Shown here: positions 1-48,017 of the stretch, piece after piece
How the letters are laid out: each line of letters opens with the position of its first letter
Numbering within the stretch: the first letter of the stretch is position 1
Source of the DNA: a virus
Strand: one strand, 5' to 3'
DNA length: 48,017 nt
IMG/VR virus record: IMGVR_UViG_3300026521_000370
Span: 1 to 48,017 of that record
The notes under the pieces: model-generated
Told to the model about the DNA's origin: nothing
Databases searched by the model: none
What the model saw: only the letters and a program-made list of their open reading frames with translations
Position numbers and translations under genes: made by a program

Positions 1-372
1 CATCGTTTAGTATCGCCAAATGAATTAGTTGAAAATAGATTAATTGCTTGTATATTAGACGAAACATTGGATGATATTCTAGCTGTTTGTAATGATTTTC
101 AACGAGAAAAATTTACAGAAATGGAAGTTTTAATAAGCCACTATTTCAATAAAAATTTAAAACATTGTGAGGAGTTGTATGATGAGTTATGTGTAAGCGA
201 AAGAAAAGAATTTGCAAAGAAAAATAACAAATTCAAATTTTTTGGAGTTGTTATGAGAAGTAAATCAAAAGATGAAGTTAAAACAAATCTTATCGAAATG
301 ATTAAAAAGCAAACTCAAAAGCTAACTGGTGCTAGAGAGTTATTAAAAAAATTAAAGGAAGAAAATGTTTAG
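1..372 (+). CDS. RNA ligase 1-like protein, C-terminal part (5' end outside window)
   Basis: The reading frame is open from base 1 to the stop at 370-372, so this is the 3' part of a longer gene; no start is visible. About 123 residues remain, helical and Lys-rich. The opening HRL...NELVENRLIACILDE..DD segment and the later ERKEFA stretch resemble, from memory, the C-terminal helical domain of T4 RNA ligase 1, which repairs cleaved tRNA anticodon loops. The catalytic nucleotidyltransferase domain would lie upstream and cannot be checked. It overlaps the next gene by 8 nt. Other basic helical phage proteins remain possible. Confidence 0.45.
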   Translation, partial: HRLVSPNELVENRLIACILDETLDDILAVCNDFQREKFTEMEVLISHYFNKNLKHCEELYDELCVSERKEFAKKNNKFKFFGVVMRSKSKDEVKTNLIEMIKKQTQKLTGARELLKKLKEENV

Positions 373-1720
373 AGATGATGATATTAAACAAAATGTTAAG
401 GATGCTGTAAAATCAGCTAAAAGTTCTATTAAGAAAGTTATAGGTTATGGAGTTGCTGGAATTGCCGCATTAGTAATTTTGATAAATTCAACATATACAG
501 TTGATGGTGGTGAAATTGCTATTGAACAAACTCCATCAGGAAAGTTAATTGCACAAATGGATCCAGGGATTAAATTCAAGTATCCATTTTTATCAAAGGT
601 ATTCTTCTATAATGAAGTTACGACTGTAACTTATGATGAAAAGAATTCTGGAGCAACAAGTGATAATCAACCATATCCAATTATTTTTGCTGATACTTAT
701 GGTGGTAAGATAAAGGGTACTTTTAGAATTGAAATGCCAAGAAACCCTGATGAATTTAGAGAATTGCATAAAGCATTTAAGAGATATGATAATTTTGTTG
801 ACAATGGGGTTGAAAAATTTACAAATGAATTATTAGCTTATACTGCAAACCAATATACTGGTGAAGCATTTATGCAAGGTGGGCAAAATGAATTTAAAGC
901 AAGATTGATGGATCAGGCTCAAGGTGGTCTTTATATTACAAAAAGAACTGCTGTAAGAGTTAAAAGACAAGCTGGTATTGTTGGATTAAAAGAAGATAAG
1001 GCGAGTCAAACAACTGCTACTGAACAAGTTATTTTTAAGAATATTATTCAAAGAGATAAAAACGGAAAACCATTGAGAAACCCAAATCCTATGAAAAAAT
1101 ATGGTGTAAAAGTTACTCAAGTTACAATTGATGGTTTTTTACCTGAACCACAGTTAAAAACATTTATGGATAATAAGAAGAAAAGAATTCAAGAAAGAGC
1201 GACTCTTAGAGAAAATCAAGAGAATGAGAAACAAAAAGCAGTAGTTGCGAAACTTAGAGGTGATAGAGAAAGAGTTGAAGCAAAACAACAAATGCTAAAA
1301 GAAAAAGATGCTGCTGTAATTGAAGCCGATAAAAGAGTTGCTCTTGAGTCAAAAGCCGCAGAATTACAAATAGTGAGAAAGAAGAAAGAACTTGCAATCG
1401 CAAAAGCAAACGAGGGAATTCAAAAAGCAAATGCAAAAGCTGCAAAATATCAAGCTCAAGCAATTAAAGAGAAAGGTTTGGCAGAGGCATCCGTAATATC
1501 AGCGAAATACAAGGCTAGAGACCCAAAACTATATGCACTTGAGAAACAAGTTGAAGTTACAAATAACCTTAAATCAGCAATGCAAGGGATAACTGTTCAA
1601 ATGCCAAGAGTTCAAATAAACGGATCTGGTGATGGTAAAGGTGCTACAAATAGTATTGATGTTGTAATGCAAGCAATAGGTATTCAAAAACTTGAAGAAT
1701 TAACAAAAGCAATTAAATAG
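365..1720 (+). CDS. SPFH/prohibitin-like membrane protein
   Basis: 451 aa. A short basic N-terminus is followed by one membrane segment (about residues 25-43). Next comes a band-7/SPFH-type domain opening with VDGGEIAIEQTPSGK and including GIKFKYPF and the VTYDEK strand. A long Ala/Lys/Glu-rich helix (about 275-390) follows, as in prohibitins and stomatins. SPFH proteins form ring-like membrane scaffolds. Here it would sit in the host inner membrane with the bulk outside the short N-terminus. The start overlaps the upstream gene and has an AAGGAAG ribosome site. Its role in infection is unknown; effects on membrane integrity, lysis timing or host defence are guesses. Confidence 0.75.
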   Translation: MFRDDDIKQNVKDAVKSAKSSIKKVIGYGVAGIAALVILINSTYTVDGGEIAIEQTPSGKLIAQMDPGIKFKYPFLSKVFFYNEVTTVTYDEKNSGATSDNQPYPIIFADTYGGKIKGTFRIEMPRNPDEFRELHKAFKRYDNFVDNGVEKFTNELLAYTANQYTGEAFMQGGQNEFKARLMDQAQGGLYITKRTAVRVKRQAGIVGLKEDKASQTTATEQVIFKNIIQRDKNGKPLRNPNPMKKYGVKVTQVTIDGFLPEPQLKTFMDNKKKRIQERATLRENQENEKQKAVVAKLRGDRERVEAKQQMLKEKDAAVIEADKRVALESKAAELQIVRKKKELAIAKANEGIQKANAKAAKYQAQAIKEKGLAEASVISAKYKARDPKLYALEKQVEVTNNLKSAMQGITVQMPRVQINGSGDGKGATNSIDVVMQAIGIQKLEELTKAIK

Positions 1721-1731
1721 GGAGAAGAAAA

Positions 1732-1950
1732 ATGATTGAGATATTAATAACTGACATAAACGGAAGAGAATTAAGTCTTAATCATAAAGTAAAACTATTT
1801 GACTGTGATGGTGAATTAACAAAAGAGTCGTATCCTATACGACTCGCACCAACTGATACTGCTTATGAAGTAAGAGTATTGATAAAACCAAATAAATATG
1901 TAACATTAATGAGAAATTCGAAATCTAAGAAATTTCTAATTGTTGATTAA
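1732..1950 (+). CDS. Small protein of unknown function
   Basis: 72 aa with a GGAGAAG ribosome site 5 nt before ATG, directly after the SPFH gene (11-nt gap), so probably cotranscribed. The sequence looks like a small beta-rich soluble domain; no signal peptide or membrane segment. Not recognised. Confidence 0.7.
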   Translation: MIEILITDINGRELSLNHKVKLFDCDGELTKESYPIRLAPTDTAYEVRVLIKPNKYVTLMRNSKSKKFLIVD

Positions 1951-1956
1951 TTTTAT

Positions 1957-1964
1957 TATAAATA
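1957..1964 (+). promoter_or_regulatory. T4-type late promoter element TATAAATA
   Basis: TATAAATA just after a stop codon and upstream of the 2138 gene. It matches the T4 late consensus recognised by gp55-type sigma. In AT-rich DNA one copy alone is weak evidence. Confidence 0.4.
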
Positions 1965-1992
1965 ATATAAACTTTTAAAAATTAAAGCTTAT

Positions 1993-2015
1993 TTTAAGCA
2001 TTATTTAGGTATAAT
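1993..2015 (+). promoter_or_regulatory. Host-type promoter (TTTAAGC, 17 nt, TATAAT)
   Basis: TTTAAGC at 1993 and TATAAT at 2010, with the 17-nt offset common to all promoters of this class in the window. The predicted transcript soon contains a small hairpin (GTTC/GAAC around TCCGGA, about 2031-2043). Confidence 0.65.
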
Positions 2016-2088
2016 TATAGAGTAAAAAGAGTTCGTCCGGAACAAAAGAGTTTAAAGTTTTTAAAAATACAAGTTAGTTTAATTTGTT

Positions 2089-2111
2089 TTTAAGTAAACT
2101 TTAGGTATAAT
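2089..2111 (+). promoter_or_regulatory. Host-type promoter for the 2138 gene
   Basis: TTTAAG at 2089 and TATAAT at 2106, offset 17 nt. It is a second promoter in tandem with that at 1993 and lies 27 nt before the start codon. Confidence 0.65.
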
Positions 2112-2137
2112 TAGATATAAATTTAAAAGGATCAAAT

Positions 2138-2461
2138 ATGAAAAACCCATCTCAAAAAGTAATCGCTCAATTAGAGGATCAAATCGTAACAACATTAAAA
2201 GCTTTTGAAACTGCTATCGTTGCTGGAACTGTACCATCATACACTTTAGAAGATGTTGAAAAAGATTTTGTTAAGATCTTTACTGATGATATGCTAACTT
2301 TAGAAACTGGTATTAGAGGAAGAAGAACTGTTGAAAAAAGAGCAAAAGAGATTATTTCTTTATATATTGAAGCTTTTGTAAAAGATGCTCAAAATAGACC
2401 ATTAAAAGAGGTGGTAGAGGTTGCCGATAAGGACTTAATTAATCCTGTTATATCAAAGTAA
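2138..2461 (+). CDS. Conserved-looking small helical protein, unknown
   Basis: 107 aa, almost all alpha-helix by composition, with mixed charge and a basic GIRGRRTVEKRAKE patch in the middle. AAAGGAT ribosome site; two tandem promoters just upstream suggest strong early expression. It lies directly ahead of the clamp gene. No family recognised. Confidence 0.75.
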   Translation: MKNPSQKVIAQLEDQIVTTLKAFETAIVAGTVPSYTLEDVEKDFVKIFTDDMLTLETGIRGRRTVEKRAKEIISLYIEAFVKDAQNRPLKEVVEVADKDLINPVISK

Positions 2462-2484
2462 CTCAAAACAATAATGATTGCATA

Positions 2485-2504
2485 AAGGGCTTAATAAAGC
2501 CCTT
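2485..2504 (+). terminator. Hairpin between the 2138 gene and the clamp gene
   Basis: Perfect 8-bp stem AAGGGCTT/AAGCCCTT with loop AATA. No T-run follows, so it may be a processing or attenuation hairpin rather than a full intrinsic terminator. It lies in the region that an upstream ATG (2478) would translate, which argues for the later clamp start. Confidence 0.5.
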
Positions 2505-2546
2505 GTTGGAGTCATTGACTCAACCATAAAATTAAAAGGATTAAAT

Positions 2547-3251
2547 ATGCTAACAAAGGAAACTAGAAAACTTCTGAAATCTGTTTCAGGAATTTCATCA
2601 ACTGCTGTAATTGAATATCCAATTACACCAATTTGTCCACAAGATAAGTCGGTAATCGCATTTGTTGATTTTACAGAGACTGAACCAGAGGGGTTCGAAA
2701 AATTCGGTTCGTATTTCTTAAATGAATTACTTTCTGTTTTAGATTATTTTGACGATGCAAATGTTGAATTAAGAGATGATGTATTATTCATCAGTGGAAC
2801 GGATGGTAGTTGTGAATATGAAACAACTGAATTATCAGTGATAGAGGGAAGAAACTATGTAGATCCTGCAAAATATCAAGCAATGAAAAATGCAAATTCT
2901 GTAATGGAATTTGAGTTATCAAAAGATACAATGCAAAAAGTGAATAAATTAAGTGGTTTATTAAAATTAAATCATATTGTTATTGACTTTAGAGGGGATA
3001 GTTCAGAAATGATCTTAACTAATTTTACAGAAATGGATAGATATCAAAACCCTACAAAGCTAAAAATTGATGCTGAAATTACAGAGCATTATGCAATAGT
3101 TGTAGATGTTAGAAGCTTCCAAACAGTACCTGTGGATGACTACAGAGCAAGAATTATAATTTCACCAAAAGGTAACTTATCAATTCTTTTAATGAGTCAA
3201 ACAAAACCAATAGGAATTGTAGTCTCTCTATTAGAACAATTTCAGGCTTAG
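2547..3251 (+). CDS. gp45: Sliding clamp, T4 gp45-like
   Basis: 234 aa from the ATG at 2547, chosen because AAAGGAT lies just before it; an in-frame ATG at 2478 has no ribosome site. T4 gp45 is 228 aa. The second half follows gp45 closely: ELSKDTMQKVNKLSGLLKLNHIVID corresponds to the T4 stretch with LLRVSRGLQIDTIAI. AIVVDVRSFQTVPVDDYRARI matches the strand around FIINMANMKMQPGNYKLLL. The protein should form a trimeric ring around DNA, tether the polymerase and activate late transcription. It heads a replication block of clamp, SSB, RNase H and primase, and late promoters of the expected type occur in the window. Confidence 0.82.
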   Translation: MLTKETRKLLKSVSGISSTAVIEYPITPICPQDKSVIAFVDFTETEPEGFEKFGSYFLNELLSVLDYFDDANVELRDDVLFISGTDGSCEYETTELSVIEGRNYVDPAKYQAMKNANSVMEFELSKDTMQKVNKLSGLLKLNHIVIDFRGDSSEMILTNFTEMDRYQNPTKLKIDAEITEHYAIVVDVRSFQTVPVDDYRARIIISPKGNLSILLMSQTKPIGIVVSLLEQFQA

Positions 3252-3258
3252 TCCTGAA
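3241..3258 (+). terminator. Hairpin at the end of the clamp gene
   Basis: Stem TTCAGG/CCTGAA spanning the stop codon with loop CTTAGT, followed by the U-rich TAGTTTTCTT. Plausible weak terminator or mRNA 3' end. Confidence 0.5.
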
Positions 3259-3321
3259 TAGTTTTCTTATGGTTCAAATAAATTGACCCAATAAGTTTAA
3301 CAAAACACAATCAAAAAAACA

Positions 3322-3379
3322 AAAAATCGCACAATTTGCACAATAGCAAAATCGCACAAATTAAAATTAAGGAAAAAAT
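3322..3379 (+). promoter_or_regulatory. Repeat-bearing unstructured leader of the SSB gene
   Basis: A-rich, G-poor leader with TCGCACAA at about 3327 and again at 3350, plus TTGCACAA between them, just before the SSB start. T4 gp32 represses its own translation by binding an unstructured mRNA leader. This tract is a candidate operator of the same kind (inference). Confidence 0.4.
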
Positions 3380-4465
3380 ATGAATTTCAACTGGGATAAC
3401 TTAAAACAAAAAATGGGGAATATTAATTCTCAAAACAACAATGATCAAAAAGATGAAAGATTTTGGGCATTAACAAGAGATGAAACTGGAACTGGAACTG
3501 CTGTCGTAAGATTAGTACCTGGAAAGGGTGGGGATGCTACACCACCAATCGTAAGAGTTTTTAATCACGAAATCTTTATTAAAAAAGCAAACGGAAAATG
3601 GGGAGTATTTAAAAACCCATCGCCATCAACTATTGATAGACCTTGTCCAGTAAGTGATGCTTATATGGAATTAAAAAACTGTGGTATTGAACAATATGCT
3701 GATAAAATTGCTGGTAAAATTGGGAGAAGAACACAATTCATCTCAAATGTATATATTGCAAATGACTTAGGAAATCCAGGAAATAATGGAAAGCTTATGT
3801 TATGGGGATATGGAAAAACAATTTTTGAACAAATTCTTGGAGCATTAGAACCAAGCGATCAACAAAAACAATTAGGGGTTCAACCTAAAAACTTATTTGA
3901 TTTATCAAATGGTGAGGAAATTGTTGTTGCTGTAACTGGAAAAAAATTAGATACTACATATTCTTTAACTTTTAATCCTCCAAAAGCATTATGTGATGAT
4001 GCTTGTATTGCGGATATTATAGGAAATAAAGCAGTAGATTTAAATGAATTCTTAGATGAAAAAAGATTTAAAGATTATGATACTTTGAAAAATGAGTTCC
4101 ATAGAACTATTGCTGGTACAGATATTGAAAAAGCTTTATTAGAAATTGGAAGTCAAGTTATTACTGCTCCATACCAAGCAAATTCTGGAGGAGCAGCACA
4201 AGCTCAAAATATTCCAGCAAGCACAACTGCTGAAACTGCAGTTGTTGGAGGAGCAATAAATGTTGGAGTTACTCAAACAGCACCAGTTCAAGAAGTAGCT
4301 CAAACTGTAGCACCTACAGTTACACCAGTAGCTGAAGTTGCACAAGTGGCTCAAACTGCTACACCAACTGTAACACCTACAGTTGAGACTTCAGCACCAG
4401 TTCAAAATACAACTGCAGGAACATCAGCACCAGCTGATATTGAAGCTTTATTAAACGATCTTTAG
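3380..4465 (+). CDS. gp32: Single-stranded DNA-binding protein, T4 gp32-like
   Basis: 361 aa (T4 gp32 is 301). The N-terminal region (1-20) is Gln/Asn/Lys-rich. The OB core starts at RFWALTRDETGTGTAVVRLVPGK and contains FNHEIF, KNGKWG-like and GKLMLWGYGKTIFEQI segments typical of gp32. The extreme C-terminus DIEALLNDL is nearly identical to the T4 acidic tail DLDDLLNDL, which recruits partner proteins. A low-complexity Ala/Thr/Pro/Val linker (about 275-350) precedes the tail. Of the four T4 zinc ligands only His (H63) and one Cys (C89 of CPVS) are evident. The protein coats ssDNA at forks and recombination intermediates. AAGGAA ribosome site. Confidence 0.93.
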   Translation: MNFNWDNLKQKMGNINSQNNNDQKDERFWALTRDETGTGTAVVRLVPGKGGDATPPIVRVFNHEIFIKKANGKWGVFKNPSPSTIDRPCPVSDAYMELKNCGIEQYADKIAGKIGRRTQFISNVYIANDLGNPGNNGKLMLWGYGKTIFEQILGALEPSDQQKQLGVQPKNLFDLSNGEEIVVAVTGKKLDTTYSLTFNPPKALCDDACIADIIGNKAVDLNEFLDEKRFKDYDTLKNEFHRTIAGTDIEKALLEIGSQVITAPYQANSGGAAQAQNIPASTTAETAVVGGAINVGVTQTAPVQEVAQTVAPTVTPVAEVAQVAQTATPTVTPTVETSAPVQNTTAGTSAPADIEALLNDL

Positions 4466-4468
4466 GAA

Positions 4469-4486
4469 GTAGGGAAAATTCCCTAC
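4469..4486 (+). terminator. Hairpin after the SSB gene
   Basis: Perfect 7-bp stem GTAGGGA/TCCCTAC, loop AAAT, starting 3 nt after the SSB stop. No T-run on this strand, so it may limit readthrough or protect the abundant SSB message 3' end. Confidence 0.55.
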
Positions 4487-4511
4487 CCTAAAAAATATTA
4501 AAAGGATTAAA

Positions 4512-5546
4512 ATGTTATTAGTAGACTTCTCACATCTTGCAAATAGGAACTTATTCACTTCAGTTTTTAATGCGAGACCAAAGAAAAAAGACGGAAAATA
4601 TATTACTGAAGATTTTATTGGAATGTATTTACACCAAATGTTTATATCATTAAACTTTTTGAAGAAACAATTCGGAAGAAAAGAAATGGTTTTAGCAATC
4701 GACTCAAGAATGAATTGGAGAAAGGATGTTTATCCTGATTACAAATCTCATAGGAAAAAAAGTAGAGATGAGAGTGAGATAAATTTTGAAGAGTTTTTTA
4801 AATATAATAAAGAACTTATTGAAAATCTTAAAGAACATTTCTCTTTTAAAGTAGTTGAAATTGATAGAGCAGAAGCAGATGATGTTATTTTTGCTTTAGC
4901 TGAAAAATATAGTAAATATAATGATGTTTTAGTAATTACAGAAGATAAGGATATGAAAATTGTTCTTAATTATGGTGCTAAAATGTATATGCCAATTAAA
5001 AAGAAATATGTTGATATGACACCAACTGAATTAAGCCTTTGGGTAAAAACTCATATTTGTCTTGGAGATGCTGCTGATAATATTCCAAATATTCTTTATA
5101 ACACTGGTTTTACAGATGAATATAAAGCATATCTAAAAGAAAAAGAAATTTCTTTAAATGAATATGAATATGATTGTTTACCATATGAACAAATCGTTGC
5201 TTTAGAAGAAGAGTTTGATATTTGGTACTTGAATAAAAAAGGCGAAAATGTTGAAAAGAAAATCTTTAAAAAAGTAAGGTTTGGAGAAAAAACTGCTGAA
5301 AAATTTGCAAAAGATCTAGTAAAAAATCTAGAGGGAGAAACACCACATCAAAAGCTTTTAAGAAAGAATTTTGAAAGAAATAAAAACCTTATTCATCCGA
5401 GTGGTATGCCAGCTGATATAAAGCAAGCTATTTATGATGAATATGATAATTGTTCTATCACTTGTAATTATGGTGGTATTATGAAATATTTCTTAAAACA
5501 TTCTCTTAAAGAACAAGTTGCAAATATAGCTACATTTACAAGATAG
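4512..5546 (+). CDS. rnh: RNase H / 5'-3' flap exonuclease, T4 Rnh-like
   Basis: 344 aa (T4 RNase H is 305). The acidic metal-binding residues of the FEN/5' nuclease family are visible in order: LLVDFSHLA, LAIDSRMNWRKDVYPDYKSHRKK, DRAEADDVIFALAEKY, VITEDKDMKIV and CLGDAADNIPNI. It should remove RNA primers from lagging-strand fragments together with the SSB encoded just upstream. AAAGGAT ribosome site, 46-nt gap from gp32. The C-terminal third is longer than in T4. Confidence 0.9.
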   Translation: MLLVDFSHLANRNLFTSVFNARPKKKDGKYITEDFIGMYLHQMFISLNFLKKQFGRKEMVLAIDSRMNWRKDVYPDYKSHRKKSRDESEINFEEFFKYNKELIENLKEHFSFKVVEIDRAEADDVIFALAEKYSKYNDVLVITEDKDMKIVLNYGAKMYMPIKKKYVDMTPTELSLWVKTHICLGDAADNIPNILYNTGFTDEYKAYLKEKEISLNEYEYDCLPYEQIVALEEEFDIWYLNKKGENVEKKIFKKVRFGEKTAEKFAKDLVKNLEGETPHQKLLRKNFERNKNLIHPSGMPADIKQAIYDEYDNCSITCNYGGIMKYFLKHSLKEQVANIATFTR

Positions 5547-5556
5547 AGGATAAAAT

Positions 5557-6540
5557 ATGAAAACACTTGACTATATAGACGAACGATACTTTTTAATGAC
5601 TAATGTTGCAACTAAAAGTCCTAAAATCGGTCAGACTGATATAGCCATTTGTTGCCCTATTTGTAAAGAAGGAAATTCCTGGGATAGAAAACAAAGATGT
5701 CATTTATATATTAAAGATTCATTTGATAATGCTATGATACATTGTTATAACTGTGGAATACATTGTAACCTTGAAAATTACTTATATATGGTTGATGAGT
5801 CTCTTTTAACACAATATAAAAGAGAAAAATTCAAAGATAAATTGGATGAATTAAAACCTAAAGAAAAAATTATAAGAACAAATGAAGATGTTACGAAAGA
5901 ACCAACAGTTTTTCTAAATATAGAGGAATTACCATTCAGGAAATTTACGAAAGAAGTAAGAGATTATCTAAAAACAAGAAAACTTGAAGAATTTGAAGAA
6001 CTATTTTACTATTGTAATGAAGATGTATTCTTAGATAATAAGTATCTTCCAATAAAAAATAGTATAATCACCCCTTTAACTTTTAAAGGGAAGATCTATG
6101 GTTTTCAAGCAAGAAGATTAGATACTAAACTTTTTTCTACATTTATTCCGGATGCAAATATGGGGTTTAAAGCTTGGAATTATTATAACTTAGATAAGGA
6201 TGGACCAGTTTTTATTTTTGAGAGTGTTTTTGATGCTCTCTCTTCTGGTCTCCCTCTTAAAAATATTACATCGGCTTTGGGTTCAGATTTTAGTCCTAAG
6301 CTTGCAGAGGGGCTTAAACACCCCATTTATAGCTTAGATAATCAGTTTTTAGATATGACTTCAAAAGAGAAATGCCTAAAATTAGTTAAAGAAAATAAAT
6401 ATGTGGTAATTTGGCCAACAGATATAAAAGTTAAAGATTTTAACGAATTATTAAAATATAAAACAAAAGAAGAAATTAAAAAAATTATAATCAGTAATGT
6501 TGAGACAGGATTAAAGGCTTCCATAAAGTTGAGTATATAG
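5557..6540 (+). CDS. gp61: DNA primase, T4 gp61-like
   Basis: 327 aa (T4 gp61 is 342). N-terminal zinc-binding domain: CPIC (33-36) and IHCYNCG (C63, C66). Then YGFQARR and a TOPRIM-like FIFESVFDALSS motif. The ending, with SLDNQF and WPTDIKVKDFNELLK, parallels gp61's VLDNEP and KSKDVNDM. It makes RNA primers for lagging-strand synthesis with a gp41-type helicase that is not in this window. It follows rnh by 10 nt with an AGAGGAT ribosome site and is probably cotranscribed. Confidence 0.88.
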   Translation: MKTLDYIDERYFLMTNVATKSPKIGQTDIAICCPICKEGNSWDRKQRCHLYIKDSFDNAMIHCYNCGIHCNLENYLYMVDESLLTQYKREKFKDKLDELKPKEKIIRTNEDVTKEPTVFLNIEELPFRKFTKEVRDYLKTRKLEEFEELFYYCNEDVFLDNKYLPIKNSIITPLTFKGKIYGFQARRLDTKLFSTFIPDANMGFKAWNYYNLDKDGPVFIFESVFDALSSGLPLKNITSALGSDFSPKLAEGLKHPIYSLDNQFLDMTSKEKCLKLVKENKYVVIWPTDIKVKDFNELLKYKTKEEIKKIIISNVETGLKASIKLSI

Positions 6541-6552
6541 CGAATATTCGCT
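6539..6552 (+). other. 14-bp palindrome next to a late promoter
   Basis: Perfect palindrome AGCGAATATTCGCT overlapping the primase stop codon and abutting TATAAATA at 6553. Could be a weak terminator hairpin or a protein-binding site. Confidence 0.45.
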
Positions 6553-6560
6553 TATAAATA
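6553..6560 (+). promoter_or_regulatory. Late promoter element TATAAATA for the HU-like gene
   Basis: TATAAATA followed by A/T, 35 nt before the start of the HU-like gene. Same element as found before head and tail genes. Confidence 0.6.
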
Positions 6561-6594
6561 AAATTATAAAAACAAAAACTAAAAGGAGTCAAAA

Positions 6595-6894
6595 ATGACA
6601 AAACAAGATTTAATTAAAGTAGTACAAGAGGAAATTGCAACAGCATTCCCTGAAGTAAAAGTAACAGCAACAGCAGCAGAGAAAGTTCTAGCAAACATTG
6701 GTGAAAAAATGGAAGCAGAATTAGTTGCAGGTGGTTCAGTAACAATACCAAAAATTGGTAAAGTTAAAACTAAAGTTCAAAAAGGTAGAGAAGGAACTCT
6801 AAATTTTGGTCCAAGAAAGGGTGATAAATTTAAAACTGAAGATAAAACAGTTTTAACAATCGTTCAGGATTCAAAAATAGCTGATAAGCTTTAG
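6595..6894 (+). CDS. HU/IHF-like DNA-binding protein
   Basis: 99 aa, the usual HU size. The N-terminal helical dimer domain (MTKQDLIKVVQEE...) is followed by GGSVTIPKIGKVKTKVQKGRE, the HU beta-arm base (compare the typical V.l.gFG.F...R.gR). The tip NPxTG is replaced by GTLNFGPRKG, as in divergent HU proteins. It would bend or compact phage DNA. A late-type promoter precedes it, so it may act late or be packaged. Strong AAGGAG ribosome site. Confidence 0.8.
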   Translation: MTKQDLIKVVQEEIATAFPEVKVTATAAEKVLANIGEKMEAELVAGGSVTIPKIGKVKTKVQKGREGTLNFGPRKGDKFKTEDKTVLTIVQDSKIADKL

Positions 6895-6904
6895 GAAATA
6901 GGTT

Positions 6905-7369
6905 ATGGAATGTCTTTATCTTTCTACACCAACTGAAAAGATTATAAATCTCAAAAATGTATCAACTATTTTAGTTGATACTGAGAGATGTAAAATAATC
7001 TATAATTTTATTAATTCTATTAATATTATGGACAGAGAAACTCCGGATTATACATATCAAACATTTGATAGTCCTGAAGAAACTCTAAAAGAATTTGAGA
7101 GTATTAAGAAAATTCAATATGTTAAAGACAATTTCTTAATTTCAGAAGATGTGAAAAATTTAGGTGAGATAGTAAATAAAAACTTTATCACCTCTATTAA
7201 TATTGATGAAAAAAGAAAAAGAATTGTATTTAATCTAAATTTTTCTATAACAATACTTGACCATAAAACTAGAAAACCAATTAAAATTTCTAAATTTGTT
7301 TACTATGATTACAAAACAACATCAGATTTAAAAACTGAGCTTGGAAAATTTGTAGAAAAATTAGTTTAA
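6905..7369 (+). CDS. Unknown protein following the HU-like gene
   Basis: 154 aa; start at 6905 with AGGAAATAGG upstream, 10 nt after the HU-like gene. It appears to hold two related halves: ILVDTERCKIIYNFINSINIMDRETP and SINIDEKRKRIVFNLNFSITILDHKTR, each ending in a K/T-rich turn. This suggests an internal duplication of a beta-hairpin unit. Function not recognised. Confidence 0.7.
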   Translation: MECLYLSTPTEKIINLKNVSTILVDTERCKIIYNFINSINIMDRETPDYTYQTFDSPEETLKEFESIKKIQYVKDNFLISEDVKNLGEIVNKNFITSINIDEKRKRIVFNLNFSITILDHKTRKPIKISKFVYYDYKTTSDLKTELGKFVEKLV

Positions 7370-7375
7370 TAAGAT

Positions 7376-7398
7376 ATTAAGGTCTTTTATAGTATAAT
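7376..7398 (+). promoter_or_regulatory. Host-type promoter for 7420
   Basis: ATTAAG at 7376 and TATAAT at 7393, offset 17 nt; 22 nt upstream of the start codon. Confidence 0.65.
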
Positions 7399-7419
7399 AT
7401 AAAAAATAAAGGAATAAAA

Positions 7420-7725
7420 ATGACAGAAGATTTAAATTTTCTAAATGTAGACAACGATGTTGAAAAATCAAAAGAGTATATTAAAAGAATACTTTATATT
7501 GAAAATGAAATAAAGGGTCTTAAAGAAGATATAAAAGTTATCAAACAAGAAGCGAAAGAAGATGGTATTTTAACTAAAGAAATAAATAAAGCTATAAGTA
7601 AAGTAAAAGCTAAAATCAAAGAAGACGGAAACCCAACTGAAATGACATTAGTAGACTCATTTATCAATATTATTGAAAATGATGGAGATCTTTATCAATC
7701 AATAGCTTCTCTTTTAGAAAATTAG
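7420..7725 (+). CDS. GapR-like (DUF2312-like) helical protein
   Basis: 101 aa. The stretch YIKRILYIENEIKGLKEDIKVIKQEAKEDGILTKEINKAI has the layout of the DUF2312/GapR family (a helical pair with EIK.VYAEAK..G.D.K.l+k). GapR proteins bind overtwisted AT-rich DNA and stimulate topoisomerase. A phage topoisomerase is encoded downstream, so such a role would fit, but this is inference. AAAGGAAT ribosome site. Confidence 0.45.
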   Translation: MTEDLNFLNVDNDVEKSKEYIKRILYIENEIKGLKEDIKVIKQEAKEDGILTKEINKAISKVKAKIKEDGNPTEMTLVDSFINIIENDGDLYQSIASLLEN

Positions 7726-7733
7726 GAAGAAAT

Positions 7734-8162
7734 ATGATTAAAGAAGCACTTAATTCAATAAGAGAAAGTAAACCAAAAATCTTTAGAGATGGATCTAAAG
7801 ATAAATGGGATCTTGAAGGAATGGATAATTATATAAATAAAATTGGACTGTCTATTTTAGGAATTGGTCTTTTAGAAAAATTCTTTAAAACTAAAAAAGA
7901 TGCAACATATATTTTTACAAATTTATTCAAGGGTGAAGAAGCAAAAGGGAAAGAATTTTTAGACGGAAATCCAAATAAAAATGAAATCCTATGTAGATAT
8001 GCTTCAAATAGTACCATAGCTGGTGGAATGACTCCACTATGTATTTTAAATTCGGAAAAAGGATATATGAGATACTTAGAAAATATCGATGATGATCCAG
8101 AACTTGAAGATGCTGAATGGTCAAAACCTCAATATTTTAATTATTTGAGAGTTTTAAACTAA
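7734..8162 (+). CDS. Unknown soluble protein
   Basis: 142 aa with AGGAAG ribosome site, 8 nt after the preceding gene, so in the same operon. Mixed alpha/beta with two Cys (LCRYAS, PLCILN). No family recognised; it is not an obvious UvsY despite the similar length. Confidence 0.7.
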   Translation: MIKEALNSIRESKPKIFRDGSKDKWDLEGMDNYINKIGLSILGIGLLEKFFKTKKDATYIFTNLFKGEEAKGKEFLDGNPNKNEILCRYASNSTIAGGMTPLCILNSEKGYMRYLENIDDDPELEDAEWSKPQYFNYLRVLN

Positions 8163-8165
8163 AAA

Positions 8166-8191
8166 AGAAAGAAATTTTAAAATTTCTTTCT
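8166..8191 (+). terminator. Long palindromic hairpin, likely terminator
   Basis: Perfect inverted repeat with 13-nt arms (AGAAAGAAATTTT and its complement) starting 4 nt after the stop of the 7734 gene. Its A-rich left flank and T-rich right arm could end transcription in either direction. A second weaker stem (AGTCAA/TTGACT, about 8196-8219) follows. Confidence 0.6.
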
Positions 8192-8218
8192 AAAAAGTCA
8201 ATTTTTAGAATTGTTGAC

Positions 8219-8226
8219 TATAAATA
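8219..8226 (+). promoter_or_regulatory. Late promoter element TATAAATA for the 41-aa gene
   Basis: TATAAATA followed by A, 39 nt upstream of the small gene at 8265 and downstream of a terminator-like hairpin. Confidence 0.6.
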
Positions 8227-8264
8227 ACTATATCTAAATATAAAAACTAAAGGAAAGGAAAACT

Positions 8265-8390
8265 ATGAAATTAAGTTTAAAAACAATTATTTTAAGTAAT
8301 ATTGAAAATAAACCAACAGAAAATACGTCTAGATTTATAGATAGTGCTCTGGCTCAAGAAATTTCATATCCTTTCTACTCTCAAAAATAA
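8265..8390 (+). CDS. Small late protein, 41 aa, unknown
   Basis: Begins MKLSLKTIILSNIENK and ends SYPFYSQK. Supported by a very strong AAAGGAAAGGAAA ribosome site and by its own late promoter at 8219, and bounded by hairpins on both sides. Soluble composition without a membrane segment. Function unknown; it stands alone before the tRNA island. Confidence 0.65.
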   Translation: MKLSLKTIILSNIENKPTENTSRFIDSALAQEISYPFYSQK

Positions 8391-8411
8391 ATAGTGATCT
8401 TTGGTCACTAT
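8391..8411 (+). terminator. Hairpin directly after the 41-aa gene
   Basis: Stem ATAGTGATC/GGTCACTAT (one G-T pair), loop TTT, beginning at the base after the stop codon. Probably stabilises or ends the small late message. Confidence 0.6.
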
Positions 8412-8475
8412 TAAGTGGCTAAAGTTTACAACTTCAAGAAATTTTATAATTTCTACAATAAAAACAATCCACTTA
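8412..8475 (+). ncRNA. Possible three-way-junction RNA
   Basis: A 7-bp outer stem TAAGTGG/CCACTTA (8412-8418 with 8469-8475) encloses two hairpins. These are AAGTT/AACTT (8422-8434) and AGAAATT/AATTTCT (8437-8454). The T-rich AATTTTATTTT follows. It could be an elaborate terminator or a small stable RNA. Confidence 0.4.
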
Positions 8476-8482
8476 ATTTTAT

Positions 8483-8504
8483 TTTAAGACTATTCAGGTA
8501 TAAT
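8483..8504 (+). promoter_or_regulatory. Host-type promoter for 8527
   Basis: TTTAAG at 8483 and TATAAT at 8499 (offset 16, one less than the others), 22 nt before the start codon. Confidence 0.55.
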
Positions 8505-8526
8505 ATATTCAACTAAAGGATATAAT

Positions 8527-8748
8527 ATGAATGATAGTTTAATTACAAATGTTGCTACTGTTACTGGTGTTACTGCTGCTCTTTTGATGGCATTAAATCT
8601 AAATATGTTTTTTATAGCTTATTTACTTTTTGTAACAAGTTCTATTTTATGGGCAATTTATGCTTATAGAAATAGAAATAATCAGTTATTAGTTATGAAT
8701 ATAATTTTTTCTATTATTAATTTAATAGGTTTAATTAGATTTTATTAA
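8527..8748 (+). CDS. Small inner-membrane protein (three membrane segments)
   Basis: 73 aa, very hydrophobic. Membrane helices at about residues 8-24, 27-46 and 54-71, with the loop AYRNRNNQ between the second and third. Promoter and AAAGGAT ribosome site of its own. The IYAYRNRNNQLLVMNIIF..INLIGLIRFY ending recalls small PnuC/YgjV-like helical proteins, but no function can be assigned. Confidence 0.75.
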   Translation: MNDSLITNVATVTGVTAALLMALNLNMFFIAYLLFVTSSILWAIYAYRNRNNQLLVMNIIFSIINLIGLIRFY

Positions 8749-8754
8749 GCAACA

Positions 8755-8777
8755 TTTAAGCATATTTTAGTTATAAT
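8755..8777 (+). promoter_or_regulatory. Promoter opening the tRNA island
   Basis: TTTAAGC at 8755 and TATAAT at 8772, offset 17; 15 nt before the first tRNA-like gene. Confidence 0.65.
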
Positions 8778-8791
8778 AAAGAAGTTAAAAA

Positions 8792-8865
8792 ATACTTGTA
8801 GCTGTAATTAGTAGAGCAGAGTGTGGAAGTCCCTCGTGTTGTTGGTGCAAATCCAACCAAGTTTA
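8792..8865 (+). tRNA. tRNA-like gene, anticodon GAA (Phe-type), atypical
   Basis: Recognisable D arm (GCTG..AGTAGAGC), anticodon arm GAGTG/CCCTC, and T arm GTTGG-TGCAAAT-CCAAC. The acceptor pairs 6 of 7. Oddities: loop TGGAAGT puts G instead of T at position 33, the T loop is TGC instead of TTC, and no CCA is encoded. A normal tRNA-Phe(GAA) lies nearby, so this may be degenerate or specialised. Confidence 0.5.
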
Positions 8866-8867
8866 TG

Positions 8868-8920
8868 CAAATCCTCAGCCCATTTATGGGAGTCGTTGCT
8901 AAGAGATTTGAAAATTTTTT
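8868..8920 (+). terminator. Structured end of the first tRNA-like transcript
   Basis: CAAATC (8868-8873) pairs with GATTTG (8905-8910) around an inner CCCA/TGGG hairpin (8879-8890), followed by AAAATTTTTT. Typical terminator geometry, although the enclosed 31 nt are long for a simple terminator. Confidence 0.5.
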
Positions 8921-8936
8921 AACTTTTTAATTAGAC

Positions 8937-8959
8937 TTTAAGCTTTAATTAGTTATAAT
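8937..8959 (+). promoter_or_regulatory. Promoter for tRNA-Ala
   Basis: TTTAAGC at 8937 and TATAAT at 8954 (offset 17), within a copy of the intergenic cassette GACTTTAAGCTTTAATTAG. Confidence 0.75.
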
Positions 8960-8971
8960 ATAAAGATAAAT

Positions 8972-9047
8972 GGGGTATTAGCTCATCAGGGAGAGCACTT
9001 GGTTTGCAACCAAGAGGTGATTGGTTCGAGACCAATATACTCCACCA
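8972..9047 (+). tRNA. tRNA-Ala (TGC)
   Basis: Acceptor GGGGTAT/ATACTCC, D arm GCTC..GAGC, anticodon arm CTTGG-TTTGCAA-CCAAG, T arm ATTGG-TTCGAGA-CCAAT, and encoded CCA. Confidence 0.95.
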
Positions 9048-9063
9048 TTAAATTTAATAAGAC

Positions 9064-9086
9064 TTTAAGCTTCAATTAGCTATAAT
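9064..9086 (+). promoter_or_regulatory. Promoter for tRNA-Phe
   Basis: TTTAAGC at 9064, TATAAT at 9081; 14 nt before the tRNA. Confidence 0.75.
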
Positions 9087-9100
9087 ATAAAAGTTTTAAA

Positions 9101-9176
9101 GGTCACATAGCTCAGTTGGTAGAGCACCAGACTGAAAATCTGGGTGTCACTGGTTCAACTCCAGTTGTGACCACCA
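9101..9176 (+). tRNA. tRNA-Phe (GAA)
   Basis: Acceptor GGTCACA/TGTGACC, anticodon arm CCAGA-CTGAAAA-TCTGG, T arm ACTGG-TTCAACT-CCAGT, and encoded CCA. All arms are canonical. Confidence 0.95.
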
Positions 9177-9258
9177 TTAAAAGTTATAAATTCTTTAAAC
9201 TTTATGAAGAATTTAATTAGACTTTAAGCTTTAATTAGCTATAATATAAAGATAAAAT
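9177..9258 (+). repeat. tRNA spacer cassette, copy 1 (hairpin plus promoter)
   Basis: About 80-nt spacer with hairpin AAATTCTT/AAGAATTT, then TTTAAGC (9223) and TATAAT (9240). Near-identical copies at 9494-9576 and 9652-9734 and a shortened copy at 9810-9880. Each ends one tRNA transcript and starts the next. Confidence 0.85.
9223..9245 (+). promoter_or_regulatory. Promoter for tRNA-Gln/Met/Thr
   Basis: TTTAAGC at 9223, TATAAT at 9240, inside cassette copy 1. Three tRNAs follow without another promoter. Confidence 0.75.
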
Positions 9259-9260
9259 AT

Positions 9261-9334
9261 TGCATCGTCGTCTAATGGCAGGACATCAGCCTTTGAAGTT
9301 GAGAATGCTGGTTCGATCCCAGCCGATGCATCCA
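9261..9334 (+). tRNA. tRNA-Gln (TTG)
   Basis: Acceptor TGCATCG/CGATGCA, anticodon arm TCAGC-CTTTGAA-GTTGA, T arm GCTGG-TTCGATC-CCAGC, and encoded CCA. It directly abuts the next tRNA, with no spacer. Confidence 0.93.
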
Positions 9335-9412
9335 GGGCAAATAACTCAGTTTGGTTAGAGTTCCCCACTCATAATGGGGTGGTCGTTGGTTCGAGTCCAG
9401 CTTTGCCCACCA
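9335..9412 (+). tRNA. tRNA with CAT anticodon (elongator Met or Ile2)
   Basis: Acceptor GGGCAAA/TTTGCCC fully paired, D arm ACTC..GAGT with C11-G24, anticodon arm CCCCA-CTCATAA-TGGGG, T arm GTTGG-TTCGAGT-CCAGC, and CCA. The paired 1-72 and C11-G24 mark it as non-initiator. Whether it reads AUG or, after lysidine modification, AUA cannot be told by eye. Confidence 0.9.
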
Positions 9413-9417
9413 TTAAT

Positions 9418-9493
9418 GCCCAATTAGTATAATGGATTATTATGCCAGTTTTGTACTCTGGTGATAGAGGTTCAATTCCTCTATTGGGCTCCA
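9418..9493 (+). tRNA. tRNA-Thr (TGT), copy 1
   Basis: Acceptor GCCCAAT/ATTGGGC, anticodon arm CCAGT-TTTGTAC-TCTGG with a T-T mismatch next to the loop, T arm AGAGG-TTCAATT-CCTCT, CCA. The D arm is short and AT-rich. The second Thr(TGT) gene at 14123 shares the same loop and mismatch. Confidence 0.85.
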
Positions 9494-9576
9494 TTAAAAG
9501 TTATAAATTCTTTAAACTTTATGAAGAATTTAATTAGACTTTAAGCTTTAATTAGCTATAATATAAAAGTTAAAAT
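9494..9576 (+). repeat. tRNA spacer cassette, copy 2
   Basis: Hairpin AAATTCTT/AAGAATTT followed by TTTAAGC (9540) and TATAAT (9557). Virtually identical to copy 3. Confidence 0.85.
9540..9562 (+). promoter_or_regulatory. Promoter for tRNA-Asp
   Basis: TTTAAGC at 9540, TATAAT at 9557, inside cassette copy 2. Confidence 0.75.
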
Positions 9577-9651
9577 GGTCTCGTCGTATAGTGGTTATTA
9601 CACCAGCCTGTCACGTTGGTTACGAGAGTTCAATTCTCTCCGGGATCGCCA
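9577..9651 (+). tRNA. tRNA-Asp (GTC)
   Basis: Acceptor GGTCTCG/CGGGATC, anticodon arm CCAGC-CTGTCAC-GTTGG, T arm GAGAG-TTCAATT-CTCTC, discriminator G, and CCA. Confidence 0.93.
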
Positions 9652-9734
9652 TTAAAAGTTATAAATTCTTTAAACTTTATGAAGAATTTAATTAGACTTT
9701 AAGCTTTAATTAGCTATAATATAAAAGTTAAAAT
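9652..9734 (+). repeat. tRNA spacer cassette, copy 3
   Basis: Same hairpin-plus-promoter unit as 9494-9576. Confidence 0.85.
9698..9720 (+). promoter_or_regulatory. Promoter for the first tRNA-Glu
   Basis: TTTAAGC at 9698, TATAAT at 9715, inside cassette copy 3. Confidence 0.75.
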
Positions 9735-9809
9735 GCTCGGTTCGACTATCGGTTAGGTCACCATACTTTCAATTTGGTAAGAGGGGTTCAATTCCCCTAC
9801 CGAGTACCA
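9735..9809 (+). tRNA. tRNA-Glu (TTC), divergent copy
   Basis: Acceptor GCTCGGT/ACCGAGT with G-T at position 1, D arm GAC..GTC, anticodon arm CCATA-CTTTCAA-TTTGG with one T-T mismatch, T arm AGGGG-TTCAATT-CCCCT, CCA. The body differs from the second Glu gene, so it is not a recent duplicate. Confidence 0.85.
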
Positions 9810-9880
9810 AAAAGTTATAAATTCTTTAAAAATTTAATTAGACTTTAAGCTTTAATTAGCTATAATATAAAAGTTAAAAT
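9810..9880 (+). repeat. tRNA spacer cassette, shortened copy 4
   Basis: Same unit as copies 1-3 but lacking about 12 nt of the hairpin's loop and right arm, so the hairpin is lost while the promoter remains. Confidence 0.75.
9844..9866 (+). promoter_or_regulatory. Promoter for the second tRNA-Glu
   Basis: TTTAAGC at 9844, TATAAT at 9861. Confidence 0.75.
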
Positions 9881-9955
9881 GGCTCCATAGTTTAGTGGTT
9901 AGAATATCGGGTTTTCATCTCGAGGACGAGAGTTCAATTCTCTCTGGAGTCACCA
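9881..9955 (+). tRNA. tRNA-Glu (TTC), canonical copy
   Basis: Acceptor GGCTCCA/TGGAGTC, anticodon arm TCGGG-TTTTCAT-CTCGA, T arm GAGAG-TTCAATT-CTCTC, CCA. Layout typical of bacterial tRNA-Glu. Confidence 0.92.
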
Positions 9956-9972
9956 TTGAAAGTTATAAATTG

Positions 9973-10072
9973 TCTTAATATACTGCTCCGGATTAACTCA
10001 GTTGGTAGAGTGCAACACTGTTAATGTTGAGGTCACTGGTTCGAGTCCAGTATCCGGAGCAGTGTATTAAGA
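9973..10072 (+). ncRNA. Long extended helix around tRNA-Asn
   Basis: Bases 9973-9986 are complementary to 10059-10072 (14 bp, one G-T). They stack directly on the 7-bp tRNA-Asn acceptor stem, giving 21 continuous base pairs capped by the cloverleaf. The pairing begins at the discriminator base. Confidence 0.8.
9987..10059 (+). tRNA. tRNA-Asn (GTT)
   Basis: Acceptor TCCGGAT/ATCCGGA, D arm ACTC..GAGT, anticodon arm CAACA-CTGTTAA-TGTTG, T arm ACTGG-TTCGAGT-CCAGT, discriminator G. Unlike most neighbours, CCA is not encoded (CAG follows) and the acceptor is extended by 14 bp in the flanks. Confidence 0.93.
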
Positions 10073-10089
10073 AAGGAATTTTATGAAAT

Positions 10090-10165
10090 GTATCGATAGC
10101 TCAGTTGGTAGAGCACCTGACTTTTAATCAGGGGGTCGTGGGATCGTTCCCCACTCGATACACCA
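10090..10165 (+). tRNA. tRNA-Lys (TTT)
   Basis: Acceptor GTATCGA/TCGATAC, anticodon arm CCTGA-CTTTTAA-TCAGG, CCA. The T arm GTGGG-ATCGTTC-CCCAC has a perfect stem but A at 54 and T at 58, the reverse of the universal T54-A58 pair. Confidence 0.9.
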
Positions 10166-10170
10166 TAAAT

Positions 10171-10254
10171 GTAGTTTGAAAGTCGTTCGGATACGGCAGC
10201 GAGACTGTAAATCTCGTCTCTAGGGGAGTGGTTCGAGTCCACCAAACTACACCA
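10171..10254 (+). tRNA. tRNA-Tyr (GTA)
   Basis: Acceptor GTAGTTT/AAACTAC, anticodon arm CGAGA-CTGTAAA-TCTCG, class II variable arm (TCTCTAGGGGA), T loop TTCGAGT, CCA. Confidence 0.92.
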
Positions 10255-10264
10255 TAAAGAAGTT

Positions 10265-10406
10265 AAAATACTTTTAAGAATAATGTTAAAAATGTTGAAA
10301 TTCCACGATTATACTAGATTTAATTTAAGTAGGCATTTCATTTGGAACAAGAGGGTGGAAATCTTGGGTAGCTTCGAAACTACAATATTATTTTTAAAAG
10401 TATTTT
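10265..10406 (+). ncRNA. Candidate structured RNA with a 20-bp closing helix
   Basis: Bases 10265-10284 pair with 10387-10406 (20 bp, one G-T). Inside are a hairpin CAAGA/TCTTG (10348-10366), whose loop GTGGAA can pair with TTCCAC at 10301-10306 (possible pseudoknot), and a hairpin GTAG/CTAC (10368-10383). No tRNA arms and no ORF. It lies between tRNA-Tyr and the CAT tRNA at 10529. The following 10407-10528 shows only weak stems (AAGG..CCTT, about 10472-10496) and nothing I can name. Confidence 0.6.
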
Positions 10407-10528
10407 ATTTATAAAATATAAGTTAATAGAAGTCTCAGTCGGCATTTATGTAAAGAGAGAGTGTTAGCTTTAAGGATACTTAGAAGTTTTTAACCTTATT
10501 TGAACATATCAAAATGGGTTTTATTTAT

Positions 10529-10603
10529 AGCAGTGTAGAGTACTGGTAACTCGCTTGGCTCATAACCAAGAATATGTTGGTTCAATTCCAACCACTGCAA
10601 CCA
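10529..10603 (+). tRNA. Initiator-like tRNA (CAT anticodon)
   Basis: Anticodon arm CTTGG-CTCATAA-CCAAG, T arm GTTGG-TTCAATT-CCAAC, CCA. The first acceptor pair is A1-A72 (unpaired), positions 2-7 pair perfectly, and the D stem GAGT/ACTC gives A11-T24. Both are hallmarks of bacterial tRNA-fMet. Only two of the three G-C pairs typical next to the initiator anticodon loop are present (30-40, 31-39). Confidence 0.8.
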
Positions 10604-10609
10604 ATGGAG

Positions 10610-10708
10610 AATAAAGTTTTTAAAATACTCTAATAAGCTACTTCCAGGTTCGCCTTTGAAGAGTATTTTAAAAACTTTATTAAAAATGTAAAGCGAGCGA
10701 ACCTGGAA
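10610..10708 (+). ncRNA. Large RNA pseudoknot upstream of the endonuclease gene
   Basis: Stem 1: 10610-10630 pairs perfectly with 10661-10681 (21 bp). Within its 30-nt loop, 10642-10653 (TTCCAGGTTCGC) is perfectly complementary to 10697-10708 (12 bp), which is outside stem 1. This gives an H-type pseudoknot or two competing structures. It ends 17 nt before the ribosome site of the endonuclease at 10738. Confidence 0.7.
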
Positions 10709-10737
10709 ATTTTCTTGCTTTTAAAAGGAGTATGAAA

Positions 10738-11424
10738 ATGTATATTTGTAAATATTGTGAACGAAAGTTTAAAAATAAAGGTGGTTATACAACCCACCAT
10801 CCATATTGTAAGGAAAATCCTAATAGAGTTCAAAGAGAAAAGTCTCCAAATGCTCATCGTAGAAAAGGATCTACTCCTTGGAATAAGGGAAAAACATTAG
10901 ATGAATTAGTAACTGAAGGAAAACTAAAAGAAGAGTCTAAAAACTCAATGATTTCTGGAAGTATAAAGGGTGGTTCAATTTCATCTGGTAAATGTTTAAA
11001 TGAAGAACTTGAATTAGAACGAAGAAAGAAAATTTCAGAAGCAATGAAAAATAACCCAAATTGCGGTGGTTATCGTAAAGGTTCAGGAATTGGTAAATCA
11101 GGATGGTATAAAGGATTTTATTGTGATAGTTCTTGGGAATTAGCTTTTGTGATTTATAATTTAGACCATAATATTCCCTTTAAAAGGAATAAAGAGAAGT
11201 TTGAATATATTTTTGAAGGAAAGAAAAGAAATTTCATTCCCGATTTTATTATGGGAAATGGTGAATTTTTAGAAATAAAGGGATATAAAACAGAACAGTG
11301 GGAAGCTAAATTAAAACAATTTAATAAACCACTAATAATTTTATATGAGAAAGAAATTAAAAAATATTTAGATTATGTTTATAAAAAATATGGAAAAAAT
11401 TTTATAGAGGTTTATGAAAAATAA
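10738..11424 (+). CDS. Homing-type endonuclease with PD-(D/E)XK nuclease domain
   Basis: 228 aa from ATG 10738; the AAAGGAG site is 7 nt away, whereas ATG 10732 would be only 1 nt from it. N-terminal Cys-rich finger YICKYCERKF..HHPYC. Then a NUMOD3-like GSTPWNKGKT segment. The C-terminal nuclease fold has SSWELAFVIYNLD, a R..F.Y fragment, FIPDFI and FLEIKGY, fitting E...PD...ExK catalytic residues. Such free-standing enzymes cut intronless alleles of neighbouring DNA and spread their own gene. It sits among tRNA genes and behind a large pseudoknot. Confidence 0.75.
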   Translation: MYICKYCERKFKNKGGYTTHHPYCKENPNRVQREKSPNAHRRKGSTPWNKGKTLDELVTEGKLKEESKNSMISGSIKGGSISSGKCLNEELELERRKKISEAMKNNPNCGGYRKGSGIGKSGWYKGFYCDSSWELAFVIYNLDHNIPFKRNKEKFEYIFEGKKRNFIPDFIMGNGEFLEIKGYKTEQWEAKLKQFNKPLIILYEKEIKKYLDYVYKKYGKNFIEVYEK

Positions 11425-11429
11425 ACCTC
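11407..11429 (+). terminator. Terminator at the end of the endonuclease gene
   Basis: Perfect 9-bp stem GAGGTTTAT/ATAAACCTC with loop GAAAA spanning the stop codon, then CATTCTGTTTT. Confidence 0.75.
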
Positions 11430-11466
11430 CATTCTGTTTTAAAAAGTTAATTAGTTTAATTTTTTA

Positions 11467-11729
11467 AAGTAGAATATCTACTTAGGAAGAAAGTTTTCTT
11501 CCGAGTTTTTCACAGAGTTTTTACTTATAAAAGCTGGATAATTTTTGCTAATCTGGGTTGATCTCCAAACTTGTGAAGAATTATAAACTACTCATTCGTT
11601 GGGTTTAAATTATTATACGATTATAATAAGGTTTAGGTGATAATGATTTTAAAGTTTGACTGCTATATCACTTCTATTAAATCGGAAAAACTTAGAGTCT
11701 GGAGGAGTATTTTACTGCTTATCCAACTC
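11467..11729 (+). ncRNA. Candidate multi-hairpin RNA before tRNA-Pro
   Basis: This 308-nt gene-free stretch (11425-11732) has a possible -10 (TAGAAT, 11471). Hairpins in order: AAGTAGA/TCTACTT (11467-11483); GGAAGAAA/TTTCTTCC (11485-11502, then GAGTTTTT). A 10-bp helix TTTTTCACAG/TTGTGAAGAA (11506-11515 with 11571-11580) encloses AGTTTTT/AAAAGCT. Then come TTATTATA/TATAATAA (about 11610-11629), AGGTGATA/TATCACTT and GAGTcTGGA/TCCAACTC (11695-11729). No coding frame or canonical tRNA seen. Confidence 0.5.
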
Positions 11730-11732
11730 ATT

Positions 11733-11808
11733 ATAAATGTTATGGTTAATAATGGGTTCAATTCCCATATCAACTGGTGTTTATTGGGTTCAATTCCCAA
11801 CATTTATA
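11733..11808 (+). tRNA. Degenerate tRNA-like element with two T-arm-like hairpins
   Basis: Perfect acceptor-type stem ATAAATG/CATTTAT and T arm TTGGG-TTCAATT-CCCAA. A second, almost identical hairpin ATGGG-TTCAATT-CCCAT lies at 11752-11768, where an anticodon arm would be (its loop would read CAA, Leu). No proper D arm and no CCA. The acceptor resembles that of the adjacent tRNA-Pro (CTAAATG/CATTTAG), suggesting a decayed duplicate. Confidence 0.4.
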
Positions 11809-11812
11809 ATAT

Positions 11813-11890
11813 CTAAATGTAGCTTAGTCTGGTTAAAGCACTTGTTTTGGGAACAAGGGATCGGAGGTTCAAATCCTCCCATTTAGACCA
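11813..11890 (+). tRNA. tRNA-Pro (TGG)
   Basis: Acceptor CTAAATG/CATTTAG, D arm GCTT..AAGC, anticodon arm CTTGT-TTTGGGA-ACAAG, T arm GGAGG-TTCAAAT-CCTCC, CCA. Confidence 0.93.
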
Positions 11891-11896
11891 TTTTAT

Positions 11897-11973
11897 GGTG
11901 TCGTTATCTTAATTGGTTAAAGTCTTGGTCTGTGAAACCGAGTATTTGAGTTCAATCCTCAAACGACACCCCA
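11897..11973 (+). tRNA. tRNA-His (GTG)
   Basis: G-1 at 11897 opposite C73, acceptor GTGTCGT/ACGACAC, anticodon arm TTGGT-CTGTGAA-ACCGA, T arm TTGAG-TTCAATC-CTCAA, CCA. The extra G-1 is the His identity element and is encoded. Confidence 0.92.
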
Positions 11974-11976
11974 TTT

Positions 11977-12063
11977 GCATCTATGGTGGAATAGGTAGAC
12001 ACAAGAGACTTAAAATCTCTCGGCTGAAAAGTCGTCCCAGTTCAACTCTGGGTAGATGCACCA
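11977..12063 (+). tRNA. tRNA-Leu (TAA)
   Basis: Class II tRNA: acceptor GCATCTA/TAGATGC, anticodon arm AGAGA-CTTAAAA-TCTCT, long variable arm CGGCTGAAAAGTCG, T arm with TTCAACT loop, CCA. Confidence 0.93.
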
Positions 12064-12070
12064 AAAATAA

Positions 12071-12157
12071 GGGGATATGGTGGAATTGGTAGACACGATG
12101 GTCTTAGAAACCATTGGCTGAAAAGTCGTGCAAGTTCAAGTCTTGCTATCCCCACCA
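12071..12157 (+). tRNA. tRNA-Leu (TAG)
   Basis: Class II: acceptor GGGGATA/TATCCCC, anticodon arm ATGGT-CTTAGAA-ACCAT, variable arm TGGCTGAAAAGTCG, T loop TTCAAGT, CCA. It shares the variable arm with the TAA isoacceptor. Confidence 0.93.
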
Positions 12158-12162
12158 TTTAT

Positions 12163-12239
12163 AGTCCTGTAGCTCAGTTGGTTAGAGCGTTCGACTGATA
12201 ATCGAAAGGTCACAAGTTCAAATCTTGTCAGGACTACCA
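12163..12239 (+). tRNA. tRNA-Ile (GAT)
   Basis: Acceptor AGTCCTG/CAGGACT, D arm GCTC..GAGC, anticodon arm TTCGA-CTGATAA-TCGAA, T arm ACAAG-TTCAAAT-CTTGT, CCA. Confidence 0.95.
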
Positions 12240-12243
12240 AAAT

Positions 12244-12318
12244 CTCGTGATAGTCTAATGGATAGGCATCGGTCTTCTAAATCGTTATATGTAGGTTCGA
12301 GTCCTACTCACGAGACCA
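12244..12318 (+). tRNA. tRNA-Arg (TCT)
   Basis: Acceptor CTCGTGA/TCACGAG, D arm GTCT..AGGC, anticodon loop CTTCTAA, T arm GTAGG-TTCGAGT-CCTAC, CCA. The anticodon stem has a T-T mismatch at 27-43. Confidence 0.9.
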
Positions 12319-12323
12319 TTTTT

Positions 12324-12399
12324 AAGGAAGTAGTTCAGTTGGTAGAATAGCAGATTCCAAATCTGTCGGTCAGGGGTTCAAATCCTCTCTTCCTTGCCA
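12324..12399 (+). tRNA. tRNA-Trp (CCA)
   Basis: Acceptor AAGGAAG/CTTCCTT, anticodon arm GCAGA-TTCCAAA-TCTGT, T arm AGGGG-TTCAAAT-CCTCT, discriminator G, CCA. Last of a tight run of seven tRNAs. Confidence 0.93.
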
Positions 12400-12418
12400 A
12401 TTTAATTATATAAAAATC

Positions 12419-12456
12419 AATAGTATAAAGAATATTTAGATATTTTTTCTACTGTT
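12419..12456 (+). terminator. Terminator of the second tRNA run
   Basis: Long hairpin of 16 pairs in 17 (12419-12435 with 12440-12456, loop TTAG), followed by CGAGTTTTAAAATTTTTTC. The rest of 12400-12557 shows a possible -10 (TAGAAT at about 12531) for the next gene and nothing else I can name. Confidence 0.65.
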
Positions 12457-12557
12457 CGAGTTTTAAAATTTTTTCAAAAACAATGGTAGGGTACACGAAT
12501 ATCTGCAGTTCCGTTCGTCAGTCCAGAAAATAGAATAAAATTTAGTAAGGAAATTAA

Positions 12558-12890
12558 ATGAAGAAAATAGTTTTTATATTATTAGTTGTAAGTGGCTTAT
12601 TTGCAAATATGAATATTTGTGGGTATGGTGTAGTTACAAAAGTGTTAAAAGATGATAATGTAGGTTTAAAACACGAAAAATTTATAATACAAAGTAGAGG
12701 AAAATCTATTTTAGTTGCTCATAATATTTCTTTATCAGAAAGAATTCCTTTACATAAAGGTGATAAAATAACATATTGTGGAGAGTATATTAAAAACGAT
12801 AAAGGTGGAATTTTACACTGGACTCATAAAAGTAATAATAGAAAACACAAAAGTGGTTATATTATGTTTAATAGGAAGAAATACGATTAA
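12558..12890 (+). CDS. Secreted DUF3465-like protein
   Basis: 110 aa. N-terminal signal peptide (MKKIVFILLVVSGLFANM). The rest matches the DUF3465 layout as I remember it: GYGVVTKVLKDDN.GLKHEKFII, VAHNISLSERIPLHKGDKI.YCGEYI, GGILHWTHKS and a GYI final strand. These are small exported bacterial OB-like domains of unknown role. Good AAGGAAA ribosome site. A bacterial-type exported protein inside a phage tRNA island suggests acquisition from a host. Confidence 0.75.
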   Translation: MKKIVFILLVVSGLFANMNICGYGVVTKVLKDDNVGLKHEKFIIQSRGKSILVAHNISLSERIPLHKGDKITYCGEYIKNDKGGILHWTHKSNNRKHKSGYIMFNRKKYD

Positions 12891-12895
12891 TTCTT

Positions 12896-12928
12896 CCAAA
12901 TAAGAATATTAAAGGTATTTTTATTTGG
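12896..12928 (+). terminator. Hairpin after the DUF3465-like gene
   Basis: 13-bp stem (12896-12908 with 12916-12928, one G-T), loop TTAAAGG. It competes with GGAAGAA/TTCTTCC (12874-12897), which spans the stop codon. Confidence 0.6.
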
Positions 12929-13016
12929 AGTAATTCACCGACGAATGAGTGGTTCTATACAAACTTCTCTAGAATAGAGTGGCTTTTATTCTTAAAATTT
13001 TATTTTTGCGAGATCA

Positions 13017-13148
13017 TTATAATAAAATAGTATAGTAACTTTTATTATAAGAGCAAATGAGTAAGGAATGTGTGGAGAAGATCTAACACCTCAAGCTAAA
13101 AAAACATTCCATTTCTTCTTTATAAGATCTTTAAGAGGTTTTATAAAG
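13017..13148 (+). ncRNA. Chain of hairpins, candidate structured RNA (first half)
   Basis: TTATAATAAAA/TTTTATTATAA (13017-13050, 11 bp), GGAATGT/ACATTCC (13065-13110, 7 bp around a 32-nt loop) and CTTTATAA/TTATAAAG (13118-13148). It belongs to the 427-nt gene-free stretch 12891-13317. No ORF with a ribosome site and no tRNA arms found. Confidence 0.45.
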
Positions 13149-13159
13149 GCGAAAGTCTT

Positions 13160-13299
13160 ATTTTATATCTTTCAAATTTTTTAATAATATGCGACGACCA
13201 CAAGCTATCATATTATTATCAGCAAATTTGATTTAACCTTATAGTGTGCTTGTGCAGTTTGTTAAGGCTCTGAAGAACGGAAGCTTCGAGATATAAAAT
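13160..13299 (+). ncRNA. Candidate four-way-junction RNA before the HNH gene
   Basis: An 11-bp perfect closing helix ATTTTATATCT/AGATATAAAAT (13160-13170 with 13289-13299) encloses three stems. These are TAATAATATG/CATATTATTA (13182-13218, 10 bp, loop with GACGACCACAAGC), CCTTA/TAAGG (13237-13267) and GAAG/CTTC (13272-13287). It ends 7 nt before the ribosome site of the endonuclease gene, so it could be an mRNA leader or a separate RNA. Confidence 0.5.
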
Positions 13300-13317
13300 T
13301 TTTTAGAAGGATCTAAA

Positions 13318-14067
13318 ATGAATTATAAATTACATTATGATAAACTTATTGAAAAAGCGAGAAAAAGAAAACTAACTTCTTATAAAGAAAGTCACCATAT
13401 TATTCCAAAATGTATGGGTGGTAGTGATAAAAAAGAGAATTTAGTTGATTTGACTGCTAGGGAACATTTTGTTGCTCATATATTATTAACTAAAATTTAT
13501 CCAAACGAGGGTGGTCTTATTAAAGCTGTTCAAATGATGTGTATTGGTCAAGAAGAAAGAAAGATGCATAATAGAATGTATGGTTGGTTGAGAGAAAAAT
13601 TTAGTAAAAGAATGTCTAAAGATCAAAGTGGTGAGAAGAATTCACAATTTGGAACTATTTGGATTTGTAATATAGAAAAGCAAGAAAATAAAAAAGTTGA
13701 TAAAAATCAAACTATTCCTAAAGGATGGTTAAAGGGTCGAAATCTTTGGAAGAAGGATTTATTAACACCAAATGAAAGAAATGAAAAACGAAAGCTTGAG
13801 ACAATTAAAAGAAATGAAAAAGTTAAACTTTTAAAACAACAAGAGCGAGAAAGAAAAAAGTTAGAAAAACAAGAAAAATATAGGAGTGATTATTTTTTGT
13901 TTAGGGAAATAGGTTTTGAAAAATTCAAAATTAAGACAAACTATGATAAAAGTTATGAAAATTTAGTAGCACTTTTTAAAAAATATGTTCCTGAATATAT
14001 TTCAATGGATCATAAAGCAGTCAAAAAACGGAGAATAAACCAGATAGGATCTGGCACTGTTTGCTAA
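13318..14067 (+). CDS. HNH homing-type endonuclease, 3' end inside tRNA-Ser
   Basis: 249 aa. N-terminal HNH module: KESHHIIPKCMGGSDKKENLVDL.AREHFVAHILLTKIYP supplies the His-His...Asn...His residues of the beta-beta-alpha-metal nuclease. A GEKNSQFGTIWICN...PKGWLKGRN segment (about 103-142) is the DNA-binding repeat common in T4-type homing enzymes. The C-terminus is very Lys/Arg-rich. The last 12 codons and the stop lie within the tRNA-Ser gene. AGAAGGAT ribosome site preceded by a structured leader. Confidence 0.85.
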   Translation: MNYKLHYDKLIEKARKRKLTSYKESHHIIPKCMGGSDKKENLVDLTAREHFVAHILLTKIYPNEGGLIKAVQMMCIGQEERKMHNRMYGWLREKFSKRMSKDQSGEKNSQFGTIWICNIEKQENKKVDKNQTIPKGWLKGRNLWKKDLLTPNERNEKRKLETIKRNEKVKLLKQQERERKKLEKQEKYRSDYFLFREIGFEKFKIKTNYDKSYENLVALFKKYVPEYISMDHKAVKKRRINQIGSGTVC

Positions 14068-14117
14068 ACAGTTGGAGGTTTTAAAGCCTTGGGAGTCGGG
14101 ATCCCTGTTCTCCTCCA
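14030..14117 (+). tRNA. tRNA-Ser (GCT)
   Basis: Class II: acceptor GGAGAAT/GTTCTCC, anticodon arm ACTGT-TTGCTAA-ACAGT, long variable arm, discriminator T, CCA. The T loop GTCGGGA lacks T54 and A58. Its first 38 nt overlap the end of the HNH endonuclease frame. Confidence 0.85.
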
Positions 14118-14122
14118 TAAAT

Positions 14123-14199
14123 GCTGGTGTAACTCAGTTGGCTAGAGTTCCTGTTTTGTACTCAGGTTGTCGGGGGTTCAAATCCTCTCACCAGCTCCA
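14123..14199 (+). tRNA. tRNA-Thr (TGT), copy 2
   Basis: Acceptor GCTGGTG/CACCAGC, D arm ACTC..GAGT, anticodon arm CCTGT-TTTGTAC-TCAGG (same T-T mismatch as copy 1), T arm GGGGG-TTCAAAT-CCTCT, CCA. Last tRNA of the island. Confidence 0.9.
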
Positions 14200-14254
14200 T
14201 TCTTTTTTATCAGAAATAAAAATATTTTTTATAAAAGAGAATTAAAGGATTAAA

Positions 14255-15898
14255 ATGAGAATTAAAGTTTATTTTCTAACACAAGAGTCGCTAGAAATTA
14301 TTAATAAAAAATTAGATATTAAATTATTTGAGAATTATTCTTATTTTAATATACAAACAAAAGAATTTAAAATTCAACCTCCTCAAAAAGAGAAAGAAGA
14401 ATTTATTGAAAATCTTTGGAAAGATACTAAGCTTCCTAAATATATTTGGGGAGAAGAGAAAGACTACTTTGCAAAGATTGATATAGATTTTGGAACACTT
14501 TCTTCATCACAAATATCTGAAATATTTGAACAAAATATAAGCGATATCACACAGTATATAAAATATCCAAAAATTCAGGGTACTTTTATAAATTCATACA
14601 TAAAATCAAATAAAACTAACGAATATCCAATTTATATACCGACTAAAGGTAGGTGGGATAATTGTAAAACTGCAGAATTTTTAACTGCTATTAATGCAGA
14701 ATTTTTCTTAATAGTTGAAGAACAGGAATATAAACTTTATAATAAATATTATCCTAAAGAAAGAATATTAATTCTTCCTAAAAGTTTTCAAGAAAATTAT
14801 GAGGTTTTAGATGACTATGGAAGAACAAAATCAATCGGTCCAGGAGCAGCAAGAAATTTTGCTTGGGAAGACTCTATCAGACGAGGATATGATTTTCATT
14901 GGGTTTTTGATGATAATATACCCTATTTTTATGTTTACAATAGGAATTCTTATCATTTATTAGGAGACACTGGTGCTTTTTCAATACCTGAAAGGATGAT
15001 TAAATCTTATGATAATATTGGTATATGCTCAATAAATTATGAGAAGTTTGTAGCTAGGAGATCAAAAAATCCTCCATATGTAAAAAATACAAGAATGTAT
15101 AGTATGTTGTTGATAAGAAATTCTTTATCAACGAGGTGGAGAGGAAGATATAATGAAGATACTATTTTAAGCTTAGATCTTTTAACACAAGGTATTTCAA
15201 CTCTACAATTTAATTTCATACAAGGGAAGAAAATGACAACTCAAACTCTAAAGGGTGGAAATTCTGAAGAGTTTTATTTTAAAGAGGGTACTCTACCAAA
15301 ATCGATGATGATTTATAATGAGTATCCCGATTTTACTGAATTGATTTATAAGTATAAAAGATGGCATCATCAAATAAATTATAAGCAATTTTTATTTAAT
15401 CCAGGACAAAAGACTAAAGAGTTTTATCAAGATTATAATTTTGAATATGAAATTTTCACATATGGAGATAAAACCCTAAAGGTTCCAGAATTAGCTAAAA
15501 TTTTAGAAAGCAAAGATTATAATTTATTAAATTATGAAAAAGAAGAAATTAAAAGACTTCAGAGTGTTGAACAATATACTCAAGGATATTTTTTTAGGTC
15601 TCCAAGACAAAAAGTTTTTATTTTTGGAATTATACCTAAAGTTGAAAATTTAAAAGAAATATTAGATAATGATAATGATTATATAAATTTAGTTACTCAA
15701 CAAAACTGCGAGGAATTAGCAAAGTTTTGTTTTGAAACAACAAATATGTATGATGTTAATACCTTAAATGAAGCTGAAGAATTAGCTGATAAAATTATAG
15801 TTTTTTGTCCTGCAGATGCTAAAAAGTTTTTAAAAAGTAATAAAGAAGTTGAAATAAAAGAAAGTTTTAAAAAAATTTCAATTTTAGATGATTTTTAA
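14255..15898 (+). CDS. TAGT-type DNA-base glycosyltransferase (predicted)
   Basis: 547 aa. The central region has the ordered motifs I associate with TET/JBP-associated glycosyltransferases: YPIYIPTKGRW (124-134), FFLIVEEQEYKLY (150-162), ILILPKSF (171-178), GPGAARNFAW (195-204) and WVFDDNI (216-222, the metal/nucleotide-binding acidic motif). A later RYNEDTILSLDLL could supply the catalytic acidic residue. Family members are proposed to add sugars to oxidised bases in phage DNA. The N-terminal 110 and C-terminal 200 residues are unassigned. No base-forming enzyme is visible in this window. AAAGGAT ribosome site. Confidence 0.75.
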   Translation: MRIKVYFLTQESLEIINKKLDIKLFENYSYFNIQTKEFKIQPPQKEKEEFIENLWKDTKLPKYIWGEEKDYFAKIDIDFGTLSSSQISEIFEQNISDITQYIKYPKIQGTFINSYIKSNKTNEYPIYIPTKGRWDNCKTAEFLTAINAEFFLIVEEQEYKLYNKYYPKERILILPKSFQENYEVLDDYGRTKSIGPGAARNFAWEDSIRRGYDFHWVFDDNIPYFYVYNRNSYHLLGDTGAFSIPERMIKSYDNIGICSINYEKFVARRSKNPPYVKNTRMYSMLLIRNSLSTRWRGRYNEDTILSLDLLTQGISTLQFNFIQGKKMTTQTLKGGNSEEFYFKEGTLPKSMMIYNEYPDFTELIYKYKRWHHQINYKQFLFNPGQKTKEFYQDYNFEYEIFTYGDKTLKVPELAKILESKDYNLLNYEKEEIKRLQSVEQYTQGYFFRSPRQKVFIFGIIPKVENLKEILDNDNDYINLVTQQNCEELAKFCFETTNMYDVNTLNEAEELADKIIVFCPADAKKFLKSNKEVEIKESFKKISILDDF

Positions 15899-15904
15899 GC
15901 AAGG

Positions 15905-15927
15905 TTTAAGCCTTTTTATGTTATAAT
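15905..15927 (+). promoter_or_regulatory. Host-type promoter for the 15958 operon
   Basis: TTTAAGC at 15905, TATAAT at 15922, offset 17. The box lies in a short inverted repeat AAGG/CCTT (15902-15915) that could also end the upstream transcript. Confidence 0.75.
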
Positions 15928-15957
15928 ATATTATATAAAATATAAAAAGGCAAAAAC

Positions 15958-16566
15958 ATGAAAAATAAAGCAACAATATACACAACATCACTGGTAGTTA
16001 GAAACTTATTAAAACACGAATTATTAGGTCAGTTCAGCGACGGAAGATGGGAAAACTCAAGAAACGAAAGCTGGAAATATTTAGATACAGTTGAATTAAA
16101 TACAGATATGAAAAATGGAGTTCAATTTAAAAATGGACAACCTTGGCAATATTCTGGTTATACTTGTAATGATAGTGATTTAAAAAAATATATCGGTACA
16201 AGATTATGGGTGAATGCTATTGTTTCAGATTATTTTAAAGATAAATTAGATATCAAAACAATAGACTCAATCGTTGAAATAGTAACTGATATAGATGCTT
16301 GTGACTCTCTTCCAAGAAGTAAAAAAGTTAGATATGAATTTAACCCTGAAGATTTAGATGAAAGAGTTGAATTATTCTTAAAATGGTCAAAAGAAGGAGG
16401 ATCTTCGAATTATTATACTAAAAAATATGAAGAAATGAAAGCCTTAGTTGAAAACTATAAAACTGAAATTACAGAATGTTTTGAAAATACAACATATACA
16501 AAAGTTGATTTATCAAAAGATCTTGATAGATGTACAGAAACTTTAAAAACTATGCTTAATAAATAG
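15958..16566 (+). CDS. Unknown soluble protein, 202 aa
   Basis: First gene of a promoter-led set of four small genes. Mixed alpha/beta with aromatic-rich segments (RWENSRNESWKYLDTVEL, QPWQYSGYT) and a helical C-terminus. AAAAAGGC lies upstream of ATG. No family recognised. Confidence 0.75.
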   Translation: MKNKATIYTTSLVVRNLLKHELLGQFSDGRWENSRNESWKYLDTVELNTDMKNGVQFKNGQPWQYSGYTCNDSDLKKYIGTRLWVNAIVSDYFKDKLDIKTIDSIVEIVTDIDACDSLPRSKKVRYEFNPEDLDERVELFLKWSKEGGSSNYYTKKYEEMKALVENYKTEITECFENTTYTKVDLSKDLDRCTETLKTMLNK

Positions 16567-16589
16567 TTTAAAACCTAAAGGAAAGAAAA

Positions 16590-17036
16590 ATGAAGAAAGA
16601 AACTTTTTACTGTGATTGTATGGATTGCGGAAACGACTGGGAAATTGAATCTACAAAGAAAGATATTATAAAAGACTATCAAAATGGTGATATAATGTGT
16701 CCTAAATGTCATTCAGGCGATGTTGCAATTTCAGATGAAGATGGAAAAACATTCGGTGGTGAGAAATTTGAAAAAGTATCATTATTAAAAGAATGTTTGA
16801 GTGAATTAAAAGAAAGCAATGATCCTCACAAAGATGCTTTAGAAAGAGGAAACCAAATTTATCAAGATCAAATGATAAATGGTGTTAAAGAAGTTGTTTC
16901 TCTTTCAAAACAATTAGAAAAAGAATTTAAAAAAGGAATTCCAGCTGACTTTTTTAAATCAAGAGGATATTTAGAAGATATTATCAAACAATGTGAAAAG
17001 GTAATAGGATCAAATGATGCAACCATCAAAATATAA
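16590..17036 (+). CDS. Zinc-ribbon protein, unknown
   Basis: 148 aa. The N-terminus has CMDCG and, about 30 residues later, CPKC, a C4 zinc ribbon; the rest is helical and charged. AAAGGAAAG ribosome site. The middle segment KVSLLKECLSELKES resembles the start of the next protein (KISLLKECIEEAKIR), suggesting a shared short helical unit. Possible nucleic-acid or transcription role, unproven. Confidence 0.7.
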   Translation: MKKETFYCDCMDCGNDWEIESTKKDIIKDYQNGDIMCPKCHSGDVAISDEDGKTFGGEKFEKVSLLKECLSELKESNDPHKDALERGNQIYQDQMINGVKEVVSLSKQLEKEFKKGIPADFFKSRGYLEDIIKQCEKVIGSNDATIKI

Positions 17037-17280
17037 AATTTCTTTATTAAAAGAATGTATAGAAGAAGCTAAAATTAGAAAATCAAAGGTTTATTTTATA
17101 GCATTTGATATTAATAATAAAAAGACTGGTGAAAAACTTTTCAGTACAAATGCTGATAATGGTGCAGATCAAGTTGATAAAAAATTAACTCAAGCTAAAT
17201 TTAAAAAGATTTTAAAAGATTTAGAAATTATTCGTTATACTCAAGATGGTAGTGAGGATGTAACTAAGGCATTTATATAA
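17014..17280 (+). CDS. Small unknown protein overlapping the zinc-ribbon gene
   Basis: 88 aa; overlaps the preceding gene by 23 nt in another frame. TAGGAT lies just before the tandem ATGATG (17014/17017). Helical start KISLLKECIEEAKIRK, then a small alpha/beta domain. Not recognised. Confidence 0.65.
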   Translation: MMQPSKYKISLLKECIEEAKIRKSKVYFIAFDINNKKTGEKLFSTNADNGADQVDKKLTQAKFKKILKDLEIIRYTQDGSEDVTKAFI

Positions 17281-17282
17281 CA

Positions 17283-17522
17283 ATGGAAGAAAGTCGATTT
17301 ACTATTGATAGTAGGAGTAATATAAATCATTCATTTGTTACTTTTATTTGTGATGGTGATGATGAAGAAAGGACTAAAAAACATTTAGAAAACCTTAAAA
17401 ATTCTTCCCACTCACAATTTAGTATTGATGGGCATTTATTAATTACTAAGTTTGCAACATATAGATTATGGAGATTTAACTCAAACGAAAGCTTATCGAT
17501 AGGTGAATTTTTAAAAAAGTAA
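17283..17522 (+). CDS. Small unknown protein
   Basis: 79 aa, 2 nt after the preceding stop and therefore probably translationally coupled; no clear ribosome site of its own. Contains DGDDEERTKKHLENLKNS and an aromatic C-terminus. Not recognised. Confidence 0.6.
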   Translation: MEESRFTIDSRSNINHSFVTFICDGDDEERTKKHLENLKNSSHSQFSIDGHLLITKFATYRLWRFNSNESLSIGEFLKK

Positions 17523-17556
17523 AAAGTTTTAAAATTTACAAGAAATTTAAGCTGAA

Positions 17557-17579
17557 ATTAAGCTAAATTAAGGTATAAT
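17557..17579 (+). promoter_or_regulatory. Host-type promoter for 17608
   Basis: ATTAAGC at 17557 and TATAAT at 17574, offset 17. Confidence 0.7.
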
Positions 17580-17607
17580 ACTACATATAAAAAATAAAGG
17601 ATCAAAG

Positions 17608-18237
17608 ATGAAAAAAATCACAATTACGGAAGCTTTATCAAAGCTAAAAATTACTGCTAAAAAAATTGACAAAGGTTCAAGAACTATTAGAATTGCTGGA
17701 ATTAAAAATGCTAAAGGTGTTGTTAATGGGAATTCTCAAGAAAATGAATTCTTAAAAAAAGTTAGAGATGATTTTCAATCTATGAGAGATCTAGAAAAAA
17801 ATTATCAAGACTTAAAGTCAAAAATTGCACAATCAAATGCAACAACTGAAGTAACTGTTAATGGTAAGAAATATACAGTTGTTGAAGCTATTGAAAGAAA
17901 AAATAGAATTGAACAAGAAAAAGAAAACTTGACTTCAATCTTAAGAGCATATGTTAAAGTTGAAAATGAAGTAGCTATGCAAAATGAGCAAATTACTAGA
18001 AGAATTGATAATTTGTTAGAAACAAAATTAGGGGCTGACTCTAAAAATCAAAAAGCTGATGATGTAGTTGAGTTAAAATCAAAACTATTTGATGCTGATA
18101 AAGTTGAGCTAGTAGTTCCAAAAGAAATATTAGAACAAGTTGAAAAATCTATTGAAGATATTGAAAACTTCTCAGCTGAAGTAGATGTTGCATTATCTAT
18201 TATTAATGCTAAAACTGAGATTGAAGTTGACCTTTAA
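17608..18237 (+). CDS. Coiled-coil protein of unknown function
   Basis: 209 aa, own promoter and AAAGGAT site. The short N-terminal ITITEALSKLKITAKKIDKG segment is followed by long charged helices (about 50-140, and the C-terminal 40 residues). A small beta turn TTEVTVNGKKYTVVEAI lies between. Heptad-like spacing suggests oligomerisation. It is followed by a large gene-free region, so it may be the last gene of an early unit. Confidence 0.7.
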   Translation: MKKITITEALSKLKITAKKIDKGSRTIRIAGIKNAKGVVNGNSQENEFLKKVRDDFQSMRDLEKNYQDLKSKIAQSNATTEVTVNGKKYTVVEAIERKNRIEQEKENLTSILRAYVKVENEVAMQNEQITRRIDNLLETKLGADSKNQKADDVVELKSKLFDADKVELVVPKEILEQVEKSIEDIENFSAEVDVALSIINAKTEIEVDL

Positions 18238-18548
18238 TCTCTAAATAATTAGTCCCTTTATAACGAAAACATAAAACAATAACGCTCCTTTGCACTGCGA
18301 TATGTGCAGAAACTTTTTTATTTAGGAAAAAAGAAAAATTTAATTAAAAGTCTGAAACACGGCTTTCTGTTTGAATCTTACAGAGTTTTCAACTATTAAA
18401 TTATAACTTTTAAAACTTAACTAAAAACAACTAACTAACAAATATTACATATTATAATATTAATTAGTAAAAATTATAAAATCCTGTGGTCAGTTTTTAT
18501 AAGCTTAATTATTGTGCTTCCTTGTTTGTATCAGGCTGTTATAAAGGG
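18238..18548 (+). other. Gene-free stretch with scattered small hairpins
   Basis: No supported ORF. Visible stems: TGCAC/GTGCA (about 18293-18310), AAACA/TGTTT (about 18355-18372) and an AT-rich inverted repeat around ACTAAC..TTAGT (about 18435-18470). Possible untranslated RNA, control region or origin; I cannot choose between these. Confidence 0.3.
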
Positions 18549-18599
18549 ATTTTTATTTTTTACTGAGTATAATCTTTAAATTCAGTAAAAAATAAAAAT
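18549..18599 (+). terminator. 18-bp perfect inverted repeat
   Basis: 18549-18566 and 18582-18599 are perfect complements around a 15-nt loop that itself contains TATAAT. T-rich left arm and A-rich right arm. A bidirectional terminator is the simplest reading. Confidence 0.5.
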
Positions 18600-18649
18600 G
18601 TCCTCCAGATGCTAAAACTTTTTTATGTCTCCAAGACAAAATAAAAATA
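18588..18649 (+). repeat. 62-bp direct repeat, copy 1
   Basis: Exact match to 18698-18759. Contains TGTCCTCCAGATGCTAAAA and then the hairpin ATGTCTCCAAGACA (18625-18638). Confidence 0.9.
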
Positions 18650-18651
18650 AT

Positions 18652-18666
18652 ATGTCTCCAAGACAT
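18652..18666 (+). repeat. TGTCT/AGACA hairpin between the two direct repeats
   Basis: ATGTCTCCAAGACAT, stem ATGTCT/AGACAT with loop CCA. Third occurrence of this palindrome in the region, the others being inside the direct repeats at 18625 and 18735. Confidence 0.85.
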
Positions 18667-18697
18667 AAAAGAAATTTCTTTTCTTAAAATCCCTCCT

Positions 18698-18759
18698 AAA
18701 AATAAAAATGTCCTCCAGATGCTAAAACTTTTTTATGTCTCCAAGACAAAATAAAAATA
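18698..18759 (+). repeat. 62-bp direct repeat, copy 2
   Basis: Second copy, 110 bp downstream of the first. A related array in reverse orientation occurs at 46841-47047. Confidence 0.9.
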
Positions 18760-18788
18760 CTTTAAAAATCTATAAAATTTAATTTCTT

Positions 18789-18811
18789 TTTAAGCTTTAT
18801 TTAGCTATAAT
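18789..18811 (+). promoter_or_regulatory. Host-type promoter for the 18832 operon
   Basis: TTTAAGC at 18789, TATAAT at 18806, offset 17; 21 nt from the start codon. Confidence 0.75.
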
Positions 18812-18831
18812 ATAAAATAAAAAGGATACAT

Positions 18832-19578
18832 ATGAGATTTACACCATACAGTTTTAGTAAAATTAGCTGTTTTCAGCATTGTCAAAAACAATTCGAATTA
18901 AAATATATCAATAAAATTTATATACCATCAGAAAATATAGCTTTAGAAAAAGGAAGTTATATTCACACAGTGATTGAAAATCACATTATTGATAAACAGA
19001 TACCGAATTTTGATTTTAAATTATCAAAAGAAAAAGATATTAATGATTTCAATAATATCATAATTAAATTTTTAAAAAGTGATTTATATAAAGATTATAA
19101 AAGTTTAAATAATAAAATGGTTGAAAGAGGTTTTTCAATATCATTAAATGGAAAAGAAATTGAAGTTAGTGATTATAAAAAAGACTCTATTATTCGTGGG
19201 TATATTGACTTTATGTCTTATGATGAATTAGGAAAAAGCTTACTTATAGTTGACTGGAAATCAGGAAAATATAAGGAAGATATTAATGAATTACAAATAA
19301 AAATATATGCATTATGGGGGTTTTATACCTTTGATGTTGATTATATAACAACTGAGTTTTGCTTTGTTGAACACGATAAAACTGTTAATCAACAATTCAA
19401 AAGAGAAGATATTCCTAAGCTTAAAAAAGATATTTTTGAACAAGTATTAATGGTTGAAAAAGCTGAAGAATTTAAGAAAAATCCATCACCTCTTTGTCAA
19501 TGGTGTGATTATAAAAAACAAGGTTATTGTGATGGGAATTATGATTTTCATAATATGAAGATTAAAACTGGTTTATAA
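18832..19578 (+). CDS. Cas4/RecB-like PD-(D/E)XK nuclease with Fe-S cysteines
   Basis: 248 aa. Nuclease motifs in order: GSYIHTVIE (His45), RGYIDFM, LIVDWKSGK (D-x-K core) and LQIKIYALW (QxxxY). One N-terminal Cys (C13) and three C-terminal Cys (C222, C225, C233) match the 4Fe-4S clasp of Cas4/AddB nucleases. Predicted to be an ssDNA exonuclease acting in recombination or replication. It lies 10 nt upstream of a helicase with an AAGGAAA site between, suggesting they work as a pair. Role in the phage is inferred. Confidence 0.8.
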   Translation: MRFTPYSFSKISCFQHCQKQFELKYINKIYIPSENIALEKGSYIHTVIENHIIDKQIPNFDFKLSKEKDINDFNNIIIKFLKSDLYKDYKSLNNKMVERGFSISLNGKEIEVSDYKKDSIIRGYIDFMSYDELGKSLLIVDWKSGKYKEDINELQIKIYALWGFYTFDVDYITTEFCFVEHDKTVNQQFKREDIPKLKKDIFEQVLMVEKAEEFKKNPSPLCQWCDYKKQGYCDGNYDFHNMKIKTGL

Positions 19579-19588
19579 GGAAAACTAT

Positions 19589-22141
19589 ATGGAAGAAAAA
19601 GTGGAAAAAATATTATTTACAGTTTTTGAGTCAGGTACAAAATCAAAAACTCCAACTTCTCCCTTTGATGATAAAACATTTGTTTTTAATAGTATTGAAG
19701 TTCCAATGGATGAAGTTCCGTTCTTAATAGAAAATTTTTATTATCTTAATAGAGGGTTCAATATTAAAAATAAAAGATTAAAAAGAACAAGGGAAACTCT
19801 TGAAAAACATCTTGTGGAACCAATTCAATTTATAGTCTTAGATGTGGATAAAGTTTATAATATAGCAGCAAGAGATAAGGTTATCTTAACATTAACTGAA
19901 GAAAATATTCCATTTGTTCTTTGTAAAAGTAGAAGCTATGATGAAAATACAAATTTTAATATGAAAGGAGTATTCTTTGTCGAGGGACATAATGATACAA
20001 ATGGTATATTAGAATTTCTCTATAAAATACAAAGGAAAATAGGAAATGTTGCTGAAATTGATCTTTCGGTTAGTAGAATTGGAGCACTTCAAGCACCCAC
20101 ATTACAAGAAAATAGTTTAATATTTCAAACACTTGATAATCCAAAACCATACATAAGACATATTGAAAAGCAAGAATTTCAAACAATTCATCAAGATAAT
20201 GAAATAACTCAAATAGCAATCGAACAATTAAATCTATTGGGATTTTCAATAGCTGATGAAAAAGATGATATGTTTATTTTTCAACATCCAAATGAAAAGA
20301 CTCCTAAAGGTTACTTTCTTTTCAAGGATTATCCGTTTATTTTAAGACACTTTAATCCTAAGAAAAATATTAGCTTATTTAAAGAACTTATAAAACATAA
20401 GAAAGTTAAGAAATACTTTGAAGAAATAGATACTCAAAGAAAAATAGAAATAATTGATAAACCTTATATCGGGGAGAAATTAAAAGTAAAAGAAAAATTC
20501 TTAAAGGTTGATGGAAAGAAAAACTTTATTAAAAGCTTTTTAAAGGACGAGGACGGAGTTTTAAACATTAAGTCCCCAATGGGTAGTGGAAAGTCTAATA
20601 TCATTGATTACATACTAGAGAATACTGATAAGAGGGTGTTATTCATTACTAATAGAATAAGCATAGCAAAAGATATAATGGAGAAATATGATGGTTTAAA
20701 ATTATATTCAACTACTGAATGGAATGTTGGAGATAATTTAGTTTGTCAATTTGATAGTTTATGGAAGTATGACTTAAAAGATTTTGACTTAGTTATTATT
20801 GACGAATTTATGAGTTTACTTCTTCATACGAGAAATAGCTTAAACAACTTTAATGTCTTGAATAAAATTAAATTTTTCTATTCTTTGAATAAACAATTAG
20901 TATTATTAGATGCCTTTCTTTTCAATTATGAAGATAAATTCTTAGGATCTAGAAATAGATATATTATTGAAAATTCATATAGAGACAGAACAAGCTTAGT
21001 TGAATATAAAGATGTTAATAATTTATTAAGTAAAATTGTAAAAGTTGCTGAAAAAGAAACGAAAACTATTACAATTTCTTGTAATACAAAAACTTTAGTA
21101 AATTCTATTAAACTGATGCTTGAAACTAGAGGAAAGAAAGTTATAGTTATTGACTCTGGTACATCTGATGATGAAAAAGAAATTATATATTCAACTTTTA
21201 AAGATGGAAGCGACTCTTATGATGTATTAATTTATTCTCCATCATTGACTGTTGGTATTAGTATGGAGTTTGAGTCAAATTGGCATTTTCATATTGACGA
21301 GGGAAATTCTATTGATGTTATTAGTAGCTTACAAATGATGAAGCGAAATAGAAATGCGAAAAATATTCATTATTATATAAAGGAAAAGAAAAAATATCTT
21401 CAATATGAAGATGGTGTTTTATTAGCTGAGTTTGAAAGAGATCTTGAAACAAAGTTTTTTAATCAAAAAGAAACTGGTTTTTTAATTGATGTTGATATGA
21501 ATGGGAATTTTACACCATCCAGATTTGCTAAATTTCAGATTAAAATTGAAGCCCTTTATAATCTTTTAAGTAATAATAATTATACAAGCTTTAAAAAACT
21601 TCTTGAATTTCAATTTCTAAACGACCCGAAAATGAATGAAAAATATGTAGAGTCGTTTATTGGTAAATATAAGAAAGAATATAAAGAAAATGAAAAACGA
21701 ATGGTAGAAATATTGACAACTAAATTCAAAAAGGGAATGGATAATGATAAAAAGATATCTGATATAGAAAGAAACTTTTTATCACTCCAAGATACTGAAA
21801 TAGAATTTTTATTAAATGAAAGTGTAAAAACTCCTGATATTATAAAAAAGATTTATAATTTTAAAATCTATAATGAAAATAAAATTAAAAATATAGTATC
21901 AAAACTTTCTAATGAAAATATTATACCAGCTAATGAGAAAGCTAACTTTAGATTTATGTTATTATTAAAGGAAAAAGGATTTTCTTTAAAACCGAGATTT
22001 GTTATTAGTGAATTAAGGGATATGGGACTTCCAGTTGATAAGATGAAAACATTTCTATATAGTATAGGTTATAAATGGCGATATAACTCTTTTATATTTG
22101 ATCCAGTACTAAACACACTGTCATCAAAATTATTGCTTTAG
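19589..22141 (+). CDS. Helicase with AEP-primase-like N-terminus (origin-binding-protein type)
   Basis: 850 aa. The N-terminal part has FIVLDVDKVY (81-90), an hhhDhD motif as in archaeo-eukaryotic primases. The helicase core begins with LNIKSPMGSGKSN (Walker A, 329-336) and continues with RVLFITNRISIAKD and LVIIDEFMSLL (Walker B, 403-410). Motifs further on include TISCNTK, DVLIYSPSLTVGISME and QMMKRNRNAK (arginine finger region), in the style of herpes-type origin-binding helicases. The last 250 residues are charged and helical. Probably unwinds DNA at origins or forks; primase activity is unproven because later AEP motifs are unclear. Confidence 0.7.
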   Translation: MEEKVEKILFTVFESGTKSKTPTSPFDDKTFVFNSIEVPMDEVPFLIENFYYLNRGFNIKNKRLKRTRETLEKHLVEPIQFIVLDVDKVYNIAARDKVILTLTEENIPFVLCKSRSYDENTNFNMKGVFFVEGHNDTNGILEFLYKIQRKIGNVAEIDLSVSRIGALQAPTLQENSLIFQTLDNPKPYIRHIEKQEFQTIHQDNEITQIAIEQLNLLGFSIADEKDDMFIFQHPNEKTPKGYFLFKDYPFILRHFNPKKNISLFKELIKHKKVKKYFEEIDTQRKIEIIDKPYIGEKLKVKEKFLKVDGKKNFIKSFLKDEDGVLNIKSPMGSGKSNIIDYILENTDKRVLFITNRISIAKDIMEKYDGLKLYSTTEWNVGDNLVCQFDSLWKYDLKDFDLVIIDEFMSLLLHTRNSLNNFNVLNKIKFFYSLNKQLVLLDAFLFNYEDKFLGSRNRYIIENSYRDRTSLVEYKDVNNLLSKIVKVAEKETKTITISCNTKTLVNSIKLMLETRGKKVIVIDSGTSDDEKEIIYSTFKDGSDSYDVLIYSPSLTVGISMEFESNWHFHIDEGNSIDVISSLQMMKRNRNAKNIHYYIKEKKKYLQYEDGVLLAEFERDLETKFFNQKETGFLIDVDMNGNFTPSRFAKFQIKIEALYNLLSNNNYTSFKKLLEFQFLNDPKMNEKYVESFIGKYKKEYKENEKRMVEILTTKFKKGMDNDKKISDIERNFLSLQDTEIEFLLNESVKTPDIIKKIYNFKIYNENKIKNIVSKLSNENIIPANEKANFRFMLLLKEKGFSLKPRFVISELRDMGLPVDKMKTFLYSIGYKWRYNSFIFDPVLNTLSSKLLL

Positions 22142-22149
22142 GGGGAGAT

Positions 22150-22533
22150 ATGAATGGTTTAAATTGGTACACTTCATATTATGGAAATTTAAGGAATTTG
22201 AAAGGGTATAAAATAAGCATATCAAGATTTATACCTTTCGGAATTGGTAAAGCTGTAGATTTACAGGATATTCGTTTAGCACCAACTCCTAAAATATTAT
22301 CGTCAACTAGAGATGGTTATATTGAAGATTTTAATTTACTTTTGGATAAAATAGATATTCTTGAAATAATTAAAGAATATGAAAATAGGGCTTTGGGTAA
22401 AGGTCATACAAATATATTTCTTCTGTGTTATGAAACTCCGGAAGAATTTTGCCATCGTCACTTGGTCGCCGAACGAATAAAAGAGTTTAGGCAAATAGAA
22501 GAATATAGAAATGAAGCTATAATAGATTTTTAG
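22150..22533 (+). CDS. Unknown protein, 127 aa
   Basis: 8 nt after the helicase, with a strong GGGGGAGA ribosome site. Aromatic N-terminus (MNGLNWYTSYYGNLRNLKGYKISISRF), then a helical segment with PEEFCHRHLVAERI. This recalls small proteins that follow phage helicase genes, but no family is assigned. Confidence 0.7.
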   Translation: MNGLNWYTSYYGNLRNLKGYKISISRFIPFGIGKAVDLQDIRLAPTPKILSSTRDGYIEDFNLLLDKIDILEIIKEYENRALGKGHTNIFLLCYETPEEFCHRHLVAERIKEFRQIEEYRNEAIIDF

Positions 22534-22541
22534 GAGAGAAA

Positions 22542-22742
22542 ATGGATTATTTTTCAACAACATTTGGGGTGTACTTATTAAGATGGATTTTTTCAGCATT
22601 TGTGATGATGGTTCCATTATATTTTTTAAATAAGTATAAAGTAACTAATAAATTTAAGAATAAAGAATATATCGATTTAATAATAGTACAAATTATTGGT
22701 GCTTTTATTTTTTTCAATATCGATAAACTTATTTTTAATTAA
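22542..22742 (+). CDS. Small membrane protein (two segments)
   Basis: 66 aa. Hydrophobic segments at about 8-28 and 46-62 with a charged loop KYKVTNKFKNKEY between. GGAGAG ribosome site. Could be a minor holin-like or immunity-type protein; no specific evidence. Confidence 0.7.
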   Translation: MDYFSTTFGVYLLRWIFSAFVMMVPLYFLNKYKVTNKFKNKEYIDLIIVQIIGAFIFFNIDKLIFN

Positions 22743-22748
22743 GCTTAT

Positions 22749-22771
22749 TTTAAGCTATTTTATAGTATAAT
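22749..22771 (+). promoter_or_regulatory. Host-type promoter for 22791
   Basis: TTTAAGC at 22749, TATAAT at 22766, offset 17. Confidence 0.7.
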
Positions 22772-22790
22772 AAAGAAAAGGATTATAATT

Positions 22791-23126
22791 ATGGAAACAA
22801 AAACAATATCATTGGATGAATTATATAAATATCCGATGGGTACGAAAATTCAAATTGATGAAAAAGGAATATTTTATATCATTGGATTAATACCTTATGA
22901 TATACAATTATTTGATGGAAAAAGAAAGGTTTTATTGAGTGAGTTAGTTGAAGATGATTTATCTCAGTTAGATACATTACATATAACTTTTAAACAAATC
23001 CCAACAAATGATATTTTAAGAGATATTTTACAAGTGGAATTAGCTTATCTTATTGAAGATGGTTTTGATGAGACTGAAATTAAAATATTAATAGAAAAAA
23101 TTAGTAAAATTAAAGAATTACTTTAA
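22791..23126 (+). CDS. Unknown acidic protein, 111 aa
   Basis: Own promoter and AAAGGAT site. N-terminal beta-rich half (YPMGTKIQIDEKGIFYIIGL), then an acidic helical half. Not recognised. Confidence 0.7.
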   Translation: METKTISLDELYKYPMGTKIQIDEKGIFYIIGLIPYDIQLFDGKRKVLLSELVEDDLSQLDTLHITFKQIPTNDILRDILQVELAYLIEDGFDETEIKILIEKISKIKELL

Positions 23127-23133
23127 TATATAA

Positions 23134-23155
23134 TTAAGCTTTAATTAGCTAAAAT
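23134..23155 (+). promoter_or_regulatory. Weak host-type promoter for the topoisomerase operon
   Basis: TTAAGC box (TAATTAAGCTTTAATTAGC) with TAAAAT in place of TATAAT at 23150. Confidence 0.5.
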
Positions 23156-23167
23156 AAAGGTTAAGAT

Positions 23168-23458
23168 TTGAATAAAAAAGAATTATATAATATAATTATG
23201 AATTCGCCAAATTTTAGGTTACTGTATTTAGTTGAAAAAATTATAAAAGAACCTAAACTTGATGATATTACTTTACTAAGCTTTAAAGATGGAAATCAAG
23301 AGTTTAAATTAAAAATAGACATATATGGTGATAAATTGGAGTTACAACTTAGTTATTCTGAATTAAGAGGTTTAAAATTTTTATTAAATGGAGAATTTCA
23401 TATGATAACTGATGTGACTCTTCTTTGCTTAATTATAAAAAAGAATAAAGGAAAATAA
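23168..23458 (+). CDS. Unknown protein, 96 aa (TTG start)
   Basis: Starts at TTG 23168 behind AAAGGTTAAG. No ATG fits the N-terminal frame as well, and the stop overlaps the next gene's ATG (TAATG), indicating translational coupling. Helical ends with a central beta-rich part. Not recognised. Confidence 0.55.
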   Translation: MNKKELYNIIMNSPNFRLLYLVEKIIKEPKLDDITLLSFKDGNQEFKLKIDIYGDKLELQLSYSELRGLKFLLNGEFHMITDVTLLCLIIKKNKGK

Positions 23459-24180
23459 TGAGTACAAGAAATATTCAGCTTATGACTGAAGTAGAACATT
23501 GTTTAAAAAGACCAAATATGTATATTGGTGCTGTGAAAAATGTGAGTGAATTGAGATTTGTGTTTTCTGAAGAAGAAAACAAATTTATCATAGATAAAAT
23601 TCAATATGTTCCTGGATTGGTTAAAATTGTAGAAGAAATACTTGATAATTCTGTTGATGCATTTGTTGATAATAATTTTAAAGGAAGCCCTAAAATTTCT
23701 ATATTTTTAGAGGACGATCATTTCAAAATTGAAGATAATGGAGTAGGTATTCCAAATTCTACAATAAAAGATCACGACGGAAATGTTAAATACTCTTGTG
23801 AAGTTGCTTGGGGTTCAATGAGAGCAGGAAGCAACTTTGATGATAGTAAAAGAATATCAGCTGGTGCAAATGGTGTTGGAAGTTATTTAACAAATATATT
23901 TTCAAAAGAATTTATAGGTATAAACAAAAATTCTGGTAAGAAAATTGTTTGTAATTGGAAAAATAACTCAAGCGATTTTGAACTTAAAGAAAGTGCTATA
24001 AAAACCACAGGAGTTGAAGTTACAGCATTCCCAGATTTTAGTAGATTTAGTGTTTCTAAATTTGGTAAAGGAGAAAGAATTGCTATTTTAACAAGGATAA
24101 ATATGTTAGCATTAACTTATCCCGAAATTAAATTTAATTTTAATGGTATGTTAATAAAACCAAAAGAAATAGGATTTTAA
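23458..24180 (+). CDS. gp39: Type II topoisomerase ATPase (GHKL) subunit, N-terminal part of gp39
   Basis: 240 aa. GHKL ATP-binding motifs: EEILDNSVDA (59-68), IEDNGVGIP (91-99) and SAGANGVGSYLTN (134-146). LKRPNMYIG near the start is the GyrB/gp39 signature. The protein ends right after the ATPase domain, before the transducer. The transducer and TOPRIM are encoded 0.7 kb downstream as a separate gene. T4 gp39 carries ATPase plus transducer in one 516-aa chain, so the break here is in a different place. The subunits must assemble after translation. Confidence 0.92.
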   Translation: MSTRNIQLMTEVEHCLKRPNMYIGAVKNVSELRFVFSEEENKFIIDKIQYVPGLVKIVEEILDNSVDAFVDNNFKGSPKISIFLEDDHFKIEDNGVGIPNSTIKDHDGNVKYSCEVAWGSMRAGSNFDDSKRISAGANGVGSYLTNIFSKEFIGINKNSGKKIVCNWKNNSSDFELKESAIKTTGVEVTAFPDFSRFSVSKFGKGERIAILTRINMLALTYPEIKFNFNGMLIKPKEIGF

Positions 24181-24181
24181 A

Positions 24182-24589
24182 ATGATACGAGAAATTTATG
24201 AAGCTTTAAAAATTACTTTTAAAAAGCTAAAATATGTTGGAACTGAAAATGATATAGAATGGAATATTTTCTTTAATAATTCTAAAGACCATAGTATTTT
24301 TTCAAGAATGAAAGAAAGAACAAGTTTAGAATTTAAAGAGATAGAATATAAATTATCAAAGGGTGTTGATTTAATTTTAAAGAAAGTTAAAAAAGGGAAA
24401 ATTGAAAAACCTCTTCAAATAGCTTTAACTTATAAAAAGTCAGACTTTAAAGCAATCTTTAAAGTTGTTCCCGAAGAAAAAGCAATAATTCTTCTAACTA
24501 TTTTAGCGACTGATATGCATACTAAAGGTGCGATTGACTGGAATATGAACGAGTCTCTTGAAACTTTAACAATAGATATAGATCTTTAA
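24182..24589 (+). CDS. Unknown protein inserted between topoisomerase parts (135 aa)
   Basis: Starts 1 nt after the ATPase gene's stop; ATAGGA 7 nt upstream overlaps that gene's end, so translation is coupled. Lys-rich alpha/beta protein ending LETLTIDIDL. No HNH, GIY-YIG or LAGLIDADG motif, so it is not an obvious homing endonuclease. Function unknown. Confidence 0.65.
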   Translation: MIREIYEALKITFKKLKYVGTENDIEWNIFFNNSKDHSIFSRMKERTSLEFKEIEYKLSKGVDLILKKVKKGKIEKPLQIALTYKKSDFKAIFKVVPEEKAIILLTILATDMHTKGAIDWNMNESLETLTIDIDL

Positions 24590-24595
24590 GTAAAG

Positions 24596-24618
24596 ATTAA
24601 GTAAAATTTAGTTATAAT
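24596..24618 (+). promoter_or_regulatory. Host-type promoter inside the topoisomerase operon
   Basis: ATTAAGT at 24596 and TATAAT at 24613, offset 17. It would transcribe the 78-aa gene and the TOPRIM part independently of the ATPase part. Confidence 0.65.
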
Positions 24619-24644
24619 ATACTTATAAACAAAGGAGTTTTATT

Positions 24645-24881
24645 ATGACTAAAGATTTTTTACTTAACAAAGAACTTTTCAAACGATTTAATGATATGTT
24701 AGAAGAAAGACTGACAGAAGATGAAATAGAAATAGATGGTTCTGATATTTTTGCTAGAGGAGATAAAATATCTTTTCATTATGGTAAAGATTGTGAAATA
24801 TTATCACTGAATGGTGAACCATTTCTTATAAATGAAGATTATAAAATAGAAGAAGAGGTTGAAGAAGAAATCAACCTATAA
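24645..24881 (+). CDS. Small acidic protein between topoisomerase parts (78 aa)
   Basis: AAAGGAG ribosome site and its own promoter. Very acidic C-terminus (KIEEEVEEEINL). Not recognised; DNA mimicry or a topoisomerase accessory role would be speculation. Confidence 0.65.
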   Translation: MTKDFLLNKELFKRFNDMLEERLTEDEIEIDGSDIFARGDKISFHYGKDCEILSLNGEPFLINEDYKIEEEVEEEINL

Positions 24882-24890
24882 AGGAAATGA

Positions 24891-25976
24891 ATGAAGATTG
24901 GTGAAATAAAAAATGATAATTTTGAAATAAGGATTGAAGCTAATGAGACTGATGATTTTTCTCAGTTATCAATAGTCAATGGTCTTTATATAAAAAATGG
25001 TGGTACTCATATTGAGTATATATTAGAAAAAGTTATACCACCGATTAGAGAAAAACTCCAAAAGCAGTTTAAAACAATAAAACCAGCTGACATAAAAAAT
25101 AAAATGAAGTTAATGGTTGTTATAAGAAAATTTGGGGCTTTAGAATTTACAAGTCAAGAAAAAGTAGAAGTATCTAATTCACAAGCAACATTTAGAGAAT
25201 TCTTTGATGGGGTTGATTGGACTAAAGTTGTTAAGCAACTTTTAAAAGATGAAAATCTTATGCTTAACATTACAGAATACTTTCGATTAAAAGAACAAGT
25301 TAAAGAAAGTGTTGAATTAAAGAAGTTGGCAACAGCAACAAAGGCTCTTAATATTGATAAATATACAGAACCAACTCATTATAAAAAAAGACTTTTTATA
25401 TGCGAGGGAGAGTCTGCTGCTGGAGGATTAATACCAACTTTGGGTAGGTATGAAAATGGATTTTATGAATTAAAGGGTGTTCCTACAAATGCTTGGGAAT
25501 TAAGCCCATCTAAAATTAAAAGTTCAACAGAGTTAAGTGAATTATACACAATTTTAAAACAAGAAAACTTTGAAGAAATTGTTATAGCCACTGATGCCGA
25601 TTTAGATGGTCATCATATTGCTGGTTTAGTTATAGGGTTTATTGTTAGATTTTTACCTGAGTATAAAGATAGAATTTATCGTTTTGAAACTCCTATTATT
25701 GGAGTTAAGAAAGGAAAGAAACTTATTAGATGGGTTTATGACTTAAATGATGAAGTAAAAACATCAACATCTGAAGTGATGAAATATTACAAAGGGTTTG
25801 GATCTTGGAAAAAAGATGATTTAAAACTTGTAATAAAAAAAGATGGTTTAGATGAAATGTGTGTAAAAATTGAAATTTCTTCAACTGAAGTTATTGATAA
25901 TTGGTTACATAAGAAGAAAGTTGATGTAAGAAAACATCTAATAAAAGAAAATAGCTTTGATATTAATCAATTATAA
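24891..25976 (+). CDS. gp60: Type II topoisomerase transducer-TOPRIM subunit (gp39 C-part plus gp60)
   Basis: 361 aa. Transducer features: NGGTHIEYI (36-44) and EFTSQEKVE (85-92, corresponding to the SQTK loop). TOPRIM features: LFICEGESAAGG (168-179, catalytic Glu172) and ATDADLDGHHI (233-243, D235/D237/D239 metal ligands). It combines the transducer of T4 gp39 with the TOPRIM that T4 splits between gp39 and gp60. It forms the DNA gate together with the gp52-like subunit encoded next. AAGGAA site. Confidence 0.92.
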   Translation: MKIGEIKNDNFEIRIEANETDDFSQLSIVNGLYIKNGGTHIEYILEKVIPPIREKLQKQFKTIKPADIKNKMKLMVVIRKFGALEFTSQEKVEVSNSQATFREFFDGVDWTKVVKQLLKDENLMLNITEYFRLKEQVKESVELKKLATATKALNIDKYTEPTHYKKRLFICEGESAAGGLIPTLGRYENGFYELKGVPTNAWELSPSKIKSSTELSELYTILKQENFEEIVIATDADLDGHHIAGLVIGFIVRFLPEYKDRIYRFETPIIGVKKGKKLIRWVYDLNDEVKTSTSEVMKYYKGFGSWKKDDLKLVIKKDGLDEMCVKIEISSTEVIDNWLHKKKVDVRKHLIKENSFDINQL

Positions 25977-25985
25977 GGAATATAA

Positions 25986-27353
25986 ATGGAATTTTTAGAT
26001 GAATTTGAAACAACTGAAATAACAAAACCTACAAGAAAAACCAAAGATGTAAAAGACTTCTTTGGTAACGAATATGTAAATTTTGCTTCTTATGATAATT
26101 TAAGAAAAATTGCTTCTTATGTTGATGGGTTGAAGAATTCATCTCGTAAAGTTGTATATACTATTCTTGATAAAAATATTACAAATGAATATAAAGTACA
26201 AAGATTAACATCGTTAGTGTCTGAACATACAGAATTTATACACGGAGAAACAAACCTAGAGGGTGTAATTTGTAATCTAGCACAAAATTTTGTAGGATCA
26301 AATAACCTTAATATTTTATATCCAGAGGGGAATTTTGGTACAAGATTTTCACCAGCACCATCTGCAAGTAGATACATCTATACATTTAAAGAAAAAGCTA
26401 TTGATTATATTTTTAGAAAAGAAGATTTTGATATTCTTGAAATACAAAAATTTGAAGGAAGTGATATTGAACCAAAATATTTTATTCCTATTATTCCATT
26501 TGTTTTAATAAATGGTTCTTTAGGTGTTTCTCCTGGTTTTGCTCAAAAAATACTTCCGAGAGACCCAAAAGAAATTGTAAATATTTTGGAAGAGTATTTG
26601 AACGGAAAAGAACTTCCTACTAAAATTCTTCCATTTTATAAAAACTTTAAGGGAACTATTTTTAGTGACGATTTAAGTCATAGAGTAAAGGGTACTTTTG
26701 AAAGAAATGGCAGAGGAACAATTATTATTACTGAATTGCCAGTTGGATATAACCTAAAAACTTATAAAAAAGTTCTAAAAGAACTACTTGAAAAGAAAGT
26801 TATTAAAAAATATAAGGATTTATCTGAAGATGATTGCTTCAAATTTGAAGTATCAGTTAGCTTAGATTTTATGAAATTAGAAGATGAAAAAATAATTGAT
26901 AAACTTAAATTATATAAACCATCAACAGAAAACTTTACAACTATTGATGAAAATCTTAAAATTAGAGTATTTAAAAATGAGATAGATTTATTAAAAGATT
27001 ATATTGATATTCGTTTGAAACTTTATAAAAAGAGAAAAGAATTTAGATTAGTTAGTTTAGAAAAAGAGATAGACTTCTTAAAAGATAGGTTAAAATTTAT
27101 TCAATATAAAATTGATGATAAAATTATAATTGATAAGAGAAGTAAAGAAAATGTTGCTAAACAATGTGAAGATTATAATATTAAGTTTTTTGAAGACCAT
27201 ATGCGATTAAATCTTTTTTCTTTAACTGAAGAAAAAATAGCTGAGTTAGAAAAAGAATTAGCTAAAGTTGAAAAAGAATTTGATACTTTACAAAAAACAA
27301 AAATTGAAACAATTTGGAAAAAAGAGTTAAAAGAACTTAAAAAATTTCTTTAA
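25986..27353 (+). CDS. gp52: Type II topoisomerase DNA-cleavage subunit, T4 gp52-like
   Basis: 455 aa (T4 gp52 is 442). Winged-helix/tower region of the GyrA family: YVDGLKNSSRKVVYTIL, HGETNLEGVICNLAQNFVGSNN, YPEGNFGTR and the active-site Arg-Tyr in SASRYIYT (R129, Y130). It continues with IPFVLINGSLGVSPGFA and a long C-terminal coiled coil (about 340-455) closing the C-gate. Cotranscribed with the TOPRIM subunit (9-nt gap, AAGGAA). Confidence 0.93.
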   Translation: MEFLDEFETTEITKPTRKTKDVKDFFGNEYVNFASYDNLRKIASYVDGLKNSSRKVVYTILDKNITNEYKVQRLTSLVSEHTEFIHGETNLEGVICNLAQNFVGSNNLNILYPEGNFGTRFSPAPSASRYIYTFKEKAIDYIFRKEDFDILEIQKFEGSDIEPKYFIPIIPFVLINGSLGVSPGFAQKILPRDPKEIVNILEEYLNGKELPTKILPFYKNFKGTIFSDDLSHRVKGTFERNGRGTIIITELPVGYNLKTYKKVLKELLEKKVIKKYKDLSEDDCFKFEVSVSLDFMKLEDEKIIDKLKLYKPSTENFTTIDENLKIRVFKNEIDLLKDYIDIRLKLYKKRKEFRLVSLEKEIDFLKDRLKFIQYKIDDKIIIDKRSKENVAKQCEDYNIKFFEDHMRLNLFSLTEEKIAELEKELAKVEKEFDTLQKTKIETIWKKELKELKKFL

Positions 27354-27359
27354 CTTCTT

Positions 27360-27382
27360 TTTAAGTAAAACTTAGTTATACT
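27360..27382 (+). promoter_or_regulatory. Host-type promoter for 27409
   Basis: TTTAAG at 27360 and TATACT at 27377, offset 17. Confidence 0.6.
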
Positions 27383-27408
27383 ATTATATAAAGATTAAAG
27401 GGTGAAAT

Positions 27409-27756
27409 ATGGAAATGAAAAATGGAATTTTAAGAAGAATTACACAAAGATGTATAAAGGCTTCAAGTGAAGATATTAAATTAATTGATACTTTTTTAGC
27501 ATCAGAAATTATAACAGTTAATGGGACTTTTATAGGAGTACCTGAAGAGTCTGGTGTGAATGAACTTTCTTTTATTACTGATATACAAACTGGTAGAAAA
27601 TATGCTATTATGACTGATAAAATAATTGCAGTCGGTGACTATAAAGTTGAAACATATGAAATTGGGAATGTAATCAAGTCATACCTATTACCAGACGAAT
27701 TAACATTTACTCGCAAAGATATTGAAGTTAATAATATTGGTGTAATTGAGTTATGA
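27409..27756 (+). CDS. Unknown protein, 115 aa
   Basis: Own promoter; AAAGGGTG upstream of ATG 27409 (ATG 27415 is an alternative). N-terminal RRITQRCIKASSEDIKLIDTFL helix and then beta-strand-rich halves. Ends overlapping the next ATG (ATGA). Not recognised. Confidence 0.65.
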   Translation: MEMKNGILRRITQRCIKASSEDIKLIDTFLASEIITVNGTFIGVPEESGVNELSFITDIQTGRKYAIMTDKIIAVGDYKVETYEIGNVIKSYLLPDELTFTRKDIEVNNIGVIEL

Positions 27757-28250
27757 AAAAAGAAGAACTTTTTAATTATATAAGAGAAAATTATAATATT
27801 ATTGATGAATTTAAAGATATTATAATTTTCAAATATAAGGATGAAGTTCAAGAACTTTATATTTTCGAACTTAAAGCTTTTATAAATGGAAGAGAGTTCA
27901 AATTACTTCAACCAGAAAATGAGATTAAAAAACTTATACAAAGAGCAGTATCTCGTTCAGTTAGTATTAAAAAATCTAAAACATTTGTAATATATGAAAA
28001 AACTAAAGATATTTTTAAAAACACTGGAATTGAATATTATTTTTCTCAAGGTTTTTTAATTTTTTATCTGCAAGACATAGAAATAAAATTTAATTATTCT
28101 GGGAAGTTTTCAATACCTATTCAAAAGACAGTTTTAAGCGAAGAAGAAAATGAAATTATTCTTGAAAAAATAAAGTTAATAAAAGAAACTTTAGAACCTT
28201 ATTTTGATAACCAATTACAACAAGTAAAATCTCTTGCTCCATTACCATAG
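27753..28250 (+). CDS. Unknown protein, 165 aa
   Basis: Overlaps the previous gene by 4 nt (translational coupling). Alpha/beta protein with a Lys/Ile-rich C-terminal helix. Last gene before the late block; not recognised. Confidence 0.65.
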   Translation: MKKEELFNYIRENYNIIDEFKDIIIFKYKDEVQELYIFELKAFINGREFKLLQPENEIKKLIQRAVSRSVSIKKSKTFVIYEKTKDIFKNTGIEYYFSQGFLIFYLQDIEIKFNYSGKFSIPIQKTVLSEEENEIILEKIKLIKETLEPYFDNQLQQVKSLAPLP

Positions 28251-28259
28251 TTAATCAAC

Positions 28260-28267
28260 TATAAATA
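28260..28267 (+). promoter_or_regulatory. Late promoter opening the head/packaging block
   Basis: TATAAATA 33 nt before the TerS-position gene, at the switch from early/middle to late genes. Confidence 0.7.
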
Positions 28268-28299
28268 TTATAACTTAAAGACAACTTAAAGGATATAAT

Positions 28300-28893
28300 A
28301 TGCAAGATGCAATAATTGTTGCTGATGTAATGGATGATAACGAACCATCAGTTTTGATGGAAAAACAATCATCAGATCATTTCAGTCAAGCAAATGAATT
28401 TACACAAACCTTAGAACAATCAAATGAAGATCTTCTAAGACATAATAAAATACCTGATAGAAGCATAGCTAAGATTATTTCAAATACTGAAATATCTATT
28501 GACCTTGCACTAGCAGCACAAGCAAAACAACTTTCTCATAAAATGTTAAAATTAGAGAGATTTCTTTCTAAAATTGAAGATGAATTATTCTCAGATGAAA
28601 CAATAGCTGAACTTGATAAATCTGATTTAATGGCTTTATATACAAATACAAGACTTATGAAAACAGACTCATTTAGAATGCTTAAAGATATTAAAAAAGA
28701 TATTGATTTTGACAATCTTGAAGTTAGTATTATGGCTCTTAATGCTAAAGGTGATATGAATGCTGCTGATCAAGATAGTGATGTTGGTGATGTATTAGAT
28801 AAACTTATGAAAAATGAGGGCTTCCTTGATTTAGCTATTAATGCTCAATTAAATGAAGTTGAGGAAGAACCAAAAGAGGTTAAAAAGGATTAA
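28300..28893 (+). CDS. gp16: Probable terminase small subunit (gp16 position)
   Basis: 197 aa, mainly helical, acidic at both ends. The core DRSIAKIISNTEISIDLALAAQAKQLSHKMLKLERFLSKIE fits a coiled-coil oligomerisation domain. It is assigned mainly by position, 2 nt upstream of the terminase large subunit, as gp16 is next to gp17 in T4. It would regulate the packaging ATPase and nuclease. Sequence similarity to T4 gp16 is not evident by eye. Confidence 0.55.
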   Translation: MQDAIIVADVMDDNEPSVLMEKQSSDHFSQANEFTQTLEQSNEDLLRHNKIPDRSIAKIISNTEISIDLALAAQAKQLSHKMLKLERFLSKIEDELFSDETIAELDKSDLMALYTNTRLMKTDSFRMLKDIKKDIDFDNLEVSIMALNAKGDMNAADQDSDVGDVLDKLMKNEGFLDLAINAQLNEVEEEPKEVKKD

Positions 28894-28895
28894 GT

Positions 28896-30728
28896 ATGGA
28901 AAAAGTTTCAAATAGAGATTTGAAAAAGATTTTTTCTACTTATGCTAAACAAAATGGTTATGAAGAAATACCTCCTACAATAATCGATTTTATAAATGAT
29001 GATTATTATTTAGGACAATCTTTCAAAGACTCTTTGTTCCCTTTTTGGAAAAGAAAATTAGTTGAGATATACCCTACTCCATTCCCAGAGCATAATAGAA
29101 AAAAACTTATTATTATGGACTCTGCAACTGGTACTGGTAAATCGACAGCAGCAATGATTATGTTCTTATATGATTTAGCTAGACTTTTATGTCTTGAAGA
29201 TCCACAAGGACATTATAGGTTACAAAAATCTGCTAAGATTGTTGGGGTTTTAATGAACTCTACAAAGGAAGCAGTTGAACAAGTAAACTATGATCCAATG
29301 ATTTCTCTTATTAGAAGAAGTCCTTTTTTCGTTAGTAAATTTAACAATAATACAAAATCAAGTCTTTTTATAAAAAATATTGATATTACTACCACTACAA
29401 GAAAAAGAGGGTTGGTTGGTTTAAATGCTATTACTTTCTTAATTGATGAAATTGCAAGATATGATAGTATTCAAAAAGGACTTGCAAAAGAACTTGTTAC
29501 GGAAGCACTAAACAGAGTAAACTCAAGATTTCTTTTAGGTGGAGATCGTTGGCCAAGTTGTCCATCAATTATTTCATCAGCCGATACTGATGGAAGTATT
29601 ATTGCCGATTTAATGAAAATGGCAAAGGGTGGAGAATTAGGAATTGATCCTGAAAAGATCCAAAGAATTCAAGCAGCAAGATATGAAGTTAAAGCTGGAG
29701 TTACAGATTATTCTGGAGAAACATTTAGAGTTTTCTTAGGAAATATGACTGCCGAACCATTTATTGTTAAAACTGCTGAAGATATGGAAATGGCTGAAAA
29801 ATTAGCATCACAACCAAATGAAATTAAAGATGTTCCTATTGAACACTTATCAGAATTTAGTATTGATATTTATTCTGGTATTAGAGATGTTATGGGGATT
29901 AGTATTTCAGCTGATAGAAGTTTTTTCTACAGTAAAGATATGTTAAGACAAGTTATGGATGTAACATCTTTTAACACAGATGTTATAGAATTACCAAATG
30001 GTGCTGATTTAATTGATATGTTCAATACAAAAAGCTTAGATATTTTAAGTCCTGGAGCACAAAGAGTTATAGGAATGGATATCGCTTTAAATGGGGATAG
30101 ATTTGGTTTAGCTATGGGGCATATTCATAAGTTTAAAGAAAATGGAAATGAAAAAGAATACGAACTTATGATAGATTTTGCTGTTGGAATAATACCATCA
30201 GCAGAACAAAAAATAAAATTATCAGATATAAGAAAGTTTATATATGATTTACACGATAGAGGAGTTAGTATTGATTTAGTTGTATCAGATGGATTTCAAT
30301 CTACTGATATGTTACAAACCTTAAATGATAATGACTATAAAGCTGTTCAACATTCAGTTGACTTGAAGAAAGATAGTTATTATGAATTTAGAAATTATGT
30401 TATGGAAGAAAAAATATTTATGCCATTTAATAGCATTCTTTTTAGGGAGTTAATAAACCTTAGAGAGAACCCTAAAAAAGTGGATCACCCTGAATGGAAC
30501 CCTGATGGAACTAAAGGATCTAAGGATATCTCCGATGCTGTAGTTCAAGTTGTTTGGGGTCTTTTAAATAAGATGGAATTCAATCCAGTAAATGGTAAAG
30601 ATTTTGTTGAAGATATGAAAAGAGGGCTTGAAAAATATGATGAAATGGTTGAACCAAATGAGATTGCTCAACTTTTTCAAAGAAATAACGATGAGGATGC
30701 TCTAAAAAGTATTGATAAATTCTTCTAA
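28896..30728 (+). CDS. gp17: Terminase large subunit, T4 gp17-like
   Basis: 610 aa, the same length as T4 gp17. ATPase: MDSATGTGKSTAA (Walker A, 74-86) and FLIDEIARY (Walker B, 181-189). The RNase H-fold nuclease begins at VIGMDIALNGDRFGLAMGHI (first Asp near 395), with further acidic residues in VVSDGFQSTDML and near SKDISDAVVQVVWG. It pumps DNA into proheads through the portal encoded next and cuts concatemers. Confidence 0.96.
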   Translation: MEKVSNRDLKKIFSTYAKQNGYEEIPPTIIDFINDDYYLGQSFKDSLFPFWKRKLVEIYPTPFPEHNRKKLIIMDSATGTGKSTAAMIMFLYDLARLLCLEDPQGHYRLQKSAKIVGVLMNSTKEAVEQVNYDPMISLIRRSPFFVSKFNNNTKSSLFIKNIDITTTTRKRGLVGLNAITFLIDEIARYDSIQKGLAKELVTEALNRVNSRFLLGGDRWPSCPSIISSADTDGSIIADLMKMAKGGELGIDPEKIQRIQAARYEVKAGVTDYSGETFRVFLGNMTAEPFIVKTAEDMEMAEKLASQPNEIKDVPIEHLSEFSIDIYSGIRDVMGISISADRSFFYSKDMLRQVMDVTSFNTDVIELPNGADLIDMFNTKSLDILSPGAQRVIGMDIALNGDRFGLAMGHIHKFKENGNEKEYELMIDFAVGIIPSAEQKIKLSDIRKFIYDLHDRGVSIDLVVSDGFQSTDMLQTLNDNDYKAVQHSVDLKKDSYYEFRNYVMEEKIFMPFNSILFRELINLRENPKKVDHPEWNPDGTKGSKDISDAVVQVVWGLLNKMEFNPVNGKDFVEDMKRGLEKYDEMVEPNEIAQLFQRNNDEDALKSIDKFF

Positions 30729-30742
30729 TAGGTTTTTATAAC

Positions 30743-30751
30743 TAATAAATA
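30743..30751 (+). promoter_or_regulatory. Variant late promoter element before the portal gene
   Basis: TAATAAATA, a one-base variant of TATAAATA also seen at 40110. Lies 42 nt before the chosen portal start. Confidence 0.4.
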
Positions 30752-30784
30752 CTATTATAAAATTGAAAATAAAAAAGGATGAAA

Positions 30785-32272
30785 ATGGGATTATTTGACG
30801 GAGTTTATAATACTTTTAATAAACTAACAACCGATGCTTATAAAAAAGCATTCGGTGGAACTTCATTTGCTCAAATTGACCAGATGCAACTCCAAAAAAT
30901 GAAGAACGATCCAAACATTGATAAAAATGTTAAGGAACTTGCTCTAAACTTTTTTGAAATTGGTGAAAATAAAGCAGAATTTATTAAACAATTAGATAAT
31001 ATTAAAAATTTTTATTTTACACAATTAATAATTGATAGAATAATTGAAGATGGGTTGAACCCAACTAATGGAAAAGATTTATTTAAAGTTAAGGTTAAAG
31101 ACAGTAAAGGTGAAAAAGACGAGGTTGCATCAGAATTCCTTATGGATTTTGTAAATACTATGAATTTGAAAAAAATTATAACTGATATTTCTCACGATAT
31201 TTTACTTTATGGTGAATATGCTTTAAGAATTGATGTAAATTCTTATCAAAGTGGTGAAAAACTAAAGGGAATTATTAATATACACGATGATGTTGATATT
31301 GCAAATTTATTACCAGTTTACAACGATGGCGAAATTAGTTATTTCTTAACAGTTAAAGACAAAAAACTTGAAACAGTACAACCTACTGAATATGTTTATT
31401 TTAGTTTACCAGGAAATAGATTAAAGATGAAATTTGAAGGACTTGATAATAAAGTTCTACATTTAAGAATGGGTAAATCTGTTGTGTATCCAGTTCTTGG
31501 TTTAATAAAAGAACTTAAATTCCTTGAAGAAATAATTCCTCAGCAATTTATAAATAACCTTGTTAAAACAAAATTATTAGGAGTATCTGTTCCAAATAAA
31601 ACCAAACCATCTGATGCAATGGAAATAGCTTCAGTTTTTCAAAGAATGATTAATAAAACTTTAACAAAAACAAATGTTAAAGATGATGAAGAGGAAATTT
31701 TAAGAGAACTTAGAAGTAAAGTTGGTGATATTAAAGTTATGCCGATGTTTGGTGATAAAGGTTCGATTGAAACTATTGATTTTGGCGAAAATGATAATTT
31801 TGATGATGTATTTGAAAAAATTATGGATATTAGAAAGAATGTATTTTTAACTATTGGTATTCCAACATCAATCCTTGATGAAGATGGTTCTAAAGGTGAG
31901 ATGATAAAAGATCACATTAGATATACTAAAAAATTAAAATCAATTCAGTTCGCAGTACAAGATGGTCTTCAAACAATGTTTTATATTCATTTAGTTAATA
32001 ATGGATTTACAAACTACTTAAAAGAAGATATTGATATTAGCTTCTTAAATATTTTAAATACTGATGATTTAGAAAGACTAGAATATATTGATATTATGAT
32101 CAGTATGATGGATAATTTTAAATCTTTTGTTGAAGATTTTGAAGATAGTGAATATGCTGAAGTAAATTGGCCAGATATTGTCAAATTTTATAATAGTAAC
32201 TTTGAAAATTTAACTGGTTTTTCTCTTTTTACATTAAAAGAAAATGCTGGTGAAAAAGATGATGACTTTTAA
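30785..32272 (+). CDS. gp20: Portal protein, T4 gp20-like
   Basis: 495 aa from ATG 30785, chosen because AAAAGGA lies 6 nt upstream; the in-frame ATG at 30779 abuts the ribosome site. T4 gp20 is 524 aa. Features: GKSVVYPVLGLIKELKFLEE (stem/wing helix) and DVFEKIMDIRKNVFLTIGIPTSILDEDGSKGEM, matching the conserved IP(S/T)..LD block. The helical KDHIRYTKKLKSIQF follows. It forms the dodecameric vertex for DNA entry and neck attachment and nucleates head assembly. Confidence 0.9.
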   Translation: MGLFDGVYNTFNKLTTDAYKKAFGGTSFAQIDQMQLQKMKNDPNIDKNVKELALNFFEIGENKAEFIKQLDNIKNFYFTQLIIDRIIEDGLNPTNGKDLFKVKVKDSKGEKDEVASEFLMDFVNTMNLKKIITDISHDILLYGEYALRIDVNSYQSGEKLKGIINIHDDVDIANLLPVYNDGEISYFLTVKDKKLETVQPTEYVYFSLPGNRLKMKFEGLDNKVLHLRMGKSVVYPVLGLIKELKFLEEIIPQQFINNLVKTKLLGVSVPNKTKPSDAMEIASVFQRMINKTLTKTNVKDDEEEILRELRSKVGDIKVMPMFGDKGSIETIDFGENDNFDDVFEKIMDIRKNVFLTIGIPTSILDEDGSKGEMIKDHIRYTKKLKSIQFAVQDGLQTMFYIHLVNNGFTNYLKEDIDISFLNILNTDDLERLEYIDIMISMMDNFKSFVEDFEDSEYAEVNWPDIVKFYNSNFENLTGFSLFTLKENAGEKDDDF

Positions 32273-32284
32273 TAAGGATAAAAG

Positions 32285-32938
32285 ATGAAATTTAAAAATG
32301 AACAAGATTTAACTATGTTCGAAGCCTTATCGTTTGATGAAAAAACGATAAGGAAAAAACTTCAAATTGTTAAAAAATCTATTGATAGAAAAAAGTCAAG
32401 AGATATGAAAAATAATTGGAGAAGAAATAAGACCCAACTAAAAAAGGGAATTAAAAAATGGCATCAAAGCACACAAGGAAAAAGATTTCATAAAGCCCTT
32501 GGAAGATTTAATGCTTTAAGAGAAAATAAAAATGATTTAGATATCATAACTGATGCTTTATTTGGTTTAAATAGTATTGAGACACATTTAATTCTTGAAT
32601 TAAAATATTATGAACCAGATATTGAAGCACTTAGTCAATTTTTACAAATCTTTGAATTTTTTAACGATGATATGTATAAGCTTAAAGAAAAACTCACAGA
32701 AGCATATATTTATGGAAATTTAGATGATAATACTAGAACAAATCTTGAGGAAGTTTTTGACTTTTTTATTGATCCAAAGATGTTATATTATTCTCTAAGA
32801 GAAGCAAAAAACCTTTCAAATGACATTTCTGAAATGTCAGAAGAGGAAGCAAATAAATTTGATAATGATATAACAGTTATTAAAGAAAATATATTTGAAG
32901 AAGATGTGAGTGTTATCATAAAAAATATGTTAATATAA
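32285..32938 (+). CDS. Head-operon protein of unknown function (gp67/68 position)
   Basis: 217 aa. N-terminal 70 residues very basic (KKSIDRKKSRDMKNNWRRNK), the rest helical and acidic. It sits between portal and protease, where T4 has prohead core genes 67 and 68, so a core or internal-protein role is possible by position only. AAGGATA site. Confidence 0.6.
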   Translation: MKFKNEQDLTMFEALSFDEKTIRKKLQIVKKSIDRKKSRDMKNNWRRNKTQLKKGIKKWHQSTQGKRFHKALGRFNALRENKNDLDIITDALFGLNSIETHLILELKYYEPDIEALSQFLQIFEFFNDDMYKLKEKLTEAYIYGNLDDNTRTNLEEVFDFFIDPKMLYYSLREAKNLSNDISEMSEEEANKFDNDITVIKENIFEEDVSVIIKNMLI

Positions 32939-32947
32939 GGAAAAATT

Positions 32948-33526
32948 ATGAAAGTTCAAGAACAGAAGCAAAAAGATATTATTGTTAATACTGAAGTAAA
33001 AAAATCAACAGATGCAAGAACAGTATCTGAAAAAATCGTCAATGGTGGAAATGAATTAGCAACGGATAAATACTTCCAATATTATAATTTTTATGGATTT
33101 TCTTTTTCAAATGATGAAAAAGATTGTCTTGATAATTATCCATTTGAAAATAAATTTGATGGGAGTTATCAAAAAGATAATACTCTTAAGAAATATGCTG
33201 TTGAAAATAAAAAACCAGCCATATTAGAAATACCTGAATTTAATAGAAAGGGAAATTTTCTTATAACTTGTACAATACAAAGAAAAAGTTATAATACTGG
33301 TTTTAATGTTAGCTTAATATCAGAAATTGGCGAGGATAAAAAAGAAAAACAAATCGGTTCATTTGGGAGATTAGGATATTCTTGGGGAAAACCTACTGAA
33401 GAAACTTTTTCAATCCATACGACAGTATTAGACAATTCTAAATTATTTTTAAAGTTTTTTACACCTAGAGGTTCTAAAATTTCAATCTTAAATATCTCTA
33501 TTTTAGAACTTGGGAAGCAATTATGA
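32948..33526 (+). CDS. Predicted beta-sandwich protein in the head operon
   Basis: 192 aa. After a charged N-terminus, segments such as PAILEIPEFNRKGNFLITCTIQRKS, FNVSLISEIG and LFLKFFTPRGSKISILNISILEL look like a jelly-roll or carbohydrate-binding-type sandwich. Could decorate the head. It overlaps the next gene by 4 nt. Not recognised. Confidence 0.55.
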   Translation: MKVQEQKQKDIIVNTEVKKSTDARTVSEKIVNGGNELATDKYFQYYNFYGFSFSNDEKDCLDNYPFENKFDGSYQKDNTLKKYAVENKKPAILEIPEFNRKGNFLITCTIQRKSYNTGFNVSLISEIGEDKKEKQIGSFGRLGYSWGKPTEETFSIHTTVLDNSKLFLKFFTPRGSKISILNISILELGKQL

Positions 33527-34323
33527 TAGTTGAAGATCTTTTTAACCTTAATTTTTCTCTTAATCAGGATGGTGGAGAAACTTCATCACAACAAACAAAT
33601 GGTGGTCAAGGAGATCTTGGAACATTACCAACTACAAATTTAATGGTAATTGACCCATCGAAAGATATAGATATCGATGATACACAATTTCTAAATCTAG
33701 TTTATAAAAAAATTAAAGAAGCTAAAGAAGTTGATACGAAGACTTTAAAAGACATTATAAATACTTCAAAAGAACCACTTTATATAATTATGGCTGGTTC
33801 TGTAGGATCTGGTAAAAGCTATTTTATTGATAAACATTTTGCAGATGTAACTAGCATAGATGTTGATGATATTAAAAAAGATCTTGGAGATACAACTGGT
33901 GATAAAAAAGTTGCAAAGGCTGTTAAAATCTTACAAGATGAAGTTGATAAGCTTTTAAAGGGTTCTGAGAGTTTTATTCAACAAGGGACTTCTGCCAACT
34001 TACAAAGCACTATAAATAAGTTAAAGAAAGCTAAAGAACATAATTTTAAAACTGTTTTAATTTATGTAGATGGTGGAGATGAAGAAGAGATTTTTAAAAG
34101 AATACAACAAAGAGTTGGAAATGGTGGTCACGGAGCATCAATTTCGCTTGATAAAATTAAAAAGTCTAAAAAGTTTTCAAAGCTAACATTAAATGCTCTA
34201 TCAAATAATTTAGGAAATGCTGATGATATAGAAATTTCAGCCTTAAATAAAGCTATTGATAAAACAACTAAAGATATAAAAAAAGCTCAGGATTTACTTG
34301 ACTATTTTTTAATAATTGAATAG
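33523..34323 (+). CDS. Zeta-toxin-like P-loop kinase carrying a capsid N-terminal motif
   Basis: 266 aa. Walker A AGSVGSGKS (91-99), then TSIDVDDIKKDLG. The later QGTSANLQSTINKLKKAKEHNFKTVLIYVDGGDEEEIFKRIQQRVGNGGHG resembles zeta-toxin/polynucleotide-kinase-like enzymes, with a substrate-side Arg cluster. Residues 26-36, NGGQGDLGTLP, are almost identical to residues 61-71 of the capsid protein (NGGQGDLGVLP), just past the expected processing site there. Located in the prohead operon, so it may be packaged or processed with the head. Substrate unknown. Confidence 0.7.
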   Translation: MIVEDLFNLNFSLNQDGGETSSQQTNGGQGDLGTLPTTNLMVIDPSKDIDIDDTQFLNLVYKKIKEAKEVDTKTLKDIINTSKEPLYIIMAGSVGSGKSYFIDKHFADVTSIDVDDIKKDLGDTTGDKKVAKAVKILQDEVDKLLKGSESFIQQGTSANLQSTINKLKKAKEHNFKTVLIYVDGGDEEEIFKRIQQRVGNGGHGASISLDKIKKSKKFSKLTLNALSNNLGNADDIEISALNKAIDKTTKDIKKAQDLLDYFLIIE

Positions 34324-34342
34324 AGTATTATAAGGAAAAAAT

Positions 34343-36328
34343 ATGAGAGAAAGAATAGTTGAAAATTGGGATTTTCAATATAATTATGAAGCTTCAGAAA
34401 CTCCAAAAGTTGAACTTATAGAGAGCAACGGAAAACAATACCACGAAGAAATTTTAGGTATTGTTAGAGGAGAATCATTTTTTGGGGACTCATTCAGTAG
34501 AAATGGAAGATTTTACCCAAAAAATCTTTGGAGTAATGCACTAAAGAACCCAGATACTAAGAGAAATTTAGAAAGAGGTTTAATGTTTGCTTGTATAGGG
34601 CATCCTGAAAATTATTCTCTTGATGAATTACTAGCATCTGGAGCAGTTGCTGCTAAAGTTGCAAAAATAGAATATGATGGTAAAGTAGGAATGGTTGAAT
34701 ATCATATCCTTAATACACCAGCTGGTAGAATTCTTAATACAATCTTTAGAACAGGAAGTAAACCATATGTTTCAACAAGAGCATTCGGAAGTTTTTCAAA
34801 TGAAACTGTAGAAAAAGATGGAATGAAATATAAAAAACTAAATGAAAATGATTTTGAAATGGAGTCTATTGATTTTGTTCTTAATCCTGGATTTTTAGGT
34901 ACAAATCCTGAATTAAAAGAAAGCTTTTCGGAAGACTTAAATAAGTTAAAAGAAAGTGGTATTAGATGTAAAGATGGAGTTTGTAATTTAATTCAAGAAG
35001 CATCTGATATGGATAAAGGGATAAAAATGGATAAATTAGAAGCACTTGATAAAGTTCAACTAATTAATATTGTAGAAGGACTAAGACAAGAAATTGATTA
35101 TTTAATCAATGAAGATGAAAAAGAATTTTCGTCATTTGATATTATTACTTCAACAGAAAAAGATGACTTTAAACATTTGAAACAATTTGTTTCTTATTTA
35201 GAATTGATGTTAAAATTCTTAAGATATGATGTTAGATATGCTGAAAGATATGCAGAGTTTGTTAGATTAACTTCTGATGATATTTTTGATAAAAGTGTAA
35301 TAACTCAAATTGGTAAATTCGCCGAAGATGTAATAAATGATGATGTTGATGAGAGTTTACAAGAACTTTCTAAATATATTCTTAAAATTATTGATATAAA
35401 TAATAACAAGACTGACGATAATGATGAGACTAAAGACTCAAAAGATGTAGATAATGAAGATTTTATTGATACATTAGTTAAAAGTTTTTATGAAGCTCAA
35501 AAATTAAAGTCTGAAAATGAAAAGCTAGAAAAAAGAGCTCAAAAGTCAGAAAGTCTTATAGAGAATTTTAGTAATGGTGAAAATTTACTTAATAAACAAG
35601 TTGAATTTTTAGCTAGTTTAAATAAATCTTTATCAGAAGAATTAGAACAAGTTGAAGTTAAAGCAAACGAAAAAGAGACTGAAATTAAATCTCTTGAGGA
35701 AACTGTAGCAACATTATCTAGATCTCTTAATAGAAAAAATGAAGAGTTAAATAACTATGAAGCAAAGGTTGAAAGTCTTTCTGAGAAAGTTAAAATAATT
35801 GACTCAAGAGAACCTGAAAAAATTGTGGAAACAAAAGTTGAAAAAGTTGAAAACCCTTTAAATGAAGAGTTAAAAACTAAACTTTCTGAAGTTGAAGCAA
35901 AGAATGAAGAGTTAGAACAAGAATTAAAACAAATTCAAGAACTTTATTCTGATTTAGAAAATTCAATTAAACCTGATGTTGATATGACACCATTAAAAGA
36001 GTCAATTTCTTCTTTAAGTAAAGAAAAAGATATAATTGGTGAAAAACTTGAGACAACTGAAAAACAGTTAAATGAGACTATAAATAAAGTAAATAGCTTG
36101 AAAGAATATAAAGTTAAATTCTTACAAGAAAAATTTAGAGTTGAAAAACAAACTGTAGTTGAATTTTGTGAAAAATTTGATGAAACTGAAGTTGAAGCTC
36201 AACTTGCTAGACATACAAAGATATTAAAACAATCTGAAGCTAAAGTTGCTCCAGTAGGGTTTGATGTTTCGTTTAAAGATAAAGCTGAGAAAAACGAAGT
36301 TAAAGAAAGATTAAGCAAATTAGTTTAA
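34343..36328 (+). CDS. gp21: Prohead protease fused to a scaffold protein (gp21 + gp22-like)
   Basis: 661 aa; T4 has separate gp21 (212 aa) and gp22 (269 aa). Residues about 35-205 are an S78-type prohead protease: GRFYPKNLW, ACIGHPENY (catalytic His87), YHILNTPAGRILNTIF, KPYVSTRAFGS (Ser144) and IDFVLNPGF. From about 225 the chain is acidic and helical, with an Asp/Glu-rich linker (about 350-375) and a long coiled coil (380-620) typical of scaffolds. It should build the prohead core and then cleave head proteins. AAGGAAA ribosome site. Confidence 0.85.
   Translation: MRERIVENWDFQYNYEASETPKVELIESNGKQYHEEILGIVRGESFFGDSFSRNGRFYPKNLWSNALKNPDTKRNLERGLMFACIGHPENYSLDELLASGAVAAKVAKIEYDGKVGMVEYHILNTPAGRILNTIFRTGSKPYVSTRAFGSFSNETVEKDGMKYKKLNENDFEMESIDFVLNPGFLGTNPELKESFSEDLNKLKESGIRCKDGVCNLIQEASDMDKGIKMDKLEALDKVQLINIVEGLRQEIDYLINEDEKEFSSFDIITSTEKDDFKHLKQFVSYLELMLKFLRYDVRYAERYAEFVRLTSDDIFDKSVITQIGKFAEDVINDDVDESLQELSKYILKIIDINNNKTDDNDETKDSKDVDNEDFIDTLVKSFYEAQKLKSENEKLEKRAQKSESLIENFSNGENLLNKQVEFLASLNKSLSEELEQVEVKANEKETEIKSLEETVATLSRSLNRKNEELNNYEAKVESLSEKVKIIDSREPEKIVETKVEKVENPLNEELKTKLSEVEAKNEELEQELKQIQELYSDLENSIKPDVDMTPLKESISSLSKEKDIIGEKLETTEKQLNETINKVNSLKEYKVKFLQEKFRVEKQTVVEFCEKFDETEVEAQLARHTKILKQSEAKVAPVGFDVSFKDKAEKNEVKERLSKLV
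35027..36328 (+). CDS. gp22: Nested scaffold protein from an internal start (predicted)
   Basis: In-frame ATG at codon 229 of the protease gene, preceded by AAAGGGATAAAA, the same ribosome-site layout used by most genes here. It would make a 433-aa scaffold (MDKLEALDKVQLINIVEGL...) without the protease domain, comparable to lambda Nu3 nested in gene C. This would allow excess scaffold over protease. Direct evidence is only the site and the domain boundary. Confidence 0.6.
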   Translation: MDKLEALDKVQLINIVEGLRQEIDYLINEDEKEFSSFDIITSTEKDDFKHLKQFVSYLELMLKFLRYDVRYAERYAEFVRLTSDDIFDKSVITQIGKFAEDVINDDVDESLQELSKYILKIIDINNNKTDDNDETKDSKDVDNEDFIDTLVKSFYEAQKLKSENEKLEKRAQKSESLIENFSNGENLLNKQVEFLASLNKSLSEELEQVEVKANEKETEIKSLEETVATLSRSLNRKNEELNNYEAKVESLSEKVKIIDSREPEKIVETKVEKVENPLNEELKTKLSEVEAKNEELEQELKQIQELYSDLENSIKPDVDMTPLKESISSLSKEKDIIGEKLETTEKQLNETINKVNSLKEYKVKFLQEKFRVEKQTVVEFCEKFDETEVEAQLARHTKILKQSEAKVAPVGFDVSFKDKAEKNEVKERLSKLV

Positions 36329-36329
36329 C

Positions 36330-36337
36330 AATAAATA
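36330..36337 (+). promoter_or_regulatory. Variant late element after the protease/scaffold gene
   Basis: AATAAATA, same variant as at 30744. It would transcribe the hairpin cluster before the capsid gene. Weak on its own. Confidence 0.3.
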
Positions 36338-36350
36338 TATTTTTAGGTAG

Positions 36351-36486
36351 CAAAGAATGCTTTGAGATATAGAAATAAGTTAGCTATGAATTTTGTCTTT
36401 TGACAAAATGGGATTATCTTAATTGATAATATAAATCAAAGTTTTGGTAATATTTTTACCATTAATCGGAATAATCAATATTCCCG
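36351..36486 (+). terminator. Cluster of five hairpins upstream of the capsid gene
   Basis: CAAAG/CTTTG (36351-36364), ATTTTGTC/GACAAAAT (36390-36409), ATTATC/GATAAT (36413-36430), GGTAA/TTACC (36446-36460) and CGG-AATA/TATT-CCCG (36467-36486). All precede the capsid late promoter, so they probably end or process the upstream message. Confidence 0.55.
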
Positions 36487-36488
36487 AA

Positions 36489-36496
36489 TATAAATA
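36489..36496 (+). promoter_or_regulatory. Late promoter of the capsid gene
   Basis: TATAAATAA 27 nt before the capsid start codon; best-placed late promoter in the window. Confidence 0.75.
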
Positions 36497-36522
36497 ATTT
36501 AAAATAAAATAAAGGAAAATTT

Positions 36523-37914
36523 ATGGAAGTAAAAAACATAAATGAACAAGCTGATAAGCTTTATTCACAATACAAAGAATATATGGACTTTTACGAGTCA
36601 AAAGCGACTGTTGGTAAAACAAGAAGTATAACAACTGAAGATATCTATGCATTCGGTAAACAATTAGAAAACTATTCTCAATGGCAATCATTTGTTGAGT
36701 CAAATGGTGGACAAGGTGATTTAGGTGTTCTTCCAAATGTTGCACTTGATGTAATTACTGCTGCAAACACAAGTTCAGTTATTCCAATGTTCGCATCTGT
36801 TCAACCACTTGATGATGTTCAAGGAACAATCTGGTTTAAAAACATTGTTGCTAAAACAAACAGAGGTAATGTTAAAGATGAGCAAAACCTTGTAACTGGT
36901 ATGGGTGGTAGACAAACTGTTGCTAGTCAATTTGCTGGTTCTACAATTACTGGTGAAGTTGAAGCTACTGGTGATGGTAAAACAACTAAATTTGCATATA
37001 CTGTAAAATATTCTCCTGTTCTTCAAAGAACAATTACAATTTCTATTGCTGGTACATCAGTAAAAGGTATTGATGATGGTGAAGGAAATATTGTTGGTGT
37101 TGGTATTACTAAAGGTACAATCAATTATTCAACTGGTGCTGTAACTGTAGAATTTAATGATGCTCCTGCAGATGGTGCTGAAATTACTCAAGCATACTCT
37201 ACTGATTTTGAAGGAATGGATGAAATTCCTACTGTAAATACAGAGTACACAAGTAAAATGATCAAAGCAAAAGATTTTGCACTTAGAAGTGAAATTGGTT
37301 TATTCAAATCATTCGCAATGAGTAAAAGATTTGGTATTAATCCTGAAGAAATGATTGCAAAAGATCTAGTTCAAGAATTAAATGCTGAAACTTCAAACAA
37401 TGCTGTTTTAACTGCTTATATCAATGCTGTTGGTACTGTAGAGTGGAATAAAAAAGCTCCAACTGGTGTTTCTTACACAGAACACAAACTTACTTTCTTT
37501 GATGCATTAGCAAGTGCTGAAGCTCAAATTTTAGGTAATGCTGGTAGAATGAATGGTGCATCAGTTATTATAGCTGGTACAACTGCTTCTTCAACTTTAA
37601 GAACTATGCCTGGATTTGTTGCTGAAGAACAACAAAATGCTGTACTTGGTACACATTACTTTGGTACTTTAGATGGTAAAGTTGTTATTAGAAGTATGGC
37701 TCTTCCTGCAGATGAAATGGTAATCATTTCTAAAGGTAGTTCATTCTTTGATAGTCCAGTAGTATTCTCTCCATATTTACCACTATATGTGACAAATATG
37801 ATGGATGGTATGGATCATAATCCACTTAAATCTCAAAAAGCTGTAGCAATGCAAGCTGGTATTGATGCTCCTGTTGGAACATTAATGACTAAATTAAAAA
37901 TCGTTGAAGCATAA
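36523..37914 (+). CDS. gp23: Major capsid protein, T4 gp23-like
   Basis: 463 aa (T4 gp23 is 521). The helical N-terminal propeptide (1-59) ends SQWQSFVE, followed by SNGGQGDLGVLP, a likely gp21 cleavage point close to the T4 position (after 65). The HK97 fold follows, with ALRSEIGLFKSFAMSKRFG, ASAEAQILGNAGRMNGASVIIAG and the C-terminal SSFFDSPVVFSPYLPLYV, equivalent to the PY.P motif of gp23. Own late promoter, AAAGGAA site and strong downstream terminator, as expected for the most abundant protein. Confidence 0.92.
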   Translation: MEVKNINEQADKLYSQYKEYMDFYESKATVGKTRSITTEDIYAFGKQLENYSQWQSFVESNGGQGDLGVLPNVALDVITAANTSSVIPMFASVQPLDDVQGTIWFKNIVAKTNRGNVKDEQNLVTGMGGRQTVASQFAGSTITGEVEATGDGKTTKFAYTVKYSPVLQRTITISIAGTSVKGIDDGEGNIVGVGITKGTINYSTGAVTVEFNDAPADGAEITQAYSTDFEGMDEIPTVNTEYTSKMIKAKDFALRSEIGLFKSFAMSKRFGINPEEMIAKDLVQELNAETSNNAVLTAYINAVGTVEWNKKAPTGVSYTEHKLTFFDALASAEAQILGNAGRMNGASVIIAGTTASSTLRTMPGFVAEEQQNAVLGTHYFGTLDGKVVIRSMALPADEMVIISKGSSFFDSPVVFSPYLPLYVTNMMDGMDHNPLKSQKAVAMQAGIDAPVGTLMTKLKIVEA

Positions 37915-37938
37915 GCTTCTCCGATTAGAGATTTAATC

Positions 37939-37960
37939 TAAGGGAGTTTATTCTCCCTTA
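37939..37960 (+). terminator. Intrinsic terminator of the capsid gene
   Basis: Stem TAAGGGAG/CTCCCTTA, loop TTTATT, followed by AACTTTTCTT. No promoter element I trust is seen before the next gene (38065), so partial readthrough is likely. Confidence 0.85.
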
Positions 37961-38064
37961 AACTTTTCTTAAAAACATGCGAAAAAATTAAAAGAATAGA
38001 CGAACTCGCCTTAAAAAGTGACCTATTTTAAAAGGAAATTTGAAATTGAAAAAGGATAAAATAT

Positions 38065-38625
38065 ATGAAATTGAAAGAATTTAAAGTTACTAATATATCA
38101 GATCTTCACGTAGTTGTAAGAACTCCAAGTGAAACTTTTGGATTGAACCCTAAAGACTCACAAATTACAATAGCTGAAAAGATGGGAGACATTGTTGCTC
38201 CGAAAGATTTAATAGAAATAACTTCAGGTAAAAAGACATTCTTTAAAGTAAACGAAACAGTTGTCGAGATAAATCACGATGGTAAAATTCTATCTGGAAT
38301 TGAATTAAAAATTAGTGATGTAAACGAGTCTTTAAATACTAAAATTAAAGAGACTGTGAATAAAAAAACTGATGATGTGGTTGATGGGATTAAAGATTTA
38401 GCTAAAGAAGTTGCTAAAGAAGTAAAATCAAAAGTTGAAGAAACAAAAACTGAAGAAAAAGTTGAAACTAAAGTTGAAGAAACAAAAACTCCAGCTAAAA
38501 AACCAGCTCCAAAGAAAGCTCCAGTTAAAAAACAACCATTAAATAAAGTTGAAGAAACAAAAGATGAAGAAGTTAAAACTCCTGCTCCAAGAAGAGGAAG
38601 AAAAAAAGCTTCAGAAACTAAATAA
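38065..38625 (+). CDS. Head-region protein with Lys/Pro/Glu-rich tail
   Basis: 186 aa. A globular N-terminal part (1-85, beta-rich) is followed by a low-complexity tail of VEETK/EEK repeats, an AKKPAPKKAPVKK block and an AT-hook-like APRRGRKK end. The tail suggests contact with DNA or with the capsid interior. AAAGGAT site. Function not recognised. Confidence 0.65.
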   Translation: MKLKEFKVTNISDLHVVVRTPSETFGLNPKDSQITIAEKMGDIVAPKDLIEITSGKKTFFKVNETVVEINHDGKILSGIELKISDVNESLNTKIKETVNKKTDDVVDGIKDLAKEVAKEVKSKVEETKTEEKVETKVEETKTPAKKPAPKKAPVKKQPLNKVEETKDEEVKTPAPRRGRKKASETK

Positions 38626-38640
38626 TCCAAAGGAATTATT

Positions 38641-39156
38641 ATGAAAGAAAAACTTGAACAAATCAAGAAAATTGCTGAGTCGTTTGGAATACCTTTCTCA
38701 GAAGATAAAGGTACTTTAGTTCTTGGTGTACAAGAAACTAACAATGCAGACTTAGATTTAATTGATTTTTTAAAAATTTATGTAAAAGATGATGCAAATA
38801 TCATCTCAGATGGAAGTGGTTATACTGTAAAGGTAACTACAATCGGTGCAACTAACTTAAAAATGATGCTTATATCACTATTTGCTGATGTTTATGATGT
38901 TGAAGTAGTTGATCAAGAAACATTAAAAATTGCTTCTAAAGGTGCTATATCAAATGAAGATGCTCCTCAAAAAGTTGATTTTGCTGAACTTGCAGAAAGA
39001 TTAGATAATGATTTTGTTGAAATTGAAGTTCACGAAGACAAAATTGTAATAGGTTCTGAAAGAGAAAAAACTCTTGAAGCAATAGCAAAACTTGCAGATG
39101 AATTTAATGAAAATTTAAACATTGAAATTCAAAGAAAACAAGTAGTAATTAAATAA
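38641..39156 (+). CDS. Unknown head-region protein, 171 aa
   Basis: Appears to hold three related alpha/beta units, each with a helix, an I/V-rich strand and a K/G turn (ending DKGTLVLGVQE, ETLKIASKG and DKIVIGSERE). Acidic and soluble. Might be a head accessory or decoration protein by position; not recognised. Confidence 0.6.
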   Translation: MKEKLEQIKKIAESFGIPFSEDKGTLVLGVQETNNADLDLIDFLKIYVKDDANIISDGSGYTVKVTTIGATNLKMMLISLFADVYDVEVVDQETLKIASKGAISNEDAPQKVDFAELAERLDNDFVEIEVHEDKIVIGSEREKTLEAIAKLADEFNENLNIEIQRKQVVIK

Positions 39157-39181
39157 CTAAAACATATAAAAGGAAAATTTT

Positions 39182-40063
39182 ATGATAGTAGATAAAAGAA
39201 AAGCAGTAATTGAAAACTTCAAAGAAGAATTTTCAGTTAATAAAGCAATAGAAACTCTAGAAGATTTAGGGTATAAAGTAGTAAAAGATGTAACAGTTGA
39301 AATGGCAGAGTCTGTTATAGCTGAAGCTGGTAAAAAAGTTTTAAGTGAAGCTGAACTTGCAGAAATTCAAGAAAAAGCAATCATCTCTGAAGATGCTATG
39401 GTTGAAAAATTAGAGACTGCTGGTTTAACAGTATTAACTAATGAAGAATTAAAAGCAGTTGAAGCTAAAATGGTTGAAAAATTAACATTATCTGAAGATG
39501 CTATGGTTGAAAAACTTGAAGAAGCTGATATGACAATTTTAACAAATGAAGAATTAGAAGCAGTTGAAGCTAAATTTTCAGAAAAATTAATTGAGTCTTT
39601 AGAAGCAGAGGGTAACTTAATCATAATGAAAGAAGAAATTCAAGCATTTGATGAAGAACTTGCTAAACTTGTTGATGCAAAAGTTGAAGCTAAAGTTAAA
39701 GAAATGGAAGATGAAAAAGATGCCGATGGTGAAGATGCTGATGCAGATTTAGATGGTGATGCAGATTTAGATGGTGATGATGATATTCTTGATGATGAAG
39801 ATGAAAAAGATGCCGATGGTGAAGATGCTAAAAAAGATGAAAAATCTGAAGGAAGAACACAAACTCCTAAGAAAACTATGTTAGCTGAAAGACTTTTAGG
39901 TGATACTGAAAATCTTAGTATGACAGAAAGTTCAGACACTCCAGAAGTTGCAGATGTTGCTGCTGATGTAGATGGTGAAAAAGATGCTGATGGTGAAGAT
40001 GCCGAAGCAAATGAAAATGTAAAAGCTGGTGAAAAAGGTTCTCTTTTAGAGAAACTTGCTTAA
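39182..40063 (+). CDS. Very acidic repeat protein in the head operon
   Basis: 293 aa. Tandem 39-residue repeats in the first half (SEDAMVEKLE.A..T.LTNEEL.AVEAK), then an Asp-rich stretch with three EKDADGEDA units (about 180-280). The C-terminus is short (GSLLEKLA). Composition resembles internal core or calcium-binding-like proteins, and a second scaffold or core component is plausible. AAAGGAAA site. Confidence 0.6.
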   Translation: MIVDKRKAVIENFKEEFSVNKAIETLEDLGYKVVKDVTVEMAESVIAEAGKKVLSEAELAEIQEKAIISEDAMVEKLETAGLTVLTNEELKAVEAKMVEKLTLSEDAMVEKLEEADMTILTNEELEAVEAKFSEKLIESLEAEGNLIIMKEEIQAFDEELAKLVDAKVEAKVKEMEDEKDADGEDADADLDGDADLDGDDDILDDEDEKDADGEDAKKDEKSEGRTQTPKKTMLAERLLGDTENLSMTESSDTPEVADVAADVDGEKDADGEDAEANENVKAGEKGSLLEKLA

Positions 40064-40073
40064 TCACTAATTT

Positions 40074-40095
40074 AAGAGGAGTTAAATCTCCTCTT
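40074..40095 (+). terminator. Intrinsic terminator after the acidic repeat gene
   Basis: Stem AAGAGGAG/CTCCTCTT, loop TTAAAT, followed by TTATTTT. Confidence 0.88.
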
Positions 40096-40109
40096 TTATT
40101 TTATAGAGT

Positions 40110-40118
40110 TAATAAATA
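40110..40118 (+). promoter_or_regulatory. Variant late promoter for the neck genes
   Basis: TAATAAATA followed by AT, 32 nt before the 40151 start and directly after a strong terminator, which supports its use. Confidence 0.5.
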
Positions 40119-40150
40119 ATATTGATTTTATAAAATAAAAGGAAACTTAT

Positions 40151-40735
40151 ATGACTATTGAAGAACTTGACGAATACTGTTTTATAAATTCAAATCAATA
40201 TTTTTTAGGATATGAAAATATCGAAGTTAAAAGACCAGTTCTTGAAGGAATTATAAAAAAGACCTTAATGCATTATGGAAATTTTAAACCTATAAAATAT
40301 AGAAAATTTGGATTTGAATTAAAGACTAATGATACAAAAATGAAAATTAAAGAAATTGATGGAAGACTTGTTCAAAACATAATTTCTATAAATTATTTTA
40401 ATCCTATATATGGAGGTGAAACTGAAGTTGCCTTTAATTGGGATTATAATACTAGAACAAAAACTATATATGCCCAAACTTCAGGAACATATATAGTTGA
40501 CTTTATGGTGAGACCTATTCTTGATGATATTACATATGAAGATGAATTATTTCTTCAAATGGCTTTAGGGCTTTATATGATGTATGTTGGGGAAGCAAGA
40601 AAGGCATTTACACTTGATGGACTTCCTTTTGGAAATGACTCTGCTGAAATTTATGCAGACGGAAAAGAAATGTATGAAACTGCCTTAGAAGAATTAAAAG
40701 AAGAGAATTCATCTTGGTGGCTTGCAATAAAATAA
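40151..40735 (+). CDS. Probable neck / head-completion protein (gp13 position)
   Basis: 194 aa. A beta-rich central part is followed by ELFLQMAL.LYMMYVGEARKAFTLDGLPFGNDSAEIYADGKEMYETALEEL, a helical region common in phage neck or connector proteins. First of four genes between the head block and the sheath, which in T4 order corresponds to 13-14-15. Exact family not certain. AAAGGAAA site. Confidence 0.5.
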   Translation: MTIEELDEYCFINSNQYFLGYENIEVKRPVLEGIIKKTLMHYGNFKPIKYRKFGFELKTNDTKMKIKEIDGRLVQNIISINYFNPIYGGETEVAFNWDYNTRTKTIYAQTSGTYIVDFMVRPILDDITYEDELFLQMALGLYMMYVGEARKAFTLDGLPFGNDSAEIYADGKEMYETALEELKEENSSWWLAIK

Positions 40736-40744
40736 AGGATTAAG

Positions 40745-41014
40745 ATGAGAAAAATATTATCAATGGCAATCGGTGGAAGACTTTCGATGAATTTAAAAGC
40801 ATCACACGATGATGATGTATTTTTCGAGATTATTTCTGGAAATAATAAAGTTATAAGTTTTATTCCTACATTTAGTCTTGAAGGAACAGAACAACTTTAT
40901 AAAGATATGACTAATAGATATCTTGGGAAAGCAGTAAAAGTTTATCTCCAAGACATATTTGATAGAAAACAGAGAAGTATTCAATCTCCTGATAAAGTTA
41001 GGAGAAAGAAATGA
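40745..41014 (+). CDS. Small neck-region protein, unknown
   Basis: 89 aa, AAAGGAT site, basic C-terminus (DRKQRSIQSPDKVRRKK). It overlaps the next start by 4 nt (ATGA). Probably a structural or assembly factor by position. Confidence 0.6.
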   Translation: MRKILSMAIGGRLSMNLKASHDDDVFFEIISGNNKVISFIPTFSLEGTEQLYKDMTNRYLGKAVKVYLQDIFDRKQRSIQSPDKVRRKK

Positions 41015-41643
41015 AGTTAATAAATTCGATTAATTTAGCTGGTATAGTTGGAGCGACAATTTCAAACCTTGAAAAAATGTTTGGAATTCCTTCAGAAATA
41101 TATTTACCAAAACAATATGATACTAGAACTCAACACGGAGATATTGAATATCAAGATGATGCAATTTTAACTAGAAATCTTCTTTTTACAAATTATATCC
41201 AAAATGTAACACCAACTCCTGGTTTAAAAAGCTTTGATATTAAAGAAGAAGCACTAGAATGTTATCTTCCATCTGATAATCTTATTACTACTATTCCAAA
41301 AAGAAGTTTAGTTGTTTTAAAGACTGCACACGGAGAAGAAAAATATGTTATTACACATATTGAAGCTTTACAAGGGGATGCCCAAACTTATATTATAAAA
41401 TGGGAATTAACACCATCTGCCATAGGTATTTTAAATGATGATGAAGTTGAAGAAGCAATAGAAATTGCAGAAACTCAAGCAGAAATGTATGAAGAAGTTG
41501 GTTTAACTGTTGATAGATTAGTATTTGATTTAGAAAGTGAAGAAAAACCAGCATCTACAACTCCGAAAGATCTTAAAAAAGAAACTGAAACAGTTACTCC
41601 GAATAAAAATCTTATTCCGGATGATGTTGAAGTTATCTTATAA
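41011..41643 (+). CDS. Probable neck protein (gp14 position)
   Basis: 210 aa. Beta-rich first 150 residues (ITTIPKRSLVVLKTAHGEEKYVITHIEALQGDAQTYIIKWEL), then an acidic, flexible C-terminus (EEKPASTTPKDLKKETETV). Position between the 13-like and 15-like genes suggests a gp14 role in capping the filled head; similarity to T4 gp14 is not evident. Confidence 0.4.
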   Translation: MKLINSINLAGIVGATISNLEKMFGIPSEIYLPKQYDTRTQHGDIEYQDDAILTRNLLFTNYIQNVTPTPGLKSFDIKEEALECYLPSDNLITTIPKRSLVVLKTAHGEEKYVITHIEALQGDAQTYIIKWELTPSAIGILNDDEVEEAIEIAETQAEMYEEVGLTVDRLVFDLESEEKPASTTPKDLKKETETVTPNKNLIPDDVEVIL

Positions 41644-41652
41644 GGGGCTTAA

Positions 41653-42423
41653 ATGAAATCTTTAATAGAACCAATAGAATTGGCATTATTAAAATTATTT
41701 TCAAGTCCATTTGCAGAATACGGAATTAAAACATATTTTAATTATTTTGATGATGTAAAAAAGGGCTTTATAGATACGAAAGTTCAAGATCTTGGAAATA
41801 GAGCATTTATGAGTGAAAGTGAGTCTGTAGTTTTATTATATAAAAGGACTTCTCCACTGGTTAAGAGCAGTCTTTATGGGAAGACTGGTATGCCTAAGAA
41901 GTTAATTGCAATCAACCGAGAAACGGGAGAGGGCTTTGAAAAAGACTATGTAATTTGTGATTGGTCTTATGAATTTAATGTTTTATCAAAATATAGGGGA
42001 AATGAAGAATTTTCTGAATTTATTTTTAACTTTTTAATTAAAAGAATGAAAAAACTTAATTTTGCTATAAAAGTTAAAGATATTGAAGTTCCTTTAAGTT
42101 ATAGTATAAATATAAGTGATATAGAAACTTTTGAAAAAATGGATGAAAGTTTTTTAGACAATGTTTATTCTTTTAGCTTTACTCTAGAAATGACTGGTAT
42201 GGTAATGTCGCCATTCAGTAGGGAAAATTCTGTTGGTCTTTTTGATGGAAAGTTTGAAATTTACCTATTTGGTGAAAAAACAACTTTTGATATAGAAAAT
42301 GATTATAATGAATTAATAAGTGTTGTCGAAGACAATGGTGAAATAGTAACATTTGATGACTTGATAAGAACAAGTTCTCAAACAAATGAACTAATTGAAG
42401 TAGAAAAAGAAATAGACTTATAA
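41653..42423 (+). CDS. gp15: Tail completion / sheath stabilizer, T4 gp15-like
   Basis: 256 aa (T4 gp15 is 272). The central block WSYEFNVLSKYRGNEEFSEFIFNFLIKRM, then DIEVPLSYSINISDIETFEKMDESFLDNVYSFSFTLEMTGMVMSP, matches the T4 layout of YELSIFTRYEDDMFQIVEQILPYF, DIPFKRDIKIV and WSLTFEVNGWMYPP. It caps the tail tube and sheath and joins to the neck. It lies just before the sheath gene, as expected. Confidence 0.65.
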   Translation: MKSLIEPIELALLKLFSSPFAEYGIKTYFNYFDDVKKGFIDTKVQDLGNRAFMSESESVVLLYKRTSPLVKSSLYGKTGMPKKLIAINRETGEGFEKDYVICDWSYEFNVLSKYRGNEEFSEFIFNFLIKRMKKLNFAIKVKDIEVPLSYSINISDIETFEKMDESFLDNVYSFSFTLEMTGMVMSPFSRENSVGLFDGKFEIYLFGEKTTFDIENDYNELISVVEDNGEIVTFDDLIRTSSQTNELIEVEKEIDL

Positions 42424-42434
42424 GATTTTAAGCT

Positions 42435-42442
42435 TATAAATA
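42435..42442 (+). promoter_or_regulatory. Late promoter of the tail sheath unit
   Basis: TATAAATA followed by C, 24 nt before the 61-aa gene and upstream of sheath and tube genes. Confidence 0.72.
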
Positions 42443-42465
42443 CTTTAAACTAAAAAGGAAAAACA

Positions 42466-42651
42466 ATGGAAACAAAAAAAGTTACTCTTTATAATGTAAA
42501 ACCATTCAATGTTTTTATTGACCTAGATGGAAACGAGAATACAGATGATACAATCGTTTTAGGTAAAGGTGGAAAAGAGACAGTTGAATTAACAAATGTT
42601 AGAATTGAACAACTAAGAAAAGAACTTGCTGGTCAAGTTGTAATTAAATAA
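42466..42651 (+). CDS. Small tail-region protein, 61 aa
   Basis: AAAGGAAA site and late promoter. Single small beta domain (KVTLYNVKPFNVFIDLDGNE...TIVLGKGGKETVELTNV). First gene of the sheath transcript; could be a tail assembly or decoration factor. Not recognised. Confidence 0.65.
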   Translation: METKKVTLYNVKPFNVFIDLDGNENTDDTIVLGKGGKETVELTNVRIEQLRKELAGQVVIK

Positions 42652-42661
42652 AGGAAAAAAT

Positions 42662-45616
42662 ATGGCAGCAAAAGTAATACTACAAGAATATGACTTTTCA
42701 AGTTTTGTACCATCAATGTCAGGTATCAAAGCAGCAATCGTTGTAAATTCTTATAAAGGTGATATTAATATCCCTAGATTTGTAACAGATATAGATCAAT
42801 ATATCGCAAAATATGGTATGCCACATCCAAGTAGAGGTGTTTCTGAATATTCAGCAATCACATACTTAACTTATGGTGGACCAATGTATGTTGTAAGAAG
42901 TGCACATAATACTGATGAAGGAAGATTATCTGGTGCGGATACTAAATATCCAGCAGCATTAGTTAGAAGTAAAATTGATCCAGTTCCTGCAAGTAATGTA
43001 ATTCCGGATCCTGATTATGAACCACAAAGAGTTGTAGAACCTTTAAAAGATGGTTTAACTCAACACGGATTAGATGCATTCTTATTCCCATTATATAGAA
43101 CTCATAGAGAGTATTCTTTTAAAGATTGTGGAATTATGCAAAGTGTTCTTAATACTAATGAAATGAAAGTTTTTAGCTTTGAAGATTTAGAAGAGGGTGC
43201 TGATATTAGTGTTACTCCAACAATTTATGTTAGAGAACCAGTTGCAAAAGGTGCTAGAACAATTACAGTTAATGATGTGAGTTATTGTAACCCAGATCAA
43301 GATATTGAAATTTTAGGTACTGAAATGAAAATGATTTCAGTTGATTATGATGCGAATACAATCACTTTAGAATTCCCAATGGAATTTGCATTGAGTGTTG
43401 ACTTCCCAATTCATATTGTACCATTTGATTTAAGTGCAAATTATAAAATCACTGCTCTTGAAGAAAGAGTTATAAATTATGATTTATTAACTTTAGAAAC
43501 ACCAATAAGTGCAAACAAAGCTGAACCAGTTAGATTAGTTAATATATCTCAAGTTCAATATAGTTCTTTAAATGACGATTATGATGATATTGTTGTAACA
43601 AGTCAAGAAAGTTCAACTACAATTGCAGTTAATACAACTAATGGTGTTGAAGTAAAACAAACACAAAGAATTAATGGTGAAGATTATATTGTAGATTCAA
43701 TTGATGAAGCAAATAAAACTATTACATTCAGACTTTTGGATGGTCAAACATTAAGTGCTGTAGAAGATGATGAAGTTTATCTAATGCAAAGAACTTATAA
43801 AACTTTTGAAGATCCAGTTTTTGTTGTAAGAGCAATAAAAGACTCTACTCAATTAATTGTTACAAATTCTGATTATATCAAGAATGGTGAGATTATTGCA
43901 GTTGGTGCTGGTTTAACAACAGTTGAAGAAGAAACAAAACTTTTAGCAAAAGACCTTTATAAAGAAAGTCAAAAATGGATTGTTTTAGATAAAGATTTAA
44001 TAGCTTATACAAATTATAGAATTTATAATATGGATAAATCTGAGTATGAAGATAGAGATGCATTTGTTGTAACTTCTATAAATCAAGGTACTTGGGGTGA
44101 TGATATTGAAATTAAAATTTCAGCTTCAAAAGTTGCAGAAGCATTCTATGTTGAAGTTTATGATAATGGTGTACCGACAGGTGAAAAATTCCATTGTTCA
44201 ATGAAATATATGAAAGATGGTTTTGGTAATCAATTATTTATCGAGTCTGTTATTAATGGTAAATCTAATTATATAAAAGTTAAAGCAAACCCAACTGATG
44301 TTGATGCTGATGGTAATCCTGAAAAACCTTTATATACAAATTATGCTTTATGGAGAAAAGATCCTATTGATATTTTCTTACCACTTGCTTTAGATGTAAT
44401 TGCTGAAGAAGATATAATTCTTAACGATGTTGAGATTATGGTTAATGATAATGCACAATTCTTATTAGGTAACAGAATTAGATTTGAAGGATTTGCAGAT
44501 GAATATAAAATTTTAGATGTAACTACTGATATAAATGATAATAAAGTTATTAAATTAGATAGAAGAATTTTAGCTGATAAAATTCCAGTTGGAACTAGAG
44601 TATTAAGATATTCTTATACTAGATACTTCCCAATTACTGTTCTTGAAAAAGCATTCCCAGGATATGTTACTCCTTGTAATTATCTGTTAGCTGGTGAGTC
44701 TGGAACTTTACTTGATGCTGGTATTAATAACCTTAAAGGTGGATCAAATGGTTCTGCTGTAACAATCGGTGATCTTATGATGACTGCTGATACACTTAAT
44801 CAAGATAGATATAAATTCCAATTATTGTTAGATGGTGGTTTTGCATACCCAGCATACCAACAAAAACTTTTAACAATCGCTGAAAAAATGATGACTTGTT
44901 TTGCTTACTTAACAACTGATATTAATGCAGAATTAAGTGTAAATTACATAGATGATATTATTTCTTATAGAAATAGCACTATGATAAATTCAAGTTGGGC
45001 TGGTATTTTTACACCACACGTAAAAATTTACGATCAATGGAACCAAATGGAAGTTTGGGTGTCACCAGAAGCATTTGCGGCAAGTAAACAAGCTTATGTT
45101 GATAGAAATGTTGTAATGTGGATGCCTGCAGCTGGTTGGAAAAATGGTAAAATACTTGTACTTGACTTAGTTAGAAAACTTAATCAAGATGAGATTGATC
45201 TATTAACTGATGAACATCAAATTAACTGTCTGAAATATGAAGATGGTGATGGGGTTGCGATTTGGGGTAATGAAACAATGCTTACAATGCCAAGTTATTT
45301 ACAAATGAGACACGTGAGAATGTTGCTTATTGTAATTGAAACTGGTTTAAAAGCATTCTTAAAGTATGAAACATTCTCAATGAATGATGCAGAAACAAGA
45401 GGAATTATCGTATTCAAAATCAATAAATGGTTTGAAGATACTTTAGCAAAAGCAGTTTATGACTTCCAAATTTTAGATGTTACAAATGACAGTAATGTTA
45501 ATAACAGAGAGGGAGTATTCAGAATTATGTTTAGTCCTAAGACATCTATGGAAAAAATTATTTCTCAAGTTGTAATCACTTCAAAAGGGTTCGACTTTGG
45601 ACTAGTGAATATCTAA
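42662..45616 (+). CDS. gp18: Tail sheath protein, T4 gp18-like, enlarged
   Basis: 984 aa against 659 in T4. The N-terminal SSFVPSMSGIKAAIVVNSYKGDINIPRFVTD and YLTYGGPMYVVRS are typical of sheaths. The conserved C-terminal domain is present: YDQWNQMEVWVSPEAFAASKQAYVDRN, MWMPAAGWKNGKI, NEDEI-like LNQDEIDLL, GVAIWGNETML, SYLQMRHVRMLLIVIETGL and the final TSMEKIISQVVI. The extra length is in the middle (about 170-640) and contains repeated beta-domain signatures such as VTQESSTT/TPTIYVREP, probably protruding surface domains. It contracts to drive DNA injection. Confidence 0.92.
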   Translation: MAAKVILQEYDFSSFVPSMSGIKAAIVVNSYKGDINIPRFVTDIDQYIAKYGMPHPSRGVSEYSAITYLTYGGPMYVVRSAHNTDEGRLSGADTKYPAALVRSKIDPVPASNVIPDPDYEPQRVVEPLKDGLTQHGLDAFLFPLYRTHREYSFKDCGIMQSVLNTNEMKVFSFEDLEEGADISVTPTIYVREPVAKGARTITVNDVSYCNPDQDIEILGTEMKMISVDYDANTITLEFPMEFALSVDFPIHIVPFDLSANYKITALEERVINYDLLTLETPISANKAEPVRLVNISQVQYSSLNDDYDDIVVTSQESSTTIAVNTTNGVEVKQTQRINGEDYIVDSIDEANKTITFRLLDGQTLSAVEDDEVYLMQRTYKTFEDPVFVVRAIKDSTQLIVTNSDYIKNGEIIAVGAGLTTVEEETKLLAKDLYKESQKWIVLDKDLIAYTNYRIYNMDKSEYEDRDAFVVTSINQGTWGDDIEIKISASKVAEAFYVEVYDNGVPTGEKFHCSMKYMKDGFGNQLFIESVINGKSNYIKVKANPTDVDADGNPEKPLYTNYALWRKDPIDIFLPLALDVIAEEDIILNDVEIMVNDNAQFLLGNRIRFEGFADEYKILDVTTDINDNKVIKLDRRILADKIPVGTRVLRYSYTRYFPITVLEKAFPGYVTPCNYLLAGESGTLLDAGINNLKGGSNGSAVTIGDLMMTADTLNQDRYKFQLLLDGGFAYPAYQQKLLTIAEKMMTCFAYLTTDINAELSVNYIDDIISYRNSTMINSSWAGIFTPHVKIYDQWNQMEVWVSPEAFAASKQAYVDRNVVMWMPAAGWKNGKILVLDLVRKLNQDEIDLLTDEHQINCLKYEDGDGVAIWGNETMLTMPSYLQMRHVRMLLIVIETGLKAFLKYETFSMNDAETRGIIVFKINKWFEDTLAKAVYDFQILDVTNDSNVNNREGVFRIMFSPKTSMEKIISQVVITSKGFDFGLVNI

Positions 45617-45630
45617 GCTTAATTGCTTAG
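45613..45630 (+). terminator. Hairpin after the sheath gene
   Basis: Perfect 6-bp stem CTAAGC/GCTTAG around TTAATT, spanning the stop codon. Modest; likely attenuation between sheath and tube. Confidence 0.5.
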
Positions 45631-45660
45631 TATTCCATATTAAAATTATAAGGACAAAAA

Positions 45661-46161
45661 ATGGCACTATATGATTATTCTACAATCGCTGGAAATATCA
45701 ATTCGGTTTTAACTGGTGAAATTTGGGAAGTAACAAAATTTGGTGAATTAGCAATAACATCAAAAATCAAAAATGTTGATGGTCTTCCTAAAACAGAAAT
45801 TCAAACACACGAGGTAACTTATAGAAATAAAACTTTAAGATTCCCTAAATATGCTAAGAGTGGTGGAGAAATTACTATTACTTTAATTGAGGACGAGGGT
45901 TCTACAGTTAGAAAAGAACTTTATGAAAAACTTGAAACACAACTTAAAGAAGGAAAAATTTCTGATGGAAATAAACTTGTTTTAGGTGATGTTGAATTAA
46001 AAGCTTATAAAGATCTTAATACAGTTGCAAGAACATATACTCTAAAGGGTTCTATTGTTACTTCAATTGATGAAAGCTTAACTTTTGCTGAAGAAGATGG
46101 TGCTCCATCTGAAATCACATTAACAATAGCATTTAGTGATTTTGAGATAGCTTTCTCTTAA
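45661..46161 (+). CDS. Tail tube-like protein 1 (gp19 family)
   Basis: 166 aa (T4 gp19 is 163). Beta-rich, with LRFPKYAKSGGEITITLIEDEGSTVRKELYEKLETQ, corresponding to the W.VTV.NDE..D.R..F..W block of tubes, and a final LTIAFSDFEIAF strand. Directly follows the sheath. AAGGACA site. Either the main tube or a tube initiator. Confidence 0.6.
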   Translation: MALYDYSTIAGNINSVLTGEIWEVTKFGELAITSKIKNVDGLPKTEIQTHEVTYRNKTLRFPKYAKSGGEITITLIEDEGSTVRKELYEKLETQLKEGKISDGNKLVLGDVELKAYKDLNTVARTYTLKGSIVTSIDESLTFAEEDGAPSEITLTIAFSDFEIAFS

Positions 46162-46196
46162 TAAAAACTTAAACTTAACTTACAAAGGATTGAAAA

Positions 46197-46769
46197 ATGG
46201 GTTCAAAATTTTCTGATTATAAGATGCAAATGCCAGCTTCTTCAAGCTTTTGGGAAGTTAAGTTTAAATCTACATCAGTTCCAAATACTGTTGAAACTAA
46301 CAATGGAAATTTAATGCCAGCAATGAGTGTTATCTTTGATGTTGGTTCTATTCAATATGAAGAAGTTGAAATATTTGTAGATAAACTATACTATGTTAAA
46401 AATATAGCTAACTTTAATAAAATCACAATAGATTATATTGAAGATGAAGCATTAACAGTAACGAAATTCCATAAAGATTGGATTTTCAAAAAAGAAAATA
46501 TAACTCCTGAAAAAGATTTACATAGGGTATCAACCCCAAATGTTTATGGTAAATTTTCAGAAACAATATCAATAAAAAAATATGCATCTGATTTCAAAAC
46601 TGTCGTTTTGGAACTTGAAGCCGTAGTTATCCCTGATGCATCTATTGCATTTACTTTTGATTGGGATGATAGCACGATGACAAAATCATTTACATATCAA
46701 ATACTTGATGTTAAAAAACTCGAAATGTCTGGTCAAAAAGGCACTTCTGCAGTCTCTGCACAAATATAA
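46197..46769 (+). CDS. gp19: Tail tube-like protein 2 (gp19 family)
   Basis: 190 aa. The opening PASSSFWEVKF, then FNKITIDYIEDEALTVTKFHKDWIFKK and a final FDWDDSTMTKSFTYQILDVKKLEM, follow the gp19 pattern (NLFQVEI, D..VTVMNDE...F.DW, LDWD....TFEVTL). Two tube-type genes in a row suggest duplication, one perhaps forming the tube and the other an end cap. AAAGGAT site. Confidence 0.6.
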   Translation: MGSKFSDYKMQMPASSSFWEVKFKSTSVPNTVETNNGNLMPAMSVIFDVGSIQYEEVEIFVDKLYYVKNIANFNKITIDYIEDEALTVTKFHKDWIFKKENITPEKDLHRVSTPNVYGKFSETISIKKYASDFKTVVLELEAVVIPDASIAFTFDWDDSTMTKSFTYQILDVKKLEMSGQKGTSAVSAQI

Positions 46770-46785
46770 GGTATCTTACCTTATA
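46765..46785 (+). terminator. Hairpin terminating the tube genes
   Basis: 9-bp stem TATAAGGTA/TACCTTATA, loop TCT, spanning the stop, followed by TCTTCTATATT. Confidence 0.65.
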
Positions 46786-46840
46786 TCTTCTATATTATAC
46801 TATATAATTCCTTAAACTCTTATTAAAGTAAAAATAAAAT

Positions 46841-46855
46841 ATGTCTTGGAGACAT
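46841..46855 (+). repeat. TGTCT/AGACA-type hairpin (inverse orientation), left
   Basis: ATGTCTTGGAGACAT is the exact reverse complement of ATGTCTCCAAGACAT at 18652-18666. Flanked by AAAATAAAAT on the left and AAAAATAAAA on the right. Confidence 0.85.
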
Positions 46856-46857
46856 AA

Positions 46858-46932
46858 AAATAAAAAACTTTTTGTCTTGGAGATGCTAAAAAAATTTAGT
46901 ATTCTAATATATAGTAAAACTTAAAAATAAAA
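46858..46932 (+). repeat. 75-bp direct repeat, copy 1
   Basis: Nearly identical (one substitution) to 46952-47026. Contains GTCTTGGAGATGCTAAAA and TTAGTATTCTAATATATAG. The GATGCTAAAA part is shared with the 18588/18698 repeats. Confidence 0.88.
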
Positions 46933-46948
46933 CCCCTAAAAACTAAAT

Positions 46949-46956
46949 TATAAATA
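46949..46956 (+). promoter_or_regulatory. Possible late element TATAAATA in the repeat region
   Basis: TATAAATAA at the left edge of repeat copy 2, 141 nt before the next gene. Copy 1 lacks the TAT (AAAAATAAA), so its significance is uncertain. Confidence 0.35.
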
Positions 46957-47026
46957 AAAAACTTTTTGTCTTGGAGATGCTAAAAAATTTTAGTATTCTA
47001 ATATATAGTAAAACTTAAAAATAAAA
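46952..47026 (+). repeat. 75-bp direct repeat, copy 2
   Basis: Second copy, offset 94 bp from the first. The whole array 46841-47047 is a symmetric palindrome-repeat-repeat-palindrome arrangement. 46770-47096 otherwise holds no gene. Confidence 0.88.
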
Positions 47027-47033
47027 ATAAAAT

Positions 47034-47047
47034 ATGTCTTGGAGACA
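47034..47047 (+). repeat. TGTCT/AGACA-type hairpin, right
   Basis: ATGTCTTGGAGACA, same 25-bp context on its left (AAAATAAAAT) as the copy at 46841. Its ATG is in frame with the next gene but has no ribosome site. Confidence 0.8.
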
Positions 47048-47096
47048 CTTTTTACTACTATTAAATAGTTTTAAAAATAAGATAAAAGGAATAAAA

Positions 47097-47921
47097 ATGA
47101 CATTTTTCAATTACAAAATATTGTCTCCAAAGTTAATTTCAGGAGAAACATACGATTTAAAACATATAGAGGTTAGAGGATTTGTCTTTAAAGAATTAAG
47201 AACAATTTCAGCTTCAAACCTACAAATGTGGGACACTAATGCTATTATAGAATATTATGGTAAAAGTGAAGTAATAAGATTAAGAAAAAAAGATGATACT
47301 CTTGCGGATATTACAATTTTGAATAAAGATGATTTATTCATTTTAATGTATTTTGTAAATATTATAACAAGCCCTGATTATAAACTTGGGTATGGTGTAA
47401 AATGTCCTGATTGTGGAAAAAAGATTTCATTTGATGTAACTATTGACTCAATCCAGTTTGAAGATACTGAAATTCCGAGCGAAGTTCCTCTTTATTTTGA
47501 TAATTTTAAAGCTAACTTAAAAAGACTTAATCTTAAAGGTTTACAAACTATTGATATTTTTATGGCTGATGATAAAAATAAAGAAATTGTTGAAGAGTAT
47601 GATAAAAGTGATATTGTAGTTGCAATGATGTTAAATCCTGATGAAATCTCAGACAACCTTAAAGAATACTTAGATAGTCTTAATTTACAAGGTGAATATT
47701 CTGATATTAAACGAAACTTAAAAATACTTGATACTTTAAATCTTAAAGATATCGAAAGGTTAAGTTCAACATTAAAGGAAATGGAACCAAAACTCAAACC
47801 ATTCCCAGTGAAGTGTAAATGTGGTTTTTCATCACATACAACTATTGATATTGAACTAAAGGACATTCTTCCCACAGACGGACTTGAGTTACTTAATGAG
47901 TTTAGAAATATTTCTCAATAA
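47097..47921 (+). CDS. Baseplate protein of the T4 gp26/gp51 type
   Basis: 274 aa from ATG 47097, chosen for AAAAGGAAT just upstream; an in-frame ATG at 47034 lies inside a repeat hairpin. Features: KCPDCGKKISF (about 103-113) and KCKCGFSSHTTIDI near the C-terminus, which together can bind one zinc. An INKDDLFILMYFV-type helix lies between strands. This layout recalls the T4 baseplate hub assembly family (gp26/gp51, T4_baseplate). Its place after the tube genes fits a baseplate or tape-measure chaperone role. Confidence 0.5.
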   Translation: MTFFNYKILSPKLISGETYDLKHIEVRGFVFKELRTISASNLQMWDTNAIIEYYGKSEVIRLRKKDDTLADITILNKDDLFILMYFVNIITSPDYKLGYGVKCPDCGKKISFDVTIDSIQFEDTEIPSEVPLYFDNFKANLKRLNLKGLQTIDIFMADDKNKEIVEEYDKSDIVVAMMLNPDEISDNLKEYLDSLNLQGEYSDIKRNLKILDTLNLKDIERLSSTLKEMEPKLKPFPVKCKCGFSSHTTIDIELKDILPTDGLELLNEFRNISQ

Positions 47922-48012
47922 GTATGTAGGATTGGGAGATTATCAAAATTATGAATTAATCTATATGGAAAGAATGATTGAAGAATATAAAGAATTTATG
48001 AATTTAAAATAA
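47896..48012 (+). CDS. Small overlapping ORF, 38 aa
   Basis: Starts at ATG 47896 within the end of the preceding gene (+1 frame, 26-nt overlap) and reads MSLEIFLNKYVGLGDYQNYEL...FMNLK to TAA 48010-48012. AAAGG follows its stop, presumably the ribosome site of the next gene outside the window. Its own ribosome site is weak. Could be a coupled small protein or the second half of a +1 frameshift product, since the frame is open from 47860. Confidence 0.45.
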   Translation: MSLEIFLNKYVGLGDYQNYELIYMERMIEEYKEFMNLK

Positions 48013-48017
48013 AGGTA

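Follow-up and report, generated by a model that had tools for sequence, protein, structure and literature searches.

Several phage homing nuclease genes, namely I-TevI, I-TevII, I-TevIII, segB and Aeh1 mobE, have ribosome-binding sites (RBSs) that are hidden by hairpins and promoters placed so that transcripts escape them (PMC2988022; PMC3014915). In seg43(25) of Aeromonas phage 25, a very stable hairpin lies immediately upstream of the RBS and the RBS itself is uncovered (PMC2988022). The gene 32 leader of T4, T2 and RB69 carries a pseudoknot, with an A+U-rich ribosome site following it (PMC3014915). At the locus described here, a large pseudoknot precedes a homing-type nuclease gene within a phage tRNA array, and a hairpin abutting the pseudoknot is predicted to cover the ribosome site.

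The window, by which we mean the whole stretch of DNA analysed, is a 48-kb IMG/VR virus record with 28% G+C. It encodes a gp23-type capsid protein, a prohead protease, a gp32-type SSB and topoisomerase subunits, genes which together indicate a T4-like phage. ARAGORN places a tRNA array at 8972-12399 and an additional tRNA at 14123. The nuclease gene is on the same strand as the array, in which promoter-like sites are repeated at 8932-9866; a promoter-like block, AGACTTTAAGCTTTAATTAG.TATAATAT, recurs before many of the tRNAs and in at least one other place (Table 1). No promoter-like site of this type was found on the + strand of the nuclease leader, and the consensus late promoter TATAAATA is absent from the + strand of 10529-10738, while being present elsewhere in the window, for example at 36489 before gp23. 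A hairpin over the nuclease stop codon is a possible end of the nuclease message.

The first-pass annotation, made from the sequence alone, had described a perfect stem of 21 bp with a 30-nt loop. The stem is indeed perfect, but it measures 22 bp and its loop 28 nt (helix A), while the 12-nt loop segment said to be perfectly complementary to sequence downstream of the stem was found just as claimed and makes up the 12-bp helix B. The helices follow the order A-B-A'-B', which defines a 99-nt pseudoknot of the H type. The 34 pairs are without exception Watson-Crick, and the lack of any G-U pair is mildly unusual for helices working at the RNA level. The pseudoknot is not a product of chance. Its score was never reached when the 301-nt upstream region was put through 100 dinucleotide shuffles. 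Of 5,000 such shuffles made from 10604-10740, none held a perfect pseudoknot as large as 12+9 bp and 16 held one of 10+8 bp, which bears out the earlier judgement that two interlocked helices of this kind would be improbable. With helix A given, a loop-to-downstream helix of at least 12 bp appeared in 4 of 20,000 shuffles, and no 12+9 or 10+8 pseudoknot was present in other leaders (150 nt upstream, 54 window genes). Rfam 15 covariance models gave no match at 10604-10740 beyond sub-threshold hits of microRNA type on helix A, which scored 22-25 bits where the cut-offs are 83-98, and for want of an Rfam match the idea that the leader holds a group I intron or another known RNA was rejected.

Table 1. 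Features of the nuclease locus and its surroundings (positions in the window)
Feature	Position	Strand	Basis or stability
Promoter-like block copies	8912-8964, 9207-9257, 9524-9575, 9682-9733, 9827-9889, 18748-18823
tRNA-Met gene, immediately upstream	10529..10603	+	ARAGORN, Rfam tRNA
Helix A 5' arm, AATAAAGTTTTTAAAATACTCT	10610..10631	+	sequence
Helix B 5' arm, TTCCAGGTTCGC, inside helix A loop	10642..10653	+	duplex -20.9 kcal/mol
Helix A 3' arm	10660..10681	+	open-loop hairpin -20.6 kcal/mol
Helix B 3' arm, GCGAACCTGGAA	10697..10708	+	sequence
Competing hairpin P3 (putative anti-sequestor)	10690..10721	+	-7.2 kcal/mol; 111/1000 shuffles equally stable
Hairpin P4	10709..10740 (pairs 10709-10739)	+	-7.7 kcal/mol; 2/1000 shuffles equally stable
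Shine-Dalgarno GGAG of nuclease gene	10727..10730	+	unpaired probability <=0.16, folded to 10790
PD-(D/E)XK (T7 endonuclease I-like) homing-type nuclease, 228 aa	10738..11424	+
Variable block: pseudoknot and nearly all of the nuclease gene; missing in L034/L035	~10611-11409	+
Hairpin GAGGTTTAT-GAAAA-ATAAACCTC over nuclease stop codon	11407..11429	+

The structure does not end with helix B, short of the ribosome site, as had first been supposed. Hairpin P4 begins at the base directly after helix B and, in the leader folded to 10790, takes up the GGAG together with bases 10738-10739 of the AUG; since they adjoin, helix B and P4 can stack in the model. The nuclease start region has the second lowest accessibility among the 54 window genes. 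The start codon is likely ATG 10738, because ATG 10732 falls just 1 nt past the Shine-Dalgarno, whereas ATG 10738 is spaced 7 nt from it and agrees with the N-termini of nuclease relatives; on these two grounds it replaces the start assigned in the first-pass annotation.

A second hairpin, P3, competes with P4. It overlaps the 3' arm of helix B as well as bases of P4 and leaves the Shine-Dalgarno free; its stability is unexceptional and its energy similar to that of P4. Without the pseudoknot the two are near balance (helix A + P3, -29.4; helix A + P4, -29.8), and with the helix B strands held, folding excludes P3 and buries the Shine-Dalgarno. Since P3 shares bases with helix B, the pseudoknot should favour the hidden, OFF state. 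With the initiation penalty set from 15 down to 7, the pseudoknot with P4 comes to roughly -45 to -53 kcal/mol, and the best non-pseudoknotted fold of 10604-10760 to -35.8 kcal/mol; these energies are approximate, ViennaRNA having no pseudoknot model and the penalty being assumed over a range. It should be noted that in an alternative global fold, in which helix B forms a plain nested hairpin alongside P4 and helix A is absent, the Shine-Dalgarno is hidden too, so that helix A may not be needed for this.

The protein encoded downstream is a PD-(D/E)XK homing-type nuclease, an assignment already made in the first-pass annotation and now backed by conserved motifs, T7 endonuclease I profiles and a structure model. 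Its N-terminal part has a zinc-finger-like CxxC...H...C arrangement followed by a linker motif of the WNKGK type, and its C-terminal PD-(D/E)XK domain carries CDSSWE...PDF...EIKG, motifs that are near-invariant across 20 aligned family members. PF05367 matched 4 of 5 members scanned (Pfam, up to 2e-5), the window protein falling under the gathering score, and the family profile matched 1m0d (E 4e-4). The nuclease domain is confidently predicted by AlphaFold; taken whole, the model resembles PDB folds only weakly, with 3hrl, an endonuclease-like protein, and the catalytic domain of the homing endonuclease I-Bth0305I as its two best matches.

Relatives were fetched from 80 viral sequences and 6 genome contigs. 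tRNA genes were present in 29 of the 31 relative loci scanned, and at many loci a tRNA-Ser gene overlaps the ORF or lies no more than a few bases from its end (L055, L056, L057, L061, L065, L079 and L101, for example). Of 51 family leaders, 11 have the T4-type late promoter TATAAATA no more than 70 nt before the ORF, against an expectation of about 0.8. Among leaders read individually, those of L084, L056 and L038 resemble orphan tRNA 5' halves that end at the anticodon (tRNA-Ser TTGA and tRNA-Ile GAT); after the orphan half come a TATAAATA-like late promoter and then the nuclease, with an ARAGORN-called tRNA past the stop codon. This arrangement suggests that several of the relatives may have inserted at tRNA anticodon loops. 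In the literature searched we found no description of how this tRNA-array family of PD-(D/E)XK nucleases spreads. One relative, in Prevotella phage Lak-B1 (L029, 2514-3500), contains in-frame TAG codons, consistent with the recoding of TAG as Gln in Lak phages.

The closest relatives of the window are two contigs from one metagenome, L034 and L035, which are mostly about 90-94% identical to it in nucleotide sequence and, coming from a single sample, are weak as independent evidence. Both share the Tyr-Met part of the array, and L034 also the Pro gene, and both lack the pseudoknot together with nearly all of the nuclease gene. This joint absence argues for a single cassette, which the pseudoknot leader and the nuclease appear to form. 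The left edge of the missing block coincides with the start of helix A to within about 1 nt. L034 and L035 retain GTTTATGAAAAATAA, which corresponds to the last residues of the nuclease, VYEK, and its stop; since nuclease relatives end in a similar way (LYE or LYEK), the site in these contigs is more suggestive of a scar left by deletion than of a site that was never invaded. A scan for a third allele with the conserved downstream sequence gave only a contig already known. At the left edge, GGAGAATAAA (10606-10615) is identical to the start of the tRNA-Ser-like gene at 14030, and a tRNA 5'-half relic was considered there; the motif occurs 4 times in the window, and for that reason no such claim is built on the match.

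Between tRNA-Tyr and tRNA-Met, 10262-10410 looks like an unannotated structured RNA closed by an AT-rich stem of about 24 bp (10264-10287/10384-10407), whose pairs are kept in the relative phage by compensatory changes; 11 of 44 predicted pairs show pair-preserving changes on both sides against L034/L035, in a comparison of three sequences only, two of them nearly identical, and the element has no Rfam match. Also between these two tRNAs, L035 holds about 250 nt of extra non-coding DNA (13858-14106) compared with L034 from the same sample. Following the nuclease, 11425-11812 is a stretch of 388 nt that has no ORF, is 92% identical to L034, is strongly folded (z -4.0) and ends in a tRNA-sized element with two T-arm-like copies of GGGTTCAATTCCC. 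Further on, the ORF of an HNH homing endonuclease (13318-14067) extends into the 5' portion of a tRNA-Ser(GCU)-like gene (14030-14117) that has odd D and T arms and is reported by neither ARAGORN nor the Rfam tRNA model; in L034, ARAGORN calls a tRNA-Ser(GCT) at 1640-1725, a place that lacks an HNH gene.

Among the sequences compared, the pseudoknot leader is a feature of a single family member. Pattern scans with helix B, a low-stringency similarity search and inspection of the nuclease-family leaders revealed no diverged copy. The helix B sequence, CAGGTTCGC...GCGAACCTG, recurs at 23 viral loci, none of which has a comparable helix A, and a helix-A core pattern has matches at 22 viral loci, from which we claim no homologous leader. 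Against phage records, the matches listed for the leader were partial (23-28% of the query) with E values of 0.03 or worse. Neither a conserved pseudoknot beside the relatives nor a general hiding of the ribosome site in the family held up: 3 of 54 leaders beat 20 shuffles, which is about chance, and the comparison with control genes gave p = 0.28. The suggestion in the first-pass annotation that the structure might be an RNA partner of the nuclease finds no support, given the lack of any such structure at the other family leaders and of an Rfam match.

We give about an even chance to a cis-acting translational lock of the kind found in T4 homing nuclease genes, to which a pseudoknot has been added and from which the usual late promoter is missing. 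Transcripts would read through from the upstream tRNA promoters into the nuclease leader, where helix A would fold first and helix B next, closing the pseudoknot. P4, abutting helix B, would then cover the Shine-Dalgarno together with the greater part of the start codon, and little nuclease would be translated. Were helix B missing or opened, P3 could replace P4 and free the ribosome site; candidates for such relief are a transcript that begins past helix A, a cut by an RNase within helix A, or a bound protein. Formation of the pseudoknot in the cell, repression of translation and the existence of some relieving factor are what we infer. Of the three ideas in the first-pass annotation, a translational switch is the best supported: in silico P4 buries the RBS and the pseudoknot excludes P3, and T4-type homing nuclease genes are known to employ RNA structure in this manner (PMC2988022; PMC3014915). 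A more elaborate version, in which the RNA would be a three-state switch (pseudoknot with P4 against P3) sensing the stage of infection to time the homing nuclease, seems to us quite unlikely; its signal could be a protein, an RNase or the speed of transcription, and it would amount to a riboswitch-like device of a selfish gene.

Helix A might instead serve RNA processing, as an RNase III-like site or an exonuclease block that parts the tRNA-Met precursor from the nuclease message, with the pseudoknot stabilising that boundary and translation control secondary. Perfect RNA stems of 22 bp are typical substrates for a double-strand RNase, this one starts only 6 nt past the CCA end of tRNA-Met, and the same tRNA array has a second long AT-rich stem with compensatory changes (that of 10262-10410). 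Even so, we regard processing as an unlikely main role: it leaves helix B and the abutting RBS hairpin unexplained, and the relative phage without helix A keeps its tRNA-Met gene, so that the stem is evidently not needed for tRNA maturation.

It is decidedly unlikely, in our view, that the pseudoknot is an operator bound by a phage protein, either the gene 32 SSB or the nuclease, that represses or relieves translation. Autorepression by T4 gp32 does work by way of a pseudoknot in its mRNA leader (PMC3014915), the window phage encodes a gp32-type SSB (3380-4465), and the sequence after the pseudoknot is A-T-rich. However, no strong or comparable pseudoknot is present at 3252-3379, the leader of gene 32 in this phage, for which reason an operator of the gene 32 type was rejected here, and the nuclease RBS lies in a hairpin whereas that of T4 gene 32 is open (PMC3014915).

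The inverted repeats could also act as DNA, as a cruciform, a recombination end or a recognition site for the nuclease, whose domain resembles T7 endonuclease I. T7 endonuclease I is a branched-DNA enzyme, helix A sits at the edge of the variable block, and 34 of 34 pairs are Watson-Crick. We nevertheless hold a DNA-level role to be very unlikely, given that relatives of the nuclease have no such repeats, that the order A-B-A'-B' bars both helices from forming as nested cruciform arms, that no matching repeat was found at the right edge of the block, and that the RBS hairpin right after helix B would be unexplained. As to the earlier idea of a mobile-element end, the structure does sit on the left edge of the variable block, but no matching one was found on the right edge. 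Least probable of all, and highly unlikely, is a functionless relic of insertion, replication error or chance on AT-rich DNA: the absence of conservation elsewhere and a neighbouring array full of insertions and deletions would fit it, but not even a 12+9 pair arose in the 5,000 shuffles, one inverted duplication gives nested repeats so that interlocking needs two events, both unmutated, and P4 is unusual in its own right.

T4 homing nuclease genes achieve early silence by simple hairpins. A pseudoknot-gated leader, if true, would mean that more elaborate RNA control has evolved in selfish genes, and the locus also points to a PD-(D/E)XK family concentrated in phage tRNA arrays and often abutting tRNA-Ser genes. 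Among known systems, the type of IscB/IsrB with HEARO or omega RNA was rejected, the nuclease being PD-(D/E)XK and not RuvC/HNH, with no Rfam match and with relatives that lack the structure. With T7 endonuclease I and PF05367 the nuclease shares the PDF...EIKG core of its C-terminal domain; it differs from T7 endonuclease I in its additional N-terminal zinc-finger-like and linker parts and in its location in a tRNA array, as is the case for free-standing homing genes. The T4 gene 32 pseudoknot regulates an SSB gene through SSB binding, whereas here the gene encodes a nuclease and its RBS is structured. For seg43(25) no pseudoknot is described, and in the window leader a second hairpin covers the RBS. 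The nearest likeness is to the T4-type homing genes, with which the locus has in common a T4-like phage, a homing-type nuclease and a Shine-Dalgarno predicted, on long transcripts from upstream, to lie in a hairpin directly before the ORF, and segB, like the window nuclease, lies among tRNA genes (PMC2988022; PMC3014915). The differences are that the RNA-regulated homing genes of that type encode GIY-YIG or HNH rather than PD-(D/E)XK nucleases, that the window leader has no consensus late promoter to give structure-free late transcripts, and that, unlike in I-TevI, segB and mobE, the RBS hairpin here has a 34-bp pseudoknot coupled to it on its upstream side. Control of homing genes by hiding the RBS is already known, and this locus most likely represents a form of it to which a pseudoknot has been added.
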